Assembly: GCF_032921865.1 (NCBI RefSeq) | Contig: NZ_CP136684.1 | Span: forward strand, 131,501-195,500 | Direction of reading: 5' to 3' | DNA length: 64,000 nucleotides | Source of the DNA: Thalassospira lucentensis | Lineage (GTDB): Bacteria > Pseudomonadota > Alphaproteobacteria > Rhodospirillales > Thalassospiraceae | Shown here: positions 1-64,000 of the stretch, piece by piece | Layout: every line of letters begins with the position of its first letter | Numbering within the stretch: position 1 is the first letter of the stretch | Translations under genes and position numbers: made by a program | Notes under the pieces: generated by a model | The model's database searches: none | What the model saw: only the letters and a program-made list of their open reading frames with translations | Told to the model about the DNA's origin: nothing

Positions 1-243
1 GCGCCGCAAATTGTCCCCTTCGGGGTTCAAACCGTCTACGTAGGTCAAAGAGATGAAACACAGCAGCAAGAAAGCAGTAATCATCCAAATAATGCTTACG
101 TCAGCAGGTTTTATTTTCCTCGGAATCAGGAAAATTAGAAGAATTATTGCGCAAAAATCACTCGGGAAAAATGGGATATCAAAAAAATATCGAGGAAAAA
201 TCAAAGACACGCTACATAAGAAAATCGCTATTTTTATTAACAT
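1..243 (-). CDS. Truncated membrane protein of the EPS locus (N-terminal 81 residues)
   Basis: An open minus-strand frame starts with ATG at 243 and runs without a stop to the left edge, so only its first 81 residues are visible. AAGGGA lies about seven bases before the ATG, and the start overlaps the stop of the O-antigen ligase-like gene by seven bases, which suggests translational coupling. The visible part begins MLIKIAIFLCSVSLIF, then has further hydrophobic stretches around residues 33-40 and 50-66, followed by a polar segment (YVDGLNPEGDNLRR). It is AT-rich compared with the rest of the window. I do not recognise the family; a second polymerase-type or other multi-spanning EPS membrane protein fits the setting. 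Confidence 0.7.
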   Translation of the reverse strand, partial: MLIKIAIFLCSVSLIFPRYFFDIPFFPSDFCAIILLIFLIPRKIKPADVSIIWMITAFLLLCFISLTYVDGLNPEGDNLRR

Positions 244-1676
244 TTATTATCCCTTCTATGCCCCATATTGGAAACGGACACAGCCCAAACCAATCCGATC
301 AAATACAAGGAACTCACAGAAACTGAATACATCTTTAAGCTAAAATCAATTAAAGAATGCAACGACAACAAAAGCAATATTGCCACACCTAAGATACTAT
401 AGACGCTACTCTTTGATCTAATTAACGCCCCTTTTACCAAATCAAAAAACACGAAAGCCACTACTAACAATGACATCAAACCAAACACAAAACCAATTGA
501 AACAAATAAATCTAAGAATAAATTATGTGAAGATTGCCAAGTATATCTGCTCAGCTCAGGAGAATCTTTAAATGCATGAAACACTGTTTTAAAAGTACCT
601 GCCCCATATCCTTCAAGCCAAGCTCCCGAGATTGCTTCTACCACTCGGCCATATAAAGATTTGCGAAGGTCCCAAGCATCCTGATAACCAATAATGCGCT
701 GCAGGAGTTTTTCGCCACTCAGTAAAAAATTAAATGCAACCACAGTCAACATAGCAAAGGACGCCCCCAATAAGACTCTCTGGGTTCTTCCGACCTTGAT
801 TAAAAAAAGACCGAAAATTATGAATATCGCCATTCCAGTGGCTGCAACTCCTCCACGTGAATGAGTCAAAATCAATGCAGAAGAATTCAACAAAACTCCG
901 AGAAATGGAGCGAGGTTTTTATCAATTATCTGCGCGAAATTTTGTATTGCTCTCGCTCGCCCTCCTTTGTTTCTTTGAGAATACCGTTTATGTTGATCAA
1001 GCAATAACAAAAGTGATGAAACAAGTCCGATTCCAGCATAAGTTGCGTAATGATTGTGATTAATAAACGTGCTGGTCAAGTCCCCTATATATGCACTCTT
1101 GTCATACCAAAGGATTTTCTCCCACCCGCCGAAAAACACGGCGAGGCCGTAAATCGCATAAACAGTCGAAACAATAACGAAAAACTTCAACATGATTGCC
1201 GCATTCGCGCGGTCCCGCCCGTGCCGCGCGGCAAGCCAGAATACACCGGCATAGGCAAGCAGCACCATCAAGGCATCACGCGTACGTTCCGGATCAATCG
1301 AAACATATGCGGCCATATCCCGGCCAAGCTGTGCTGCCGCCTCGCCCCACATCGGATGGGCTGCGGCGGGTAAAATATCCGGGGAGGCCTGGATCACAAT
1401 CCAGATGACAACGGAAATAAAAAGAACTGCCGGAATGGCAATACGTTTCATAAACCGGCTTTCGCCGCGAACCGGGTCGGCAAATGCCGCAATGGCATCC
1501 AGCAAAACAAGAATGCCGACCCACAGGGAAAGAATGGACCATGCCCACGGCCGGTTCGAACCAAACGGCAGAGGCGCAATCGCAATCAGGGCAAGCAACC
1601 CGTAAAACACAAACCGGCGTACAAAATTCACGTCCCTGTTCCTTTCCCCATCCCTATACTCTTGTCGTATATCCAT
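237..1676 (-). CDS. O-antigen ligase / polysaccharide polymerase-like membrane protein
   Basis: This 479-residue protein has about ten to twelve predicted hydrophobic segments and a large loop with the STFINHNHYATY segment, typical of the O-antigen ligase (WaaL/Wzy, PF04932) superfamily. The N-terminal PLPFGSNRPWAWS segment is common in this group. Family members join or polymerise undecaprenyl-linked glycan units on the periplasmic face of the inner membrane. It is divergent from the Wzc-type gene, with 172 bases between them, and overlaps the next minus-strand gene. The C-terminal half of the gene (roughly 240-1100) is distinctly AT-rich, whereas the N-terminal half has normal composition. 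Ligase and polymerase activity cannot be told apart from sequence. Confidence 0.82.
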   Translation of the reverse strand: MDIRQEYRDGERNRDVNFVRRFVFYGLLALIAIAPLPFGSNRPWAWSILSLWVGILVLLDAIAAFADPVRGESRFMKRIAIPAVLFISVVIWIVIQASPDILPAAAHPMWGEAAAQLGRDMAAYVSIDPERTRDALMVLLAYAGVFWLAARHGRDRANAAIMLKFFVIVSTVYAIYGLAVFFGGWEKILWYDKSAYIGDLTSTFINHNHYATYAGIGLVSSLLLLLDQHKRYSQRNKGGRARAIQNFAQIIDKNLAPFLGVLLNSSALILTHSRGGVAATGMAIFIIFGLFLIKVGRTQRVLLGASFAMLTVVAFNFLLSGEKLLQRIIGYQDAWDLRKSLYGRVVEAISGAWLEGYGAGTFKTVFHAFKDSPELSRYTWQSSHNLFLDLFVSIGFVFGLMSLLVVAFVFFDLVKGALIRSKSSVYSILGVAILLLLSLHSLIDFSLKMYSVSVSSLYLIGLVWAVSVSNMGHRRDNKC

Positions 1677-1848
1677 GCTCTCCCCATCTGATCAAGCCGG
1701 AATAAAGCGAGCCAGCCTGCAACCGTACAAATTCCGATCAAAATTCGATCAAATCGCGGTTGTGAATGGTTGCCGCCAGTCAACAAATTCCGTATAGCTT
1801 TCGCATTCGTGCCGCATCATATACAAGCGGTTACGTTGGGGTCGAAAT

Positions 1849-4158
1849 ATGGGGGCCGTTTTGAACAGCACGACCAAGGTCAGTTCCGTGATGGATAACA
1901 GCGCGCGTGAACATAACAAATCACGCCTGAAAAGCCTGACCGATCGCATTTCTCAGCAAGGCAACAGTGACGAAATCGATCTGCAGGAACTGTTGCGCAC
2001 ATTGTGGCGGCGTAAATCTGTTATTTTTTCCGTCGTCGCCATCCTGACGGCACTTACAACCCTGATCGTGTTTCAGGTCGCACCGCGTTATACCGCAACC
2101 ACCAACGTTATTATCGATGGACGTAAATCCAACGTTGTCGATATCGAAAGCGTAATGACGGGCATGTCCGCCGAAATGGGCGCACTGCTAAGCGAGGTAG
2201 AGGTTATCCATTCGTCCTCGTTGATCCGGCGCGTGGTCGAAAAGCTGAAACTGGAACAGGACCCGGAATTCAACGTCGAGATTGCCAAAAAATCGTGGAT
2301 GGCATCGCTGCTTGATCCCGAAAGTTATGTTCCGCGCGATGTTCTGGTATCACTTGGCCTTACGGAAAACGAGATTCTGCTAAGCGAGGACGAACTCACC
2401 GAACAAACGACCAACCGTGTCGTCAAAGCCGTTCAGGAACAGCTCGAAGTCGGCATCGTCGGCCGGTCCCAAGTCATCGCAATCAACTTCACCTCCACCA
2501 ATGCGCGCAAGGCTTCGCTGATCGCGAACACCATCGCCGACCAGTATATCGTCGATCAGCTTGAAGCAAAGTTCGAGGCAACCCGCCGGGCAACATCATG
2601 GCTGAATGATCGCCTCGGTGATTTGCGCGAGCGCGTCGAAACAACCGAACGCGCTGTCGAGGATTACCGCGAGACAATTGCGGCAAGCTCCGGCCAAAGC
2701 AGTTCGATGACGCAACAACAGATATCGGAACTGAACTCGCAACTGATTCTTGCCCAGGCCGACCGGGCAGAAGCCCAAGCGCGCCTGAATCAGGTGCAGC
2801 GCCTGCTCAGCAGCAGTTCGGATCTGGCATCGGCAGCCGAAGTGCTGAATTCGCAACTGATCCAGCGCCTGCGTGATCAGGAAGCCGAGGTACTGCGCAA
2901 GGTATCCGAACTTGAATCGCGTTATGGTGACAGACATCCGCAAATGATCAAGGCGCGCGCAGAACTCACCGACCTGCGTGCCTCAATCGAGCGCGAGGTC
3001 CGTAAAATCGCACAAAGCCTGCGAAACGAAATGGGTGTTGCCGATGCGCGCGTCGCCACCCTGCGCCAAAGCCTTGGACAGCTCGAAACCAAAAACAGCT
3101 CCCAGAATCAGGCCGAAGTCCGGCTGCGCGAACTCGAACGCGAAGCAAATGCCAACCGCCTGCTTTATGAAAACTTCCTGAACCGGTTCAAGGAAACGAA
3201 CAACCAGGAAGATCTCCAGCAAGCAGATGCCCGCATCATTGCCCGCGCAGAAGTCCCGGTTGATCCATCTGCGCCAAAGAAAAAACTGATCATTGCGGTT
3301 GCGCTTGTCGGTTCAATGTTCCTTGGCGTTGTTCTGGTCTTTGTTCTCGAGCAGCTTGACAACACCTTCCGCGGTGCCGAGCAGATCGAACAGATGACCG
3401 GTATTCCCGCAATTGGCATGGTCCCGCTTTTAACCGGGACGCTTTTGGGGCGGACCGATGTCGGACGATATCCGACACAAAAACCCGGATCTGCAACAAC
3501 GGAATCCGTTCGCAGCCTGAGAACTTCATTAATGCTGTCAAATGTCGATGCACCGCCCAAGGTGGTTGGAATTACCTCAACGGTCCCGTCCGAAGGAAAA
3601 TCAACCCTCGCCGCATGGCTCGCACAGGTTGCCGCAACTTCCGGACAACGTGTCCTGCTCGTCGATTGCGACTTGCGCCGCCCTACCGTGCATCGCACCT
3701 TTGGCGTCAGCAATGAAAACAGTATCGTCGAGCTTCTGGCAAATGAGTGCTCGCTGGACCAGGCAATCAAGAAAGATCCGGAAAGCGGCATTTATGTACT
3801 TCCGGCCAAGAACACTCAGGCAAATGCCCTTGATCTTCTGTCTTCAAGCCACATGGCAGAAAACCTCAAGGCCCTTCGCGCGCATTTCGATTTCATCGTA
3901 CTTGACGCCCCACCTATTCTTGCCGTTTCTGACGCAAAGGTCATCGGCCTGATGGCTGACAAGATGCTTTACGTTGTAAAATGGGACGGCACACCTCGTG
4001 CACTGGTACAATCCGGGTTAAAGGAAACGGTTGAAGCGGGTATCGACCTTGCCGGAACGGTTCTTAGCCAGGTGAATGTGAAAAAACATTCCAAATATGG
4101 CTATGGCGATTACGGATATTATTATGGTCGTTACAAAGACTATTATTCGAGCAAATAA
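1849..4158 (+). CDS. Wzc-type polysaccharide co-polymerase / bacterial tyrosine kinase
   Basis: The 769-residue protein has an N-terminal Wzz domain flanked by membrane segments (about residues 60-80 and 480-500), a long periplasmic coiled-coil region (about 250-450) and a C-terminal BY-kinase domain. The kinase has Walker A (PSEGKST, near residue 580), Walker A' (LLVDCDLRRP, near 605) and Walker B (FIVLDAPP, near 685), and ends in a tyrosine cluster (YGYGDYGYYYGRYKDYYSSK) suited to autophosphorylation. Such proteins control chain length and export in Wzx/Wzy-type exopolysaccharide systems together with a Wza-type channel, which is encoded downstream. ATG 1849 follows GGGG by eight bases; an internal ATG at 1891 is an alternative start. 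Confidence 0.92.
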   Translation: MGAVLNSTTKVSSVMDNSAREHNKSRLKSLTDRISQQGNSDEIDLQELLRTLWRRKSVIFSVVAILTALTTLIVFQVAPRYTATTNVIIDGRKSNVVDIESVMTGMSAEMGALLSEVEVIHSSSLIRRVVEKLKLEQDPEFNVEIAKKSWMASLLDPESYVPRDVLVSLGLTENEILLSEDELTEQTTNRVVKAVQEQLEVGIVGRSQVIAINFTSTNARKASLIANTIADQYIVDQLEAKFEATRRATSWLNDRLGDLRERVETTERAVEDYRETIAASSGQSSSMTQQQISELNSQLILAQADRAEAQARLNQVQRLLSSSSDLASAAEVLNSQLIQRLRDQEAEVLRKVSELESRYGDRHPQMIKARAELTDLRASIEREVRKIAQSLRNEMGVADARVATLRQSLGQLETKNSSQNQAEVRLRELEREANANRLLYENFLNRFKETNNQEDLQQADARIIARAEVPVDPSAPKKKLIIAVALVGSMFLGVVLVFVLEQLDNTFRGAEQIEQMTGIPAIGMVPLLTGTLLGRTDVGRYPTQKPGSATTESVRSLRTSLMLSNVDAPPKVVGITSTVPSEGKSTLAAWLAQVAATSGQRVLLVDCDLRRPTVHRTFGVSNENSIVELLANECSLDQAIKKDPESGIYVLPAKNTQANALDLLSSSHMAENLKALRAHFDFIVLDAPPILAVSDAKVIGLMADKMLYVVKWDGTPRALVQSGLKETVEAGIDLAGTVLSQVNVKKHSKYGYGDYGYYYGRYKDYYSSK

Positions 4159-4161
4159 TCG

Positions 4162-4848
4162 ATGAAACGCTCCATTTTGCGCCGACTGCCTGCCTGTATC
4201 GGGCTGGTCGGCGCGGCTTTTCTCATCTGGCTTGCCGTTCCGCGTACTTTTGCCTCCATCATGCTCGCGGTTTCGAAACCGGCATACGAGCAGATCAATA
4301 ATCCCGCCCTTCCATTGGCCGATATCGTGCAACTGAAAGACCGGTTGCTCCGCGTGATTGACTGGGTCGACGAACGTGAAGTGCAAACGCGTCTCGGTTA
4401 TGTCGAACTCGCCCTTGCCGCGCGGGCAGAAAATGAAGCCGAACGGCAGAACCATCTTGCTCTGGCCGAAACCGCCTTTGAAGATGCCATCGCCCATTCG
4501 CCGATGGATCCGTTTTCATGGGTACGGCTTTGCTACATCAGATTGCAAACCGGTGGTGCTGAGGACGGAACAGCAATGCAGGCGCTATCAACATCGCTTG
4601 TCACCGGCCCGTACGAAAGATCCCTTGCAATTTCACAGATCGAATATGCTGCAATCCTGTGGGATCAACTTTCCGAAGACGATCAGAAAACCATCGAGGA
4701 AAAAGTGCGCTGGATCGAAACACTTGAACGCCGCGATCTGATTGCGCTCGCAAAGCAAAATCCCAAAACGATGACACTCGTCATACGTGCCATGGCGGAT
4801 GGCGATATTGACCGCTTCACCCGTTTTATTGTCCAGCTGAATAAGTAA
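4162..4848 (+). CDS. EPS-locus TPR-like membrane-anchored protein
   Basis: The gene begins three bases after the Wzc-type stop and so belongs to the same transcript. It encodes 228 residues with an N-terminal hydrophobic segment (about residues 12-32) and a mainly helical, charged remainder. The region around residues 65-115 (ALAARAENEAERQNHLALAE) resembles a degenerate tetratricopeptide unit. No catalytic motif is visible. Small anchored helical-repeat proteins are common in EPS export operons, where they may act as periplasmic scaffolds, but the role here is inferred from position only. Confidence 0.7.
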   Translation: MKRSILRRLPACIGLVGAAFLIWLAVPRTFASIMLAVSKPAYEQINNPALPLADIVQLKDRLLRVIDWVDEREVQTRLGYVELALAARAENEAERQNHLALAETAFEDAIAHSPMDPFSWVRLCYIRLQTGGAEDGTAMQALSTSLVTGPYERSLAISQIEYAAILWDQLSEDDQKTIEEKVRWIETLERRDLIALAKQNPKTMTLVIRAMADGDIDRFTRFIVQLNK

Positions 4849-5192
4849 TCTGCCACATAGCTGCTCGGACAAAGGCGCATACAGGCGAAAGCTGTAACCC
4901 GGCTAAACCTCTGTCCGCATCACCTCGCGCTTTTGCAACTTTCCAAAATCAAAATCCAACCCTGAAGCGCCAAATACCAACAAACCAGCAACCATTTGAC
5001 ATGATTGAAGACTGAAAAAAACGCCACACATGTGGCATAAATAACACATATACGCCTGTTTCCATCAGATTTTCGCCATAAACCGTAAAGAATGCTTTGC
5101 CGGTTATTTGGGAACCAGATAGTATTTAACCAAGTAGATAGGGTCGGTTCCTGTGTCGGGAACTGAATAAGGTTTTCGAAGGGAGATATGCT
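4849..5192. other. 344-base intergenic leader before the first Ala-rich repeat gene
   Basis: No coding frame is convincing here. The stretch holds a short inverted repeat (GCCACA-CA-TGTGGC, 5023-5036), a promoter candidate at 5097-5125, and a clear ribosome binding site (GGGAG, 5181-5185) before ATG 5193. The break and the promoter-like sequence suggest that the downstream repeat-protein genes can be transcribed separately from the Wzc-type gene. Confidence 0.5.
5097..5125 (+). promoter_or_regulatory. Candidate sigma-70 promoter
   Basis: TTGCCG (5097-5102) and TAGTAT (5120-5125) are separated by exactly 17 bases. TTGCCG is a frequent -35 hexamer in alphaproteobacteria; the -10 matches TATAAT at four of six positions. 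It lies 67 bases before ATG 5193. This is sequence matching only. Confidence 0.4.
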
Positions 5193-6077
5193 ATGCGGCG
5201 CTTACAGAAACTGGCCGTTGCGACTGCGTTGGCTGGTAGTGTTTTCTTCGGCATGCAGACAATTGCTTATGCACAGACAAGTGCAGCACTAACTGCCGAG
5301 ATGGGTTCTCAGATTGACGGTGCTGCTGCCACCCCGGAAGCACTGAGCGCTATGGTTGCCAATCTGGTTCAGACCAACCCGACGCTTGCCGCTGCGATTG
5401 CCAAGCGCGCGACGCAAAGCAACCCGGCTGCTGCCGCACAGATTGCCCAGGCTATGGCACAGGCAGCCCCGCAGCAGGCAGCGGTTGCTGCTGCGGCTAT
5501 CACTGAAATTGCACCGCAGGCAGCTTCACAGGTTACCGCTGCCGCTGCATCGGCTGCTCCGCAACAAGCCGCAACAATCGCCGTTGCGGTCGCGGCCCGG
5601 GCACCGGCAGCGGCGCCACAAATCGCCGCTGCGGCAACTCGCGCGGCACCGCAATCGGCCTTGCAGGTCGCAGCTGCCGTTTCGCGTGCAAACCCGCAAG
5701 CCGCCAGCCAGATCGCGGCCCAGGTTTCTGTCGCAGCGGCCCAGTCCGGCTCAACAGCTAACTCGGGCACAATCGCGGCAACCGTCGCGTCGGCATCCCG
5801 TACCAGTGCAGCTGCGATTATTACTTCTGTCGCCGCAGCAACCGGAACCTCGGTCGCAGCCATCGCATCACAGGCTGCCCAGGGTGCCGCAACAGCGGCC
5901 CAGGTCGTCGCTTCAACCGATGTCACAGTTCAAAACGGTTTGAACGCCACGGCGCAGGCAAGTACCCAGACGGCGACCAGCACACAACAACAACAACAAA
6001 CAGTGACAACAAGCACACCTGTTGTGGAGCAACCCGTTGTCCAGGAAAATCCGGCCCAGACCGGCAGCCCGACCTGA
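5193..6077 (+). CDS. Secreted alanine-rich 15-residue tandem-repeat protein (copy 1)
   Basis: The 294-residue product has a signal peptide (MRRLQKLAVATALAGSVFFG, cleavage probably after AYAQ near residue 28). Residues 47-181 are nine gap-free 15-residue units of the form [A/N/T]PxxAxxIAxAxxxx, each starting with a helix-breaking proline and otherwise alanine-rich, so a chain of short amphipathic helices is expected. A Ser/Thr/Ala-rich section and a Gln/Thr-rich tail follow. It sits between the Wzc-type gene and an outer-membrane barrel gene and has a related protein two genes downstream. I know of no named family with this exact period. A periplasmic or extracellular structural part of the polysaccharide exporter or matrix is a guess from context. 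Confidence 0.8.
   Translation: MRRLQKLAVATALAGSVFFGMQTIAYAQTSAALTAEMGSQIDGAAATPEALSAMVANLVQTNPTLAAAIAKRATQSNPAAAAQIAQAMAQAAPQQAAVAAAAITEIAPQAASQVTAAAASAAPQQAATIAVAVAARAPAAAPQIAAAATRAAPQSALQVAAAVSRANPQAASQIAAQVSVAAAQSGSTANSGTIAATVASASRTSAAAIITSVAAATGTSVAAIASQAAQGAATAAQVVASTDVTVQNGLNATAQASTQTATSTQQQQQTVTTSTPVVEQPVVQENPAQTGSPT
5331..5735 (+). repeat. Nine tandem 45-bp coding units
   Basis: This 405-base segment encodes nine consecutive 15-residue units in one frame without indels, for example NPTLAAAIAKRATQS, NPAAAAQIAQAMAQA and APQSALQVAAAVSRA. The DNA copies have diverged much more than the protein pattern, so the period appears to be kept by selection rather than by recent duplication. Confidence 0.85.
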
Positions 6078-6126
6078 TTTGACCGAAAAAACACGTTTCA
6101 GATATTGATTTGAAGGGGAATACAAA

Positions 6127-7389
6127 GTGAAGGTTCTCAAAGGGGGATTACTCGCAACCGTTGCCGCTGGTGCTTTGGTTGCGGCGCTGACATCTTCTGT
6201 CAGCGCGCAGGAAGCCGTCAATCCGGATCAGGGCGTTGCTCAGCGCACCGCCGAAGGCTACGAACCGGTAGGCGCAACCGTTGGTTCATTCCGTCTCTTG
6301 CCGAAGCTGGAAGTTGTCGAAGAATTCAACGACAACATCTTCAAGGAAGAAAATGACGAAACCGACGATATGATCACCAAGGTTCAGCCGACCCTTAACC
6401 TGCGTTCTGACTGGAACAACCATGCACTGAACCTTGGTGCTGGTGCCGATTTCGGGTTCTATGCAGATTCAAATGACGATGATTACGAAGATTACAATGC
6501 CAAGGTCGATGGCCGTTTTGACGCCAGCCAGGCGCTGACTTTCAATGGCCTGGGCAGCTTTGAACATCTCCATGAAGACCGTGGTGGCGACGATGTCGAT
6601 GCCGATGCCGCCGATCCGGTTGAATATGACCGCCTGAAAGCTGAATTCGGTGGCCGGTTCAAGCCGAACCGTATCAGCCTTGGCGCAACCGGTCGCGTTA
6701 CCGATCTCGACTATGATGACAACGCAGAACTTGATGGTGGCACCACCAACAACGATGACCGTGATCGTCAGGTCCTTGAAGGCGAACTTCGCGCAGGTTA
6801 CGAAATCCAGACCGGTTATGAAGCATTCGTCAAAGGCGTTCTCAACGACCGCGACTATGATTCCGACGTCGACGATAATGGCTTCAACCGTGATTCAGAT
6901 GGTTATAATATTCAGACCGGTATCGCCATTGACCTGGACCAGCTGATCCGTGCCGACCTTGGCGTTGGCTGGATGGAACAGGACTATACCGATCCGTCAC
7001 TTCGCGATGCGGACGGTTATTCGGCGGATGCGACCGTTCGCTGGAACCTGACCGAACTGACCACGGTTCGCGGCACCTTCGCCCGTGCGATCAACGAAAC
7101 CACAACTGATGACGCATCTGCAATCGTTGCCACCAGCTACGGCCTCGGTGTTGATCACGAATTCCTGCGTAATCTTGTTGCGACAGCCGATGCCAACTAT
7201 CAGAACTCTGATTATGAAGGCATTTCGCGTGAAGACGATCTCATGAGCTTCCGTCTCGGCCTTGATTACAAACTGAACCGTAATTTCTTTGCCGGTGTCA
7301 GCTACAAGTTCGAAGACCGTGACTCAAACGTCACGGATCAGAGCTACGACAACAATATTTTCGCCATCAAGCTTGGCGCACAGTTCTGA
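6127..7389 (+). CDS. Outer-membrane beta-barrel protein of the EPS locus (BBP2/VpsM-like)
   Basis: The 420-residue protein has a signal peptide (cleavage probably after SVSAQ, residue ~28) and then alternating short beta-strand sequences with many acidic turns (DDD, DND, DRD). It ends in ...KLGAQF with a terminal phenylalanine, the usual recognition signal for outer-membrane assembly. The pattern matches outer-membrane beta-barrel proteins of the BBP2 type found in exopolysaccharide loci (VpsM-like). The start is GTG preceded by GAAGGGGA. It lies between two Ala-rich repeat genes and is followed by a strong terminator. A channel or anchoring role in glycan secretion is inferred. Confidence 0.8.
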   Translation: MKVLKGGLLATVAAGALVAALTSSVSAQEAVNPDQGVAQRTAEGYEPVGATVGSFRLLPKLEVVEEFNDNIFKEENDETDDMITKVQPTLNLRSDWNNHALNLGAGADFGFYADSNDDDYEDYNAKVDGRFDASQALTFNGLGSFEHLHEDRGGDDVDADAADPVEYDRLKAEFGGRFKPNRISLGATGRVTDLDYDDNAELDGGTTNNDDRDRQVLEGELRAGYEIQTGYEAFVKGVLNDRDYDSDVDDNGFNRDSDGYNIQTGIAIDLDQLIRADLGVGWMEQDYTDPSLRDADGYSADATVRWNLTELTTVRGTFARAINETTTDDASAIVATSYGLGVDHEFLRNLVATADANYQNSDYEGISREDDLMSFRLGLDYKLNRNFFAGVSYKFEDRDSNVTDQSYDNNIFAIKLGAQF

Positions 7390-7413
7390 TCTGTACCTGA
7401 GTAACATATCCTG

Positions 7414-7446
7414 AAAATCCCCCGACCATCCTCGGGGGATTTTTTA
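7414..7446 (+). terminator. Rho-independent terminator after the beta-barrel gene
   Basis: AATCCCCCGA and TCGGGGGATT form a perfect ten-base stem around a six-base loop (CCATCC), followed by a run of T. It lies 24 bases past the barrel stop codon. Confidence 0.9.
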
Positions 7447-7590
7447 ATACAGCAATATGTCTCGCCCCTGCCCTCACAAGGGATCAGGTTCCATTCGCTG
7501 TTACTTCTTTAGATTTTTAGCTTCCGGTAAAACACTTCAAACTTTACGCCAGACCTGCCAGACGACCTTGCAGGGTTCAGGGGAAATCAG

Positions 7591-8577
7591 ATGAAAACTT
7601 TATCGAAATTCATGGCAGTTGTTCTGCTTTCAGGCAGTCTGCTTGGCACCCATACTGCTTCGGCATGGGCACAGGCCGCTTCCGGAGCAGGCTCTTCCTC
7701 CGGAACAGGCTCTTTTGGTGGCGCTGGCGCTGCCGCAGGTGCTGGCGCAGCTGGTGCATCAGCGGTCGGCGGAATAACCGCCGGGGCACTCGCCGTAGGT
7801 GTTGCTGCCGCGGCTGCCATCGGTGTTGCGGTCGCTGTCGCCAGCACTACCACCTCGCAAAGTAATCTTACTCAGGCCGAACAAAATCTGATTGACAATG
7901 CAACGGATGCTGCATCGCTGGCAAATGCCATTCAGCAAGTCACACAGGGTCGGATGGACGGCGCGAGCAGTACGCAGAGCACGCGTGACAGCGCAATTGC
8001 CGAGGCCGTATCACGCGCCATCAAACGCAATCCGGCAGCAGCTGCAACAATTACGACCGTCGCCATCGGCGTTGCAAACGGTTCAAATGTAAGCATCGAT
8101 GAACAGGGCAACATTGTTGTGACAGTTGTTGCCGCAGCAACGGCTTCCGCACCGGATCAGGCAGGTGCAGTCACGACCGCAGCGGCCTCGGTATCGCCTG
8201 CACTGGCTGCGGCCATTGCACAATCCGCTGCAACCGCGGCTCCGGATCGCGCAGCTGATATCACAACCGCCGCAATCCGGGTTAACCCGGGCCAGGCCGC
8301 AGCAATTGCAAAAGGTGCCGCAACGGGTGCCCCGACACAGGCAGCAGCCATCACCACGGCCGCAGTTGTCGCGGCACCAACGCAGTCGACCGCCATCACC
8401 AGCCAGGTTTCAAGCGTAAGTGGCGTTAATGCAGCGGCTGTCCAGCAGGCCGCAACAACCGTCCAACCCACTCAGACCGCTTCGAACAACACCAATGACG
8501 GTCAGGATCAGGATATCGGCAACACGATCACCGTTGTGACCGAAGAAAACCCAGGTCAGGATGCCAGCGCAAACTAA
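7591..8577 (+). CDS. Secreted alanine-rich 15-residue tandem-repeat protein (copy 2)
   Basis: This 328-residue protein has a signal peptide (MKTLSKFMAVVLLSGSLLGT..., cleavage near SAWAQ), a Gly/Ser/Ala-rich linker (residues 29-60), a strongly hydrophobic Ala/Val/Gly segment (about 62-84) and a helical region. Residues 187-276 are six gap-free 15-residue units beginning AP, SP or NP (for example NPGQAAAIAKGAATG), with one isolated unit near residue 147. The period and consensus match the protein encoded at 5193-6077, so the two are paralogous in their repeat domains although their other parts differ. The hydrophobic segment could anchor or oligomerise it. Start: ATG with AGGGGA upstream. Function is unknown; exopolysaccharide export or matrix structure is inferred from neighbours. 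Confidence 0.78.
   Translation: MKTLSKFMAVVLLSGSLLGTHTASAWAQAASGAGSSSGTGSFGGAGAAAGAGAAGASAVGGITAGALAVGVAAAAAIGVAVAVASTTTSQSNLTQAEQNLIDNATDAASLANAIQQVTQGRMDGASSTQSTRDSAIAEAVSRAIKRNPAAAATITTVAIGVANGSNVSIDEQGNIVVTVVAAATASAPDQAGAVTTAAASVSPALAAAIAQSAATAAPDRAADITTAAIRVNPGQAAAIAKGAATGAPTQAAAITTAAVVAAPTQSTAITSQVSSVSGVNAAAVQQAATTVQPTQTASNNTNDGQDQDIGNTITVVTEENPGQDASAN
8149..8418 (+). repeat. Six tandem 45-bp coding units
   Basis: The 270-base segment encodes six 15-residue units with the same proline-start, alanine-rich consensus as the nine-unit array at 5331-5735. DNA identity between units is low, so this is an old, protein-level repeat. Confidence 0.8.
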
Positions 8578-8625
8578 CCCGGATTTGTCTGAGGCAATGC
8601 TGGCTCCCGCTCTATATAATGCTAT

Positions 8626-8654
8626 AATCCCTTCGGGTTCCGCCCGGAGGGATT
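8626..8654 (+). promoter_or_regulatory. Stable hairpin in the leader of the Wza-type gene
   Basis: Arms ATCCCTTCGGG (8627-8637) and CCCGGAGGGAT (8643-8653) pair over eleven positions with one G-T pair, and the outer A-T pair extends the stem. It lies 20 bases before ATG 8675 and is not followed by a T run, so it may attenuate or protect the downstream message. TATAAT occurs at 8623-8628 but no well-spaced -35 was found. Confidence 0.5.
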
Positions 8655-8674
8655 TACGTTCTAAAGGTTTTAAG

Positions 8675-9208
8675 ATGTTGCGTTCTGTCGGTTTTCTTCT
8701 GTTGGCTCTATTCGCCCTGCTGGTATCGCAGGATGTCTATGCGCAACAGCCAGTCTATACTCTTGGTTCCGGCGATAAACTTCGGGTAACCGTATTTGGC
8801 GAAGAAGACCTGTCGGGGGAATTTGAGGTCAGCGGCAATGGCCAGATATCCTTACCGCTGATCGGAGAAGTGGACGCAGGCGGCAAAAACCTGCGTGCGC
8901 TTGCCGATGTGATCGAAGATAGGCTTCAGGAAGGCTACCTCAAGGACCCGAAAGTCAGCATTGATGTCCTGAACTATCGCCCCTTCTATATTCTGGGCGA
9001 GGTGAAGGAACCAGGCAGCTATCCCTATGTCAGCGGCATGAGCGTGCTTAACGCGGTCGCTCTGGGGGGCGGCTTCACTTACCGTGCGGACAAGGAAGAC
9101 ATCCTGATTATCCGGGGGGGTGATGAAAGCCGTAAACCGGAAAAAGCCACACCTGAAACCGTGGTTCTGCCGGGCGATATAGTTCGCGTTGAAGAACGGT
9201 TCTTCTGA
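8675..9208 (+). CDS. Wza-type polysaccharide export protein
   Basis: The 177-residue product has a signal peptide (cleavage near DVYAQQ) followed by the polysaccharide biosynthesis/export domain that opens YTLGSGDKLRVTVFGEEDLS, then a SLBB-like segment (FYILGEVKEPGSYPYVSGMS). It is shorter than E. coli Wza and resembles the compact alphaproteobacterial type without the C-terminal membrane helix. It would form the periplasmic/outer-membrane part of the export conduit with the Wzc-type protein. ATG 8675 was chosen over upstream in-frame starts because AAAGG precedes it by seven bases and the signal peptide begins there; the upstream in-frame sequence crosses the leader hairpin and overlaps the previous gene. 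Confidence 0.9.
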   Translation: MLRSVGFLLLALFALLVSQDVYAQQPVYTLGSGDKLRVTVFGEEDLSGEFEVSGNGQISLPLIGEVDAGGKNLRALADVIEDRLQEGYLKDPKVSIDVLNYRPFYILGEVKEPGSYPYVSGMSVLNAVALGGGFTYRADKEDILIIRGGDESRKPEKATPETVVLPGDIVRVEERFF

Positions 9209-9227
9209 TAAAGCGCCCTGATTTCCC

Positions 9228-9255
9228 AAAAAGCCCGGTCGATACCGGGCTTTTT
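9228..9255. terminator. Bidirectional terminator
   Basis: AAAAAGCCCGGT and ACCGGGCTTTTT form a perfect twelve-base stem with a four-base loop. It ends the plus-strand EPS transcript; the stop codon of the convergent phosphatase gene overlaps its right arm by two bases. Confidence 0.93.
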
Positions 9256-10027
9256 ACATGATTGAATATTGTCTTCCCTGCAGCCGAAGGCATGTCAGCC
9301 GGCCACTATAATAGGCTCCCGTATCAATCCCTATGCGGTTTGGCCGAAATTCAGGTTCATCCGTGATCGTATGACCATGCACGATAACCTTTTCGAAACC
9401 GCCGGTATGCGTCAGGAACGGCTCCCGTATCCATCGCAGGTCTTCGGGTATCTGTTTCTCCAAAGAACGATCCGGATTTATGCCCGCATGAACAAAGCAA
9501 TAATCACCAATTGTCACGGCATCCTCAAGCTGCTGCAAAAATACCAGATGCCCGCTCTCTTCCATCCGGGATCGAAGATCCTCGGCGACTTTTGCAAGCT
9601 TCCCGGCTGAAAGCACGCCCGCAGGCATACCAACCCCATAACTCAGCAGCGTCTCTGCCCCCCCATAGGAAAGCCAGGACGTACCTTCTTCCGGATTATC
9701 AAGAAAACGCAGCAGAAACTCTTCGTGATTGCCGATGATTTTTGTCTGTCTGACACCGGCATTGTCCATCTCCCGAATCATATCAATCACTTTGCGGCTT
9801 TCGGGACCACGGTCAATATAATCGCCCAGATAAACAATTCTTTTCGCAATACCGCTATCGACCGGGTCGCGCTGAATTGCAACAAGATAATTCTCGAGAA
9901 GATCCGCCCGTCCATGAATATCGCCGATCGCGTACACGACAATATCATCCGGTATCGATGTTTCTCCCAGAAAGACCGATTGCGACCTTTCGTCGCCCTT
10001 TTTCTTTCTGGCAAACCAGGAAAGCAC
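9254..10027 (-). CDS. Calcineurin-like metallophosphoesterase (PrpE/ApaH-like Ser/Thr phosphatase)
   Basis: The 257-residue protein carries the metallophosphatase motifs in order: GDIHGR (residues ~34-39), GDYIDRGP (~67-74), GNHE (~98-101), a later VHAG and VHGH. These bind the dimetal centre and phosphate. Members dephosphorylate phosphoproteins or cleave dinucleoside polyphosphates; which applies cannot be told. The start is GTG preceded closely by GGGAGGAAAT. It converges with the Wza-type gene across a shared terminator. A link to the nearby tyrosine kinase is possible but this fold is normally a Ser/Thr-type or general phosphatase. Confidence 0.88.
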   Translation of the reverse strand: MLSWFARKKKGDERSQSVFLGETSIPDDIVVYAIGDIHGRADLLENYLVAIQRDPVDSGIAKRIVYLGDYIDRGPESRKVIDMIREMDNAGVRQTKIIGNHEEFLLRFLDNPEEGTSWLSYGGAETLLSYGVGMPAGVLSAGKLAKVAEDLRSRMEESGHLVFLQQLEDAVTIGDYCFVHAGINPDRSLEKQIPEDLRWIREPFLTHTGGFEKVIVHGHTITDEPEFRPNRIGIDTGAYYSGRLTCLRLQGRQYSIM

Positions 10028-10109
10028 TATTTCCTCCCAAAGATTTTGATATCGCCCGACCGGATAAATCAGGCGTCCATATCATGCCACGAACGCCTGA
10101 AAATAAAGC

Positions 10110-10913
10110 CTATCTGCTTTCAACAAGGGTCATGGCGATCCAGACACTGTAAATCTTACCATTCGGCCCTGTGTAAGAAAACTGTCCCCACCCGTCCTGC
10201 TCCTCAAGAAGCTTCAACGGCGTTGCGGACGGCATCTGAAACGCAATCTTGTAATCTGTACCCGGCCCGATACGGGCGTTAACAGTATCAGAAGTACTGT
10301 GCCAGATTTTCACCTCGTCATCGGGAAGGGGAACCGTATTTTCGCCTGCCACGCTTGCGACTTCTGTCACGACGTCTGTATCATTTACATTCTCGGACAC
10401 CGTTTCAGATTCTTGCGGGTCAGTGGATATTTCGGATGCACCGACCTGATCATCGGCAGAAAATCCGGCGGCAACCTGTTCAACGGTTTCAACAGCCTCT
10501 CCCTCTGCCGTTTCGCGTTCGTTCAGGCCTTGCGCATCCCCCGAAATTCGCTCGATCATACGCCCGTTAATGAGCAACTCATCAAGTCGCCAGCAATAAC
10601 TCTGCGGATTATCTTCACAAACATAGGTAACCCGCCCGTAAAATGGTGGCGATACATTTTCCTTGCCCAGCGTACCGCGAAAATCCCACTCGAATTCGCC
10701 AAGCCGGTTGCCGGGTACCAGCATCGTCAAACCATATCCATGCATATCGAGGGTCGGCTTCACGGCTTCGATAATACCGGCATAAATATCAGCAGGACTT
10801 GGAGAAAACCGGCCTTCCTGCTGTTTTTCCAATTCCAGTCGATGCTGATAATAGCCCCATCCCCCTGCCCCCGCGATGGCCAGAAGGATTAAAATGAATA
10901 TCAGTTTTTTCAT
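10110..10913 (-). CDS. Membrane-anchored SH3-domain protein
   Basis: The product has 267 residues from the ATG at 10913 (MKKLIFILILLAIAGAGGWG). It has an N-terminal membrane anchor or uncleaved signal, a globular part with two cysteines (YVCEDNPQSYCW), an acidic low-complexity linker rich in E, T, S and V (about residues 125-195) and a C-terminal bacterial SH3 domain (NARIGPGTDYKIAF... to GWGQFSY). SH3b domains usually bind cell-wall or other peptide ligands in the periplasm. A longer version would start at a TTG at 10940 and is less likely. Function is unknown. Confidence 0.72.
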   Translation of the reverse strand: MKKLIFILILLAIAGAGGWGYYQHRLELEKQQEGRFSPSPADIYAGIIEAVKPTLDMHGYGLTMLVPGNRLGEFEWDFRGTLGKENVSPPFYGRVTYVCEDNPQSYCWRLDELLINGRMIERISGDAQGLNERETAEGEAVETVEQVAAGFSADDQVGASEISTDPQESETVSENVNDTDVVTEVASVAGENTVPLPDDEVKIWHSTSDTVNARIGPGTDYKIAFQMPSATPLKLLEEQDGWGQFSYTGPNGKIYSVWIAMTLVESR

Positions 10914-10984
10914 AAACTTGAACTCAACCCGCGTGCGCAATTAGAACGTCAGTAACATCAAAAGCTTCGTCGAAGCATGCGATG

Positions 10985-11404
10985 CTACTTCGAAAGCTCC
11001 TGCTTGTGCGTTTCATATTTCGGGTGATCCGGGTTCAAAAACGCGACATCATTTTTGATGTCATCAACACTGATGTTTCTGTCCTCGGCAATACGCAAAA
11101 CCCAGTGAATTACCCTCCCGCGGCCTGTCCAGGTTTCTTCCGCGTTCTCGGGGTTACGATATTTCGGTACAACCTGCTGCTTTTCTGCAACTTGACGTTC
11201 CCCTTCTTTGGCAACGCGGCTTTTCGATAATTCGGGATAAAGGTCATAAATAGAAAGGCCTGCATCAAAAAGCTTCTGATCAATCTCTCCGCGCAGATCG
11301 GAAATAAACTGGGATTTACGATTTTCTACTTCTCGTTCCGCGTCTTCCATCAAACGCTTTAATTCGGCATATCCAAGCTTGGAAATATCAATCCCGCTGA
11401 TCAT
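10985..11404 (-). CDS. H-NS family nucleoid-associated protein
   Basis: The 139-residue protein has an N-terminal coiled coil (about residues 10-45) and the C-terminal H-NS DNA-binding core, with YRNPENAEETWTGRGR as the diagnostic segment. The family oligomerises along AT-rich DNA and silences foreign or low-GC genes. ATG 11404 is preferred over an in-frame GTG at 11416 because GGGTGAG lies seven bases upstream of the ATG. It lies about 10 kb from the AT-rich left edge of the window, whose genes would be natural targets, although that is inference. A short palindrome with a weak T run on the minus strand (GCTTCG-T-CGAAGC, 10964-10976) may end its transcript. Confidence 0.9.
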   Translation of the reverse strand: MISGIDISKLGYAELKRLMEDAEREVENRKSQFISDLRGEIDQKLFDAGLSIYDLYPELSKSRVAKEGERQVAEKQQVVPKYRNPENAEETWTGRGRVIHWVLRIAEDRNISVDDIKNDVAFLNPDHPKYETHKQELSK

Positions 11405-11649
11405 AAAATTTCTCACCCGTCAGGTTTTATTGGTCAAAGCAAAATACTCCGACCGTTCAATTTACAATTTATATCGAAATTCAGATAAAACTACAAACAG
11501 CTGACTTATGAAATCCGCGCTAAATCAAAAATATTTCGGGAATCGAACTCTGGGCCGATTATTCATTCCAAACCGAATTGAATAATCCGGCAGCAGCCTG
11601 TTAAAGCCACCACCGGATCATTTTAATCATCAGTCAATTCTGAAAGAAA

Positions 11650-13149
11650 TCACTTCATCGTCGGCATGACGAATTCGGCGCCCTTGCGAATACCCGTCGG
11701 CCAGCGCGAGGTGATGGTTTTAAGGCGGGTATAGAACCGCACCCCTTCCATCCCATGCATGTGATGATCGCCAAACAAGGATGCCTTCCAGCCGCCAAAT
11801 GAATGGAACGCCATCGGAACCGGGATCGGCACATTGATGCCGACCATGCCGGTCTGGGTGCGGTTGGCAAATTCACGCGCCGTATCGCCATCACGGGTAA
11901 AGATCGCGGTACCATTGCCATATTCGTGGCTATCAACAAGATCGGCTGCGGCTTCAAAATCATCGGTCCGCACGATTGACAGGACCGGGCCGAAAATCTC
12001 TTCCTTATAGATCGTCATGTCGGGTGTGACATTGTCAAACAGGGTCCCGCCAACGAAATAGCCGTCTTCATAGCCCTGCAAACGAATGTCGCGGCCATCA
12101 ACAACCAGCTTCGCCCCTTCTTCAACGCCCTTGTTGATATAACCGACAACCTTGTCGCGGTGCTGTGCCGTCACAAGCGGCCCCATTTCGGCGGCCGGAT
12201 CGGTCCCCGGTGCAACGCGAAGTTCGTTAATGCGCGGGACAAGCTTTTCGACCAGCGCATCCGCCGTTGCCTTGCCCACCGGTACTGCAACCGAAATCGC
12301 CATGCAGCGTTCGCCAGCCGATCCATATGCCGCCCCCATCAGGGCATCGACCGCCTGATCCATATCGGCATCGGGCATCACGATCATGTGGTTTTTCGCG
12401 CCCCCCAACGCCTGGCAACGTTTGCCCTGCGCAGTCGCGGTTTCATAGATGTATTTTGCAATCGGGGTCGACCCGACAAAGCTGATTGCGCTGACATCCG
12501 GATCAAACAGAAGCGCATCAACCGCTTCCTTGTCGCCCTGCACAACGTTGAAAACGCCGTCCGGCAAACCGGCTTCGCTCAGCCATTCCGCCAGCAGAAG
12601 CGACGCAGACGGATCACGTTCGGATGGTTTCAGGATGAAACAGTTGCCGCAGGCAAGCGCAACCGGGAACATCCACATCGGCACCATGGCCGGGAAGTTG
12701 AACGGCGTAATACCGGCGACAATACCAAGCGGCTGACGCACCGAATGGCTATCAACCTTGGTACCGACATTCTCGGTGAATTCGCCCTTCAAAAGCTGCG
12801 GCGCGCCGGTGGCAAATTCAACAACCTCGATCCCGCGGGTGACTTCACCCAGTGCATCCGAAAGCACCTTGCCATGCTCGGCGGTAATGGCCGCCGCCAG
12901 TTCTTCCGAACGGCTTTCAAGGATGCCCAGGAATTTATTGAGGATACGGGCACGACGCAGCGGCGTGGTATTGGCCCATTCCGCGGCCACCGACCGTGCA
13001 CTTTCGACAGCATTTCGAACCTCGGCCTTCGATGCAAGATCAACGGTCGCACTCTGCTGACCGGTGGCCGGGTTGAACACGGCCGCTGTCCGGCCGGAAG
13101 TCCCGGCGACACGTTTGCCGTTGATGTAATGGGTGATCTGGCTGGACAT
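11650..13149 (-). CDS. mmsA: CoA-acylating methylmalonate-semialdehyde dehydrogenase
   Basis: The 499-residue enzyme is a full-length aldehyde dehydrogenase of the MmsA/IolA group. It has the substrate-site segment [16 protein letters not shown], the coenzyme-binding [12 protein letters not shown], the catalytic cysteine in GERCMAIS and the family C-terminus with [10 protein letters not shown] and [12 protein letters not shown]. It converts malonate semialdehyde or methylmalonate semialdehyde plus CoA and NAD to acetyl-CoA or propionyl-CoA and CO2. That step serves valine and thymine breakdown and also finishes myo-inositol catabolism. The inositol cluster at 50-61 kb has no iolA of its own, so this gene may supply the step. 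It is divergent from a LysR regulator. Confidence 0.95.
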
Positions 13150-13237
13150 TCGGCTTCTCCCGATAATCGTGGTGATCTTTTGTCGCGGATCATAAAAACC
13201 GTCCGCAAAGCAGGTCGATTATGGATATGCATATGGA

Positions 13238-13274
13238 TGCACATCAATTACCATTATTGAAAATTCGATGTGCA
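13238..13274. promoter_or_regulatory. Inverted repeat in the mmsA-lysR intergenic gap
   Basis: TGCACATC (13238-13245) and GATGTGCA (13267-13274) are perfect inverted copies 21 bases apart, just before the LysR start. Spacing of about 29 bases between half-site centres is plausible for a LysR-type dimer-of-dimers site controlling the divergent mmsA gene. No experimental support. Confidence 0.45.
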
Positions 13275-13294
13275 ATTTTTAAAGTCGATAGATC

Positions 13295-14182
13295 ATGGAT
13301 TGGGACCGCATTCGCATCTTTCTGGCCGTCGCACGACAGGGCCAAATCCTTTCGGCCGCCCGTCAGCTTGGCCTGAACCACGCCACGGTCGGTCGGCAAC
13401 TGACCGCGCTTGAACAGGAACTCGGCACCAAACTTGTCGAACGACGCACCACCGGATCGGAACTGACCGAGGCCGGCAAAGCCCTGATGGGTGCTGCCGA
13501 GGCCGCTGAATCAGCCTTCCTTAAAGTCGGCACCGCCTTCCCCAGCCGGGCAGAAGGCATCGCCGGAACCGTGCGTGTTGGCGTGCCCGATGGACTTGGC
13601 AATTACTTCCTTGCACGTGAACTCGCGGGCTTTGCCGCCGGGCATCCCGATCTGGTGATCCAGTTGGTGCCGCTGCCGCGGACCTTTTCCCTGTCCCAAC
13701 GCGAAGCCGACATCGCCATCACCCTTGATCGCCCCAAACAGGGGCGGCTGGTGATCAAAAAACTGACCGACTACACGCTGAGCGTCTATGCATCCCAAAG
13801 CTACATCAAAAACTATGGCGCGATCCGGTCCGAACGCGATCTGACCGACCGGCTGTTTGTCACCCATATCGAAGACCTGATTTACAGCCGCGCCCTTGAT
13901 TACGCGGCACGTCTGGGCAAACTGATGAAACGGCGTTTCGAATGCGGCAGTGTCGTGGCCCAGATGGAAGCGGTGCGCAACGGGCATGGCATTGGCATCC
14001 TGCATGATTACGCCACCCATGATGTCCCCGACCTGATCCGCCTGCTGCCCGATATCCGCTTTACCCGAAATTACTGGATGCTGCTGCATCCCGATACCAA
14101 GGACACCCGCGGGGTCGCCGCGGTCGCCGATCATATCAGCCGGGTGGTACGTACTGCACGCGACCTGTTCATTGCGAACTAG
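13295..14182 (+). CDS. LysR family transcriptional regulator
   Basis: The 295-residue protein has an N-terminal winged helix-turn-helix (residues 1-60, with [20 protein letters not shown]) and a C-terminal LysR substrate-binding domain. Its divergent placement beside mmsA, with an inverted repeat between them, makes mmsA the probable target. The effector is unknown; an intermediate of valine, beta-alanine or inositol breakdown would be logical. It converges with the phosphopantetheinyl transferase gene, 18 bases away. Confidence 0.92.
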
Positions 14183-14200
14183 AATCTGCTTCTTGGCGGC

Positions 14201-14737
14201 TCAAACCCGCGCCAGCGCGCCAGAAAACCCATCCATGGTTTCAATCGCGATCAATGTGGCGCGTGCCTGTGCCAACGGGTCGGTTTCGCCCGTCGCCTTG
14301 AAGGCCGCCTCGTAATCGCACCAGCCCTGATAAAAATCCCGGCCATTCGCATCCCCGTCAAACAGCCAGCGTGACAGGGCGTCGATATCACGGCTCGGGT
14401 CGCGATATTCGATATCGATGCCGATCATGGCATCCGGGTCTTTGGCAATCGCCACCGCCACCAGGTCGCGGCTGTGGCTGATGCTCGCACAATGGATCAC
14501 ACCATCGATGATCAGGCCGGGCTGGCCGGAACTTTGCCGCACGGTTTCAAATGCCGCATCCCCCGCAATATCGGGCCACATATACCGACCAAGATCGCCC
14601 AGCATCTGCCACCCGCACATCGAACTTTGGCGGCGCTTTTCCGCGCGATCCCCCTTCAGATCATCGATCCGCTGCCAGCACCATAAAACGCTGCCCTCAA
14701 ACGCGGTATTGACATCGATGATTGCGTTTTTTTTCAT
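14201..14737 (-). CDS. 4'-phosphopantetheinyl transferase superfamily protein
   Basis: From ATG 14737 the product has 178 residues. It shows the Sfp/AcpS-type signatures: SISHSRDLVAVAI, then GIDIE (metal-binding Asp and Glu), then WCDYEAAFKA as a variant of the usual WxxKEA motif. These enzymes transfer phosphopantetheine from CoA to carrier proteins. Its place directly beside, and divergent from, the aryl-polyene operon with its two carrier proteins makes those the likely substrates. The replacement of the usual lysine by tyrosine in the last motif may reflect specialised partners. Longer in-frame starts upstream lack good context. Confidence 0.83.
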   Translation of the reverse strand: MKKNAIIDVNTAFEGSVLWCWQRIDDLKGDRAEKRRQSSMCGWQMLGDLGRYMWPDIAGDAAFETVRQSSGQPGLIIDGVIHCASISHSRDLVAVAIAKDPDAMIGIDIEYRDPSRDIDALSRWLFDGDANGRDFYQGWCDYEAAFKATGETDPLAQARATLIAIETMDGFSGALARV

Positions 14738-14824
14738 ATATCTGGCAAGTTTTGGTTGTGTTGTTGGCGACGGGTTCTTTAAATCAGGGGCGTCTGCCCG
14801 GCTCGGGCAATAAAAAACGCGATA

Positions 14825-14848
14825 ATTGATCCAATGCACCGGATCAAT
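14825..14848. promoter_or_regulatory. Palindrome in the divergent aryl-polyene promoter region
   Basis: ATTGATCC and GGATCAAT are perfect eight-base inverted copies separated by eight bases. They lie 31 bases before the first operon gene and within the 141-base gap shared with the phosphopantetheinyl transferase. This looks like a dimeric regulator site that could control both directions. No regulator gene is present inside the cluster. Confidence 0.45.
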
Positions 14849-14878
14849 CGGATAATATCAACAAAAGGCAGGTTGGAT

Positions 14879-15280
14879 ATGCGCAGTTTGAAATTTGCAG
14901 TCGTCGGTTTGCTGGCACTTGTTGTTGCCGCATGCCGCACCGCCCCGGTCCAGAATGTCAGCAGTCAGCCCTTCCCGGCTGATGCGGCAAAACTCAGCAT
15001 GGCACAGATCGAAGAATGCATCATCAAGGCCGCAGGCGACCGTGAATGGATCGTTCAGCGCAAGGCCGAAGGTGAACTGATCGCGACCTATTCCCCGCGC
15101 GACCATCTTGCCAAGGTCGAAATCGACTTTGATCAGTCCGAATTTTCGATTTCCTACGTCGACAGCACCAATCTGAATTATGATGGCACTTCGATCCATT
15201 ATAATTACAATCGCTGGGTCAATAATCTGAGACAGGATATCCTGCGTGAGGTATCGGCAAAGGCTGCCCTTGCCCAATAA
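14879..15280 (+). CDS. Aryl-polyene cluster lipoprotein
   Basis: The 133-residue product has a signal peptide ending in the lipobox VVAAC at residue 19, so it should be a lipid-anchored periplasmic or outer-membrane protein. The mature part has no catalytic motif I recognise. ATG 14879 has AAAGGCAGG upstream; an earlier in-frame start at 14834 would push the lipobox inward and overlap the palindrome. It is the first gene of the aryl-polyene operon; a small lipoprotein at this position is common in such clusters. A role in transport or cell-surface attachment of the pigment is inferred. Confidence 0.78.
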   Translation: MRSLKFAVVGLLALVVAACRTAPVQNVSSQPFPADAAKLSMAQIEECIIKAAGDREWIVQRKAEGELIATYSPRDHLAKVEIDFDQSEFSISYVDSTNLNYDGTSIHYNYNRWVNNLRQDILREVSAKAALAQ

Positions 15281-15288
15281 GGTTTGAT

Positions 15289-16032
15289 ATGACGCTGCTG
15301 CAGGCCAGAATTTCGCACTGGGCGTTCTGGGAAGACCGCGATGATCATGCGGTCCTGAAATCCGGAACGTCCGGGCACATCGCAGTCCCGATTGACGACA
15401 TGAATAATGCCAATCTGGCGCGCAGCCTCAAACCTGCCTGGCGGCGGCGGCTGGATCTGTATGGCCGCGCCGCCGCCGAGGTGCTCGGCCATACCATCGG
15501 CGATGGTGACAACCCGCATATCGTTTTTGCATCACGCCACGGCAATATTGATCGCACGCTAAAACTCCTCCATCAGGTCGCGACAAACGAAACCCTCTCC
15601 CCCGCCGATTTCAGCATGTCGGTGCATAATGCGCTGGTCGGGGTTGCCTCGATCAACTGGTCGATCACCCAAAGCCACACCGCAATTTCGGCCGGGAATG
15701 ACAGCCTGATCGCAGCACTTACCGAAACATTATGCCAGCTCACCAGCGAGGATGGCCCTGTCATCCTGTGCTATGTCGATCTGCCGCTGCCCGACATCTA
15801 TCAGGATCAGGACCCGGACGATATTTCCGGCACTGCCCTTGCCATCCGCTTTGATCAGCCAACGGCGACAGATGGCAAAATGTTCTGGTTCGATCCAATC
15901 CCCGACCATGATCCCGCCCCGATGCCCCACCGGCAGGCACGTGCGATTGCCGCCTGTCTGGGTGCATCATCCAAAACCGGGTTACACCTGCCAGGAAAGA
16001 CCGGCGGCTGGATAATGCAATCGAATGGCTGA
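15289..16032 (+). CDS. Ketosynthase-like chain-length factor of the aryl-polyene PKS (ApeC type)
   Basis: The 247-residue protein resembles the N-terminal half of beta-ketoacyl synthases (PF13723 type). It has FASRHGNIDRT and MSVHNALVGVASI segments but lacks the active-site cysteine and both histidines, so it should not condense chains by itself. In studied aryl-polyene systems such a protein pairs with a true ketosynthase to form a KS/CLF-like heterodimer. The partner here is probably the ketosynthase at 28115. It starts eight bases after the lipoprotein stop, with AAGG in the gap, and overlaps the acyltransferase gene by eight bases. Confidence 0.87.
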   Translation: MTLLQARISHWAFWEDRDDHAVLKSGTSGHIAVPIDDMNNANLARSLKPAWRRRLDLYGRAAAEVLGHTIGDGDNPHIVFASRHGNIDRTLKLLHQVATNETLSPADFSMSVHNALVGVASINWSITQSHTAISAGNDSLIAALTETLCQLTSEDGPVILCYVDLPLPDIYQDQDPDDISGTALAIRFDQPTATDGKMFWFDPIPDHDPAPMPHRQARAIAACLGASSKTGLHLPGKTGGWIMQSNG

Positions 16033-16852
16033 AAGACAAGGCACGCCGACACGGCCGACAAAAGGCTTTAACTGGTACTGGCGGTTGCTGGCGACCGGCT
16101 TTGCCTTTTCGGCCTTTGGTCTGGGCGGGCTTTTGATGGCCATCACCATCTTTCCCGCCATGATGATCATCCTGCAGGACCGCGCCAAACGCCGCCGCTA
16201 TGCGCAGTTTGTCATCTGCCGCGGTTTTCGCCTTTTCACATGGATGCTTGATGTCACCGGTGTGGCGGTTGCCGAAACCGAAAATATCGAACGCCTGCGA
16301 TCCGCACGTGGGGCGCTGATCATCGCCAATCACCCGACATTGCTTGATGTCGTGATGATCCTGGCCCAGATGGATCGCTGCCAGTGTGTCGTCAAACACG
16401 AACTGTTTCGCAATCCGTTCATGGCCGGTGTGGTACGTGCGGCTGGTTTCATTCGCAATAATGATGACCCGGAAAACCTGATATCGCAGGCGCGCGATCA
16501 TCTGGCAAACGGTGCCTGCATCCTGATTTTCCCCGAAGGAACCCGTACACCCAGCCGCCGCAAACTGGGTCAATTGCAACGCGGGGTAGCGAATATCGCG
16601 ATAGAAACACAAGTCGACTTGATTCCTGTGGTTGTGCACTGTAATCACGATACCCTGAAAAAGGGGGTACCGTGGTATCGCATTCCGCCGTCGAAAATCC
16701 GTTTTCGGCTGGTGGTCGATGCACCGCTATCATTTGGGGACATTGCTGATCCGACATTAAGCCGCGCCAGACAGGCCCGTTTGCTGACCCGGATCATCAA
16801 GGATTATTATCTGGACAGACTGACGCATGACTTCGCTGGAAACAGAACTTAA
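16025..16852 (+). CDS. 1-acylglycerol-3-phosphate-type acyltransferase of the aryl-polyene cluster
   Basis: The 275-residue protein has an N-terminal membrane segment (about residues 20-50) and the PlsC acyltransferase motifs: NHPTLLD (H-x4-D catalytic pair) and FPEGTRT. Such enzymes move an acyl group from a carrier protein or CoA to a hydroxyl on a lipid. In the aryl-polyene pathway it is a candidate for attaching the polyene or a fatty acid to the glycolipid anchor. It is embedded in the operon by overlaps with both neighbours. The exact acceptor is unknown. Confidence 0.88.
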   Translation: MAERQGTPTRPTKGFNWYWRLLATGFAFSAFGLGGLLMAITIFPAMMIILQDRAKRRRYAQFVICRGFRLFTWMLDVTGVAVAETENIERLRSARGALIIANHPTLLDVVMILAQMDRCQCVVKHELFRNPFMAGVVRAAGFIRNNDDPENLISQARDHLANGACILIFPEGTRTPSRRKLGQLQRGVANIAIETQVDLIPVVVHCNHDTLKKGVPWYRIPPSKIRFRLVVDAPLSFGDIADPTLSRARQARLLTRIIKDYYLDRLTHDFAGNRT

Positions 16853-17090
16853 AGCCTTCATTATCGAGACGCTTAATCTCGAAGACATAAGTGTCGAGGA
16901 TATCGACAGCGAAGAAGCCCTGTTTGTCGATGGTCTGGGACTTGATTCCATCGATGCCCTTGAACTTGGCGTTGCGATCCAGAAAAAATACGATGTCCGG
17001 ATTGATGCGAAAAACGAAGATGTCAAAACCCATTTTGCCTCCGTGCGCAATCTGGCGAAATTCATTCAGGCATCGGGCAAGGAGGGGTGA
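16827..17090 (+). CDS. Acyl carrier protein 1 (ApeE type)
   Basis: The 87-residue acidic protein has the phosphopantetheine attachment motif GLDSID, with the serine near residue 37, and the expected four-helix length. The gene overlaps the acyltransferase by 26 bases. It carries the growing chain or starter in the type II polyketide system. It is one of two different carrier proteins in tandem, which is typical of aryl-polyene clusters. Confidence 0.93.
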   Translation: MTSLETELKAFIIETLNLEDISVEDIDSEEALFVDGLGLDSIDALELGVAIQKKYDVRIDAKNEDVKTHFASVRNLAKFIQASGKEG

Positions 17091-17092
17091 TC

Positions 17093-17341
17093 ATGCAAAG
17101 TCGCCAGGACGTTTATCAGCAGCTTCACGATTACCTTGTCGAACTTTTCGAAGTCCCGTCCGAGGATATCACCCCGGACGCCCGCCTGTTCGAAGACCTT
17201 GACCTCGACAGCATCGATGCCGTCGACCTGATCGTCAAATTCCAGGAAATCACCGGCAAGAAAATCCCGGCCATGGAATTCCGGTCTGTCCGCACCGTCG
17301 ATGACGTCGTCGAGAAGATCCATGACCTGGTCTGTTCCTAA
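17093..17341 (+). CDS. Acyl carrier protein 2 (ApeF type)
   Basis: The 82-residue carrier protein has the DLDSIDAVDLI attachment segment with a central serine. ATG 17093 is preferred to an in-frame GTG at 17087 because GGAGGGG lies just upstream at the correct spacing. It begins two bases after the first carrier protein. Two dissimilar carriers probably divide starter and extender duties, but which does which cannot be read from sequence. Confidence 0.93.
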   Translation: MQSRQDVYQQLHDYLVELFEVPSEDITPDARLFEDLDLDSIDAVDLIVKFQEITGKKIPAMEFRSVRTVDDVVEKIHDLVCS

Positions 17342-17921
17342 ACGGATCGCGACCATCCTGCTTGCCATACTGGGTATCATCTATCCGGTTCTGGTCTATT
17401 TCGGACTGACGGTCTTTTCCCCGCAGATCATCCTGATCGGGCTTCTGATCCTCGTTCTGTTGCGTGCCGCTTCATTTGCGCTGCAAAAACGTTATGGGCC
17501 TGCCGGTCTTGCGGTTCTGGTCGCCGTCATTGTCGCCGCAGGCGGCATCGCAAGCGAACTGGTCGCCATCCGCTTTTATCCGGTGATTGTCAGCCTGACC
17601 ATGGGCATGGTTTTTACCGTCACGCTGTTTACCGAACGCCCGATGGTCGAACGCCTGGCACGGCTTAAAATGCCTGATCTTGATGCCTATTCGGTTGCCT
17701 ACACGCGCAAACTGACCAAGGTCTGGATCGGATTTTTCGCGCTCAACGCGATGATTGCCACATGGACGGCACTTTATGCGAGCATGGAAATCTGGACGCT
17801 TTATAATGGGCTTCTGTCCTATGGCCTGATCGGCATCCTGTTCATTGGCGAATGGCCGGTCCGCCGTTTCTTGCGTGCCCGCCATGATCGCAAAACCGGA
17901 AACAATATCGAAACCCCATGA
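17322..17921 (+). CDS. Aryl-polyene cluster integral membrane protein (COG4648 type)
   Basis: The 199-residue product has five or six hydrophobic segments, from IATILLAILGIIYPVLVYFG through LLSYGLIGILFIGEW, and ends with a basic cytoplasmic tail. It corresponds to the predicted membrane protein found in most aryl-polyene clusters between the carrier proteins and the AMP ligase. It may hold the soluble synthase at the membrane or assist export; no activity is known to me. ATG 17322 gives a 20-base overlap with the carrier gene; an upstream in-frame ATG at 17301 is less likely. Confidence 0.8.
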   Translation: MTWSVPKRIATILLAILGIIYPVLVYFGLTVFSPQIILIGLLILVLLRAASFALQKRYGPAGLAVLVAVIVAAGGIASELVAIRFYPVIVSLTMGMVFTVTLFTERPMVERLARLKMPDLDAYSVAYTRKLTKVWIGFFALNAMIATWTALYASMEIWTLYNGLLSYGLIGILFIGEWPVRRFLRARHDRKTGNNIETP

Positions 17922-19606
17922 CCGGCTTTATCGCAAACCTGCATGATCCGAAAAACGCCGCCACCGCCCTTTGCGTCGAAGGCGGCCGGGTCTTCTGTGC
18001 GGGTGATATCCTGGCCGATATCGACCGGCTTTGCCCGATCTTGCGCCAATCTTCGCGCATCGCCATCCATTGCCAGTCGGCCCGTCTGTTCCTGATCGCG
18101 ATCACCGCCGCATGGCGGGCGGGGGCCACCGTGATTTTCCCGGCAACCGACCGCCCCGCCTATCTTGATGGCATCAGCAGCCAGTTCGATCTGTATCTGG
18201 ATGACGCCGCCATCCGCGAAAGACTTGCCTCGGCCACTGCGACCAATATCGACAGCCACATGACATTGCCCGCCGCAACCGATTGCCGCGCGGTATTCTT
18301 TACATCTGGCTCGACTGGGGATGCCAAACCCATCCCTAAAACACTGGCCCTGATCGAAGCCGAAATCACCATACAGGAACCGCTTTGGCAGCCGCACATC
18401 CCCAAAGGCGCACGCATTGTCGGGCTGGTATCGCATCAGCATATCTATGGCCTGATTTTCCGCATCGTCTGGCCGGTGATGACCAAGCGCGTTTTCACCG
18501 CCGATCCCGCCCCCTATTGGGAAATGATGCAGGGCGATATCAATAATGGCGATGTCCTGATCACAAGCCCCGCACATCTTAAAAACCTGCATCCCGATCT
18601 GGCAGATGTGCCGCGCCCGTCCCTGATCTTTTCATCGGGGGGGCCGCTCGATCTTGCCGCCGCACGTGAAACCACCGCCATGCTCGGCACCTGCCCGACC
18701 GAAATTTACGGCAGCACCGAAACCGGTGGCATCGCCCACCGTCAGCAGACCGGCGACAACTGCCCATGGCATCCTCTGCCGGGGGTCGAGGTCGCCCTAA
18801 ATGACGCCGGGTGCCTGCGCGTGCGTGCCGCCCATATCGCGGGCGATGACTGGTATCAAACCGAAGACATCGCAAAGATCAATGACGCAACCGGCACCTT
18901 CACCCTGCATGGCCGGGCCGACCGGGTGGTCAAGGTCGAAGGCAAACGCATTTCGCTGGGTGCGGTTGAACGCCATCTGCGCCAAAGCCATCTGGTCGAA
19001 GACGCCATTGCGCTTATCCCCGATGATGATGACCGCCGCCTTGGCGTAGTGGCCGTACTGTCGCCTGCGGGCCGCGATATGCTGGCCGAAATCGGGCGAT
19101 TTCGCATGGGCCGGCAATTGCGGCGTGAAATCGCCAAATTCGAAGATGATGCTGCCCTGCCGCAACGCTGGCGCTTTGTCGATCAGCTGCCATCCGACAG
19201 TCAGGGCAAACGCCCGCTTCATTTGCTGCGCGCTCTTTTTGCCGAAATGGAACCTTTAACGCCTGAAATCGTTATACAAAATCGCGATGATGACCGCGTC
19301 AACCTGTCGCTGCACCTGCCAACGGATCTGCTTTATTTCCGTGGCCATTTTCCCGGCATGCCGATCCTGCCGGGGGTGGTGCAACTGCACTGGGCCGTGG
19401 ATCAGGCCGCAGCGCTTTTTGACGTACCGGTCACCATCGGCGAAGTGACACAACTTAAATACCGAAAGCCGATCACACCCGGATCGACCGTGATGCTGGA
19501 ACTTGATTGCGACCGCGACAAAGCAAAAATCAAATTCCGTTATCATTCCGACGCCGAAGGCGATCACAGCTCCGGTATTCTGAAATGGCGCGAGGCTGCC
19601 TCATGA
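17918..19606 (+). CDS. AMP-dependent acyl ligase fused to a hotdog dehydratase (ApeH-ApeI type fusion)
   Basis: The 562-residue protein joins two functions. Residues 1-~440 are an adenylate-forming ligase with the phosphate loop FFTSGSTGDAKP and the core motif YGSTETGG; it would activate an aryl acid starter and load it on a carrier protein. Residues ~447-562 are a hotdog dehydratase with FRGHFPGMPILPGV, the FabZ-like catalytic-histidine motif. In characterised aryl-polyene clusters these are separate proteins, and the dehydratase works as a heterodimer with ApeP, whose counterpart is at 29341. The fusion would tether starter loading to dehydration. No stop or frameshift separates the halves. 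Confidence 0.9.
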   Translation: MTGFIANLHDPKNAATALCVEGGRVFCAGDILADIDRLCPILRQSSRIAIHCQSARLFLIAITAAWRAGATVIFPATDRPAYLDGISSQFDLYLDDAAIRERLASATATNIDSHMTLPAATDCRAVFFTSGSTGDAKPIPKTLALIEAEITIQEPLWQPHIPKGARIVGLVSHQHIYGLIFRIVWPVMTKRVFTADPAPYWEMMQGDINNGDVLITSPAHLKNLHPDLADVPRPSLIFSSGGPLDLAAARETTAMLGTCPTEIYGSTETGGIAHRQQTGDNCPWHPLPGVEVALNDAGCLRVRAAHIAGDDWYQTEDIAKINDATGTFTLHGRADRVVKVEGKRISLGAVERHLRQSHLVEDAIALIPDDDDRRLGVVAVLSPAGRDMLAEIGRFRMGRQLRREIAKFEDDAALPQRWRFVDQLPSDSQGKRPLHLLRALFAEMEPLTPEIVIQNRDDDRVNLSLHLPTDLLYFRGHFPGMPILPGVVQLHWAVDQAAALFDVPVTIGEVTQLKYRKPITPGSTVMLELDCDRDKAKIKFRYHSDAEGDHSSGILKWREAAS

Positions 19607-21324
19607 AAATCTGTGCCGTCATCCCCACCCATAACCATCATGATGTCCTGGCTGATGTCGTGGCGCGCATCCGCGAATATGATCTGCCGGTGATCATCAT
19701 TGATGACGGCTCGAACGTGCAAACGCATGATGTTGTGGCAGCCCTGCACGATCCCGAAAACGGGGTTACCTGTCAGCATCTCGATGAAAATGGCGGCAAG
19801 GGTGTGGCGGTGATGGCGGGCCTTGCCATGGCTGAACGCGCCGGTTTCACCCACGCCATTCAGGTCGATGCCGACGGGCAGCACAATCTTGACCGGATCG
19901 AAGAAATGATCCGCATCGCCCGCGAAGACCCGGCTGCCCTCATCACCGGCCTTCCGGTCTATGACGACAGCATCCCGGAAAAACGCCGCATCGGGCGCTG
20001 GATTTCCCATGTCTGGGTCTGGATCGAAACATTATCGACCCATATCCGCGACAGCATGTGCGGCTTTCGCGTGTATCCGGTATCCGAAAGCCTCGCGGTC
20101 TGGCGCGAAGAAGGCTGCGGCCATAAAATGGATTTCGACACCGAACTGATGGTGCGCCTTTACTGGCGCGGTGTCCCGATCCATCACGTTCCGACCGAAG
20201 TCACATATCCCAAAAACAACACATCGAACTTCCGCATGTGGAAGGACAATGTCCTGATCAGTTGGATGCACACCCGGCTGTTCTTTGGCATGCTGATCCG
20301 CCTGCCGGGCTTTATCGCGCGTGGCGGTCACTTCGGGCAGAAACACCGCACCGGTATTGATCCCGAAAAACATCCTGAAACCGGGGGAAAATCCGCCCGG
20401 CACTGGTCGGAAATTGATGAACGCGGCATGTATTGGGGCATCCGGTTCCTTGGCATGGTTTACCGTTATGGCGGGCGGCGACTTTGCATGGTGGTGATGT
20501 TTCCGATCATTGCCTATTTCTTTGCCACCGGGCGGATTGCAAGGCGGGCTTCGCAGGATTTCCTGACCCGGATTGCCGCCATCACCGGCCACCCCAAACC
20601 GGGCCTGCGTGACAGTTTCCGCCATTTCATGAATTTCGGCGAAAGCGCGCTGGATAAGATCGCCGCATGGTCAGGCGAAATGAAGATCGATGATCTTGAC
20701 CTGCCCGATCACGCCGAAAGCCTGTTTGACTATATACCGCGTGATCAGGCCGTCATCCTGTTCGTATCCCATTTCGGCAATATCGAACTGGTCAGGGCGA
20801 TTGCCAGCCGCGACCGCGATTTTCGTGTCAATGTGCTATTGCATCAAAAAAACGCTGCCCGCTTTGGCCGTGTCCTGCAAAAATTCGCCCCCGAAAGCCA
20901 GGTTGATCTGATCGAGGTCACCGAAATCGGCCCCGATACCGCGATGCTGCTGCGTGAAAAGGTCGAACGCGGCGAATGGATCGTGATTGCGGCTGACCGC
21001 GTTGCCATTGGTGCGCGTGATAAATCGGTAAGTGTCCCGTTTCTGGGCGATCCGGCTCCGTTCCCGCAGGGGCCGTTTGTTCTGGCCCATCTGCTGCAAT
21101 GCCCGGTTTACATGGCCGCCGCATGGCGCAACGGAAACCGGTTTGAAATCGCGTGGGAAAAACTGGCCGATAAAATAACCCTGCCGCGTGCCAACCGGGT
21201 CGGTAAAATCACCGAATATGCCGAACAATATGCAGGCTGGCTTGAAAAGCTTGTTGTGACGCGGCCGCTGCAATGGTTCAATTTCTATGACTTCTGGGCG
21301 AATAAAAAGGACAACAATGAATAA
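19603..21324 (+). CDS. Family 2 glycosyltransferase fused to a lysophospholipid-type acyltransferase
   Basis: From ATG 19603 the protein has 573 residues. Residues 1-~230 are a GT-A glycosyltransferase (AVIPTHNHHDV, IIDDGS, VDADGQH). A membrane-associated section follows near residues 285-310. Residues ~340-573 are an LpxL/HtrB-like acyltransferase (FVSHFGNIE near residue 388, ADRVAI, QGPFVLAHL), in which the usual Asp of the H-x4-D pair is Glu. It would glycosylate and acylate the lipid anchor or the polyene head. The gene overlaps its neighbours by four and eight bases. Confidence 0.88.
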   Translation: MKICAVIPTHNHHDVLADVVARIREYDLPVIIIDDGSNVQTHDVVAALHDPENGVTCQHLDENGGKGVAVMAGLAMAERAGFTHAIQVDADGQHNLDRIEEMIRIAREDPAALITGLPVYDDSIPEKRRIGRWISHVWVWIETLSTHIRDSMCGFRVYPVSESLAVWREEGCGHKMDFDTELMVRLYWRGVPIHHVPTEVTYPKNNTSNFRMWKDNVLISWMHTRLFFGMLIRLPGFIARGGHFGQKHRTGIDPEKHPETGGKSARHWSEIDERGMYWGIRFLGMVYRYGGRRLCMVVMFPIIAYFFATGRIARRASQDFLTRIAAITGHPKPGLRDSFRHFMNFGESALDKIAAWSGEMKIDDLDLPDHAESLFDYIPRDQAVILFVSHFGNIELVRAIASRDRDFRVNVLLHQKNAARFGRVLQKFAPESQVDLIEVTEIGPDTAMLLREKVERGEWIVIAADRVAIGARDKSVSVPFLGDPAPFPQGPFVLAHLLQCPVYMAAAWRNGNRFEIAWEKLADKITLPRANRVGKITEYAEQYAGWLEKLVVTRPLQWFNFYDFWANKKDNNE

Positions 21325-22879
21325 CAGCCGCACCACTGTCCTGTTTGGCGAGGAAAACCTGCGCATCGAAGATATCGTTGCCCTTGCCGAACAACGCGCC
21401 CTGCCCGTCCTCTCATCCGACCCGGAGTTCACCAGCCGCATTCAGGCCGGGGCCGATTTCCTTGATCGGGAATTGCGCGATCACGGCCATATCTATGGTG
21501 TGACCACCGGCTATGGTGATTCCGTTTCGCGCCGTGTGCCACCCGAACTGGTCGCCGAACTGCCGCTGCATCTCAGCCGGTTTCACGGCTGCGGCCTTGG
21601 CGATATCCTCACGCCCGATCAGGCGCGCGCCGTCCTTGCCGTCCGGCTTGCATCACTTTGCACCGGCTATTCCGGTGTCAGCCTTGATCTTCTGCGCCAG
21701 CTTGCCGGTCTTCTGGAACATGACATCACGCCCCTGATCCCCGAAGAAGGATCGGTCGGCGCCAGCGGCGATCTGACCCCGCTTTCCTATGTGGCTGCCG
21801 CCCTGATCGGTGAACGCGATGTGCTTTATCGCGGCCAGAAAATGACCGCCCTTGATGCGCTTGCTACGTCCGGGTTAACGCCGTTAACGCTGCGCCCCAA
21901 GGAAGCCCTCGCCATCATGAACGGCACATCGGTCATGACCGCCATGATGTGTCAGGCTTTCGTGCGTGCCGATTACCTGTGCCGCCTGACCGCACGCATT
22001 ACAGCACTTGCCTCTATCGGGTTGCTCGGCAATCCGGCCCATTTTGACAAACGCCTGTTTGCTGCAAAACCCCATCCGGGGCAGGCCCGCATTGCGTCCT
22101 TTATCGAAACCGACCTTGCCGATCTGGGCGCGGATTATGCCCCCGCCCGGTTGCAGGATCGTTATTCGCTGCGCTGTGCGCCGCATGTCATCGGCGTTCT
22201 GGCCGACATGATGCCGACCTTCCGCGCAACCCTTGAAACCGAACTGAACAGTGCCAATGACAACCCGCTGATCGATGTCGAAGGCGAAACCATCCTGCAT
22301 GGCGGTCATTTCTATGGCGGGCATGTTGCCTTCGTCGCCGATGGCATGAAAACCCTGATCGCCAATCTGGCTGATCTGATGGACCGGCAGATGGCGCTTC
22401 TGGTCGATACCAAATTCAATCATGGCCTGCCATCGAACCTGTCGGGATCGGATGCGGATCGCGCTTCGATCAATCATGGGCTCAAGGCCGTGCAGATCGG
22501 CGTTTCCGCCTGGACGGCAGAGGCATTGAAAAACACCATGCCCGCCAGCGTCTTTTCCCGTTCGACCGAATGCCATAACCAGGACAAGGTCAGCATGGGA
22601 ACGATTGCCGCCCGTGATTGCCTGCGCATCCTGCAACTGACCGAACAGGTCGCGGCTGCCAACCTGATTGCCGTCAAACAGGCGATCACGCTGCGCCTCA
22701 AAAACGGGGACATCAAACCCGAACAACTTGGCAGTGATATCACCGCCTTCCTGGATGCGCTTGGCACCGACATCCCATTCATCGCCGAAGACCAGCCGCT
22801 CGAAGCAACCCTCCGCCTTCTGATCGACCGCATTCAATCGCGCCACTGGGCGCTTTATGGCGGGGATCTGGCATCATGA
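21317..22879 (+). CDS. Aromatic amino-acid ammonia-lyase (HAL/PAL/TAL family)
   Basis: The 520-residue enzyme has the MIO cofactor-forming Ala149-Ser150-Gly151 in ASGDLTPLSY, the catalytic Tyr60 in YGVTTGYG and the NDNPLID segment. Such enzymes remove ammonia from histidine, phenylalanine or tyrosine. In this cluster a cinnamate or coumarate starter for the aryl polyene is the logical product. The selectivity pair is Phe89-His90, whereas His-Leu marks tyrosine enzymes, Phe-Leu phenylalanine enzymes and Ser-His histidine enzymes, so the substrate is not settled. QDRYSLRCAPH has His where histidine lyases have Gln. ATG 21317 has AAAAAGG upstream. Confidence 0.9.
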   Translation: MNNSRTTVLFGEENLRIEDIVALAEQRALPVLSSDPEFTSRIQAGADFLDRELRDHGHIYGVTTGYGDSVSRRVPPELVAELPLHLSRFHGCGLGDILTPDQARAVLAVRLASLCTGYSGVSLDLLRQLAGLLEHDITPLIPEEGSVGASGDLTPLSYVAAALIGERDVLYRGQKMTALDALATSGLTPLTLRPKEALAIMNGTSVMTAMMCQAFVRADYLCRLTARITALASIGLLGNPAHFDKRLFAAKPHPGQARIASFIETDLADLGADYAPARLQDRYSLRCAPHVIGVLADMMPTFRATLETELNSANDNPLIDVEGETILHGGHFYGGHVAFVADGMKTLIANLADLMDRQMALLVDTKFNHGLPSNLSGSDADRASINHGLKAVQIGVSAWTAEALKNTMPASVFSRSTECHNQDKVSMGTIAARDCLRILQLTEQVAAANLIAVKQAITLRLKNGDIKPEQLGSDITAFLDALGTDIPFIAEDQPLEATLRLLIDRIQSRHWALYGGDLAS

Positions 22880-23283
22880 TCAGTGCGTCGGTCACCGAAA
22901 CGGTGCAGTTCTATCACCTTGATCCGATGAATGTCGTTTGGCACGGAAATTACGTGCAATTCTTTGAAAATGCCCGCTGCGCGCTGCTGGATCAGATCGA
23001 CTACAACTATCCGCAAATGGATGCGTCGGGCTATGTCTGGCCGGTGGTGGATATGCGGGTCAAATATGTCCGCCCCTGCACCTTCGGGCAGAATATCACG
23101 ATCACCGCGACGCTCCGCGAATATGAAAACCGGCTTAAAATCGACTATCTGGTCAGCGACAGCAAAACCGGTGAAAAACTGACCAAGGGCTTCACCATTC
23201 AGGTCGCGGTCGAAAAATCCAGCGGCGAAATGCTCTATCGCAGCCCCAATTTCTTCATCGAAAAGATGGAGGCCCTTGTTTGA
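22876..23283 (+). CDS. Hotdog acyl-CoA/ACP thioesterase of the aryl-polyene cluster
   Basis: The 135-residue protein matches the 4-hydroxybenzoyl-CoA thioesterase group, with FYHLDPMNVVWHGNYVQFFE containing the catalytic Asp near the N-terminus. It may release the finished chain or edit misloaded carrier proteins. It overlaps the ammonia-lyase by four bases (ATGA) and the LolA-like gene by four bases. Confidence 0.86.
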   Translation: MISASVTETVQFYHLDPMNVVWHGNYVQFFENARCALLDQIDYNYPQMDASGYVWPVVDMRVKYVRPCTFGQNITITATLREYENRLKIDYLVSDSKTGEKLTKGFTIQVAVEKSSGEMLYRSPNFFIEKMEALV

Positions 23284-23915
23284 CCCCGATCCGCCGCCTG
23301 ATCGCATCCGTCGCAACCGCCGCCCTGCTGGCTGCAGGCATGGCCGGCACCGCACGGGCGGATGATATCCCATCCCCGGCGACAATCGGCACAGAACAAT
23401 ACCTCGGCGGCAGTTTCACCATGGACCGCCACCTTGACGGCTTTGACAAACCGCTCACCTCGAACGGCGATTTCGTCCTGTCCCCGGCACGCGGGCTGGT
23501 CTGGCGCACCCTTGCCCCGTTTCCCGGCACCACGATCCTTGATGATCACGGCATCACCCGCATCGATGATCAGGGCAACCGCGACGAGTTGGCGCGTGGC
23601 GATCAGTTCCGCCAGTTTGTCGAACTGATTTCTGCCGTCCTTGCCGGAAACTGGCAACCGCTGGAGCAGCGCTTTGACATCGCCAAGGACACAACCGAAC
23701 AAGGCGCGTGGCAGGTCATCCTGACGCCAAAGGATGGCAGCACCATCCAAAACCAGATCAGCAAAATCACCGCCACGGGTACTGATTTTGTTGAAAATGT
23801 CCGCCTCGAAAAACCGACCGGCGATCATGATGCCATCACCCTTTCCGATCAGTCATTGCAAAGCCTGCCGCTGCCGCCCGAATTTGCCGCCCTTCTGACC
23901 GGCACAGGTCAGTAA
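23280..23915 (+). CDS. LolA-like outer-membrane lipoprotein carrier
   Basis: The 211-residue protein has a signal peptide (cleavage near GTARA) and the LolA-type fold signature: GDFVLSPARGLVWRTLAPFPGTTILDD and later beta-strands. LolA proteins ferry lipidated cargo across the periplasm; here the cargo would be the polyene lipid. The start is TTG at 23280, supported by GGAGG seven bases upstream and by overlap with the previous stop. It is followed with a one-base overlap by the MMPL exporter, an arrangement typical for a dedicated export pair. Confidence 0.84.
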   Translation: MTPIRRLIASVATAALLAAGMAGTARADDIPSPATIGTEQYLGGSFTMDRHLDGFDKPLTSNGDFVLSPARGLVWRTLAPFPGTTILDDHGITRIDDQGNRDELARGDQFRQFVELISAVLAGNWQPLEQRFDIAKDTTEQGAWQVILTPKDGSTIQNQISKITATGTDFVENVRLEKPTGDHDAITLSDQSLQSLPLPPEFAALLTGTGQ

Positions 23916-26233
23916 TGGCATTGCGCGCAACCCTCTGGGCCCTGTGCCTGATCGCGATGGCGGTTTTTACCGCGTGGCAATTACGCGGCGGTCATACCGG
24001 GATCGATGCCGATATCCTGTCCCTGATCGGGCAGGAAAATGCCGCCCCAAACGCCCAGCAAAGCGACATCGCCACCGTCCGCCATCTGCTGGCAAATGAT
24101 GGTCAGCAGGCGATCTTCATGCTCTCGCATTCAGACCGCGACGCACTTGAAACCGCCGCCACTGATTTCACGGGCCGGATCGCGGCCCTTGATGGCACGC
24201 AGGGCATCACCCTTCCCGGTCACAACAATGATCGCTTTGCCGATCTGATGGCGCTGTATGGCCCGCACGCCAACAGCCTGCTGTCTCCGGCTGATCGCGA
24301 AAAACTGGCAAATGGCAAAGCCGAAACCCTTTATCGCCGTGCACTTCAGAACCTCTATTCCCCGGCCACAACGCTCAGCAGCCAGTCGCTAAAACAGGAC
24401 CCGTTCGCGCTTCTGCCCGCCTTCCTGTCCGACCTTGGCACCAAGCTCGGCACCGGTAACGATATCATCACCCACGGCGGGCAATTTTACCTGCCGGTGA
24501 TGGCAAGCCTGTCACCTGATCTGCGCAGCTCCGGCAACGATCAACGGTGGGTCTCTGCGGCCAATGCCGCCCTGCAATCCATCACCGATGCCACCCCCGG
24601 TCTGAGTACCGCCAAAACCGGCCAGATTTTCTTTGCCGTGGCAGAAGCCACCCGCGCGCAATCCGATGTGCAACGCATCGCGATCATCGCAACCATCGGC
24701 ATCCTTGTGATGATTGGGCTGGTATTCTACTCCGCCCTCCCGCTTCTGGGGGCGCTTCTGGTCGTCGGCAGCGGCCTTTTGGCAGGGCTCGCCGCCGTGG
24801 TCGCGATCTTCCCGGCGATCCATGCGATTGCGCTGGTGTTTGGCGCGACCATGATCGGCATTTCAGTCGATTATGCCCTGCATTATCTTGTGCTACCCTC
24901 CAACGCCGGGTCGCCTGTTGATCGGCTGCGTAAAATCAGACCGGGGCTAAGCCTTGGCCTTCTGACATCCGTGATCGGCTTTGGCGCGCTGTCACTCAGC
25001 CCCACCCAATTGCTATCCCAGATCGCGGTTTATTCCGTCGCCGGTCTGGTGGCGGCCTATTGTTCGGTGCTGTTCCTGCTGCCCCTGATCCCGGCCCGCG
25101 ATGTCCGGCCATCCTCGCCGATCCGCAAACTCCATGACGGATTGCAAGTCGCCCTTGGCAAAACATTTGCCCCGATCCGCGTTCGACTGATCGCAAGTGG
25201 CGCGATCATCATCACCCTTGCCCTTGCGGCCTTCCTGATCCCCGGCAATAACGATATCCGCCAGTTCGGCCACGGCAATGACTCCCTGATATCAGACGCC
25301 GGTAAAATCGCCGATATCCTTGGCCTTGGCGGCAGCCCCGTATTCATCCGCATTGACGGCACCGATCCCCAAACCCGCCTTGAAACCGGCGAAGCAATCC
25401 GCGATGCCCTGGCACCGCTGATCATGGATAACCGGCTTGGCGGCATGATCGGCCTGTCCGATCTGATCCCGTCCATCGCCCGGCAAACCGAAAACCGCGA
25501 TCTGGTCACAAATGGCCTTTATGATCGCTTTGGCGCGGCCCTGTCCGATCAGTTGCCGGTCAGGATCACCGCGCCGGATAAGGATGCCGATTATCTTGTC
25601 CCCGATGACAACACGGCAAGGACATTACCCGAAATCACCCGCCTGCATTCCGGCGGTTCGGACATCATCCGCCTTCGCAACGCCACCGATATTGACGCCA
25701 TTCGTAACGCCCTTACCGATATCCAAAACGTCACCCTGATCAATCCGTCCACCGCGATCAGCAACCAGTTTGCCGCCTACCGCCTGTGGGCATGGATTGC
25801 CCTGGGCGGTGCGCTTTGTGTTGCCGCGATCCTTGCCGTTTTGCGTTACGGGCTTCAAACCGGCATCTGCGTTTTTGCCGCTCCCGCCGGGGCCATCCTG
25901 TTTGCCGTGCTGGGCGGTTATGCCTTTGACATCGCCCAAAGCTTCTTTACCACCATGGCGCTGTTTCTGGTCTTTGCCATTGGCGCGGATTACGTGCTGT
26001 TTCTGGCCGAAAGCCGTAACGAAACCCATGATGACGACACCCGACTTGCGGTATTGCTGTCGCTGATCAGCAGCGTCTTGGCCTTTGGCCTGCTTGCCAC
26101 ATCATCCGTACCACTGGTGCGCGATATCGGATCGGTGATTGCCATCGGCCTGATCGGGGCATGGTTCCTGGCCTTCTGGATGACGGCACCGACAAAACAC
26201 GAGCAAACCCAAAATCAGCGGGGACAGGAATAG
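23915..26233 (+). CDS. MMPL/RND-family exporter of the aryl-polyene cluster
   Basis: The 772-residue protein has about twelve membrane segments in two halves, each with a large periplasmic loop (about residues 30-245 and 435-610). GATMIGISVDYALHYLVLP and FAIGADYVLFLAESRNE are the paired transmembrane segments with the proton-relay aspartates typical of MMPL transporters. It most probably lifts the acylated polyene from the inner membrane towards the LolA-like carrier encoded just upstream. Confidence 0.9.
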   Translation: MALRATLWALCLIAMAVFTAWQLRGGHTGIDADILSLIGQENAAPNAQQSDIATVRHLLANDGQQAIFMLSHSDRDALETAATDFTGRIAALDGTQGITLPGHNNDRFADLMALYGPHANSLLSPADREKLANGKAETLYRRALQNLYSPATTLSSQSLKQDPFALLPAFLSDLGTKLGTGNDIITHGGQFYLPVMASLSPDLRSSGNDQRWVSAANAALQSITDATPGLSTAKTGQIFFAVAEATRAQSDVQRIAIIATIGILVMIGLVFYSALPLLGALLVVGSGLLAGLAAVVAIFPAIHAIALVFGATMIGISVDYALHYLVLPSNAGSPVDRLRKIRPGLSLGLLTSVIGFGALSLSPTQLLSQIAVYSVAGLVAAYCSVLFLLPLIPARDVRPSSPIRKLHDGLQVALGKTFAPIRVRLIASGAIIITLALAAFLIPGNNDIRQFGHGNDSLISDAGKIADILGLGGSPVFIRIDGTDPQTRLETGEAIRDALAPLIMDNRLGGMIGLSDLIPSIARQTENRDLVTNGLYDRFGAALSDQLPVRITAPDKDADYLVPDDNTARTLPEITRLHSGGSDIIRLRNATDIDAIRNALTDIQNVTLINPSTAISNQFAAYRLWAWIALGGALCVAAILAVLRYGLQTGICVFAAPAGAILFAVLGGYAFDIAQSFFTTMALFLVFAIGADYVLFLAESRNETHDDDTRLAVLLSLISSVLAFGLLATSSVPLVRDIGSVIAIGLIGAWFLAFWMTAPTKHEQTQNQRGQE

Positions 26234-27471
26234 TGAAACCCGATTGCGATATCGCCATCATCGGTGCCGGGCCGGCCGGATCGGTCATTGCCAAATTCCT
26301 GCATGATGCCGGCATGGCCGTCACCGTGCTCGAAGCCGAAACATTCCCGCGCTTCGTGATCGGCGAAAGTCTGCTGCCCAACTGCATGAATGTACTTGAA
26401 CGTGCCGGGCTTCTGGGTGCCGTGACCGATGCCGGGTTCCAGTTTAAAAACGGTGCCGTCTTCGAATGCGGCCCCCAATATATGTCGATTGATTTCCGCC
26501 AGAATTTCGAACCATCCGCTTGCTGGGGCACCACGTTTCAGGTTAAGCGCGCCCGCTTTGATCAGATTCTGGCAGGTGAAACCGCGCGCGCCGGGGTCGA
26601 TATCCGCTTTGGCCACCGCGTCACATCCGCACAACTTGCCGATGGCGATTGCCGTCTTGGCTTCACCGATGCCAATGGCAATCCGGGTGAACTCCGTGCC
26701 AGGTTCGTGGTCGATGCCAGTGGCTATGGCCGCGTCCTTCCCCGGATGCTCGGCCTTGCCCGCCCCGGCAAGTCGATTGAGCGCCGCGCGTTATTCACGC
26801 ATATGCGCGATCACATCACCGATCCCGGTTATGACCGCGAAAAAATCCTGATCACGGTGCATCCGACCCGTCATGAAATCTGGTACTGGCTGATCCCGTT
26901 TTCCGATGGCACCGCGTCCATCGGCGCGATCTATCCCGATAATGATCCGGCCTTTGACGGCATGTCCGATCAGGACATTTTCAATCAGCTGATCAACGAT
27001 ACACGTCTCGGAAGCCTTCTGGCCAATGCCGAACCAATCCGCGATCTCAATTCCATCGCCGGATATAGCGCGCAATCGGAAAAACTTTTTGGCGATGGCT
27101 ATGTGCTGCTTGGCAATTCGGCGGGCTTCCTTGATCCGGTCTTTTCATCGGGTGTGACCATCGCCATGCATTCCGCCGAACTGGCCGCCAAGGCCTTGAT
27201 CGCGCGTCATAATGGCAATGCTGTCGACTGGAACATGGATTTTGCCGAACCACTGTCAAAGGGGGTCGATACGTTCCGGGCTTACGTCGATGCATGGTAT
27301 GACGGACGGTTACAGACGATTATTTTCAATCAGCCCGATGACGATTCACAACTGAAACGTATGGTCGTTTCGATCCTTGCAGGTTATGCATGGAATATGG
27401 AAAACCCGCTGGTCGCCAAAACCGAACGCTATCTTGAGATGTTGCACGATCTATGCGCTCCGTCGTCGTAA
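26233..27471 (+). CDS. FAD-dependent oxidoreductase of the aryl-polyene cluster
   Basis: The 412-residue protein opens with a Rossmann FAD-binding motif (IIGAGPAGSVIAKFL) and has a second FAD motif LLGNSAGFLDPVFSSG. It resembles the tryptophan-halogenase/geranylgeranyl-reductase-like flavoproteins. The WWxIP halogenase signature was not seen, so hydroxylation or reduction of the aryl head or polyene is more likely than halogenation. The start is GTG at 26233 (GGGGACAGGAA upstream), overlapping the exporter stop by one base. Its exact reaction is unknown. Confidence 0.85.
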   Translation: MKPDCDIAIIGAGPAGSVIAKFLHDAGMAVTVLEAETFPRFVIGESLLPNCMNVLERAGLLGAVTDAGFQFKNGAVFECGPQYMSIDFRQNFEPSACWGTTFQVKRARFDQILAGETARAGVDIRFGHRVTSAQLADGDCRLGFTDANGNPGELRARFVVDASGYGRVLPRMLGLARPGKSIERRALFTHMRDHITDPGYDREKILITVHPTRHEIWYWLIPFSDGTASIGAIYPDNDPAFDGMSDQDIFNQLINDTRLGSLLANAEPIRDLNSIAGYSAQSEKLFGDGYVLLGNSAGFLDPVFSSGVTIAMHSAELAAKALIARHNGNAVDWNMDFAEPLSKGVDTFRAYVDAWYDGRLQTIIFNQPDDDSQLKRMVVSILAGYAWNMENPLVAKTERYLEMLHDLCAPSS

Positions 27472-28118
27472 AAACCCTTGTCGCTGGCATGCTTGCCACG
27501 GGCCTGAGCGCCTGTGAAACAATGAACATGCCCGATCTGACAATGCCCGACTTTTCCATGCCGGACGTCTTCACATCAACACCGGCGCAAACCGTGATGC
27601 TTGACGAGGGTTACGCATTCACCCTGCCTGAACAGCCATGGGCCGATGATGACACCATCGACGTCACCCAGCAGGTCACCGCAAGCTGGAAAAACATCAG
27701 CAGCACCGAAACCGAAACCGGCACCTTTCAGGCCCGCCTGTCCCTTGAACACGATCACGTCCGCATCGTCATGATCGATGATCTGGGCCGTCGCGCGATT
27801 GATATCGACTGGACGACCGATGCCCTGTCGGTCCAAACCGCCGACTGGCTGCCCGCAACACTTGATGCCAGGCGCATGCTTGCCGATATCGTCATGGTCT
27901 ATTGGCCGCTGGATGTCGTGCGCGATGCCCTGCCGGGCAATATGTCGATCCGTGAAACCATGGGTGAACGCATGCTTCGCATGGATGACAGCGGCCGCGC
28001 CTACGCCCGGATCGAACGCCCGATCCGCGATGTCTGGCAGGGTGTGGCAAACCTTCGCAATGAACGGTTCGGCTATGCCATCACGATCCGTTCACAACGG
28101 ACCGGATCGTCATCATGA
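27453..28118 (+). CDS. DUF3261-type lipoprotein
   Basis: The 221-residue protein has a lipobox (ATGLSAC, cysteine near residue 21), then a Met/Pro/Asp repeat stretch (MNMPDLTMPDFSMPDVF), and a domain matching the DUF3261 lipoproteins that recur in aryl-polyene clusters. It overlaps the flavoprotein by 19 bases and the ketosynthase by four. By analogy to LolB-like outer-membrane acceptors it may receive the polyene lipid from the LolA-like carrier, which is inference. Confidence 0.82.
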   Translation: MRSVVVKTLVAGMLATGLSACETMNMPDLTMPDFSMPDVFTSTPAQTVMLDEGYAFTLPEQPWADDDTIDVTQQVTASWKNISSTETETGTFQARLSLEHDHVRIVMIDDLGRRAIDIDWTTDALSVQTADWLPATLDARRMLADIVMVYWPLDVVRDALPGNMSIRETMGERMLRMDDSGRAYARIERPIRDVWQGVANLRNERFGYAITIRSQRTGSSS

Positions 28119-29344
28119 CGCCGGGTTCGCTCTATCTTTCCGCCCTTGGCATCGTATCGGCCCTTGGCAGCGGGATCGATGAAAGCCGCACGACCCTGTT
28201 TGGGGATCGCCCGGCGGATATGATCGCGCGCGATGGCTTCCTTCCCGACCGCACGACGATCCTTGGGACAGTTACGCATGATCCCGAACCGCTACCCGAA
28301 AACCTTGCCCGCCACGATACCCGCAACAACCGTCTGCTTTGGGCCGCAACCCGGCAGATCGAAACCGATATCACCAATCTGATCGCCGATATCGGCCGCG
28401 ACCGCATCGGTGTCATCATGGGCACCAGCACATCGGGCATCGAAGAGGGCACAAGCGATTACGAAGCCGCCCTTGATGGCGGTGCCTTCCCCGAAACCTT
28501 CGTCTATAGCCATCAGGAAATCGGATCGCCTGCGGATTTCCTGCGCGATGCCTTTGATCTTGGCGGACCGTCCTATGCGATTTCAACCGCCTGCTCGTCG
28601 AGTGCCAAGGCTTTCGCCGCCGGGGCGCGCCTGATCAATACCGGGCTATGCGATGCGGTTCTGGTTGGCGGCGTCGATAGCCTCTGCCGTCTGACCGTGC
28701 GCGGCTTTGATGCCCTGCAATCGGTATCAAACGGCATTTGTAATCCCATGAGCATCAATCGCGACGGCATCAATATCGGCGAAGGAGCCGCGATCTTCAT
28801 CCTGCGCCGTAATGCCCATCCCGATGCGGGCGACATCGAATTGCTCGGTGTCGGTGAAAGTTCCGACGCCCATCACCCCAATGCGCCGCATCCCGATGGC
28901 CGGGGGGCCGCCTTGGCAATGCAAAACGCGCTGGCGAATGCCAAACTCAAACCATCCGACATCGCCTATATCAATCTCCACGGCACCGCGACCCCGCTTA
29001 ATGACGGGATGGAAGCCCGTGCGGTCTGCGATGTTCTGGGTGCCAACGTCCCGGCAAGCTCCACCAAGCCCATGACCGGTCATACGCTGGGTGCTGCGGG
29101 CGCCATCGAAGCCGCCATGCTGTGGCTATCGCTTTGCAATGCCGCCCAAGGTGCCCCCCTGCCACGTCATATCTGGGATGGTGCGACTGATCCCGAAATT
29201 CCCGACATCAATCTGGTGACCAGACCGGGCACGAAATTGCCGCCCGCGGATCGGCTGGCGATGATGAGCAACTCGTTTGCCTTTGGCGGCAGCAACGTCT
29301 CGGTCATTCTGGGCCGGGGCTGGAACCGGGGGGACCGCGCATGA
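28115..29344 (+). CDS. Beta-ketoacyl synthase (ApeO type)
   Basis: The 409-residue enzyme has a complete condensing-enzyme triad: Cys160 in STACSSSA, His in LHGTATPLNDG and His in MTGHTLGAAGA. In aryl-polyene systems this ketosynthase pairs with the chain-length-factor-like protein (encoded at 15289) and extends the chain with malonyl units. It lies in an unbroken run of four-base overlaps with DUF3261, the dehydratase, the reductase and the second ketosynthase. Confidence 0.92.
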   Translation: MTPGSLYLSALGIVSALGSGIDESRTTLFGDRPADMIARDGFLPDRTTILGTVTHDPEPLPENLARHDTRNNRLLWAATRQIETDITNLIADIGRDRIGVIMGTSTSGIEEGTSDYEAALDGGAFPETFVYSHQEIGSPADFLRDAFDLGGPSYAISTACSSSAKAFAAGARLINTGLCDAVLVGGVDSLCRLTVRGFDALQSVSNGICNPMSINRDGINIGEGAAIFILRRNAHPDAGDIELLGVGESSDAHHPNAPHPDGRGAALAMQNALANAKLKPSDIAYINLHGTATPLNDGMEARAVCDVLGANVPASSTKPMTGHTLGAAGAIEAAMLWLSLCNAAQGAPLPRHIWDGATDPEIPDINLVTRPGTKLPPADRLAMMSNSFAFGGSNVSVILGRGWNRGDRA

Positions 29345-29832
29345 ATGCGTCAGTAAAACCCGCCTTCCCACCCGTCGAAACACTGGTGCCGCACGCGGCC
29401 CCGATGCTCCTGATCGACCGCGTTCTCGCCGCCGATGCCGAAAGCCTGACGGCCGAAGTCCGCATCACCAAAAACAGCCTGTTCTTCACCCCTACGCACG
29501 GCGTCCCCGCCTATGTCGGGATTGAATATATCGCCCAGTCGGTCGCGGCCTATAGCGGCTGGCGCGCCCAGTCTGCCGCCCCCGGCACAGCCCCGAAAAT
29601 CGGTTATCTGCTCGGCACGCGCAAAATGACCATGGCATGCGATGGCTTTGCCGATGGCGATGTGCTTGTCATCCATGTGAAAAACATTTTCGAAGACGGC
29701 GAAATGGGTGTGTTTGACGGCGAAGTCCGCAAAGGTGATGAAACCCTTGTGAGTGCGCGCATCAATGTCTATCAGCCAAATGACGCCGCATCCGAAACCC
29801 CAACCAGCAACCAAGAAACGACAAAGCCATGA
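29341..29832 (+). CDS. 3-hydroxyacyl carrier protein dehydratase (ApeP type)
   Basis: The 163-residue hotdog protein has VPHAAPMLLIDRVL at the N-terminus and GVPAYVGIEYIAQSVAA, carrying the conserved acidic residue of the central helix. In studied aryl-polyene clusters ApeP forms a heterodimeric dehydratase with ApeI; the ApeI counterpart here is the C-terminal domain of the ligase fusion at 17918. The pair would introduce each double bond of the polyene. Confidence 0.88.
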   Translation: MNASVKPAFPPVETLVPHAAPMLLIDRVLAADAESLTAEVRITKNSLFFTPTHGVPAYVGIEYIAQSVAAYSGWRAQSAAPGTAPKIGYLLGTRKMTMACDGFADGDVLVIHVKNIFEDGEMGVFDGEVRKGDETLVSARINVYQPNDAASETPTSNQETTKP

Positions 29833-30554
29833 CAGAAACCATTCTGGTAACAGGTGCAAGCAAGGGGATCGGTGCCGCCACCGCGCGCCGACTTGCAAGG
29901 GACGGTTTTGATATCGTCGTCCATTATCATTCCGATCAAACCGGGGCCGAAGCCGTCCGTGATGATATCATCGCCCTTGGCCGCACGGCCCGTCTGATCC
30001 AGTTCGATATCGCCGACCGTGACGCGACACGTACCGCAATCGAGGCCGACATTGCCGATCATGGCGCGCCCTATGGTGTGATCCTCAATGCCGGGCTGAC
30101 CCGCGATGGACCTTTCCCGGCGCTCGAAGACGACGATTGGGACCGGGTTCTGCACACCAATCTCGATGGCTTTTACAATGTGATCAAACCGCTGATCATG
30201 CCGATCATTCAACGGCGCAAGGGCGGGCGGATCGTGGCGCTCACCTCCATCGCCGGGATTGCCGGCAATCGCGGGCAGGTCAATTACGCGGCGTCAAAGG
30301 CCGGGATCATCGGGGCGGTCAAATCGCTTGCCCTTGAACTCGCCAAACGCAAAATCACCGTCAATGCCGTGGCCCCCGGCGTGATCGAAACCCAGATGAC
30401 CGACGACCTGCCCGCGGACGAGGTCAAGGCGATGATCCCGATGCGCCGTTACGGCACGGCTGATGAGGTCGCGGGCACCATCGCGTTTCTGTGCAGCCCC
30501 GATGCGTCCTATATCACCCGTCAGGTCATCAGTGTGAATGGGGGCATGTTATGA
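29829..30554 (+). CDS. 3-ketoacyl carrier protein reductase (FabG/ApeQ type)
   Basis: The 241-residue short-chain reductase has the NADPH motif VTGASKGIGAATARRLA, NAGLTRD and the catalytic YAASKAG. Length and motifs are those of FabG. It would reduce each beta-keto group before dehydration; with no enoyl reductase in the cluster, double bonds persist and give the conjugated polyene. It overlaps both neighbours by four bases. Confidence 0.93.
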   Translation: MTETILVTGASKGIGAATARRLARDGFDIVVHYHSDQTGAEAVRDDIIALGRTARLIQFDIADRDATRTAIEADIADHGAPYGVILNAGLTRDGPFPALEDDDWDRVLHTNLDGFYNVIKPLIMPIIQRRKGGRIVALTSIAGIAGNRGQVNYAASKAGIIGAVKSLALELAKRKITVNAVAPGVIETQMTDDLPADEVKAMIPMRRYGTADEVAGTIAFLCSPDASYITRQVISVNGGML

Positions 30555-31801
30555 GCCACCTCAACACCACCTCCACCCGCCGCGTTGTCGTCACCGGCAT
30601 GGCCGGCATCACCGCCCTTGGTGATAACTGGGAAACCATTTCATCGCGCATGGCCGCGGGCGAAACCGGCATCCGGCGCATGGATGACTGGGATGGCAAA
30701 TATGATCTGCGTACACGCCTTGCCGCCCCGGTGCAGGACTTCACGCTCAAGGGTAAATTCAGCCGCAAACAGCTTCGCAGCATGGGCCGTGTTGCCCAGA
30801 TGTCGGTCGATGCCACCGACAAGGCACTTGAAATGGCGGGGCTTCGTGATGATACCGCCATCCTGCAGGGCGGGCGTCTTGGCATTGCCTATGGCTCGTC
30901 CTTCGGAAGCACCCCGCCCGTTCTCGGCTTCACCCGCCTGATGGAACATGGCGACAGCAATGCCATCACCGCCACCAGCTACATCCAGATGATGAGCCAC
31001 ACGGCAGCCGTCAATATCGGCGTGCTCTATGGCATTTCCGGGCGCATCATCCCGACCTCGACCGCCTGCACATCGGGCAGCATGGGGATCGGATATGCGT
31101 ATGAGGCCATAAAATTCGGCATGCAGGATCTGATGATCGCGGGCGGGGCGGAGGAACTCTGCCCCACCATGGTCGCCGTGTTCGATACCCTGTTTGCCAC
31201 CAGCACAAGCAACGACGCCCCGGAACTCTCCCCGCGTCCCTATGATGCAAGGCGCGATGGTCTGGTGATCGGCGAAGGGGCCGGAACGCTGATCCTCGAA
31301 GAATACGAACATGCCAAGGCCCGCGGCGCCACCATCTATGGCGAAATCGTCGGCTTCGCCAGCAATTCGGACGGCGCACACATCACGCAGCCCGCGGCGG
31401 ACAAAATGGAAGTCGCCCTTCGTAAATCGCTCGAAACTGCCGGGCTGTCATCATCGGATATCGATATCGTCAATGGCCACGGCACCGCGACGGATCACGG
31501 CGACCTTGCCGAAAGCAAGGCGACCCGTGCGGTGTTTGACCGCGCCATTCCGATGCACACGCTCAAGGGCCATTTCGGCCACAGCCTTGGCGCATGTGGT
31601 GCCATCGAGGCATGGCTGGGCCTTGAAATGATGCGCGAAGGCAAATTTGTCGCCACCGCCAATCTTGAACAGGTCGACCCGGAATGCGCCGAACTTGATT
31701 ACATCTTTGGCGACGCCAGAAGCCTTTCGGCCGAACATATGATGAGCAACAATTTCGCCTTTGGCGGCATCAACACGTCCCTGATCTTCCGGCAAATCTG
31801 A
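30551..31801 (+). CDS. Beta-ketoacyl synthase (FabF-like, ApeR type)
   Basis: From ATG 30551 the enzyme has 416 residues, with Cys173 in STACTSGS, His in NGHGTATDHGD and His in GHFGHSLGACG, a complete condensing triad. It is the second active ketosynthase of the cluster and the last gene of the operon, 15 bases before a strong terminator. In related systems ApeR works as a homodimer apart from the KS/CLF pair. Confidence 0.92.
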   Translation: MSHLNTTSTRRVVVTGMAGITALGDNWETISSRMAAGETGIRRMDDWDGKYDLRTRLAAPVQDFTLKGKFSRKQLRSMGRVAQMSVDATDKALEMAGLRDDTAILQGGRLGIAYGSSFGSTPPVLGFTRLMEHGDSNAITATSYIQMMSHTAAVNIGVLYGISGRIIPTSTACTSGSMGIGYAYEAIKFGMQDLMIAGGAEELCPTMVAVFDTLFATSTSNDAPELSPRPYDARRDGLVIGEGAGTLILEEYEHAKARGATIYGEIVGFASNSDGAHITQPAADKMEVALRKSLETAGLSSSDIDIVNGHGTATDHGDLAESKATRAVFDRAIPMHTLKGHFGHSLGACGAIEAWLGLEMMREGKFVATANLEQVDPECAELDYIFGDARSLSAEHMMSNNFAFGGINTSLIFRQI

Positions 31802-31816
31802 ATTTACCGACCCAAC

Positions 31817-31843
31817 AAAAACCCCGGCATCTGCCGGGGTTTT
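31817..31843. terminator. Bidirectional terminator between the aryl-polyene and kynurenine/anthranilate clusters
   Basis: AAAACCCCGGC and GCCGGGGTTTT form a perfect eleven-base stem with a four-base loop; T runs follow on both strands. It separates the convergent ends of the plus-strand polyene operon and the minus-strand RidA gene. Confidence 0.93.
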
Positions 31844-31848
31844 GCGTT

Positions 31849-32259
31849 TCAGGCCGCGTTTCTATCCGCCGGGATCGATGCCGTCGCCTCGATCTCGATC
31901 AGGGCTTCGTCTTCGACAAGGGCACTTACCACAACCATCGTCATCGCCGGGAAATTCTTGCCAAGCACGCGGCGATACGCCTCGCCGACCTCGCGCTGTT
32001 TCGCAAGATATTCCTTCTTGTCGACCACATACCATGTCAGCCGTGTCAGGTGCTCCGGCCCGCCACCGGCGGCCTCCAGCACATCGACGATATTGCGCAA
32101 CGCCTGTTCCATCTGACCGACGAAATCCTTGGCGACAAAGACCTGATCAGCGTTCCAGCCGATCTGCCCGCCGATATAAAGCGGCACCCCGTCGGCCAGC
32201 ACGCCATTTGCGTAACCCTTGGGCGGTTTCCATCCGTCTGGCTGAATGATTTTATGCAT
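31849..32259 (-). CDS. RidA/YjgF-family protein
   Basis: The 136-residue protein shows the RidA fold segments (PLYIGGQIGWN, QALRNIVDVLEAAGG, and ALIEIEATASI near the C-terminus). RidA proteins hydrolyse reactive enamines and imines to ketones and ammonia. It ends the anthranilate cluster, overlapping the thioesterase frame by eight bases, and could release the amino nitrogen from the reduced aminobenzoyl-CoA ring, which is an enamine. The canonical catalytic arginine near residue 105 of RidA is not evident (KNFPAMTMVVVSAL), so this looks like a non-archetypal subgroup. The specific role is inferred. Confidence 0.87.
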   Translation of the reverse strand: MHKIIQPDGWKPPKGYANGVLADGVPLYIGGQIGWNADQVFVAKDFVGQMEQALRNIVDVLEAAGGGPEHLTRLTWYVVDKKEYLAKQREVGEAYRRVLGKNFPAMTMVVVSALVEDEALIEIEATASIPADRNAA

Positions 32260-32683
32260 CTTTTTCTACCATTTCATTGATTTCGTTGTCGATTTTGGCA
32301 CGCAAATCATCGGGCCACGGCACCGATTTACCGGCACCCCTTCTGGTAAACACCAGCGTTGCTGTCATCGAAACGCGTTGCTCGTCGCCACAGACAGCCG
32401 TGATTTCAAGATCAAGGCTCGACCGCCCCAACCGTTTCGGCACCAACCGAAATTCAAGCATCTCGCCAAGGCGGCTGGGCGCGGTAAAGCTGATCTGAAG
32501 CCCCGCGGTCGGCACCGCCACCTCGTCAACCCCATGCATCTGCGCAAAGCTGAAGCCGATACGGGCCTCGAACCATTCTTCGACCGTGGCATTGATCATT
32601 TCGAAATAGCGCGGATAAAAAACGATCCCCGCCGGGTCGCAATGCTGAAACAGGACTTTCTGGGCATAGGTGAACATCGTCAT
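32252..32683 (-). CDS. 4-hydroxybenzoyl-CoA-type thioesterase
   Basis: From ATG 32683 the hotdog protein has 143 residues, with VLFQHCDPAGIVFYPRYFEM carrying the catalytic Asp of the 4-hydroxybenzoyl-CoA thioesterase group. It begins one base after the ABC ATPase stop. In an aromatic-CoA pathway it may hydrolyse stalled aryl-CoA esters and recycle CoA. An internal ATG at 32677 is an alternative start. Confidence 0.87.
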   Translation of the reverse strand: MTMFTYAQKVLFQHCDPAGIVFYPRYFEMINATVEEWFEARIGFSFAQMHGVDEVAVPTAGLQISFTAPSRLGEMLEFRLVPKRLGRSSLDLEITAVCGDEQRVSMTATLVFTRRGAGKSVPWPDDLRAKIDNEINEMVEKDA

Positions 32684-32684
32684 C

Positions 32685-33374
32685 TCACACCCCCAGATAC
32701 CGGTCGGCAAGGTCGTCGGTCAAATCACCGACCGCCCCCGTCCATGCGGTAACGCCCTTTTCGACCACCACATAACGGTCCGCCACGCCGGATAATTCTT
32801 TAAGCGACTTGTCGACGACAAGGATCGAAAGGCCGGATTGCTTCAACCGGTTGATCGCGGCCCAGATTTCCTGCCGCACCACCGGCGCAAGCCCCTCGGT
32901 CGCTTCATCAAGGATCAGAAGCCGTGGGTTGGTCATCAATGCCCGCCCGATGGCAAGCATCTGCTGCTCCCCACCCGAAAGCGTCATCGCCTTCTGATCG
33001 CGCCGCTCGGCAAGCCTTGGGAACAGGTCCGCCACCCGGTCAAAATCCCATTCACCGGCTCGTGCCGCCGCCATCAGGTTTTCCATCACGCTTAACCGGG
33101 CAAAGCACCGCCGCCCTTCGGGGACAAGCCCGATGCCAAGCCGTGCGGCCTTGTGCGATGGCAGTTTCGCAAGATCGGTATCAGCAAAGCGGACCTCGCC
33201 ATCCCGGTGGCTCATCATCCGGCAGATGGTCTTGATCGTCGTGGTCTTGCCCATGCCGTTGCGCCCCATAAGCGCAACCGCCTCGCCCTCATTCACGATC
33301 AGATCGACACCAAACAATGCCTGCGACGCACCATAAAATGCGGTGATGCCTGATACTTCCAGAAGTGCGCTCAT
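32685..33374 (-). CDS. LivF-type ABC transporter ATP-binding protein
   Basis: The 229-residue ATPase has Walker A (GRNGMGKTT), signature LSGGEQQ and Walker B LLILDEATEGLAP, as in the LivF half of branched-chain amino-acid-type importers. It follows a LivG-type gene with two bases between. Because it is embedded between kynurenine pathway genes and anthranilate accessory genes, the imported substrate is more probably an aromatic compound than leucine. Confidence 0.92.
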   Translation of the reverse strand: MSALLEVSGITAFYGASQALFGVDLIVNEGEAVALMGRNGMGKTTTIKTICRMMSHRDGEVRFADTDLAKLPSHKAARLGIGLVPEGRRCFARLSVMENLMAAARAGEWDFDRVADLFPRLAERRDQKAMTLSGGEQQMLAIGRALMTNPRLLILDEATEGLAPVVRQEIWAAINRLKQSGLSILVVDKSLKELSGVADRYVVVEKGVTAWTGAVGDLTDDLADRYLGV

Positions 33375-33376
33375 GA

Positions 33377-34126
33377 TCAGGCTTCCTCCCCCAAGTACGC
33401 CCGCTTGACGTCTTCATTGCCACGAATATCGTCAACCGTGCCGGTCGCAATCACCCGTCCATAAACCAGAACCGAAATCCGGTCCGCCAGCGCAAAAACC
33501 GCGTCCATATCATGTTCTACCAGAAGGATCGGCGCCTCTGCCCGCAATCCGTCAAGGAAGCCGGTCAGACGTTTCGATCCTTCCGGCCCCATGCCTGCCA
33601 TCGGCTCGTCGAGCAAAAAGGCACGCGGCTTAAGCGCAAGCGCCACCGCCATTTCAAGCTGCCTGCGTTCGCCGTGCGAAATATCGGCCGCCCGCATCTG
33701 GGCCCGGTCGGCAAGGCCAACCCGCTCCAGTTGCGCCATCGCCGGTTCAAGAAGCGACGCATCGCTCAGAACCGGTTTAAAAAACCGGAAGATTTTCCCG
33801 CTGACCGATTGCTGCGCCAAAACGACGTTTTGCAGGACGGAGAATTCCGGCATCAGGGACGACACCTGAAATGTCCGCGCCAATCCCATGCGGGATCGTT
33901 CCACCGCATCCAGATCGCCGATATCGCGTCCGGCAAAGCGGATGTTGCCGCTATCAGATTTGATCTCGCCCGCGATCTGCTTGATCAGGGTGGATTTCCC
34001 CGCCCCGTTCGGCCCGATCAGGGCATGGATTTCACCGGGCATAAGGTCCAGCGACACATTGTCACTGGCCAGTAACGCGCCGAACTGCTTGGTGACATTG
34101 GATAGTGAAAGAATGGCTTCAGGCAT
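33377..34126 (-). CDS. LivG-type ABC transporter ATP-binding protein
   Basis: The 249-residue ATPase has Walker A (GPNGAGKST), signature-like ISHGERRQLE and Walker B AFLLDEPMAGM, followed by the C-terminal extension typical of LivG. It overlaps the LivM-type permease by eight bases. It works as a heterodimer with the adjacent LivF-type protein to power import. Confidence 0.92.
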   Translation of the reverse strand: MPEAILSLSNVTKQFGALLASDNVSLDLMPGEIHALIGPNGAGKSTLIKQIAGEIKSDSGNIRFAGRDIGDLDAVERSRMGLARTFQVSSLMPEFSVLQNVVLAQQSVSGKIFRFFKPVLSDASLLEPAMAQLERVGLADRAQMRAADISHGERRQLEMAVALALKPRAFLLDEPMAGMGPEGSKRLTGFLDGLRAEAPILLVEHDMDAVFALADRISVLVYGRVIATGTVDDIRGNEDVKRAYLGEEA

Positions 34127-35105
34127 GTTTGCGCTCCCCCGCCAGAAGGCCGATCAGGCCACCGCGTGCAAACAGCACCACCACCAGCAACAGAATACCC
34201 AACGGCAATTGCCAATATTCAAACATGCCGCCCAGAAGATGTTCCAGAATGATGTAAAGTGCCGCCCCCGCGACCGGACCAAACAGACGCCCGACCCCGC
34301 CAAGAATAACAAACACCATGATTTCACCCGACATATGCCATGACAGCATCGACGGGCTGACAAACCGGTTCAGATCGGCATAAAGCGCACCGGCCCATGC
34401 GGTAATCATCGCCGAAATCACAAACGCCACCAGCCGCACGCGGAATGGCGCAATGCCAATCGCCATCATGCGCTGGCTGTTTTGCCGCGCCCCATGCAGG
34501 GCAAGGCCAAACCGCGACCGGATCAGCACCGCCGAAAACGCAATCGCAACGCCGAGCATCGCGGCACACAGCGCAAAGAAGCTGATCGGATCAAGCGTGT
34601 TCAGACCCGGGAAGCTATTGCGTACATAAATCGAAAGCCCGTCTTCCCCGCCATAGGCCGGCCAGGAAATCGCGAAGTAATAGATCATCTGCGCAAAGGC
34701 CAACGTGATCATGATGAAATAGACACCACTGGTCCGAAGCGTGATCGCCCCGATCAGAAGCGCCACCAAAGCCGATGCGATCAATGCCACGATCCAGATG
34801 ACAATCATCTGTGTCGTACCGTTGATCTCAAACGGGGCGGTCATGATCGGCTCGTAATTCAGTGCGTGGCTGGCAAGGATACCGGCGGCATAGCCCCCGA
34901 TCCCGAAAAACGCCGCATGGCCAAACGACACAAGCCCGCCATAGCCAAGTGCGATGTTAAGCCCGACCCCCGCCATGCCAAGGATCGCAACCTTGGTCGC
35001 AAGCGTGATGATAAAAGGCTCGCCCATGATCTGTGCGATCACCGGCACCGCAATCAGCAACGCCGCCAGAACGATATTAAGGATGGTTTCGCGGTTCATG
35101 CTCAT
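34119..35105 (-). CDS. LivM-type ABC transporter permease
   Basis: The 328-residue protein has eight to ten hydrophobic segments and the family stretch LNIALGYGGLVSFGHAAFFGIGGY. It ends in a short basic tail. It lies between the LivH-type permease (one base apart) and the LivG-type ATPase. The two permeases form the membrane channel of the importer. Confidence 0.92.
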   Translation of the reverse strand: MSMNRETILNIVLAALLIAVPVIAQIMGEPFIITLATKVAILGMAGVGLNIALGYGGLVSFGHAAFFGIGGYAAGILASHALNYEPIMTAPFEINGTTQMIVIWIVALIASALVALLIGAITLRTSGVYFIMITLAFAQMIYYFAISWPAYGGEDGLSIYVRNSFPGLNTLDPISFFALCAAMLGVAIAFSAVLIRSRFGLALHGARQNSQRMMAIGIAPFRVRLVAFVISAMITAWAGALYADLNRFVSPSMLSWHMSGEIMVFVILGGVGRLFGPVAGAALYIILEHLLGGMFEYWQLPLGILLLVVVLFARGGLIGLLAGERKHA

Positions 35106-35106
35106 A

Positions 35107-36024
35107 TCAGGCTTCCGTCCCGAACAAACCGCTTGGCCGCAGGAAAAGCACCAGCGCCATAACGATATAAATCAGCATCGATGCAAGTGCGGACCCAATC
35201 GCCGTCGCACTTGCCGGATCGAAAAATGCCTCGAACCCGATGGGCAGCAAAAACCGCCCCATCGTGTCGGTAAAGCCCACCAGAAGCGATCCGATAAGTG
35301 CGCCCTTGATCGACCCGATCCCGCCAATCACGATAACAACGAATGCCAAAATCAGAACCGGCTCGCCCATGCCGACCTGAACCGATTGCGTCGTGCCGAC
35401 AAACGCACCGGCCAACCCGGCCAAGGCCGCACCAAGGGCAAAAACAACCGTATAAAGCCGGTCGATATTGATCCCCAGTGCGGCAATCATTTCGCGGTCG
35501 GCTTCACCGGCGCGAATGCGCGTGCCAAGCCGCGTCTTGCCAATCAGGGCAAAAAGACCCGCCGCCACGATCAGCCCGGCGACAATAATCGCCAGCCGGA
35601 AAATCGGATATTCCGATCCACCGGGCATCGTCACCGTGCCAGAAAGGGCTTCGGGGACATTTAAAAACAGCGGGAAGGACCCGAAAATCCACCGGGTGCC
35701 TTCGGAAAAAATAAGAATAAGCGCAAATGTCGCCAGCACCTGATCAAGGTGATCACGTTTATAAAGCCTGCGGATCACCAGCATCTCAACCAGCGCCCCC
35801 GCAAGGGCGGCCGCCATCAAACTCGCGACAAGGCCAAGCCAGAATGAACCGGTCCATGCCGCAACGGCCGCGCACGCAAACGCGCCCACCATGTAAAGCG
35901 ACCCGTGCGCCAGATTGATCAGCCCCATGACACCAAAAACAAGCGTCAGACCCGATGCCATCAGAAACAGCATGACCCCCGACTGAAGGCCGTTTAGAAG
36001 CTGCTCCAGAAATAAAGAAAACAT
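35107..36024 (-). CDS. LivH-type ABC transporter permease
   Basis: The 305-residue protein has about eight hydrophobic segments and the LivH signature GLTLVFGVMGLINLAHGSLYMVGA near the N-terminus (first part GLTLVFGVMGLINLAHGS). It is separated from the binding-protein gene by 95 bases that hold a strong hairpin, so expression of the membrane parts is likely lower than that of the binding protein. Confidence 0.92.
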   Translation of the reverse strand: MFSLFLEQLLNGLQSGVMLFLMASGLTLVFGVMGLINLAHGSLYMVGAFACAAVAAWTGSFWLGLVASLMAAALAGALVEMLVIRRLYKRDHLDQVLATFALILIFSEGTRWIFGSFPLFLNVPEALSGTVTMPGGSEYPIFRLAIIVAGLIVAAGLFALIGKTRLGTRIRAGEADREMIAALGINIDRLYTVVFALGAALAGLAGAFVGTTQSVQVGMGEPVLILAFVVIVIGGIGSIKGALIGSLLVGFTDTMGRFLLPIGFEAFFDPASATAIGSALASMLIYIVMALVLFLRPSGLFGTEA

Positions 36025-36047
36025 AAAGGAAAACTCCGTCGCAAGAT

Positions 36048-36087
36048 GGCGGGCATCAGCCCCGGAAACCGGGCACGAATGCCCGCC
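36048..36087 (-). other. Intercistronic hairpin between binding-protein and permease genes
   Basis: GGCGGGCAT (36048-36056) and ATGCCCGCC (36079-36087) pair perfectly, and an inner CCCGG-AAA-CCGGG stem sits in the loop. No T run follows on either strand. Such structures commonly stabilise the upstream binding-protein message or reduce read-through into permease genes. Confidence 0.6.
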
Positions 36088-36119
36088 GAACTTGCCAGTC
36101 TATGAAACAGACTTCGTCG

Positions 36120-37259
36120 TTACATCGCACATTCCGATGCATAGGCATCGGCATGATCGATAAGGGCTGTGCCAATGATCTTGTTGGTCAGAACGTCGCC
36201 TTCCTTCACCACTTCACGGACATAGATGTCCTGGATCGGATGCTGGTTCGGGCCAAAGATGAATTTGCCACGGACGGAATTGAAGTCCGCCGCACGCAGC
36301 GCATCACGGAATGCGTCGGCATCCTTGACGTCGGCCTTGCCCATTGCCGACAGCAACAGATTGGCGGTGTCAAAGCCATATGACGCATAGATCGACGGCA
36401 GGCGGCCATATTCCGCCTGGAAGGTTTCGACAAATGCCTTGTTGGTGTCGTTGTCGATGTCCTTGGACCAGTTGGCGGTGTTTTTGATGCCAATCGCCGC
36501 ATCACCAATCGCGCCAAGGATCCCCTGATCCAGCGAGAATGCCGGACCGATCAGCGGAATGTCCACACCCGACTGGGCATACTGTTTCATGAACGCAATG
36601 CCCATGCCGCCCGGCAGGAAGAAGAACACGCTGTCCGCACCCGATGCACGGATCTGTGCGATTTCGGCGGCATAGTCGGTCTGACCAAGCTTGGTGTAGA
36701 CCTCGCCCGATACATCCCCCAGATAGAAACGTTTGAAACCGGCGATGGAATCTTTGCCCGCCGGATAGTTCGGCGCCATCACAAAGGTTTTCTCGTAACC
36801 GGCACTGGTCGCATAACCGCCTGCGGCTTCATGCAGGTTGTCGTTCTGGTACGAAACGCTGAAGTAATTCTTGTTGCAGCCCTTGCCCGCCAATTGCGAC
36901 GGCGCGGCATTGACCGAAAGATAGAACTTGTCCTGTGCCACTGCCGACGGCACAACCGCCATCGCCAGGTTCGACCAGATAATACCGGTCAGCACATCGA
37001 CCTTCTCGCTCTGGATCATTTTATCGGCCAACTGAACCGCGATATCGGGTTTCTGCTGATCGTCTTCGATCACAACCGTCAGGTCCGGGTTATTGGCCTG
37101 CTTGACCGCCAGCATGAAACCATCGCGCGCGTCGATGCCAAGCCCCGCACCGCCACCCGAAAGGGTCGTGATCATGCCAACCTTGACCGGCTCGGCCTGT
37201 GCCGCCCCCGCCATCAAAAGCGCAGCCAAAGCTGCGATTGTCGTCTTAGTGCCCTTCAT
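36120..37259 (-). CDS. LivK-type periplasmic substrate-binding protein
   Basis: The 379-residue protein has a signal peptide (cleavage after AGAAQA, residue ~22) and the type 1 periplasmic-binding fold beginning VKVGMITTLSGGGAGLG. Two cysteines occur, one at the C-terminus (SECAM). It captures the ligand for the LivFGHM-type importer encoded downstream. Sequence alone does not give the ligand; its place beside tryptophan and anthranilate breakdown genes suggests an aromatic acid or amino acid such as kynurenine or anthranilate. Confidence 0.92.
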   Translation of the reverse strand: MKGTKTTIAALAALLMAGAAQAEPVKVGMITTLSGGGAGLGIDARDGFMLAVKQANNPDLTVVIEDDQQKPDIAVQLADKMIQSEKVDVLTGIIWSNLAMAVVPSAVAQDKFYLSVNAAPSQLAGKGCNKNYFSVSYQNDNLHEAAGGYATSAGYEKTFVMAPNYPAGKDSIAGFKRFYLGDVSGEVYTKLGQTDYAAEIAQIRASGADSVFFFLPGGMGIAFMKQYAQSGVDIPLIGPAFSLDQGILGAIGDAAIGIKNTANWSKDIDNDTNKAFVETFQAEYGRLPSIYASYGFDTANLLLSAMGKADVKDADAFRDALRAADFNSVRGKFIFGPNQHPIQDIYVREVVKEGDVLTNKIIGTALIDHADAYASECAM

Positions 37260-37305
37260 TAAAGCCTCCGTGTTTATGTTTTTATCTACTCAGCAACATC
37301 GGCAT

Positions 37306-37334
37306 TCCGTGACTTTGTTGTTTTTTGTCACGGA
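37306..37334. promoter_or_regulatory. Inverted repeat upstream of the transporter genes
   Basis: TCCGTGAC and GTCACGGA are perfect eight-base inverted copies with a 13-base T-rich spacer, 47 bases before the binding-protein start and 58 bases after the tryptophan dioxygenase stop. It may be an operator for a second promoter serving the transporter genes; no T run fits a terminator on the minus strand. Confidence 0.45.
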
Positions 37335-37391
37335 CTTATCGACCTGATGCCTGCCCCTGATTTTGCAGTGTTCCATCAGGCCCGTCCATCC

Positions 37392-38261
37392 TCAAAGCGT
37401 GGTTCGCACCCGCCAGAGTTCCGGAAACAGTTCAACTTCCAGCATTTTTTTAAGGTAACTCACCCCGCCGGTCCCCCCGGTCCCGCGTTTGAAGCCAATG
37501 ACGCGCTCCACCGTGGTCACATGGTTGAACCGCCAACGCCGGAAATAATCCTCAAAATCCACAAGCTTCTCGGCCAGCTCATAAAGCGGCCAATGCTTTT
37601 CAGGCGCGCTGTAAACCCGATGCCACGCCGCAATCACCTCGTCATGTGCTTCATATGGCGCACTGACATCGCGCGATAAAACCGCATCTGGCACCGTAAT
37701 CCCCTCGCGCGCCAAAAGGGCCAGCGCCTCGTCATAAAGGCTGGGCGTTGCCAGTTCGGCGTTGAGCATCTCGGTAATGTCGTTGCGGTGCGCATGCGGG
37801 CGCAACATCGCATGGTTCCGATTGCCTAACATAAACTCGATCTGGCGATACTGATAGGACTGGAAGCCCGACGACGGACCCAGCGCATCGCGAAATGTCG
37901 TATAATCGCTTGGCGTCATGGTCCGCAAAACGTCCCACGCATTGTTCAATTGCTCGAATATGCGCGATACCCGCGCCAGCATCTTGAATGCCGGTTGCAG
38001 ACGACCTTCACGGATGGCATCGCGTGCCGCCGTAATTTCCCGGATCGCAAGCTTCATCCACAATTCGGATGTCTGATGCTGAATGATAAACAGCAACTCA
38101 TCCTGCGCATCGGTCAATGGATGCTGGGCACTCAGAACCGCATCCAGCGCCAGATAATCACCATACGACATCTGATCGGAAAAATCGGTGCGCGCGCCCT
38201 CGGTGCTGGGGTCATAGGGCTGGTTCATCGGGCAGCCGGTATTCTTGGCTTTATCGCTCAT
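37392..38261 (-). CDS. kynA: Tryptophan 2,3-dioxygenase
   Basis: From ATG 38261 the enzyme has 289 residues and the full family pattern: [18 protein letters not shown] with the distal histidine, [15 protein letters not shown], the proximal heme histidine region [15 protein letters not shown] and the C-terminal [11 protein letters not shown] loop. It opens the indole ring of L-tryptophan with O2 to give N-formylkynurenine. It is the last of the catabolic genes before the transporter and overlaps kynureninase by four bases (ATGA). Confidence 0.96.
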
Positions 38262-39451
38262 GTCACGGCATTCCTTTTGTGGAATTCCGGCTTGTCCCAT
38301 GCACGGGTTTTCATGATATCGGCCAAAATCTTCACCGCCCCATCGACATCGTTGTTGTCGATATAAAGCGGGGTAAAGCCGAACCGGATGATATCAGGTG
38401 CCCTGAAATCACCAATCACGCCGCGCGAAATCAAGGCCTGCATCACCGCATAACCGTCTGCGAATTTGAACGATACCTGCGATCCGCGCTTGTTCGCATC
38501 ACGCGGGCTTGCCAGTTCCAGCATCGGACAACTTGCCTCGACCCCGGCAATGAACTGATCGCAAAGCTCAATGCTGCGTTTGCGGATATCGGCCATCTCG
38601 ACCCCGTCCCACGCCTTCATCGCCTCTTCCAGAACCGTCATCTGAATGACCGGCGGGGTTCCAACCCGCATCCGCGAAACATCGGGTGCCGGGCTGTATT
38701 CAAGGTCAAAGGCAAACGGGGCCGCATGGCCAAGCCATCCCGACAATGCCGGGCGCACGGTCTTCGCATGATCGGGCCTGACATAAATGAATGCCGGGGC
38801 ACCCGGACCACCATTCAGATACTTGTAAGTGCAACCCACCGCAAAATCGGCCTCGCATCCCGCAAGATCGACCGGAACCGCCCCCGCCGAATGCGCCAGA
38901 TCCCAGATCACGATTGCGCCTGCATCATGGGCCAGTTTGGTGATCCGTTTCATGTCATACATCCGCCCGGTGCGGTAATCGACATGGGTCAGCATCAGAA
39001 CCGCAAGGTCTTCATTGATCAGGCTTTCGACATCTTCCGGGTTTGGCGTCTTAAGCACATGGCCCTTATCAAGGCTTTTGATCAAGCCATCGGCGATATA
39101 AAGGTCGGTCGGGAAATTGCCATTGTCCGACACCACCACCTTGCGATCCGGCTTCATTTCAAGCGCACTGGCAAGCGCCTGATAAACCTTGATCGACAAA
39201 GTATCGCCCATCACCACCGTACCCGGTGCCGCCCCGATCAGACGCGCGACCAGATCGCCAACGCGTTTGGGCTGCTCCATCCACCGGGCGTCGTTCCAGC
39301 CGCGAATAAGCATCTCGCCCCATTCGTCACTGATCATGGATTTGGCACGCGCGGCCGCCGTTTTCGGCATCGCGCCCAATGAATTACCATCAAGGTAAAT
39401 CACCCCGTCAGGGATATGGAACAAGGCTTTGGTGGCGACAAAGTCAATCAT
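38258..39451 (-). CDS. kynU: Kynureninase
   Basis: The 397-residue PLP enzyme has [11 protein letters not shown] at the N-terminus, the [15 protein letters not shown] segment with the cofactor-binding Asp and the Schiff-base lysine in [12 protein letters not shown]. It cleaves kynurenine to anthranilate and alanine. It overlaps the CoA ligase stop upstream and the kynA start downstream by four bases each, so anthranilate release and activation are encoded together. Confidence 0.96.
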
Positions 39452-41082
39452 GCAGACATTTCCTGTTTCAGACGGAATCGCTGGATTTTTCCAGTCGCGG
39501 TTTTCGGTAACGCGTCGATAAACAGGATCGAACGCGGATATTTATAAGGTGCAATCGTCGCCTTGACATGATCCTGCAAAAGCTTCGCCATTTCGGGTGA
39601 CGGATTGGCATTCGGGGTCAATACCACATGCGCCTGCACGATATAACCGCGTTCCTCGTCAGCAGCCGCCACCACCGCACATTCCGCCACATCCGGGTGT
39701 GCCAGCAATGCTGCCTCGACCTCGGGCCCGGCAATGTTATAGCCCGACGAAACGATCATATCGTCATTACGCGCGGCAAAATGGAAATAGCCGTCACTAT
39801 CGACAAAAAACGCATCCCCCGTCAGGTTCCAGCCATCGCGCACATAGCCATGCTGCCGATCATCGGCCAGATACCGGCACCCGGTCGGGCCACGCACCGC
39901 AAGCTTGCCAATGGTGCCAACCGGAAGCTCGTTCATTTCATCATCAACGATCCTGGCTTCATATCCGCCCACCGGCCGTCCGGTGCAGGCCGGGTGACTG
40001 TCGCCAAACCGGTTGGAAATAAAGATATGCAGCATCTCGGTCGCACCAATCCCGTCCAGCATCGGCTTGCCGGTCTTTTCCATCCATGCCTTGTAAACGG
40101 GTGCTGGCAATGTCTCGCCCGCTGAAACGGCGGCACGAAGGGACGATAAATCCGCCCCGTCTTCCATCGCCGCCAGCATCGCCCGATACGCCGTCGGCGC
40201 GGTAAAGCACACGGTTGCCTTATAGGTTTCGATAATCTCGATCATGTTGGGCGGCGACGCCTTTTCAAGCAATGTCGCCGTCGCCCCGAACCGAAGCGGA
40301 AAGACGGCCAACCCGCCAAGCCCAAAGGTAAAGGCAAGCGGCGGCGATCCGACAAACACATCATCGGGCGTCACATTCAGGACTTCCTTGGCATAGCCAT
40401 CGGCAATGATCAGAAGATCACGATGGAAATGCATGGTTGCCTTGGGCTCCCCCGTCGTTCCCGATGTGAAACCCAGCAACGCCACATCATCGCGCCCGGT
40501 CTTGACCGCCTCATATTTCACCGATTTGGTCAGCGCAATGCGATCCAGTTCCGCATCATGATTGGCCGTACCGTCAAAACCGATGACTTTCTTAAGGAAC
40601 CTGCTGTCCTTCGCACACGCCACCAGTTCGTCCATCAGGCGCGTATCGCAAAGGGCAAATTCGATCTCGGCCTTGTCAACGATCTGCGCCAGTTCACCGG
40701 CACGCAGCATCGGCATGGTATTGACCACAACCGCCCCCGCCTTGGTCGCGGCTAACCAGCACGCCACCATCGCCGGATTATTGGCCGACCGGATCAAAAC
40801 CCGGTTGCCGGGCTTAACGCCATAATCCTCGGCCAGCGCATGGGCAATGCGGTTGGTCCAGTCGGATAATTCCTTGTATGTCCGCTGACGGCCATTGCCG
40901 ATCAGGGCGGTATTATCGCCAAATCCCTGTTCGACCATCCGGTCGGTCAGCTCGACCCCGGCATTGAGATATTCGGGATACTGAAACTTTTCGAGGTTAA
41001 AGACCGGCCAACTTTCGACCGGTGGCAGATTGTCCCTTGCGAACGTATCGCTATGTGCGGTCGGACCCAGAACGTGCGACAT
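39448..41082 (-). CDS. 2-aminobenzoate (benzoate-type) CoA ligase
   Basis: From ATG 41082 the protein has 544 residues with AMP-ligase motifs: phosphate loop FTSGTTGEPKATMHFHRD, GATEMLHIF and the C-terminal lysine in KTATGKIQRFRL. It belongs to the benzoate-CoA ligase group. In this cluster, directly following kynureninase substrates, anthranilate is the expected acid, giving 2-aminobenzoyl-CoA. CAGGGG lies nine bases before the ATG; an in-frame upstream start at 41130 would overlap the previous gene by 29 bases and is less likely. Confidence 0.92.
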   Translation of the reverse strand: MSHVLGPTAHSDTFARDNLPPVESWPVFNLEKFQYPEYLNAGVELTDRMVEQGFGDNTALIGNGRQRTYKELSDWTNRIAHALAEDYGVKPGNRVLIRSANNPAMVACWLAATKAGAVVVNTMPMLRAGELAQIVDKAEIEFALCDTRLMDELVACAKDSRFLKKVIGFDGTANHDAELDRIALTKSVKYEAVKTGRDDVALLGFTSGTTGEPKATMHFHRDLLIIADGYAKEVLNVTPDDVFVGSPPLAFTFGLGGLAVFPLRFGATATLLEKASPPNMIEIIETYKATVCFTAPTAYRAMLAAMEDGADLSSLRAAVSAGETLPAPVYKAWMEKTGKPMLDGIGATEMLHIFISNRFGDSHPACTGRPVGGYEARIVDDEMNELPVGTIGKLAVRGPTGCRYLADDRQHGYVRDGWNLTGDAFFVDSDGYFHFAARNDDMIVSSGYNIAGPEVEAALLAHPDVAECAVVAAADEERGYIVQAHVVLTPNANPSPEMAKLLQDHVKATIAPYKYPRSILFIDALPKTATGKIQRFRLKQEMSA

Positions 41083-41101
41083 GGTTAAGCCCCTGATACA
41101 G

Positions 41102-42271
41102 CTATTTTTGTGCCAGCGTTTGCCGTGCAATGATTATTTTTTGGACGTCTGACGCGCCTTCATAAATCCGAAGGGCGCGAATTTCCCGATACAGCGTTTC
41201 AACAATGTGACCAGAACGCACACCATCGCCGCCATGTATTTGTACCGCCTTGTCGATGACGGTTTGGGCATGATCGGTTGAATAAAGTTTTGCCATCGCG
41301 GCCTCGCGCGACACCCGCGATGCCCCGCTGTCCTTAAGCCACGCGGCGCGATAAACCAGAAGCGCACTGGCATCGACGTCAAGCGCCATGTCGGCCACAT
41401 GCCCCTGCACCATCTGCAAATCAAAAAGCGGCGCACCAAACAATTCACGCGACTGAACGCGTGCAATGGTTTCCTCAAGCGCACGACGGGCAAAGCCCAA
41501 GGCAGCCGCGGCAACGGTGGACCGGAACACGTCCAGAACCGACATCGCGATCTTGAACCCTTCACCCGGAAGGCCAATCAGGGCCGTCGCCGGTATACGG
41601 CAATCGCTGAATTTCAACCGCGCCAACGGATGCGGCGCAATGGTTTCCAGCCGCTCGGCAATCGAAAGGCCCGGTGTGCTGGCAGGTACCAGAAAGGCCG
41701 AAAGCCCCTTGGCCCCCGGTGCCTCGCCGGTGCGGGCAAAGACGCAATAAAAATCGGCAATCCCGCCATTGGAAATCCAGGTTTTCTCGCCATTCAGGAC
41801 AAAATCGCTGCCATCCGCACGGGCTTCCAGCGCGATATTGGCAACATCCGATCCTGATTGCGGTTCGGTCAGGGCAAAGGCCGCAATCGCCTTGCCGGAC
41901 CGGACTTTCGGCAGGATCTCTGCGCGCTGTGCCCTGGTGCCAAACAGCGAAATCGCCCCGCTGCCAAGCCCCTGCATGGCAAAGGCAAAATCAGCCAGCC
42001 CGTCATAACGCGCCAGCGTCTCCCGGATCAGGCAAAGCGACCGGACATCAAGTTTTGCGCCGTCCTGATCGGGGTCACAATCCGGGTCAATCGCGGCATG
42101 CTTCAGCCATCCGCCATCATTAAGCCGCGCCACCAAATCGCGGCACGCCCCATCGACATCATGATGATCGATACCGTCAAGATTGGCCGCCGCCCACGCA
42201 TCAAGCCGTGCGGCAAGGTCGCGGTGCCGGTCTTCGAAAAACGGCCAGTCAAGATAGGACGTATCAGCCAT
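41102..42271 (-). CDS. Acyl-CoA dehydrogenase
   Basis: The 389-residue flavoprotein has the FAD-binding [26 protein letters not shown] and the C-terminal [14 protein letters not shown] segment of the acyl-CoA dehydrogenase family. It would oxidise a ring-derived CoA ester in the lower anthranilate pathway; glutaryl- or isovaleryl-type enzymes are the nearest relatives by motif. It overlaps the enoyl-CoA hydratase by one base (TGATG type) and precedes the ligase by 19 bases. Confidence 0.9.
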
Positions 42272-43083
42272 CAGTTCCCCTCGAACACCGGTTTTTCCTT
42301 GGCGACAAATGCCTTGTAGGCACGGTTGAAATCCTCGGTCTGCATGCAGATCGCCTGCGCCTGCGCTTCGGCCTCAATCGCCTGTTCGATCCCCATATTC
42401 CATTCCTGCGCCAGCATGGTTTTGGTCATCATGTGACCGAAATTCGGGCCTTCGGAAATCCGGGTCGCCAATGCAATCGCCTCGGCCTCCAGAACATCAC
42501 CCTCGACCAGCCGGTTATAGAAGCCCCACCGCTCGCCCTCATCGGCACTCATGGATCGTCCGGTATAAAGAAGTTCGGCGGCCCGGCCCTGCCCGATGAT
42601 GCGCGGCAGGATCGCACATGCCCCCATGTCACAGCCCGCAAGCCCGACACGGGTAAACAGGAACGCCGTTTTCGATACCGGGGTCGCGATGCGCAAATCT
42701 GACGCCATCGCAATGATCGCCCCCGCACCAACGCAAATGCCGTCGACGGCCGCAATCACCGGCTTGCCACAGCCAATGATCGCCTTGACCAGATCGCCGG
42801 TCATGCGGGTAAATTCCAGAAGCCCCTTCATGTCCTTGTCGATCAGCGGGCCGATAATGTCGTGCACATCCCCGCCCGAACAGAAATTGCCACCGTTCGA
42901 TCCGAACACCACCGCCTTGATATCATCGGCATAAACCAGATCGCGAAACGTATCGCGAAGCTCGGCATAACTCTCGAAAGTCAGCGGGTTTTTGCGTTCC
43001 GGCCGATCCAGCGAAATGACCGCAACATCGCCTTCCATGCGCCAGTTGAAATGCTTTGGCGTGATGTTTGCCATCTTAGTCAT
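42271..43083 (-). CDS. Enoyl-CoA hydratase/isomerase family protein
   Basis: The 270-residue crotonase-fold protein has the oxyanion-hole segments [17 protein letters not shown] and [17 protein letters not shown]. The usual catalytic glutamates are not clearly present ([17 protein letters not shown]), so it may be an isomerase or ring hydrolase rather than a classical hydratase. It acts on an aminobenzoyl-CoA-derived alicyclic ester by context. It overlaps the MarR gene by eight bases. Confidence 0.88.
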
Positions 43084-43573
43084 GGTGCGCCTCGTTATGA
43101 TGATAAACAGTCCGAAGGATACGGATCAGGGCATCGGCATCACTGGCCGACAGATCGGAAAACAGCTCGGACACCCAGCCTTCATGCACAAGGGCCCGCT
43201 CGGCAAAATCCTTTTCGCCCGCTTCCGTCAGGCGCACGATCGATGCCCGGCGATCATTTTCAACCGGCACCCGGACCAGCATCCCCTCGGTCACAAGCCG
43301 GTCAACAATCCCGGTAACATTGCCGTTTGAAACCATCAACGCACTTGAAAGCTCGCTCATGCGCATCCCGTCGCGGGACCGGTAAAGTGCGGCCATCACG
43401 TCAAAGCGCGGCAGGGTGGAGCCGAATTCAAGGCGCATTTTCTCGCGAAGCTCACCCTCGATCTTGCGCGACACGCGCAATACCTGAAGCCACGCCCGCA
43501 AACGCGCCTTTGAAATATCCGATGTTTCATTGTGCGGCATATCGGGGTCGCGGACTGTTTTATCCATATTCAT
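43076..43573 (-). CDS. MarR family transcriptional regulator
   Basis: From ATG 43573 (GGAGGAGAGAT just upstream) the protein has 165 residues with the MarR winged helix-turn-helix: [25 protein letters not shown] and the wing ending [12 protein letters not shown]. MarR regulators of aromatic-CoA pathways are usually relieved by an aryl-CoA. It is encoded inside the operon it probably represses and overlaps the SDR gene by four bases. The palindrome at 46719-46751 before the monooxygenase gene is a candidate site. Confidence 0.92.
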
Positions 43574-44328
43574 ATCTCTCCTCCCGATACCGAAATCGCC
43601 TGCCCGGTGATCGATGCGGCATGGCTGCTTGCCAGCCACATCACGGTCTGGGCAACTTCTTCGGGCTGGATCAACCGGTTCTGCGGATTGATCTTCGCAA
43701 GGCTTGCGCGTGCGTCTTCCGCACTCATGCCGGTTTTCGCAACGATATTGGCAACCGATTGTTCAAGCATCGGTGTTTCCATGAAACCGGGGCACACCGC
43801 ATTAACCGTGATCGGCGTCGCGGCCAACTCGGTCGCAAGGCTTTTGACAAGCCCGACCACCGCATGCTTTGCCGCGCAATAGGCGGTGACATAGGCATAA
43901 CCCTTAAGCCCCGCCGTCGATGCAATCGAAATCAATCGCCCCGGCCTGGCGCGGTCCATCACGTTCAACCCCTCGCGGAACGTCAAAAACGTGCCGGTCA
44001 GATTGACGTCCATCGTGCGCTTCCAAAGGTCGATGGATGTTTTGCCAAATGGCGCGCTTTCGGCCATACCGGCATTGGCAATCACCAGATCGGGCGCGCC
44101 GATCACATCGCAGAATGTGCCAAACATCGCGCGCACCGATGCCTCATCCGTCACATCGGCGGGAATGGCGGTGATATTGGGATGTTTTGCCACCTCGGCC
44201 AGCATTTCGGCACGGCGGCCTGATACCGCGACCTTGACCCCGGCATCGGCCAGCATGCGGGCCATCACGGCCCCCACGCCGGTTCCACCGCCGGTAATCA
44301 ATGCTGTGCTGATGGCAAGGTTTCCCAT
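43570..44328 (-). CDS. Short-chain dehydrogenase/reductase
   Basis: The 252-residue Rossmann enzyme has TALITGGGTGVGAVMARML, NAGMAESAPFG and the catalytic YCAAKHAVVG. It probably oxidises or reduces a 3-hydroxy/keto intermediate of the anthranilate route. It starts three bases after the monooxygenase gene. Exact substrate unknown. Confidence 0.9.
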   Translation of the reverse strand: MGNLAISTALITGGGTGVGAVMARMLADAGVKVAVSGRRAEMLAEVAKHPNITAIPADVTDEASVRAMFGTFCDVIGAPDLVIANAGMAESAPFGKTSIDLWKRTMDVNLTGTFLTFREGLNVMDRARPGRLISIASTAGLKGYAYVTAYCAAKHAVVGLVKSLATELAATPITVNAVCPGFMETPMLEQSVANIVAKTGMSAEDARASLAKINPQNRLIQPEEVAQTVMWLASSHAASITGQAISVSGGEI

Positions 44329-44331
44329 GGG

Positions 44332-46638
44332 TTACACCTTCCCGGTCATGACGTCGGACCGTTCCGCCAGACGCCACATCTGATCACGCCCGGCATAATA
44401 TGGTTCCGGCCAGTTTTCCGTTCGGTTGCCAAGCCCTGCCGCGGCATGCAGCGTCCAGTACGGATCGGCCAGATGCGGTCGCGCAAGGCAGACAAGGTCC
44501 GCCCTTCCCGCCATAAGGATCGAATTGACATGATCGGGTTCGTAAATATTGCCAACCGCCATGGTCGCCATATGTGCTTCGTTCCGGATCCGGTCGGAAA
44601 ACGGCGTCTGGAACATGCGGCCATAGACGGGCCGTGCGGCCTTCGTCGTCTGACCGGCGGATACGTCACAGATATCAACATCATGGGCCTGCAACATCCG
44701 GGCGATCTCGACCGCTTCTTCCGGTGTCACGCCCTCATCCCCGACCCAGTCATTGGCCGAAATACGCACCGATAACGGCTTGTGCGTCGGCCATGCGGCA
44801 CGCACCGCATCAATCACTTCCAACGGATAACGCATCCGGTTTTCAAGCGACCCGCCATATTCATCATCGCGCGTATTGCTGACCGGGCTGATAAAGGATG
44901 ACAGAAGATAACCGTGTGCTGCATGAACCTCGATCATGTCAAAGCCCGCCCGATCCGCCATTTCGGCGGCTGCGACGAACTGATCGCGCACCATATCCAT
45001 ATCATCGCGCGTCATCGGTTTTGGCGTCTGGTTGCGATCCGACCACGCAATGTCGGATGCCGACAATAACGGCCAGTTGCCGGATTTCAGCGGCGCGTCC
45101 ATTTCCTCCCAGCCAAGCTGGGTCGAACCCTTGCGCCCGGAATGGCCGATCTGCGCACAGATTTTGGCATCCGTTTCGGAATGCACAAAATCAACAATCC
45201 GTTTCCATGCCGCTTCGTGCGATGGCGCGTAAAAGCCGGGGCAGCCCGGCGTAATGCGGCCGGTATCGGACACGCAGGTCATCTCGGTATAAACCAGCCC
45301 CGCACCACCCTTGGCACGCTCCGCATAATGCACCAGATGCCAGTCGGTCGGGCAGCCATCCACCGCCTTGTACTGCGCCATCGGCGACACCACGATGCGG
45401 TTCTTAAGCTTCATGTCACGCAATGTAAACGGCACGAACATCGGGTGACGGACTTCGTCATTCGCCGGATCATTTGCAACTATGCCCGCCTTGCGCTGGA
45501 ACCATCCTTCGGCATCCTTAAGCCACTTGGCATCACGCAGTCGAAGGTTCTCATGGCTGATGCGCTGCGATCGGGTCAGAAGCGAATAGGTGAACTGCAC
45601 CGGATCGAAATGGAAATACCGTTCGATCTCCTCGAACCATTCCATCGAATTGCGTGCCGCTGATTGCAGGCGCAAAACCTCCAACCGGCGTTCGTCTTCA
45701 TATTTGGCAAAGGCGGATGGCAAATCGGCCTCGGAATGCAGGTAATTGGCAAGCCCGATGGCACTTTCAAGCGCCAACTTGGTACCCGATCCGATGGAAA
45801 AATGCGCCGTCGCCGCCGCATCACCCATCAGCACGATATTCTCATGCGACCATGTTTTGCACAAAACCCGGGGGAAGCTTAACCACGCCGAACCGCGCAC
45901 ATGATGCGCATTGCTAATCAGCGCATGACCGCCAAGATGATCCTTGAAGATTTCCTCGCAGGTGGCAATCGACTCTTCCTTGGTCATGTCGCCGAAACCA
46001 TAGGCTTCCCATGTCGCTTGCGAACATTCGACGATAAAGGTCGCAGTCTTGTCATCAAACTGATAGGCGTGCGCCCAGACCCAGCCCTTGTCGGTTTCCT
46101 CGAAAATGAACGTAAAGGCATCATCGAATTTCTGATGCGTGCCCAGCCAGACAAACTTGCATTTGCGGGTATCGATATCGGGCTGGAATTTATCGGCAAA
46201 CTCGGTGCGGGTTTTGGAATTAAGCCCGTCGGATGCGACGACAAGGTCAAATTCCTTGGCATAATGCGCGGCACTTTCGGCCTCGGTCTCGAACCGAAGC
46301 TCAACACCCAGTTCACGTGCGCGCTGCTGCAACAGGATCAAAAGCTGCTTGCGCCCGATGCCACAAAAACCATGCCCGGTCGATACGGTCTTTTCGCCGC
46401 GATACAGAACCGCAACATCATCCCAATATGAAAAATGCGCCCGGATCGCCTCGGCACTTTTGGCATCATTCTGCGCCAGATTGGTCAGCGTCTCGTCCGA
46501 CAGGACAACGCCCCAGCCAAACGTGTCATCGGGCTTGTTACGCTCGATCACCACGACCTCATGGCCGGGATCACGCAATTTCATCGAAATCGCAAAATAA
46601 AGCCCCGCAGGACCGCCACCCAAACAAGCTATTCTCAC
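44332..46638 (-). CDS. 2-aminobenzoyl-CoA (anthraniloyl-CoA) monooxygenase/reductase
   Basis: The 768-residue fusion has an N-terminal FAD monooxygenase (residues 1-~390; [32 protein letters not shown]) and a C-terminal FMN-dependent old-yellow-enzyme domain (~400-768; [27 protein letters not shown]). This two-domain layout is that of anthraniloyl-CoA monooxygenase and salicylyl-CoA 5-hydroxylase. Beside kynureninase and an aminobenzoate-CoA ligase, the first is the clear choice: it hydroxylates and partly reduces the ring. GTG 46638 is chosen because the family begins at [11 protein letters not shown] and AAGGGA lies nine bases upstream; an ATG at 46695 is the alternative. Confidence 0.92.
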
Positions 46639-46718
46639 CTGATTTTCCCTTCTTGATATGGGGGTCTTTGCCCCGGTTGTTTTGGGAAACTTCAAAAACG
46701 GTACGCCTGCCTGACATT

Positions 46719-46751
46719 TATTTCAAGCATAAAATATTTGGGTTTGAAATA
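46719..46751. promoter_or_regulatory. Inverted repeat in the divergent monooxygenase/hydrolase promoter region
   Basis: TATTTCAA (46719-46726) and TTGAAATA (46744-46751) are perfect inverted copies 17 bases apart in an AT-rich part of the 286-base divergent gap. They may bind the MarR protein or another regulator of both transcripts. The rest of this gap shows no gene. Confidence 0.45.
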
Positions 46752-46924
46752 TCTCGATTTTCCCCTAGAATCCCCGAAGCAGGGCCGCAAAACAGGGCGA
46801 TGTGTAAGTAGGAAAAAACACGGGAAAAGCGTTGCATTCCGCAGCAATATCCGCAGAGTCCCTCGCGATCCCCGTGATAAAACCGCATCATCAAAGATGA
46901 CGTCAGACAAGGAAGGCATTCACC

Positions 46925-47761
46925 ATGATCACCAACTGGGACGACGCATACGCCAATGGCGACCATATCAGGGGTGCGGCGGAATTTCCCGGCATGTGGG
47001 CCAGACTGGCATCGGCCTTCCGCGATGAAATGGCGGCATCGAACCGGGCGGAACTGGATGTTGCCTATGGCAATGCCGCGCGCGAAAGATACGACCTGTT
47101 CCTGCCCGAAGGCACGCCAAAGGGCGTGGTTGTTTTCGTGCATGGCGGCTATTGGAAGGCGTTTGATAAATCGACATGGTCGCATCTGGCACGTGGTGCG
47201 GTTGCGCGCGGCTGGGCGGTCTGTCTGCCAAGCTATATTTTGGCACCCGATGCCCGCCTGTCGGACATCACCCGCCAGATCGGGGCGGCGATTGATCATG
47301 TTGCCAATCGCATTTCTGGCCCCATTCACCTGACCGGCCATTCGGCGGGCGGTCATCTGGTCAGCCGGATGAATTGCGTCTCCTCGCCCCTGTCAGCGGC
47401 AACGCAGGCACGCATCAAAAACACCGTATCGATCAGCGGCCTGCACGATCTGCGCCCGCTTCTGAAAACCGCGATGAATGATGTGCTGAAACTCGACGAA
47501 GCCGAAGCAATCGCCGAAAGTGCCGCACTGAGCCGCCCGCATCTGCCATGCTCCATCACCTGCTGGGTCGGCGCGGATGAACGGCCGGAATTTGTCCGTC
47601 AGAACGATCTTCTTGCCAATATCTGGACCGGGCTTGGTGCATCGACCCGCGCGGTCGAGGCCCCCGACAAACACCATTTTGACGTCATCGCCGATCTGGC
47701 CGATCCGGACTCCGATCTGGTCGCCTGCCTGCTGCATCCGATTGAGCCGGAGGACGCATAA
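46925..47761 (+). CDS. Alpha/beta hydrolase, probable kynurenine formamidase
   Basis: The 278-residue hydrolase has HGGYW at residues 73-77 and the nucleophile elbow GHSAGGH (Ser140), with a histidine in DKHHFDV near the end. HGGYW plus GHSAG is the pattern of eukaryotic-type arylformamidases (AFMID), not of the metal-dependent bacterial KynB. Beside tryptophan dioxygenase and kynureninase, N-formylkynurenine hydrolysis is the obvious task and would complete the route. It is divergent from the monooxygenase gene and overlaps the next gene by one base. Confidence 0.87.
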   Translation: MITNWDDAYANGDHIRGAAEFPGMWARLASAFRDEMAASNRAELDVAYGNAARERYDLFLPEGTPKGVVVFVHGGYWKAFDKSTWSHLARGAVARGWAVCLPSYILAPDARLSDITRQIGAAIDHVANRISGPIHLTGHSAGGHLVSRMNCVSSPLSAATQARIKNTVSISGLHDLRPLLKTAMNDVLKLDEAEAIAESAALSRPHLPCSITCWVGADERPEFVRQNDLLANIWTGLGASTRAVEAPDKHHFDVIADLADPDSDLVACLLHPIEPEDA

Positions 47762-49728
47762 TGTCCACACTGTCCCCCGTCAGCCTAACCACCGAAAACG
47801 ACATTGCGATCATCACGATTGATCATCCACCGATCAACGCGACCAGTCATGCCGTCCGTCTGGGAATTTGGGATGCGATCGATCAGGTCAACCGCGATGA
47901 TACGATCCGTGCCGCGATCCTGATCTGCGCCGGGTCAACCTTTATCGCCGGGGCCGATGTCACCGAATTTGGCAAACCGCCGCTGGACCCGATCCTGCCC
48001 GATCTGATCCTCAAACTCGAACAATCAACCAAGCCACTGATCGCCGCCATCCACGGCAATGCGCTTGGCGGCGGGCTTGAAGTAGCGCTGGGTTGTCATT
48101 ACCGCATCGCCACAGCCACCGCCAAACTTGGCCTGCCCGAAGTTAATCTCGGCCTGATCCCCGGTGCTGGCGGCACCGTGCGCTTGCCCCGCCTGATCGC
48201 GGTTGAGAACGCGATTGCCATGATTACCGGCGGCAAGCCGGTCAATGCCGTCACCGCCCGTGATTACGGCCTGATCGACGAAATTGCGGATGGTGATTTG
48301 CGGATCGCCGCCCTCGCACTGGCCGAACGGATCAAAACCGATCCCTGCCCGACCGCCCTGATTGACCGCGCCCCAGTCAATGCCCCGGACACCGATGGAT
48401 GGGATGCCCTGATTGCCGGGATCGGCAAAAAGGCCCGTGGGCAGGATGCCCCGGTGATTGCCTCCCAGACCATTCGGGCCGCCGTGACCGGCGACGCCAG
48501 AACCGCCCTTGGTCTTGAACGCGAAAACTTCGTTCGCCTTCGCGACAGCGACCAGTCAAAGGCGCTGCGTCATATTTTCTTTGCCGAACGATCGGTTGCC
48601 AAGCTGCCCGAACTGGCCGGGGTCGATCCCCGTCCCCTTCACGAAATCGGCGTCATCGGCGGCGGCATCATGGGAGCCGGTATCGCCACCGCCGCCCTTC
48701 TGGCCGGCTATGCCGTGGTGATGATCGAACGCGATGACGATGCCTGTGAACGCGGCATTGCCAATGTCCGCCATCATCTCGGCGGATCGCTCAAACGCGG
48801 CATCATCACCCAGTCCCGCCATGATCAGCTTCTGGGCGATCTCGTCAGCAGCACGGATTACGCGGCCCTTGCCAATTGCGATCTGGTGATCGAGGCCGTG
48901 TTCGAGGACATGGCCGTCAAACATGACGTGTTTGCCAAACTCTCCGCCCATTGCAAATCCGACGCGGTGCTGGCGTCCAACACCTCCTATCTCGACATCG
49001 ATGCGATTGCGACTGCCTGCACCCATCCCGAACGGGTGATCGGCCTGCATTTCTTCTCCCCGGCTCATGTGATGAAATTGCTCGAAGTCGTCCGCACCCG
49101 GTTGGCAAGCTCCGTGACACTGGCAACGGCCCTCGCCTTCGCCAAACGCCTTGGCAAGATCGCAGTCCCTTGCGGGGTGTGTGATGGCTTCATCGGCAAC
49201 CGGATCATGTCGGCCTATCGCAAACATTGCGAATACATGCTCGAAGACGGATCTCTCCCGTCTGACATTGACCGCGCCATGACCAATTTCGGCTTCCCCA
49301 TGGGCCTGTTTGCCATGCAGGACATGGCCGGGCTCGAAATCTCATGGGCCACCCGCAAACGCCTGGCACCCACCCGCGACCCGAATGAACGCTATGTCGC
49401 GCTTGGGGATTACCTCTGTGAAATGGGGCGTTTCGGGCGCAAGAATGGCCTTGGGTGGTATCGCTATGATGAACATGGCAAAGCTTTCCTTGATCCTGTT
49501 GTCGATGAACTGGTGATCGCTGAATCGGCGAAAAAGGGCATCAAACGCCGCCCGTTTTCCGATGCCGAAATCATCGAAACCATCCTGTCTGCCATGCAGG
49601 CAGAAGGCGAAAAAATCCTCGCTGAGGGCATCGCGCACAGCTCTGACGCCATCGATGTCGTGATGGTCAACGGCTACGGCTTCCCCCGCCACAAGGGCGG
49701 GCCGATGCACCTTAAAAACACCGCCTGA
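47761..49728 (+). CDS. Bifunctional enoyl-CoA hydratase / 3-hydroxyacyl-CoA dehydrogenase
   Basis: The 655-residue protein has an N-terminal crotonase domain (residues 1-~190; HGNALGGGLEVALGCHYRIA, LPEVNLGLIPGAGGT) and a C-terminal 3-hydroxyacyl-CoA dehydrogenase region (from ~295; GVIGGGIMGAGIATAALLAG, then LHFFSPAHVMKLLEVV and GFIGNRIMSAYR). This is the FadB/FadJ layout without extra domains. It would finish the beta-oxidation-like breakdown of the opened ring from anthranilate. A hairpin without a T run lies just after it (49740-49760). Confidence 0.93.
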   Translation: MSTLSPVSLTTENDIAIITIDHPPINATSHAVRLGIWDAIDQVNRDDTIRAAILICAGSTFIAGADVTEFGKPPLDPILPDLILKLEQSTKPLIAAIHGNALGGGLEVALGCHYRIATATAKLGLPEVNLGLIPGAGGTVRLPRLIAVENAIAMITGGKPVNAVTARDYGLIDEIADGDLRIAALALAERIKTDPCPTALIDRAPVNAPDTDGWDALIAGIGKKARGQDAPVIASQTIRAAVTGDARTALGLERENFVRLRDSDQSKALRHIFFAERSVAKLPELAGVDPRPLHEIGVIGGGIMGAGIATAALLAGYAVVMIERDDDACERGIANVRHHLGGSLKRGIITQSRHDQLLGDLVSSTDYAALANCDLVIEAVFEDMAVKHDVFAKLSAHCKSDAVLASNTSYLDIDAIATACTHPERVIGLHFFSPAHVMKLLEVVRTRLASSVTLATALAFAKRLGKIAVPCGVCDGFIGNRIMSAYRKHCEYMLEDGSLPSDIDRAMTNFGFPMGLFAMQDMAGLEISWATRKRLAPTRDPNERYVALGDYLCEMGRFGRKNGLGWYRYDEHGKAFLDPVVDELVIAESAKKGIKRRPFSDAEIIETILSAMQAEGEKILAEGIAHSSDAIDVVMVNGYGFPRHKGGPMHLKNTA

Positions 49729-50174
49729 ACACCTGAAATCCGGGGCTTTCACGGCCCCGGAAAGGTGCCCGAACCCGGCCCTTCTCCAACATCACCCCGA
49801 CCCACGCAGCGGCACAAACTTGGCACAAACCGGGCGCAACTCGGGCATAAAGCCCCCCAAATGACGCTCAACTGGCGCTCAAACGGCCTGCAAACCGGGC
49901 GCAACTCTCCCGCTTGGCCGCCTTTGACTGCTTTTGACTGCCGTTTGCCCCCCATTTGTCCGCCAGCAAGACGGCCAAAATCGCCGCCCGTGGCCTTAAA
50001 TACCGACCCGACGAACCGCCAATCTGGCTGCCCGCCGCACACCACATACCGCCAAAACAAAAACGCCCGCCGGGAAATTCCCGACGGGCGCAATTCTGGT
50101 GTTGACTTGGTTCTTGTATCAGACAGAAAAGAACAAATCAAGAACTTTTTGATAGGGGTGGCGATTTTTTTCGC
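49729..50174. other. 446-base intergenic region with short repeats and a terminator
   Basis: No frame here looks coding; open frames on both strands are Pro/Arg/Cys-rich and cross a terminator. A 17-base sequence (CAAACCGGGCGCAACTC) occurs exactly at 49826-49842 and 49891-49907, with partial copies around it and TTTGACTGC-like repeats after. A hairpin (CCGGGGC...GCCCCGG) is at 49740-49760 and a minus-strand terminator at 50053-50090. It separates two convergent operons. Confidence 0.55.
50053..50090 (-). terminator. Rho-independent terminator of the iol operon
   Basis: On the minus strand CGCCCGTCGGG and CCCGGCGGGCG form an eleven-position stem (one G-T pair) with a five-base loop, followed by TTTTTGTTTT. 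It is 85 bases past the iolG stop. The plus strand has no T run after the stem. Confidence 0.85.
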
Positions 50175-51164
50175 TTACCCGACCAGAACTTCCTTGCCAG
50201 TCGAAAGCGATTCAAGTGCTGCATCGGCCAGAATCAACGCTTTCAGGCCATCTGCACCGCTGGGATAATTGGTGGTTTTACCCGCCACCACATCACAGAA
50301 AGTCGTCAGCTCGATCCGATATGCATCGGCATAACGCGACATGAAGAAATCCATCAACGGTTCGGCGGTATATCCCGATCCGTTCGCCACCGTCACCGAC
50401 GTGGTGCGATGGTTTCCGGCCTCGACAAGGCCCTTTGAGCCATGCACTTCGATGCGCTGGTCATAGCCATATGTCGCACGGCGCGAATTGGTGATCACCG
50501 CCATCCGGCCGCTTTTGGTCCGAAGGGTTGCAGCCGCACTATCGACATCACCCGTCGCCTTGATTGCCGGATCGGTCAGGACCGCACCGGTGGCATAGAC
50601 CGATACAATCTCCTCGCCCAGAAGGAAGCGCGCCATATCAAGGTCATGGATCATCATATCGCGGAAAAGCCCGCCCGACCGTTTGATGTAATCAACCGGC
50701 GGCGCGGACGGATCACGCGACGTGATCTGCACCATTTCAACATCGCCAATCGCGCCCGCGTCAATTTCGGCCCGAAGGCGCGCAAAACTGGGGTCAAAAC
50801 GACGGTTGAAACCAACCATCAGAACCGCACCGGTTTCCTCGACCACTTTCAGGCAATCGCGCACCCGCCCGGCATCCAGATCGACCGGTTTTTCACAGAA
50901 AATCGCCTTGCCCGCCCGCGCGGCCAGTTCGATCTGATCGGCATGAAGGTCGGTTGGGGTCGCAATGATAACGGCGTGAATATTGCCATCCGCCATGATT
51001 TCCTCGACCGTCGCACGGGTGGCCCCGGTAAGGGCAATCGCGTTTTCCGCTGCGGCATCGACCGGGTCGAAAACCTTGGCGATTTTGGCATTTGGCAGGG
51101 CCTGAACGGCTTTGGCGTGGGTGATGCCGATACGGCCAGCACCAAGAAGTCCGATATTAAGCAT
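50175..51164 (-). CDS. iolG: Myo-inositol 2-dehydrogenase
   Basis: From ATG 51164 the enzyme has 329 residues. It has the NAD motif GLLGAGRIG, the catalytic lysine in CEKPVDLDAGR and the MMIHDLDMARF segment of the Gfo/Idh/MocA family. It oxidises myo-inositol to scyllo-inosose, the first step of the pathway encoded upstream in the same operon. AGGA lies eight bases before this ATG; an ATG nine bases earlier is possible. It is the last gene of the operon. Confidence 0.93.
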   Translation of the reverse strand: MLNIGLLGAGRIGITHAKAVQALPNAKIAKVFDPVDAAAENAIALTGATRATVEEIMADGNIHAVIIATPTDLHADQIELAARAGKAIFCEKPVDLDAGRVRDCLKVVEETGAVLMVGFNRRFDPSFARLRAEIDAGAIGDVEMVQITSRDPSAPPVDYIKRSGGLFRDMMIHDLDMARFLLGEEIVSVYATGAVLTDPAIKATGDVDSAAATLRTKSGRMAVITNSRRATYGYDQRIEVHGSKGLVEAGNHRTTSVTVANGSGYTAEPLMDFFMSRYADAYRIELTTFCDVVAGKTTNYPSGADGLKALILADAALESLSTGKEVLVG

Positions 51165-51218
51165 GTTTGACATCCTGAAAGGACAAATGTTGCGAAGACG
51201 GGAATACGGAAAACGGGT

Positions 51219-52022
51219 TTATTTGCTGTCGCGCTGGAAAATCCAGTCGTGATCGGGATGGTTCTGGAACCGCCATTTGCGCATCGGTCCAGCCATGACA
51301 TTCAGGTAATACATCTCATAGCCATAAGGACTGCCGCACGGGTGATGCCCCTTGGGCACCAGCACCACATCGCCATCTGAAACCGCCATGGTTTCGTCAA
51401 GCTCCCCATCCTCGGTAAACACCCGCTGGAAACCAAAGCCCTGCTTGGGGTTAAGCCGGTGATAATAGGTTTCCTCAAGGTATGTCATGTCGGGATAATT
51501 ATCCTCGTCATGGCGGTGCGGCGGATAGCTTGACCAGTTGCCCGACGGCGTGAAAACCTCGGTCACGAGAAGACTGTCGGCAATATCCTTTTCCTCCATC
51601 GCAATCGGATGGATGTACCGGGTATTAGCGCCCTTGCCACGTTCGACCATCTCGATATCGCTGATCACGCGGGCTGGATAATTGCCCTTTCCCGGTGCGG
51701 TACAGACCGCCAAAACGCAATCAGTCGTGGCCTTGGCGGTCCAGTTGGCATCGTTGGGCGCATAAACACAGGCAGGCGGGATACGTTCAAACACGCTCAT
51801 GCGTTTGCCCAATTCCCCAAAATTCTGATCGCCCACCGCGATTTCGGCCTTGCCTTCGACAAGAACCAGAATCACCTCGCGGTCGCCCGTCGGCTCGGCT
51901 GCACTTTCACCGGCTTTCAGGTGATAAAGTCCGAACCCGACATAGCCCCAATTGGCACTTTGGGCGGTAATGTCATGAACCTTTCCACAGGTCCCCGACG
52001 GTTTTCTCAGCAGATCGGCCAT
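51219..52022 (-). CDS. iolB: 5-deoxy-glucuronate isomerase
   Basis: The 267-residue cupin-type protein shows the IolB pattern: WSSYPPHRHDEDNYPDMTYLEETYYHR with metal-binding histidines, and VLVPKGHHPCGSPYGYEMYYLNVMAG. It isomerises 5-deoxy-D-glucuronate to 5-dehydro-2-deoxy-D-gluconate. It overlaps iolE by one base (TGATG). Confidence 0.96.
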   Translation of the reverse strand: MADLLRKPSGTCGKVHDITAQSANWGYVGFGLYHLKAGESAAEPTGDREVILVLVEGKAEIAVGDQNFGELGKRMSVFERIPPACVYAPNDANWTAKATTDCVLAVCTAPGKGNYPARVISDIEMVERGKGANTRYIHPIAMEEKDIADSLLVTEVFTPSGNWSSYPPHRHDEDNYPDMTYLEETYYHRLNPKQGFGFQRVFTEDGELDETMAVSDGDVVLVPKGHHPCGSPYGYEMYYLNVMAGPMRKWRFQNHPDHDWIFQRDSK

Positions 52023-52927
52023 CAGGCTTCTCCCTTATCCAGTCCGGTTTTCTGCGCCATCGCACGCAGCGCCTTAAGCCCCATCGACTGATATTTGAAC
52101 GGGTTGCGCACAACCGGGTCCTGTTCTGCCTCAATCACCAGCCAGCCGGAATAATCATGCTCGGCCGCGATTTTCAGAACCGGTTCAAAATCAACAATGC
52201 CTTCCTCGTCACCGGGCACGGTAAACACCCCACGACGCACCCCTTCAAGGAAGCTCAGATGCTGATTACGGACCTGCTCGGCGATTTTCGGGCGCACGTT
52301 TTTGCAATGGATATGGGCGACCCGCCCCATATAACGGCTTGCCAGTTCTTCGGGATTTGCCCCGCCAAACCATGCGTGCCCGGTATCCAGCAACAGGTGT
52401 GTTTTCGGGCCGGTATGGGCCATGAATTGATGAATTTCATCGGCCGTTTCAACAATCGTCCCCATATGGTGATGATACACCAATGTCACGCCCTGTTCGG
52501 CGCAATAGGCGGCAATCGCCTCAACATCCGCACCAAATTTCGCCCATTTGTCCGCTGGCAAAACCGGGCTATCAGACAGGGCCGCATTGTCATTGCCGTG
52601 GATCGCATTGCTGGTTTCGCACACGATGCACACCTTGCATCCCATGGCTTTCAGCAAATCCAGATGCGGCTGGATCGCCTTTTTCTCGTCCTCGACCGAA
52701 TGGGTCAGAAGGTTAAGCGAATGCCAGCCCGACACGAATTTAAGCCCGTTGGGATCAAGCTTGGCCTTCAGTGCCGCCGGTTCGGTCGGCATCTTGTGGC
52801 CTTTTTCAATCCCGTCAAAACCGATTTCGCCTGCTTCGGACAAACAGGTTTCGAGGCTGATTTCAGCACCCAGCGTCTGATCATCGTCATTGGACCAGGC
52901 AATCGGGTTGGTACCGTAAAGGATCAT
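52022..52927 (-). CDS. iolE: 2-keto-myo-inositol dehydratase
   Basis: From ATG 52927 the TIM-barrel enzyme has 301 residues, opening [17 protein letters not shown], with [21 protein letters not shown] and [12 protein letters not shown] carrying metal ligands. It dehydrates scyllo-inosose. GGAG lies upstream of this ATG, four bases after the iolD stop; longer in-frame starts would lie inside iolD. Confidence 0.95.
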
Positions 52928-52931
52928 TTTC

Positions 52932-54761
52932 TCAATCTCCGGGGCGCTGTTGTTTAAGCGCAGCTTCGTAATTTTTGCGTGCTTCATTCACCGTTGGCCG
53001 CACCGAAACTTCCGGCACGGCAACATCCCACCAATGGCCACCGGCATCGGTGCTTGGCAGGGGATCGGTATCAATGACAATGGCATAGGAACGGTCTGCC
53101 TTCCGGGCACGTTCCATCGCCGCTTCCAGTTCGCTGATCGACGATACCTTTTCGGCAATCGCCCCCATCGATCCGGCATGGGCGGTGAAATCAATCGCGG
53201 ACGGCACCACATGGCGCGCGGTATCAAGAAGGTTGTTAAAACTCTCCCCGCCGGTTGCCATCTGCAGCCGGTTGATGCAGCCAAAGCCGCGGTTATCAAG
53301 GATCACGGTGATGATCTTGTGGCCCAGCATCACACTGGTCGCCAGTTCGGAATTCATCATCATATATGATCCGTCACCGACCGTCACCACGACCTCGCGG
53401 TCGGGCTGTGCCATCTTGACCCCAAGCCCGCCGGCAATTTCATATCCCATGCAGGAAAAGCCATATTCAACGTGATAACCATTGGGTTTTGCCGCCTTCC
53501 AAAGCTTGTGCAACTCGCCGGGCAGACCACCCGCCGCACAGACGACAATCGCATCGTCATCGACACTTCGCTGAACCGCACCAATCACCTGTGCATCGGT
53601 CGGGAGGGCATTGCCCGTCGGCGTTGCCGTTACCTTGTCCACCGCCGCAATCCAGTCGGATTTAAGCCCGGCATCAATCGCCGGTGCCCGGTAATCGCCC
53701 AGCATCCCGCCGATTTCGGCCAAGGTCACCCTGGCATCACCCGTTACCGCAATCGCATTGTGTTTGGCCGCGTCATAGGACGCGACATTGATCGACAGGA
53801 TGCGCCGCTCCGGATGCTTGAACAGCGCCCAGCTTCCGGTGGTGAAATCCTGCAATCGTGTGCCGACCGCGATGATCAGATCGGATTTTTCGGCAATCGC
53901 GTTGGCACTACTGGCCCCCGTGACACCAATGGAACCAAGGTTAAGCTCATCATCCCACGGCATGGCGGATTTACCCGCCTGCGTTTCCCCGACCGGGATA
54001 TTGTGACGATGGGCGAACTCGGCCAAGGCACCACACGCCCCGGCATAATGCACCCCGCCACCGGCAATGATCATCGGTTGCTTGGCCGCCTTGATCGCCG
54101 CCACCGCCGCGTCAAGCTGATCCAGATCGGCACGCGGACGCCGGGTTTTCCAGATTTTGGTATCAAAGAAACTTTCGGGCCAATCAAACGCCTCGGCCTG
54201 CACATCCTGACAGAATGCCAATGTCACCGGCCCGCAATCGGCCGGATCGGTCAGGGTCGCCATCGCACGCGGCAGGGCGGTCAAAAGCTGCTCGGCGCGC
54301 ATGATGCGATCAAAATAACGGCTGACCGGCTTGAAACAATCATTGGCCGAAATCGTGCCATCGCCGAAATCCTCGACCTGCTGCAACACCGGATCAGGTG
54401 CGCGATTGGCAAACACGTCACCGGGCACAAACAGAACCGGCAGGCGGTTGACATGCGCCAAGGCCGCGGCGGTCACCATATTGGTAGCACCCGGCCCGAT
54501 CGATGTCGTGACCGTCATGGCACGCTTGCGGTTCGATGCCTTGGCATATGCAATGGCGGCATGGGCCATGCCCTGCTCGTTATGGCCGCGCCATGTCGGG
54601 AAATCATCACCTATGCCATGCAATGCCTCGCCAATCCCGGCGACATTACCATGACCGAAAATCGCCCAGCACCCGCCGAAAAACGGTACACCGTCTTCGT
54701 TCTGCTGTTTGCTCAGATACCGCACCATCGCTTGGGCGGCGGTTAGTCGAACGGTTTTCAT
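52932..54761 (-). CDS. iolD: 3D-(3,5/4)-trihydroxycyclohexane-1,2-dione hydrolase
   Basis: From ATG 54761 the thiamine-diphosphate enzyme has 609 residues. Its N-terminal domain has [14 protein letters not shown] with the cofactor-activating Glu region; the C-terminal domain has [15 protein letters not shown], the ThDP/Mg2+ motif. It opens the ring of the dione to 5-deoxy-glucuronate. It overlaps iolC by four bases. Confidence 0.96.
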
Positions 54762-56671
54762 GCCGCTCCTCCCGATTTTTTGCGTGCCGCGTCCCATGTG
54801 GTGCAAAGCGCGCGATATTTTTCCGCCATCTGTGCAACGGCTGTTTGATCGTCAATGTTACCCGCAAGCCAGTCGCGCGCAACCCCGGCAAAGATCGTCC
54901 GCCCGACGGCAAATCCCTTGACCATGTCATGCTTGGCGGCAACTTCGAAACTTGCCACCAGTTCGGCTTCGGGCGCTTCAAGGCCCAGAACGACGATGCC
55001 CCGGCAATACGGATCATGGCGCGAAATCATGTCACAGGCATGACGCCATGCCGTGTCCGATTTCATCGGCTCCAGCTTCCACCAATCGGGATACACCCCG
55101 ATTTCATAGAACCGCTGGATGATCTTTGCCGTCGTCTGATCATCACAGGCCGCAACCTTGGACGGGATGATTTCCAGAAGGAATTCAAGCCTGTTGGCCC
55201 GTGCCCCATCTGCCAGACGTTTGATGGTTTCTTCCTGATCGGCCTTCATCGCCGCGTCGTCATCGGGGTGATAGAAACACAGCACCTTGACGACATGCTC
55301 GACCGGCCATTCGGCAAGCTTGCTGCCAATATCAGGGCCGATTTCCAACCGTAACGGACGCGATCCCGGCAATTCAACCGGCCGCCCGATCCAAAGCCGG
55401 GTACCGGCTGCGGCATAAAGCGCATCACGGCCAAGGCGCGGTTCGCACAGGATGCCATAACCCGATTTGTCGCCCGCTACATCGCGCACCGAACGCAGAC
55501 AAAGCTCCTTGAACGGCCCGATCCGGTCGCGCGAAACGCCAACCTCATCGGCCAGGTCTTCAAGCTGCATGCGGTGATCAAATGCAAAAACCCGCATTTC
55601 CGGCCAGTCACCAATCCGGTTCGTCGACCAATGGATCTGCTCCAGCTCCGCATCATGACGCAACGACGGGTTCTTGATCCCCCGCTTGAAAAAGAACTGC
55701 AATTCTTCCCAACTGGGATAGGCCGGCGTGCAGCCATGCCGCGACACCGCAAACGCCCCGCAGGCATTGGCATATTTAAGCGACGTTTCCCAATCCTGAT
55801 CCGTCAGCCAGCCCTTGAGCAGGCCGGACATAAACCCGTCGCCAGCGCCCAGAACGTTAAACACCTCAACCGGGAAACCAGGGCCGGAAATACCGTCATC
55901 AAGCTTCGCACCAATCTTGCCGGTAAAGGCAACCGCCCCCATCGGCCCGCGTTTGCACACCAGCGTCGCATGCGACGTAACCCGCACATTTTCAAGCGCC
56001 TCAAGCGTATCGGTCGTGCCACCGGCAATGTGAAATTCTTCCTCGGTCCCGACAATCAGGTCAAACAGATGCAGGGTCGATTGCAGCTCCTTGGTGACTT
56101 TGTCCGATGCAATGAAGCGGTTTTCACCGTCCCCATGCCCCGACAATCCCCAAAGATTGGGCCGGTAATCGATATCAAGTGCTGTTTTGGCCCCATTTTC
56201 CCGCGCCAGTTTCAACGCCTTCAGAACCGCTCCCCGCGTGCGCGGATGCGATAAATGCGTCCCTGTCACCGTAACGCACCGCGCATCGGCGATGAATTCG
56301 GGATCAATGTCATCCTCGCACAACGCCATATCGGCACAGTTTTCGCGATAGAAAATCAACGGAAACTGTTCCTGATCGCGCACGCCCAAAAGGACAAGGG
56401 CCGTCAGACGTTCGGGGTCGGTAATCACCCCGCGCACATCCACCCCTTCGGCCACAAGCTGTTCACGGATGAAACGGCCCATATGCTCGTCCCCGACCCG
56501 CGTAATCAGGGCTGATTTCAGGCCAAGCCGCGCGGTTCCGCACGCCATATTGGTGGGCGATCCGCCGATATATTTGCTAAAGGATGCCATATCCTCAAGT
56601 CGGCCGCCGATCTGCGCGCCATAAAGATCGACCGATGATCTTCCGATGGTAATGACATCAAGCTTTTTCAT
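54758..56671 (-). CDS. iolC: 5-dehydro-2-deoxygluconokinase with C-terminal DUF2090 domain
   Basis: The 637-residue protein joins a PfkB-type kinase (residues 1-~315; GGSPTNMACGTARLG, catalytic GAGDGFMSGLLKG) to a DUF2090 domain (~330-637; FAFDHRMQLEDLADE, CFYHPDD). The kinase makes 5-dehydro-2-deoxygluconate 6-phosphate. DUF2090 is aldolase-like, and since no iolJ is present it may cleave the product to dihydroxyacetone phosphate and malonate semialdehyde; that is inference. It is twice the size of Bacillus IolC, as usual in proteobacteria. Confidence 0.95.
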   Translation of the reverse strand: MKKLDVITIGRSSVDLYGAQIGGRLEDMASFSKYIGGSPTNMACGTARLGLKSALITRVGDEHMGRFIREQLVAEGVDVRGVITDPERLTALVLLGVRDQEQFPLIFYRENCADMALCEDDIDPEFIADARCVTVTGTHLSHPRTRGAVLKALKLARENGAKTALDIDYRPNLWGLSGHGDGENRFIASDKVTKELQSTLHLFDLIVGTEEEFHIAGGTTDTLEALENVRVTSHATLVCKRGPMGAVAFTGKIGAKLDDGISGPGFPVEVFNVLGAGDGFMSGLLKGWLTDQDWETSLKYANACGAFAVSRHGCTPAYPSWEELQFFFKRGIKNPSLRHDAELEQIHWSTNRIGDWPEMRVFAFDHRMQLEDLADEVGVSRDRIGPFKELCLRSVRDVAGDKSGYGILCEPRLGRDALYAAAGTRLWIGRPVELPGSRPLRLEIGPDIGSKLAEWPVEHVVKVLCFYHPDDDAAMKADQEETIKRLADGARANRLEFLLEIIPSKVAACDDQTTAKIIQRFYEIGVYPDWWKLEPMKSDTAWRHACDMISRHDPYCRGIVVLGLEAPEAELVASFEVAAKHDMVKGFAVGRTIFAGVARDWLAGNIDDQTAVAQMAEKYRALCTTWDAARKKSGGAA

Positions 56672-57450
56672 CAGATCGTCCCCCCAAGCGATCCTTCAAG
56701 CTCGGCCAGTTCCTGACCGCCCGCCATCAGATCCTGCAATTCTTCGGGTTTGATTTCGCCCCGCTTTGCCGTGCCATGCGTCTGCCCGCGGTTCAAAACC
56801 GTGAAACGGTCGCCTACCGCCATGGCATGGCGCACGTTATGGGTAATGAAAATCACCCCGATGCCCGATTTGCGCACACGGTCGATGGTCGCAAGGACAT
56901 TGGATGTCTGCCGCACGCCAAGGGCCGATGTCGGCTCGTCCAGAATAAGGACCTTGGCCCCGAAATAGACCGCACGCGCAATCGCCACCGTCTGCCGCTC
57001 GCCCCCCGAAAGGGTGCCAACCGCCTGTTCGGGTTCACGCAGATTGATGCCCATACGGGCCATTTCGTTCAGCGTGACGGAATTGGCATGATCGAAATCG
57101 ATCCATTTGAACGGGCCGAAACTTTTGCGCGGTTCACGCCCCATCCAGAAATTGCGCGTCACCGACATCAACGGGATCATCGCCAGATCCTGATAAACGG
57201 TGGCAATGCCGCTTTCCATGGCGTCACGCGGGCTATCAAATGTGATTTCCTTGCCGCTGACCTTCATCGTCCCCTTGGTCGGTTTATGCACACCCGACAT
57301 GGTCTTGATAAAGGTCGATTTGCCCGCACCATTATCGCCCAGAAGACAATGGCACTCGCCTTCCATCACATCGAACGACACCCCGCCCAGCGCAATCACC
57401 GGACCAAAATGCTTTTCGATATTGTTCATTTCAATCAATGGCGTGCTCAT
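56671..57450 (-). CDS. Sugar-type ABC transporter ATP-binding protein (inositol)
   Basis: The 259-residue single-domain ATPase has Walker A (GDNGAGKST), signature LSGGERQT and Walker [13 protein letters not shown]. The short single-cassette form matches the inositol importer ATPase of Caulobacter type (IatA-like) in role, although many sugar ATPases are double-length. ATG 57450 overlaps the permease stop by one base, with GGGAG upstream. It overlaps iolC by one base. Confidence 0.92.
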
Positions 57451-58547
57451 CACCGTTCTCCCGTGATCATGCGGCGGATATAGGTGTTCATGATGACGGC
57501 AAGGATCAGGATACCGCCCAGGAACACACGGAACAGCGAACTTTCAGCCCCGGCAAAAAACAGCCCCTGCTGAACCACACCGAAAATCAGCGCGCCAAGT
57601 GCCGCCCCGATGACCGAACCATATCCCCCGGTCAAAAGCGCGCCACCGATCACCACACAGATGATCGCTTCAAACTCTTTCAAAAGCCCGCGGTCGGCTG
57701 CCGCCGAACCGAATTCCATCACCTGACAGGTGGCGAAAACCGTGGCACAGAACGCGGTAAACATGAACATCAGGATTTTGACCCGATTAACCGGCACCCC
57801 GACATAGCGTGCTGCCTGCGCATCCCCGCCGGATGCGAAAATCCAGTTCCCGAAACGGGTTTTGGTCAAAAGCCAGTGCCCGAAAATCACCAGAGCCAGC
57901 GCCCAGACCACCAGCATCGGCAGGCCTTCAACAACCGGCTGACCGGCACGCGAACCGCGCGTAAAGGTATCAAGCAGCCCCAGATCGGCAAACCACTGGA
58001 ACAGGTCCTTGAAAATCACCCCGCCAAACAGGAAAGCCAGCGGATCACCCTCTGCGGCTTCCTTGACCCCGCCAATAATCGTCTGGCGCGTGGTCAGGAT
58101 GGATAACCAGATGGTCAGACCGCGCAGGATATAAAGAAACGCCAGCGTGACGATAAAGCTCGGCAGTCCGGTCTTGATCACAAGGAACCCGTTTAGCGCA
58201 CCAAGGGCGACGCAAACGACGAAGGCCGCAATGATCGACAGCCACACCGGCCATCCCATATGCACCGACAGAATGGCAATCACCACCCCGGCAAAGCCGA
58301 TCATCGATCCAACCGACAGATCAAATTCGCCAGCAATCATCAAAAGACAGGCGCCAACGGCGATAATGGCAAACTGCGCAGAAACCACGCCCCAGTTCTG
58401 GACCCCTTCGGGCGAGAACATGCCGCTATCGCCCGCGATCATGAAGAAGAAAACAAAGACCAGGATCGTGCCGCAAATAGCACCCAGTTCCGGTCGGATC
58501 ATGGCACGTCGAAGGGTTGAGACTTGCTTGAGCCGCTCGTCCGTCAT
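57450..58547 (-). CDS. Sugar-type ABC transporter permease (inositol)
   Basis: The 365-residue protein has about ten hydrophobic segments and belongs to the RbsC/XylH-type permeases ([40 protein letters not shown]). It forms the channel for the binding-protein-dependent importer in the iol regulon. A hairpin lies in the 76-base gap to the binding-protein gene. Confidence 0.92.
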
Positions 58548-58581
58548 GACATCACTCTTTTATCTGGCAGGTGAATTTTGC

Positions 58582-58609
58582 CAGGGGGCGGCCAGATGCC
58601 AGCCCCCTG
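58582..58609 (-). other. Intercistronic hairpin between binding-protein and permease genes of the inositol importer
   Basis: CAGGGGGC (58582-58589) and GCCCCCTG (58602-58609) pair perfectly, with an inner GGC/GCC extension. No T run follows. Like the element at 36048-36087, it probably lets the binding protein be made in excess over the membrane parts. Confidence 0.6.
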
Positions 58610-58623
58610 ACGGGAGGTAACAC

Positions 58624-59565
58624 TTAACGGAATTCGCCAGCGTATTTTTCAACAAGCGCGATATTGTCCTTGGTAATGAAACCAGGACCGGAATTGATGT
58701 TGCCGGATGGCAGAACACCATATCGTGCATAGTTGGTCAGGATAACGACCGGCAGATACCCCTGAAGGTAAGGCTGCTGATCGATGGCAAAGTTGATTTC
58801 GTCCTTTTTGATCGCTTCGGCGATTTCGCTGGAAAGATCGAACGTGCCAAACATGATCTGACCGGCAAGACCGGCATCACGAACGGCGGCCAGGGTCGGG
58901 TGCGCAGAGTTCGGACCAAGGGTCAGGATCGCATCCACATCCGGGTTGGAATTAAGATACGCCGCAACCTTGTTCTTCACTTCCGACGGGTCCATGCCGC
59001 TATCGATCATCTGGCTGCCAAGTTCGACACCCAGCGCATCGGCAAAGCCACGGCAACGTTCAACCGATGCCGGGTTGGTGATGTAATGGTTCACACAGAC
59101 AAATGATTTCGCACCGGCGGCTGCGGCCCGTTTGCCTGCGCCGAAACCGGCATCATATTCCGGCTGACCGACATGCATCAGCGCGCCAAGCTCGGCGGAC
59201 TGTTCAACCGTGCCGGAATTGATGGTGATCACCGGAATACCGCGATCAACCGCATCCATGATCGGGCCTTTAAGCACGTTGAAATCGGCGATGGTAACGA
59301 TAATGCCGTCCGGGTTGGTGGCAGCCGCCTGTTCAACGATACGGGCCATATCGGCCAGATCGCCGGTCGGCGGGTTACGGTAATCAACCGTGACTTCCAT
59401 CTGGTCGCCTGCGACCTTGATGGCATTCTTGATGGTGTTCCACCAGCTGTCCGAGTCCGGTGCATGGCTGATCAGAACGAATTTTTCGTCTTCTGCCGAA
59501 GCAGTCCCGGTCAATCCGGCAAAGGCAATGGCAGCGGCCGCAATTGCGGTCAAAGTCTTCTTCAT
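58624..59565 (-). CDS. Periplasmic sugar-binding protein (inositol importer)
   Basis: From ATG 59565 (GGGAGG upstream) the protein has 313 residues, with a signal peptide (cleavage after TASAE, residue ~25) and a type 1 sugar-binding fold (VLISHAPDSDSWWNTIKNAI). It is the first gene of the transporter-iol operon and has the RpiR-type palindrome 150 bases upstream. Inositol is the probable ligand from context. Confidence 0.93.
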   Translation of the reverse strand: MKKTLTAIAAAAIAFAGLTGTASAEDEKFVLISHAPDSDSWWNTIKNAIKVAGDQMEVTVDYRNPPTGDLADMARIVEQAAATNPDGIIVTIADFNVLKGPIMDAVDRGIPVITINSGTVEQSAELGALMHVGQPEYDAGFGAGKRAAAAGAKSFVCVNHYITNPASVERCRGFADALGVELGSQMIDSGMDPSEVKNKVAAYLNSNPDVDAILTLGPNSAHPTLAAVRDAGLAGQIMFGTFDLSSEIAEAIKKDEINFAIDQQPYLQGYLPVVILTNYARYGVLPSGNINSGPGFITKDNIALVEKYAGEFR

Positions 59566-59716
59566 CGTTAGCCTCCCTAGTGGCTTTGAAACGGGGCCGC
59601 ATGTTGCGCCCCGATGCGTCGACTGAATGTTCAGTGAGCGGTCCGGCCTGTGATTTCTTGAGGCGTCACTTTTTACCGGGCCTCGCTTGCGGGCGTTAGG
59701 AACCCCAAATGCGATG

Positions 59717-59736
59717 AATGGAATTTTTATTCCATT
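59717..59736. promoter_or_regulatory. Candidate RpiR operator upstream of the inositol transporter-iol operon
   Basis: AATGGAAT-TTTT-ATTCCATT is a perfect palindrome with eight-base arms and a four-base centre. It shares the core pattern ATRGAAT-N4-ATTCYAT with the site at 60651-60668. It lies between the binding-protein gene and the RpiR gene, 152 bases before ATG 59565. Confidence 0.72.
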
Positions 59737-59761
59737 TTTATTTTGATGCAACAAATTTTTT

Positions 59762-60643
59762 CTATTGCGCAGCCTGATCGCGCTTCGCCCCGATCGCAAC
59801 CGCCAGCGAAATTGCCAGAGAAAGCGTGGCCGACAGCGCCCTGAACGCACCCACATCGACTTCGGACACCGCAAGTGTCAGGGCATCAATCCGCCGAAGC
59901 GGGCTGGTCATGGTATCGGTAATCGCCACCACCGGGTTGCCGAGTCCCCGTGCATAGGCCGCCAGATCGATGGTTTCCTGCGAATAGGGGGCAAAGGTAA
60001 TGGCAATCATGACATCGCCCTTGCGGATGGCGTGGCGCGGGTTAAGCTTCCCCACCCCGTCATGCAGCACTGCCGGGATGTCCATTTTTTCAAACGCATA
60101 GGATAAATAACTCGCGACCGGGAATGCCCGCCTGAATCCGACAATATGGATCATCGGGGCTGCGGCCAGCACATCAACCGCCTCTTCAAGCGACCCTGCA
60201 TCAATCGACGATGCCAGATTTTCCAGTGACAGCCGCCCGGCCTCGACAAACTCGGCCAAAAGCGCGCTTGGGCTATCGGCCCCGCTTGCCCGCAGATTTT
60301 CCAATCGCGTCGCGTAATCGGGCCATTTCTGGGCATATGTTTCGCGAAACATCTTCTGCATTTCGGAAAAACCCGAAAAGCCCAGCAACTGACAGAACCG
60401 CATGAAGGCCGATGGCTGTACCCCCGCCCCGGCGGACAGCTCCGCCACGGTCGAAACCGCAATACGGTCTGTATTCTGGGCAACGAATTCGGCGCATTGC
60501 CTCAATCTTTTGGGCATTGCCTCCGATATTTCAGCAAGACGATGATTGAATTCCTCAAGCGAGACCGGCGCGGTTTGGTCCGTCATGGCGTACGGGTTTC
60601 CTGTTTTTGTTTTTGCTTGACGCTGGATGTATTCCATGATCAT
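59762..60643 (-). CDS. MurR/RpiR family transcriptional regulator of the inositol genes
   Basis: Up to 293 residues: an N-terminal helix-turn-helix (about residues 38-95; STVAELSAGAGVQPSAFMRF) and a C-terminal sugar-isomerase (SIS) domain (about 140-280; MIHIVGFRRAFPVASYLSY). RpiR proteins bind a sugar phosphate and usually repress their operon. It lies between two matching palindromes, consistent with control of the iol operon, the divergent dehydrogenase and itself. The start is uncertain: ATG at 60643, 60637 or 60586 are all in frame, and the last gives 274 residues. Confidence 0.92.
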   Translation of the reverse strand: MIMEYIQRQAKTKTGNPYAMTDQTAPVSLEEFNHRLAEISEAMPKRLRQCAEFVAQNTDRIAVSTVAELSAGAGVQPSAFMRFCQLLGFSGFSEMQKMFRETYAQKWPDYATRLENLRASGADSPSALLAEFVEAGRLSLENLASSIDAGSLEEAVDVLAAAPMIHIVGFRRAFPVASYLSYAFEKMDIPAVLHDGVGKLNPRHAIRKGDVMIAITFAPYSQETIDLAAYARGLGNPVVAITDTMTSPLRRIDALTLAVSEVDVGAFRALSATLSLAISLAVAIGAKRDQAAQ

Positions 60644-60650
60644 CCATTTT

Positions 60651-60668
60651 ATAGAATAAAAATTCTAT
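60651..60668. promoter_or_regulatory. Candidate RpiR operator in the regulator/dehydrogenase gap
   Basis: ATAGAAT-AAAA-ATTCTAT is a perfect palindrome with seven-base arms and a four-base centre. It sits in the 52-base divergent gap between the RpiR gene and the Gfo/Idh/MocA gene and matches the palindrome at 59717-59736 in architecture and core. Confidence 0.72.
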
Positions 60669-60695
60669 TTTGATATCGGCAGGGAGTCCAGCGAA

Positions 60696-61823
60696 ATGGC
60701 ATCAATCGGAATTGGCCTGATCGGCACCGGTTTCATGGGCAAAGCGCATGCGCTTGCATTTGGCGCGGTGCGCGCTGTGATGGGCGATGTCCCCGATGTG
60801 CGGCTTGAACTGCTATGCGACACCCCGGCGGATAAGGCCCAAACCATGGCCGATCAGTTCGGCTTTGCGCGTGCTACTGACGACTGGAAGGCCCTGATTT
60901 CCGATCCGGCGGTCGATATCGTATCGATCACCACCCCCAATATGCTGCATTTTGACATGGCACTGGCCGCAATTGCGGCGGGCAAGCATGTCTATTGCGA
61001 AAAGCCGCTGGCCCTGACACTTGATCAGGCGCGCGCGATGCGCGATGCGGCGCGCAATGCCGCGGTCAAAACCATGGTCGGCTACAATTACATCAAAAAC
61101 CCCGCCTTCACCCATGCCTGTAAATTGCTCCGCGAGGGTGCGATTGGCGATATCGTGCATTTCCGCGGCTGGGTGGACGAGGATTATCAGGCCAATCCCG
61201 AACTGCCATGGACCTGGCGCAGCACGATTGCCGATGCCGGATTGGGGGCGCTTGGCGATATGGGATGCCATCTGGTGTCAATGACCTATGGCCTTGTCGG
61301 CCCGATCGACAGCCTGATTGCCGACATGCAGACCGTTCACGATACACGCCCGCTGGCCGATGGATCAGGCCGGGCAAAGGTCGAAAACGAGGACACGGCA
61401 ACCGCCCTTGTCCGCTTTGCCAGCGGTGTTCAGGGCAGCATTTCAACATCGCGTTCGGCATGGGGCCGCAAAAGCCGACTGGCGTGGGAGGTCCATGGCA
61501 CCAAGGGCATGCTGTGCTTTGATCAGGAACGCATGAACGAATTGCAGCTTTACCGCAACGAAGGCCCGGCAGCAAAACAGGGCTTCACCACCATCCTGAC
61601 CGGCCCGGAACATCCGCCTTATGGCAATTTCTGCCCCGCACCGGGTCATCAGCTCGGCTTTAACGACCTCAAAGTGATCGAAGCCGCCGCCCTTCTGCGC
61701 GCCATCCGCGACAATCACGCCGCCTATCCGGGCTTTGATGATGCGTTTGAATTCGAAAAAGTCATCCACGCGGTTGCCCTCTCGGCCCGCGAGGAACGGC
61801 GCGTAAAAATCGACGACCTTTAA
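60696..61823 (+). CDS. Gfo/Idh/MocA family dehydrogenase, probable inositol-related
   Basis: The 375-residue enzyme has the NAD motif GLIGTGFMGKAHA, the catalytic lysine in YCEKPLALTLDQA and GDMGCHLVSMTYGL. It resembles IolG/IolX-type inositol dehydrogenases more than sugar reductases, but the substrate (for example another inositol stereoisomer) is not fixed. AGGGAG precedes the ATG. Its promoter region contains one of the two RpiR-type palindromes. Confidence 0.88.
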   Translation: MASIGIGLIGTGFMGKAHALAFGAVRAVMGDVPDVRLELLCDTPADKAQTMADQFGFARATDDWKALISDPAVDIVSITTPNMLHFDMALAAIAAGKHVYCEKPLALTLDQARAMRDAARNAAVKTMVGYNYIKNPAFTHACKLLREGAIGDIVHFRGWVDEDYQANPELPWTWRSTIADAGLGALGDMGCHLVSMTYGLVGPIDSLIADMQTVHDTRPLADGSGRAKVENEDTATALVRFASGVQGSISTSRSAWGRKSRLAWEVHGTKGMLCFDQERMNELQLYRNEGPAAKQGFTTILTGPEHPPYGNFCPAPGHQLGFNDLKVIEAAALLRAIRDNHAAYPGFDDAFEFEKVIHAVALSAREERRVKIDDL

Positions 61824-61846
61824 ACCCACGGCTTTATCGGAAGGGC

Positions 61847-62035
61847 TCAGAAGTCCGACTTATGTTCGGGCTTGCCCTTCCGCTTGCCCGATGCCAGCTC
61901 TTCAAGCTCCGCTTCGGACATGGTTTCTTCCATCTCTTTCGCAGCACCTTTAAGCTCGCTTTTCTTCTTCTCGCCCCGTTTGACCGAAAGCGCCAAACCG
62001 GCCGCCATCTGCTGTGCTTTGGATTTCGCAGGCAT
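61847..62035 (-). CDS. DUF3008-like small basic/acidic protein
   Basis: From ATG 62035 the product has 62 residues, starting MPAKSKAQQMAAGLALSVKRG and then Lys/Glu-rich with EMEETMSEAELEELAS. This matches the DUF3008 family of small, highly charged bacterial proteins of unknown function. AGGGA lies upstream and is partly inside a 17-base inverted repeat. It converges with the dehydrogenase gene, 23 bases apart. Confidence 0.82.
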   Translation of the reverse strand: MPAKSKAQQMAAGLALSVKRGEKKKSELKGAAKEMEETMSEAELEELASGKRKGKPEHKSDF

Positions 62036-62675
62036 TGTCTCGTCCCTGTTTTGGATGTTTGCCCTGATTGTCAAACATCCAAAACAGGCCGGAAGTTCCA
62101 AAAAACGTTAAACCAGTTCATTGGAAAGGCCGTGATTTCAAATCGTCGGTACGACACCAATCTGTATGTACCACATCATATCACAGGAAGGTTTCCTCCA
62201 TCGGGATGCCTTATTCGCTCGACGCACGACGATCCTTCGTTGCCGGTCACATTTCACGAATCGTACGCGCCGCACGCGACCATTTTGTTCTGGATCGATC
62301 CGGCTGATCAATCTTCACCGGCAATTTGCCGGTCGGGCGATGTATATCCTGCCTTTTACCGAACCCGGTCATCAATAGATGCAAGTAATTCAATACTATA
62401 CGTTTGGTGTTGGTATCGAAGGCCTACAGGGGATTCTGATAAAGATATTTAACGTTCTGGGGCTGACACAAACCCAACCTTTGGCTGCATTTTCATTTAT
62501 TTAACATACAATTTTTCACGACAGTCTCTTGCAAAACAGGGCCGATCACGGCCATATTCTTTCAGATATGGTTGGGGGAAACAGCCAATTGTGATGCGGT
62601 CGCGTGAATAACCTGGCGAACAGGAACACCAGGCCTGTCACAATATGGCGATAACAACGTTTGGAAGGTCAGACG
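62036..62675. other. 640-base region without a convincing gene
   Basis: It contains the 17-base inverted repeat at 62045-62088, then mixed-composition sequence that becomes AT-richer around 62380-62520, where a promoter for the downstream synthetase gene is likely (for example near CATTTATTTAACATACAAT). Short palindromes (GGCCG-ATCA-CGGCC and CATAT...ATATG) occur near 62540-62570. Open frames present show no ribosome binding site or recognisable product. Confidence 0.5.
62045..62088. repeat. Perfect 17-base inverted repeat before the DUF3008-like gene
   Basis: CCTGTTTTGGATGTTTG and CAAACATCCAAAACAGG are exact inverted copies separated by ten bases. The near arm reaches into the ribosome binding site of the minus-strand gene that starts at 62035, so an RNA hairpin could sequester it. 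It could instead be a protein-binding site. Confidence 0.75.
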
Positions 62676-64000
62676 TTGCACAAGCAAGCAGACACGTTTG
62701 CGCCGGGGACAGAACGGCAGGGAGCACCACTTACAACGCCGCAGGCAAGCATATGGCTTGACTGGGCCAAAGGGGATGATTGCGCAAATTACAATATTTG
62801 CAGCGTCATTCGCTTTGACGGCGATCTTGATATTCCTGCCCTTCACAAGGCCATCGTCCAAACCGATCAGGAAAACGACGCCCTTCGCCTGCGCTTTGGA
62901 TCCGAAGGCGGCAATCCCTTCCAGTTCTTCGCCGATACCTGCCGCGAAACCGATTTCAGCGTCACCGATTTAAGTTTTGCCGACGACCCGGTTCTGATCG
63001 CCCATCACGAAGTAGAAGAAATCCGCCGCCGTCCGCTTGATCCGGAAAACGGGCACCATTGCCGTCACCGTCTGTTGCAACTGGGCAAAGGGCGTTTCTG
63101 GTGGGTCCGGGTGTATCATCATCTTGTCTGCGACGGATATGCAGGCCATCTGATGGCAATGCGCGCAGCAGAAATATACAGTGCGCTTAAAACCGCTACC
63201 CCCGTGCCCGAAAGCACATTCGGGTCTTATCTCGATTTTATCACCGCCGATACGACCTATCCCGAAACACCGGCCTTCCAACGCGACCTTGCCTATTGGC
63301 AGGAACGCCTGAAAGACGATCACACAATTACGCGGTTTTCATCCGACAAACCGTCGGGAGAACTGGTTCAGGCCCGGCTTGAACAAACCCTGGATGGTCA
63401 GGAACTCGCCAGACTGACCCAGACAGCCAAAGCCTGCGGCACATCGCCGACCGCCATTGTCATGGCCGCCTATTTCATCCTGCTTGGTCAGATCACCCAT
63501 AACAAACACCCGACCGTCACCATGCCGCTTCTGAACCGGTTGGGACGGGCCGAACGCCAGACGCCGGGGGCATTTTCCTATATCGTGCCCTTCGATGCCG
63601 ATTTGGGTCAACATGCGCGGTTTTCAGATCTGGCCCGTGATATCTTTGCCCGGGCGCGGCGCGATGTCCGGCATATGCGCCTTGGTGCGCCGCGCATGCG
63701 CGCGGCACGGCTGGGAGCCAGGGGCCTGTCGGGCAATGGTGCCTTTTTCAACAGCCTGGACGGGGCAGAACCCTTATCTTTTGCCGGGCTCGATACACGC
63801 CGGGTCAATATCTATAACGGCCCGGTCACCGACCTTGGCCTGATCTATATGATGCAGGCCCTAAGCCCGGACAGGCAGGAAGCCGAAATCATCTGGCAAT
63901 ATGATACCGCTTGCCATGATGTTAAATCCGTTACCCGCATCGCCGAACGTTTCCGTTATTTCCTGTCCCGCGCACTGGACGACCCGGAACAGGATATCGC
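62676..64000 (+). CDS. Nonribosomal peptide synthetase, N-terminal condensation domain (partial)
   Basis: An open frame begins with TTG 62676, preceded by GGAAGG at seven bases, and runs to the window edge, giving 441 visible residues. LTTPQASIWLDWAKG opens a condensation domain; the catalytic HHxxxDG is HHLVCDG at residues 148-154, followed by FGSYLDFI and the later GNGAFFN segments typical of siderophore-type synthetases such as EntF. Adenylation and carrier domains would lie beyond the edge. The stop at 62652 rules out a longer start. Product unknown. Confidence 0.9.
   Translation, partial: MHKQADTFAPGTERQGAPLTTPQASIWLDWAKGDDCANYNICSVIRFDGDLDIPALHKAIVQTDQENDALRLRFGSEGGNPFQFFADTCRETDFSVTDLSFADDPVLIAHHEVEEIRRRPLDPENGHHCRHRLLQLGKGRFWWVRVYHHLVCDGYAGHLMAMRAAEIYSALKTATPVPESTFGSYLDFITADTTYPETPAFQRDLAYWQERLKDDHTITRFSSDKPSGELVQARLEQTLDGQELARLTQTAKACGTSPTAIVMAAYFILLGQITHNKHPTVTMPLLNRLGRAERQTPGAFSYIVPFDADLGQHARFSDLARDIFARARRDVRHMRLGAPRMRAARLGARGLSGNGAFFNSLDGAEPLSFAGLDTRRVNIYNGPVTDLGLIYMMQALSPDRQEAEIIWQYDTACHDVKSVTRIAERFRYFLSRALDDPEQDI

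Follow-up and report, generated by a model that had tools for sequence, protein, structure and literature searches.

A family of predicted 15-residue helical-repeat proteins often encoded at Wzc-barrel-Wza polysaccharide export loci

We analyzed a 64,000-nucleotide window of the Thalassospira lucentensis genome. The data support the finding that RepA, a protein of nine 15-residue helical units, is tied to the Wzc-barrel-Wza type of export locus. In several distant groups of bacteria, genes for RepA relatives directly precede the barrel gene, and the known export machine may accordingly have an accessory component that has not been described. Our best explanation, whose probability we place somewhat short of even, is that RepA is a Sec-exported periplasmic accessory of the composite short-OPX/β-barrel exporter, acting as a tail-docked solenoid scaffold, and that RepB, a second repeat protein of the locus, is a GfcA-like/solenoid chimera.

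On the forward strand of the window, a Wzc-type polysaccharide co-polymerase and tyrosine kinase (1849..4158; Pfam Wzz, GNVR and AAA_31; NCBIfam TIGR01005 above cut-off) is followed by a VpsP-like protein (4162..4848; NCBIfam NF038257, E = 5e-6, below cut-off), RepA (5193..6077; 294 aa), a BBP2_2 outer-membrane β-barrel (6127..7389; Pfam PF10082, E = 1.7e-111), RepB (7591..8577; 328 aa) and a short Wza (OPX) of 177 aa with Poly_export and SLBB domains (8675..9208; Pfam PF02563, E = 1.6e-24). On the reverse strand are a Wzy/O-antigen-ligase-like polymerase (237..1676; Pfam PF04932, E = 7e-14) and, adjoining Wza, a calcineurin-like phosphoesterase (9254..10027; Pfam PF00149, E = 8e-11). The original observation that both repeat proteins flank the barrel is true in the window, where they lie on either side of the barrel gene between Wzc and the short Wza; RepB's position is not conserved, and in five of six other genomes it lies away from the barrel, outside the export locus. 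A terminator-like hairpin with a T-run lies 3′ of the barrel gene (7414..7445, forward strand; fold z = −5.2, with none of 200 shuffles reaching its stability), and a hairpin lacking a T-run lies between RepB and Wza (8626..8655, forward strand; stretch fold z = −3.9). A consensus promoter and terminator scan did not list the first hairpin and yielded no more than shuffled sequence; Rfam gave no match.

The locus has the same core as the EpsX/EpsY and VpsM/VpsN translocon (PMC9601211, PMC9603273), namely Wzc, a Poly_export and SLBB OPX, a coupled barrel gene and Wzx/Wzy genes. Its OPX, at 177 aa, is within the 280 aa allowed for a short protein with a PES/Poly_export domain; the barrel (6127-7389) is within five genes of the OPX (8675-9208); and the Wzx/Wzy pathway is represented by two Wzy_C proteins, a sugar transferase and Polysacc_synt. 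The available text of the two papers mentions neither a solenoid protein nor an SP tail for these systems, and PMC9603273 calls polymer transit from the inner-membrane machinery, via a short OPX, to a separate β-barrel a dilemma and an open question. The barrel falls below the PEP-CTERM/XrtA cut-offs (86.1 versus 90.85 for TIGR03016; 64.5 versus 275 for TIGR03014), and RepA and RepB have no Pfam or NCBIfam match to a PEP-CTERM sorting motif.

RepA consists of a signal peptide, an N-cap helix, nine helical units (residues 48-182; 5334..5738), a long C-terminal helix and a disordered tail, PVVQENPAQTGSPT (6033..6074), whose motif is common to distant members. RepB has a signal peptide, a GfcA-like Gly/Ala-rich hydrophobic segment (about residues 29-90; 7675..7860), six units (residues 188-277; 8152..8421) and the tail ENPGQDASAN, all likewise on the forward strand. 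The proposed nine and six strict, gap-free, proline-led units were borne out by prolines at residues 48, 63, 78, 93, 108, 123, 138, 153 and 168 of RepA and 188, 203, 218, 233, 248 and 263 of RepB. None of 20,000 shuffles of either protein, taken without its first 28 residues, reached its proline chain, and shuffled chains never exceeded four. Self-identity at lags 15 and 30 was above all 1,000 array-region shuffles (z = 5.9 and 6.3 for RepA, 4.5 and 5.7 for RepB). As also noted originally, the DNA copies are diverged (mean pairwise identity of the 45-nt units is 0.45 in RepA and 0.51 in RepB) and both N-termini, judged by eye, look like Sec-type signal peptides (ending ...AYAQ and ...AWAQ). 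The tails, originally called different, are not wholly so, and share a related end motif (ENPAQTGSPT and ENPGQDASAN). AlphaFold predicts RepA to be an α-solenoid in which each unit forms a single helix of 14 residues (mean pLDDT of the unit blocks 93-98; mean pLDDT of 85.4 and pTM of 0.78 overall), and the RepB units have a block mean pLDDT of 87-95. The predicted fold is thus a regular helical solenoid, and the disorder named beforehand as the adverse outcome did not appear.

The nearest known folds are designed helical repeat proteins and natural α-solenoids such as TPR and HEAT; the single-helix unit of 15 residues is shorter than known natural units, which are about 30-40 residues long. 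The solenoid proteins reached no curated Pfam or NCBIfam cut-off, and Pfam helical repeats (TPR, HEAT, Sel1 and others) gave no match above gathering score for RepA, RepB or 12 members of set A3. Foldseek returned no match to the predicted solenoid under E = 0.94, and solved structures searched by sequence gave a best E of 0.26; VIA-align left some solenoid families unlisted, which was not taken as exclusion. The XPC-binding domain (PF09280) matches the NP-spaced helices weakly (E = 0.0016) and reaches 3 of 12 members at E ≤ 1; we rejected membership in this STI1-like family at 18.5 bits versus a gathering score of 26.4.

RepA occurs in 8 of 28 genomes of the genus, and 7 of the 8 have the matching barrel type; the eighth, G015, has contig breaks within RepA, and the flanking genes are present. 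The order Wzc-VpsP-RepA-barrel-Wza is kept in all six other intact genus loci, and twelve other barrel loci of the genus gave no profile match. Members of the genus differ in the length of the proline chain (4 to 9 units). A ruler model is unlikely because chain length varies while the lengths of Wzc, barrel and Wza are nearly constant, and because unit number does not follow Wzc length (Spearman 0.23, P = 0.37 over 18 loci).

In a set of 80 named barrel loci with 3,949 ORFs, the profiles gave 13 matches (E < 0.05, three of them weak), and in every case the matching ORF immediately precedes the barrel. The 13 loci span Alphaproteobacteria, Magnetococcales and Methylococcaceae-type bacteria. 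Six were known beforehand (L169, L170, L171, L186, L194 and L235) and seven were new (L172, L176, L191, L201, L209, L211 and L217); L171 and L194 contain rows of the profile, and the barrel query behind the collection was built from loci mostly holding a member. The profiles detected no member in the other 67, nor in two of three non-genus barrel loci that were read (L060 and L073). By hhalign, the upstream proteins match RepA with probabilities of 93.5% in a Methylococcaceae group and 28.8% in a Parvibaculum-like group; we claim no homology for those of Caulobacter, Brevundimonas and one further group because their probabilities are under 1%. By eye, neither a repeat nor an SP ending can be seen in the Sphingomonas upstream proteins (L241 and L243).

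In genome searches, the reversed profile had no match at E ≤ 1e-3 in any of 289 class genomes, compared to 30 of 385 for the forward profile, or 22 matches when the window's genome and the seven genomes supplying profile rows are left out. Relatives outside the genus are often beside Wzc, barrel or Wza genes. Counting as an export gene whatever BLAST matched to Wzc, Wza or barrel within the fetched stretch, one lies near the profile match in 16 of the 29 genomes outside the genus with a best E ≤ 1e-5, the window's own genome left out: 7 of 15 from the class search (G155, G264, G283, G357, G369, G381, by its barrel only, and G415) and 9 of 14 from the phylum search (G462, G497, G518, G537, G543, G564, G578, G586 and G590). 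The remaining 13 have none in the fetched stretch (G093, G099, G140, G221, G245, G334, G338, G411, G580, G622, G681, G690 and G701), and three of these matches (G245, G334 and G622) are close to a contig end. Seven of the 15 class genomes (G099, G283, G357, G369, G381, G411 and G415), found earlier with the genus profile, supplied profile rows. Absences are not proven because only 5 to 40 first-look candidates per genome were scored. Many matches between E = 1e-5 and 1e-2 are doubtful and were left out of this count, as were weaker matches in G104 and G069 that also lie within export loci; L157 was a clear false positive, and the Sel1-like proteins of L114 and L115 are doubtful by eye. RepA's tie to the locus type is supported by genus synteny and by relatives beside export genes; co-occurrence was not seen in the fetched stretch of 13 of the 29 genomes. 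Scattering of homologues outside EPS loci, the other adverse outcome named beforehand, was seen in part, in those 13 genomes, with MlaA and MipA fusions among them, and not in the 16 with an export gene.

The C-terminal tail is also enriched at this position. An SP or SPx terminus occurs in 10 of 35 ORFs upstream of the barrel, compared to 7 of 799 other ORFs; the crude filter that assigned an upstream ORF to 35 of the 80 loci missed at least L171, L186 and L191 and passed two Wzy-like ORFs (L178 and L187), both kept in the 35. SP lies within the last five residues of 21 of 39 members and is missing from the other 18, including RepB and four of six genus RepA relatives.

Repeats, cross-class sequence homology, gene order and tail enrichment are the observed basis of our reading of RepA, the fold is a prediction, and we infer its location, binding partner, scaffold role and mechanism. 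RepA would fold as a compact α-solenoid with a 14-residue helix per 15-residue unit and a proline at each helix start, followed by a disordered linker and the SP tail present in about half of members. It would stay in the periplasm at the outer membrane, where its tail may dock on the barrel or Wza and its solenoid may scaffold the Wzc-Wza-barrel junction, the polymer's exit route. We counted for this accessory role the solenoid domains that precede the MlaA and MipA domains in outer-membrane proteins and the co-occurrence of RepA with the mostly unlinked RepB. We counted against it the 67 memberless barrel loci, the 13 genomes with no export gene, the members with no SP ending and the case of prmB. 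This hypothetical gene of Sphingomonas LM7, between the sugar transferase and barrel, is dispensable for promonan production, according to the part of PMC11340318 available; it is likened to repA by gene position, not sequence, and is a positional analogue only.

Alternatively, RepA and RepB could be exported to the surface as matrix or retention proteins, whose Ala-rich solenoids and Ser/Thr/Asn/Gln-rich tails bind or trap polymer on the cell. Low-complexity tails are present, the length of the proline chain is as variable inside a single genus as is common for surface proteins, tandem RepB copies lie away from the barrel in three genomes, and an amyloid or anchoring role has been proposed for the GfcD system in the text of PMC9603273 available. 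However, inspection by eye shows a Sec-type signal and no known outer-membrane secretion signal, and the MlaA and MipA fusions point to the periplasm; we consider this explanation rather unlikely.

A further alternative is that the solenoid serves as a general domain at the periplasmic side of outer-membrane proteins, acting in assembly or like a chaperone and not linked specifically to polysaccharide export; its adjacency to the barrel would then reflect barrel assembly. The solenoid domain is N-terminal to an MlaA domain in two loci by Pfam and six more by sequence likeness, and to a MipA domain in two loci by Pfam; in five genomes of one family (L276, L277, L279, L283 and L284), the stretch fetched around the relatives contains no export gene. 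These MlaA- and MipA-linked matches are, however, weaker (E = 5e-8 to 5e-4) and have no SP ending, while every match in the named barrel loci sits directly upstream of the export barrel, and we judge a general domain to be quite improbable.

In RepB, a GfcA-like segment is joined to a solenoid of the RepA kind. Seven of the 8 genomes that have RepA also carry RepB, and none of the other 20 does (Fisher P = 7e-6, not corrected for kinship). A class-wide search returned stand-alone look-alikes of the segment, about 100 aa long, and four of five examined adjoin a GfcB/YjbF homologue. An HMM of RepB N-termini and these look-alikes reaches E. coli GfcA at E = 0.0017, compared to 0.013 for the best of 200 shuffles and under strong composition bias; it does not reach YjbE of yjbEFGH (E = 3.4). 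The tentative likeness to GfcA of the group 4 capsule covers about residues 1-90 of RepB, comprising the signal peptide, a stretch rich in Gly and, after it, a hydrophobic segment of GG(I/V)-AGA-like sequence. GfcA has 101 aa, a Thr-rich end and no solenoid, whereas RepB has 328 aa and a solenoid and is not a small protein with a Thr-rich tail, as GfcA and YjbE are. The window's barrel is of the BBP2 type and takes the place of GfcBCD, and none of the seven locus proteins scanned matched GfcB, GfcC or GfcD. RepB would be a chimera of a GfcA-like segment and a RepA-type solenoid, which this lineage recruited into the locus. Another reading makes RepA and RepB glycan acceptors or carriers, as suggested for Ser/Thr-rich GfcA in the available part of PMC8592465. 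The GfcA-like segment of RepB speaks for it, as does the loss of the capsule when gfcA is deleted in EPEC, a defect that complementation reverses (PMC3853201, likewise in part). RepA has no GfcA-like segment, and we consider such a role very unlikely. That the proteins are Ala-rich low-complexity sequence (35% Ala in RepA and 29% in RepB after the signal peptide) with no function as repeat proteins is hardly credible, being contradicted by the period, fold and gene order, the upstream-of-barrel matches and the reversed-profile control.

Returning to the accessory reading, its broadest form is rather unlikely: solenoids built from single-helix units of 15 residues, up to 15 units long, would form an undescribed family across the phylum and supply the adaptor missing from the third system for exporting polysaccharide through the outer membrane, docked on the barrel via the C-terminal SP tail, and RepB would show that its job is common with that of GfcA in the group 4 capsule. 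RepB may link two export families, the BBP2 type and the Gfc type. A solenoid that is conserved and variable in length, whose gene comes immediately ahead of the barrel gene and whose short tail is removable, is a testable candidate for the question of how polymer passes through a short OPX to a separate β-barrel.

RepA (window 5193-6077, + strand) and RepB (7591-8577, + strand) are predicted secreted proteins with an array of gap-free 15-residue units, nine in RepA and six in RepB, each with a proline at its head. With the first 28 residues of each protein removed, none of 20,000 shuffles reached either protein's proline chain length, and the self-identity of both array regions at lags 15 and 30 exceeded that of all 1,000 shuffles; the mean DNA identity among units is 0.45 in RepA and 0.51 in RepB. 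The unit consensus is P-x-x-A-A-x-[IV]-A-x-A-[VA]-A-[TK]-A-[AVN], calculated from 143 units in proline chains of at least three units (23 proteins sampled, two of which yielded none). A RepA-type profile also matches the RepB relatives of the fetched loci L025-L029 and L076 (E 5e-16 to 2e-12), and the two arrays are therefore, on profile similarity, homologous.

The window's export locus comprises a Wzy/ligase, Wzc, a VpsP-like protein, RepA, a BBP2_2 outer-membrane beta-barrel, RepB and the OPX protein Wza (177 aa with Poly_export and SLBB). To the left of the window are a sugar transferase, a Wzx-like flippase, a second Wzy_C protein, an FkbM methyltransferase and glycosyltransferases (three GT9 and one of GT1/GT4 type). 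The locus is of the Wzx/Wzy type and of the composite short-OPX/beta-barrel kind set out in PMC9601211 and PMC9603273. A hairpin resembling a terminator stands 3′ of the barrel gene, and RepB may therefore be transcribed as a unit of its own.

Within Thalassospira, RepA is present in 8 of 28 genomes, including the window's own. The order Wzc-VpsP-RepA-barrel-Wza is found in all six other genomes with an intact locus; in the seventh (G015), contig breaks fall inside RepA and RepB, and the flanking genes are present. The barrel of the remaining 20 genomes is more distant (33-40% identity), and the profile detected no member of the repeat family in 12 distant-type barrel loci from 11 genus genomes, one of which (G021) is itself RepA-bearing. 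RepB occurs in seven of the eight RepA-bearing genomes; it has export genes beside it in just two, the window's own and G015, and lies away from such genes in five of the six other RepA genomes. Its neighbours in L025 and L028, the two loci scanned with Pfam, are FAD oxidase, choline sulfatase and carboxymuconolactone decarboxylase genes, and three genomes hold a tandem pair of RepB copies. In genome G026 (L026 9275-12855), RepB adjoins a Wzy-like gene and a second VpsP-like gene that is 71% identical to the window's, compared to 50% for the main-locus one; the arrangement looks as if the window's locus had absorbed parts of a second locus.

Beyond the genus, RepA profiles led to short secreted relatives throughout the class. 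One of these profiles, A4 (93 positions), matches 30 of 385 class genomes at E<=1e-3, or 22 once the window's genome and the seven that gave profile rows are set aside; a reversed-profile control matched none of 289 at that threshold and six at E<=0.01. Across the phylum, 21 of 299 genomes are matched at E<=1e-3, the window's own counted. An export gene lies in the fetched stretch for 16 of the 29 genomes matched at E<=1e-5, the window's genome left out. Family f214, which belongs to another class of the phylum, has proteins of 246-280 aa whose proline-led 15-residue units are more charged and form chains of six (L276 8661-9458, L277 391-1155, L279 9166-9927, L283 383-1123 and L284 8608-9450); these proteins lack the Ser-Pro (SP) tail, and the stretches fetched around them show no export gene.

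Approaching from the barrel side, we fetched 80 named loci, which were the best of 192, with a query made from ten loci; because the majority of these hold a member, the set is not unbiased. Of its 3,949 ORFs, the profiles matched 13 (E<0.05), each in a different locus; every one is on the barrel's strand and is the ORF immediately upstream of it, at a distance of 28-230 nt. They come from three Thalassospira loci, one Thalassospiraceae MAG and two other alphaproteobacterial MAGs, a Magnetococcales MAG (15 units), Defluviicoccus L191 and its close double L186 (both weak, E 0.005-0.011), and four loci whose titles name Methylococcaceae, Methylovulum or Methylobacter, one of them a weak match (E 0.016). 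Of these 13 loci, six were already known and seven were new; the profiles detected no member in the other 67 loci. Eight Caulobacter/Brevundimonas loci (L223, L224, L226, L227, L231, L233, L246 and L248) likewise encode, directly upstream of the barrel, a short protein that is rich in Ala and begins like a signal peptide; the C-terminal endings differ (DYCGT, SDYRP..), and the likeness to RepA is one of position. A calcineurin-like phosphoesterase gene adjoins Wza in the window (9254-10027, - strand) and is matched in 26 of these best 80 loci; our guess is that the enzyme could act on the Wzc kinase, taking the place of a Wzb/Etp phosphatase.

Stand-alone members measure 171-412 aa, the longest from an over-long start. 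In four larger members (627-841 aa), the units are C-terminal to a FecR-like region, which Pfam identifies as FecR in L112 and L280 and leaves unmatched in L270; the fourth is L113. A related helical domain precedes MlaA domains (by Pfam in L153 and L165, and by sequence likeness in L155, L156, L161, L164, L166 and L167) and MipA domains (by Pfam in L152 and L163). These fusions are alphaproteobacterial, and their N-terminal helical domain falls outside Pfam coverage in the four scanned. SP occurs among the last five residues of 21 of 39 members. An independent count found SP or SPx at the end of 10 of the 35 ORFs that precede barrels and of 7 of 799 others in the same loci, one of these seven being a RepA (Fisher 7e-11, uncorrected for kinship). 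ENP also occurs near the C-terminus of RepA, RepB, L151, L154 and L176. No other window ORF of at least 60 aa has a comparable C-terminal ending, except one chance '-SPP' match.

Used as the query across the class, RepB matched seven stand-alone Gly/Ala-rich proteins by way of its first ~110 profile positions. A GfcB/YjbF homologue adjoins four of the five examined, with GfcD/YjbH-like genes too in three; the fifth comes from a short contig. E. coli GfcA is reached by a profile built from these N-termini at E 0.0017, with strong composition bias (best of 200 shuffles 0.013); YjbE is not (E 3.4). The group 4 capsule of EPEC requires GfcA (PMC3853201), a protein whose job PMC8592465 describes as unknown. 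Small GfcA-like proteins adjoin GfcB/YjbF homologues in Alphaproteobacteria (L289, L290, L292 and L118), with a further neighbour of ~950 aa similar to Wza in L289 and L290, and of 969 aa similar to GfcC/YjbG in L292.

Among titles and abstract openings in the open literature, a scope outside which most subscription journals and preprints fall, none was recognisable as a description of such repeats in polysaccharide export. The association of RepA with this exporter is well supported, both within its genus and in many relatives. Our first choice is that RepA would serve as a periplasmic scaffold at the barrel, a place and contacts that we infer from the position of its gene next to that of the barrel, the fusions to domains of outer-membrane proteins and a short tail that resembles a dock. 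Close behind is a role as a retention protein at the surface. A ruler is disfavoured, because the unit number varies while the partners do not. In PMC11340318, prmB of Sphingomonas LM7, comparable to RepA by position only, is dispensable, a warning that the role of RepA may be accessory.
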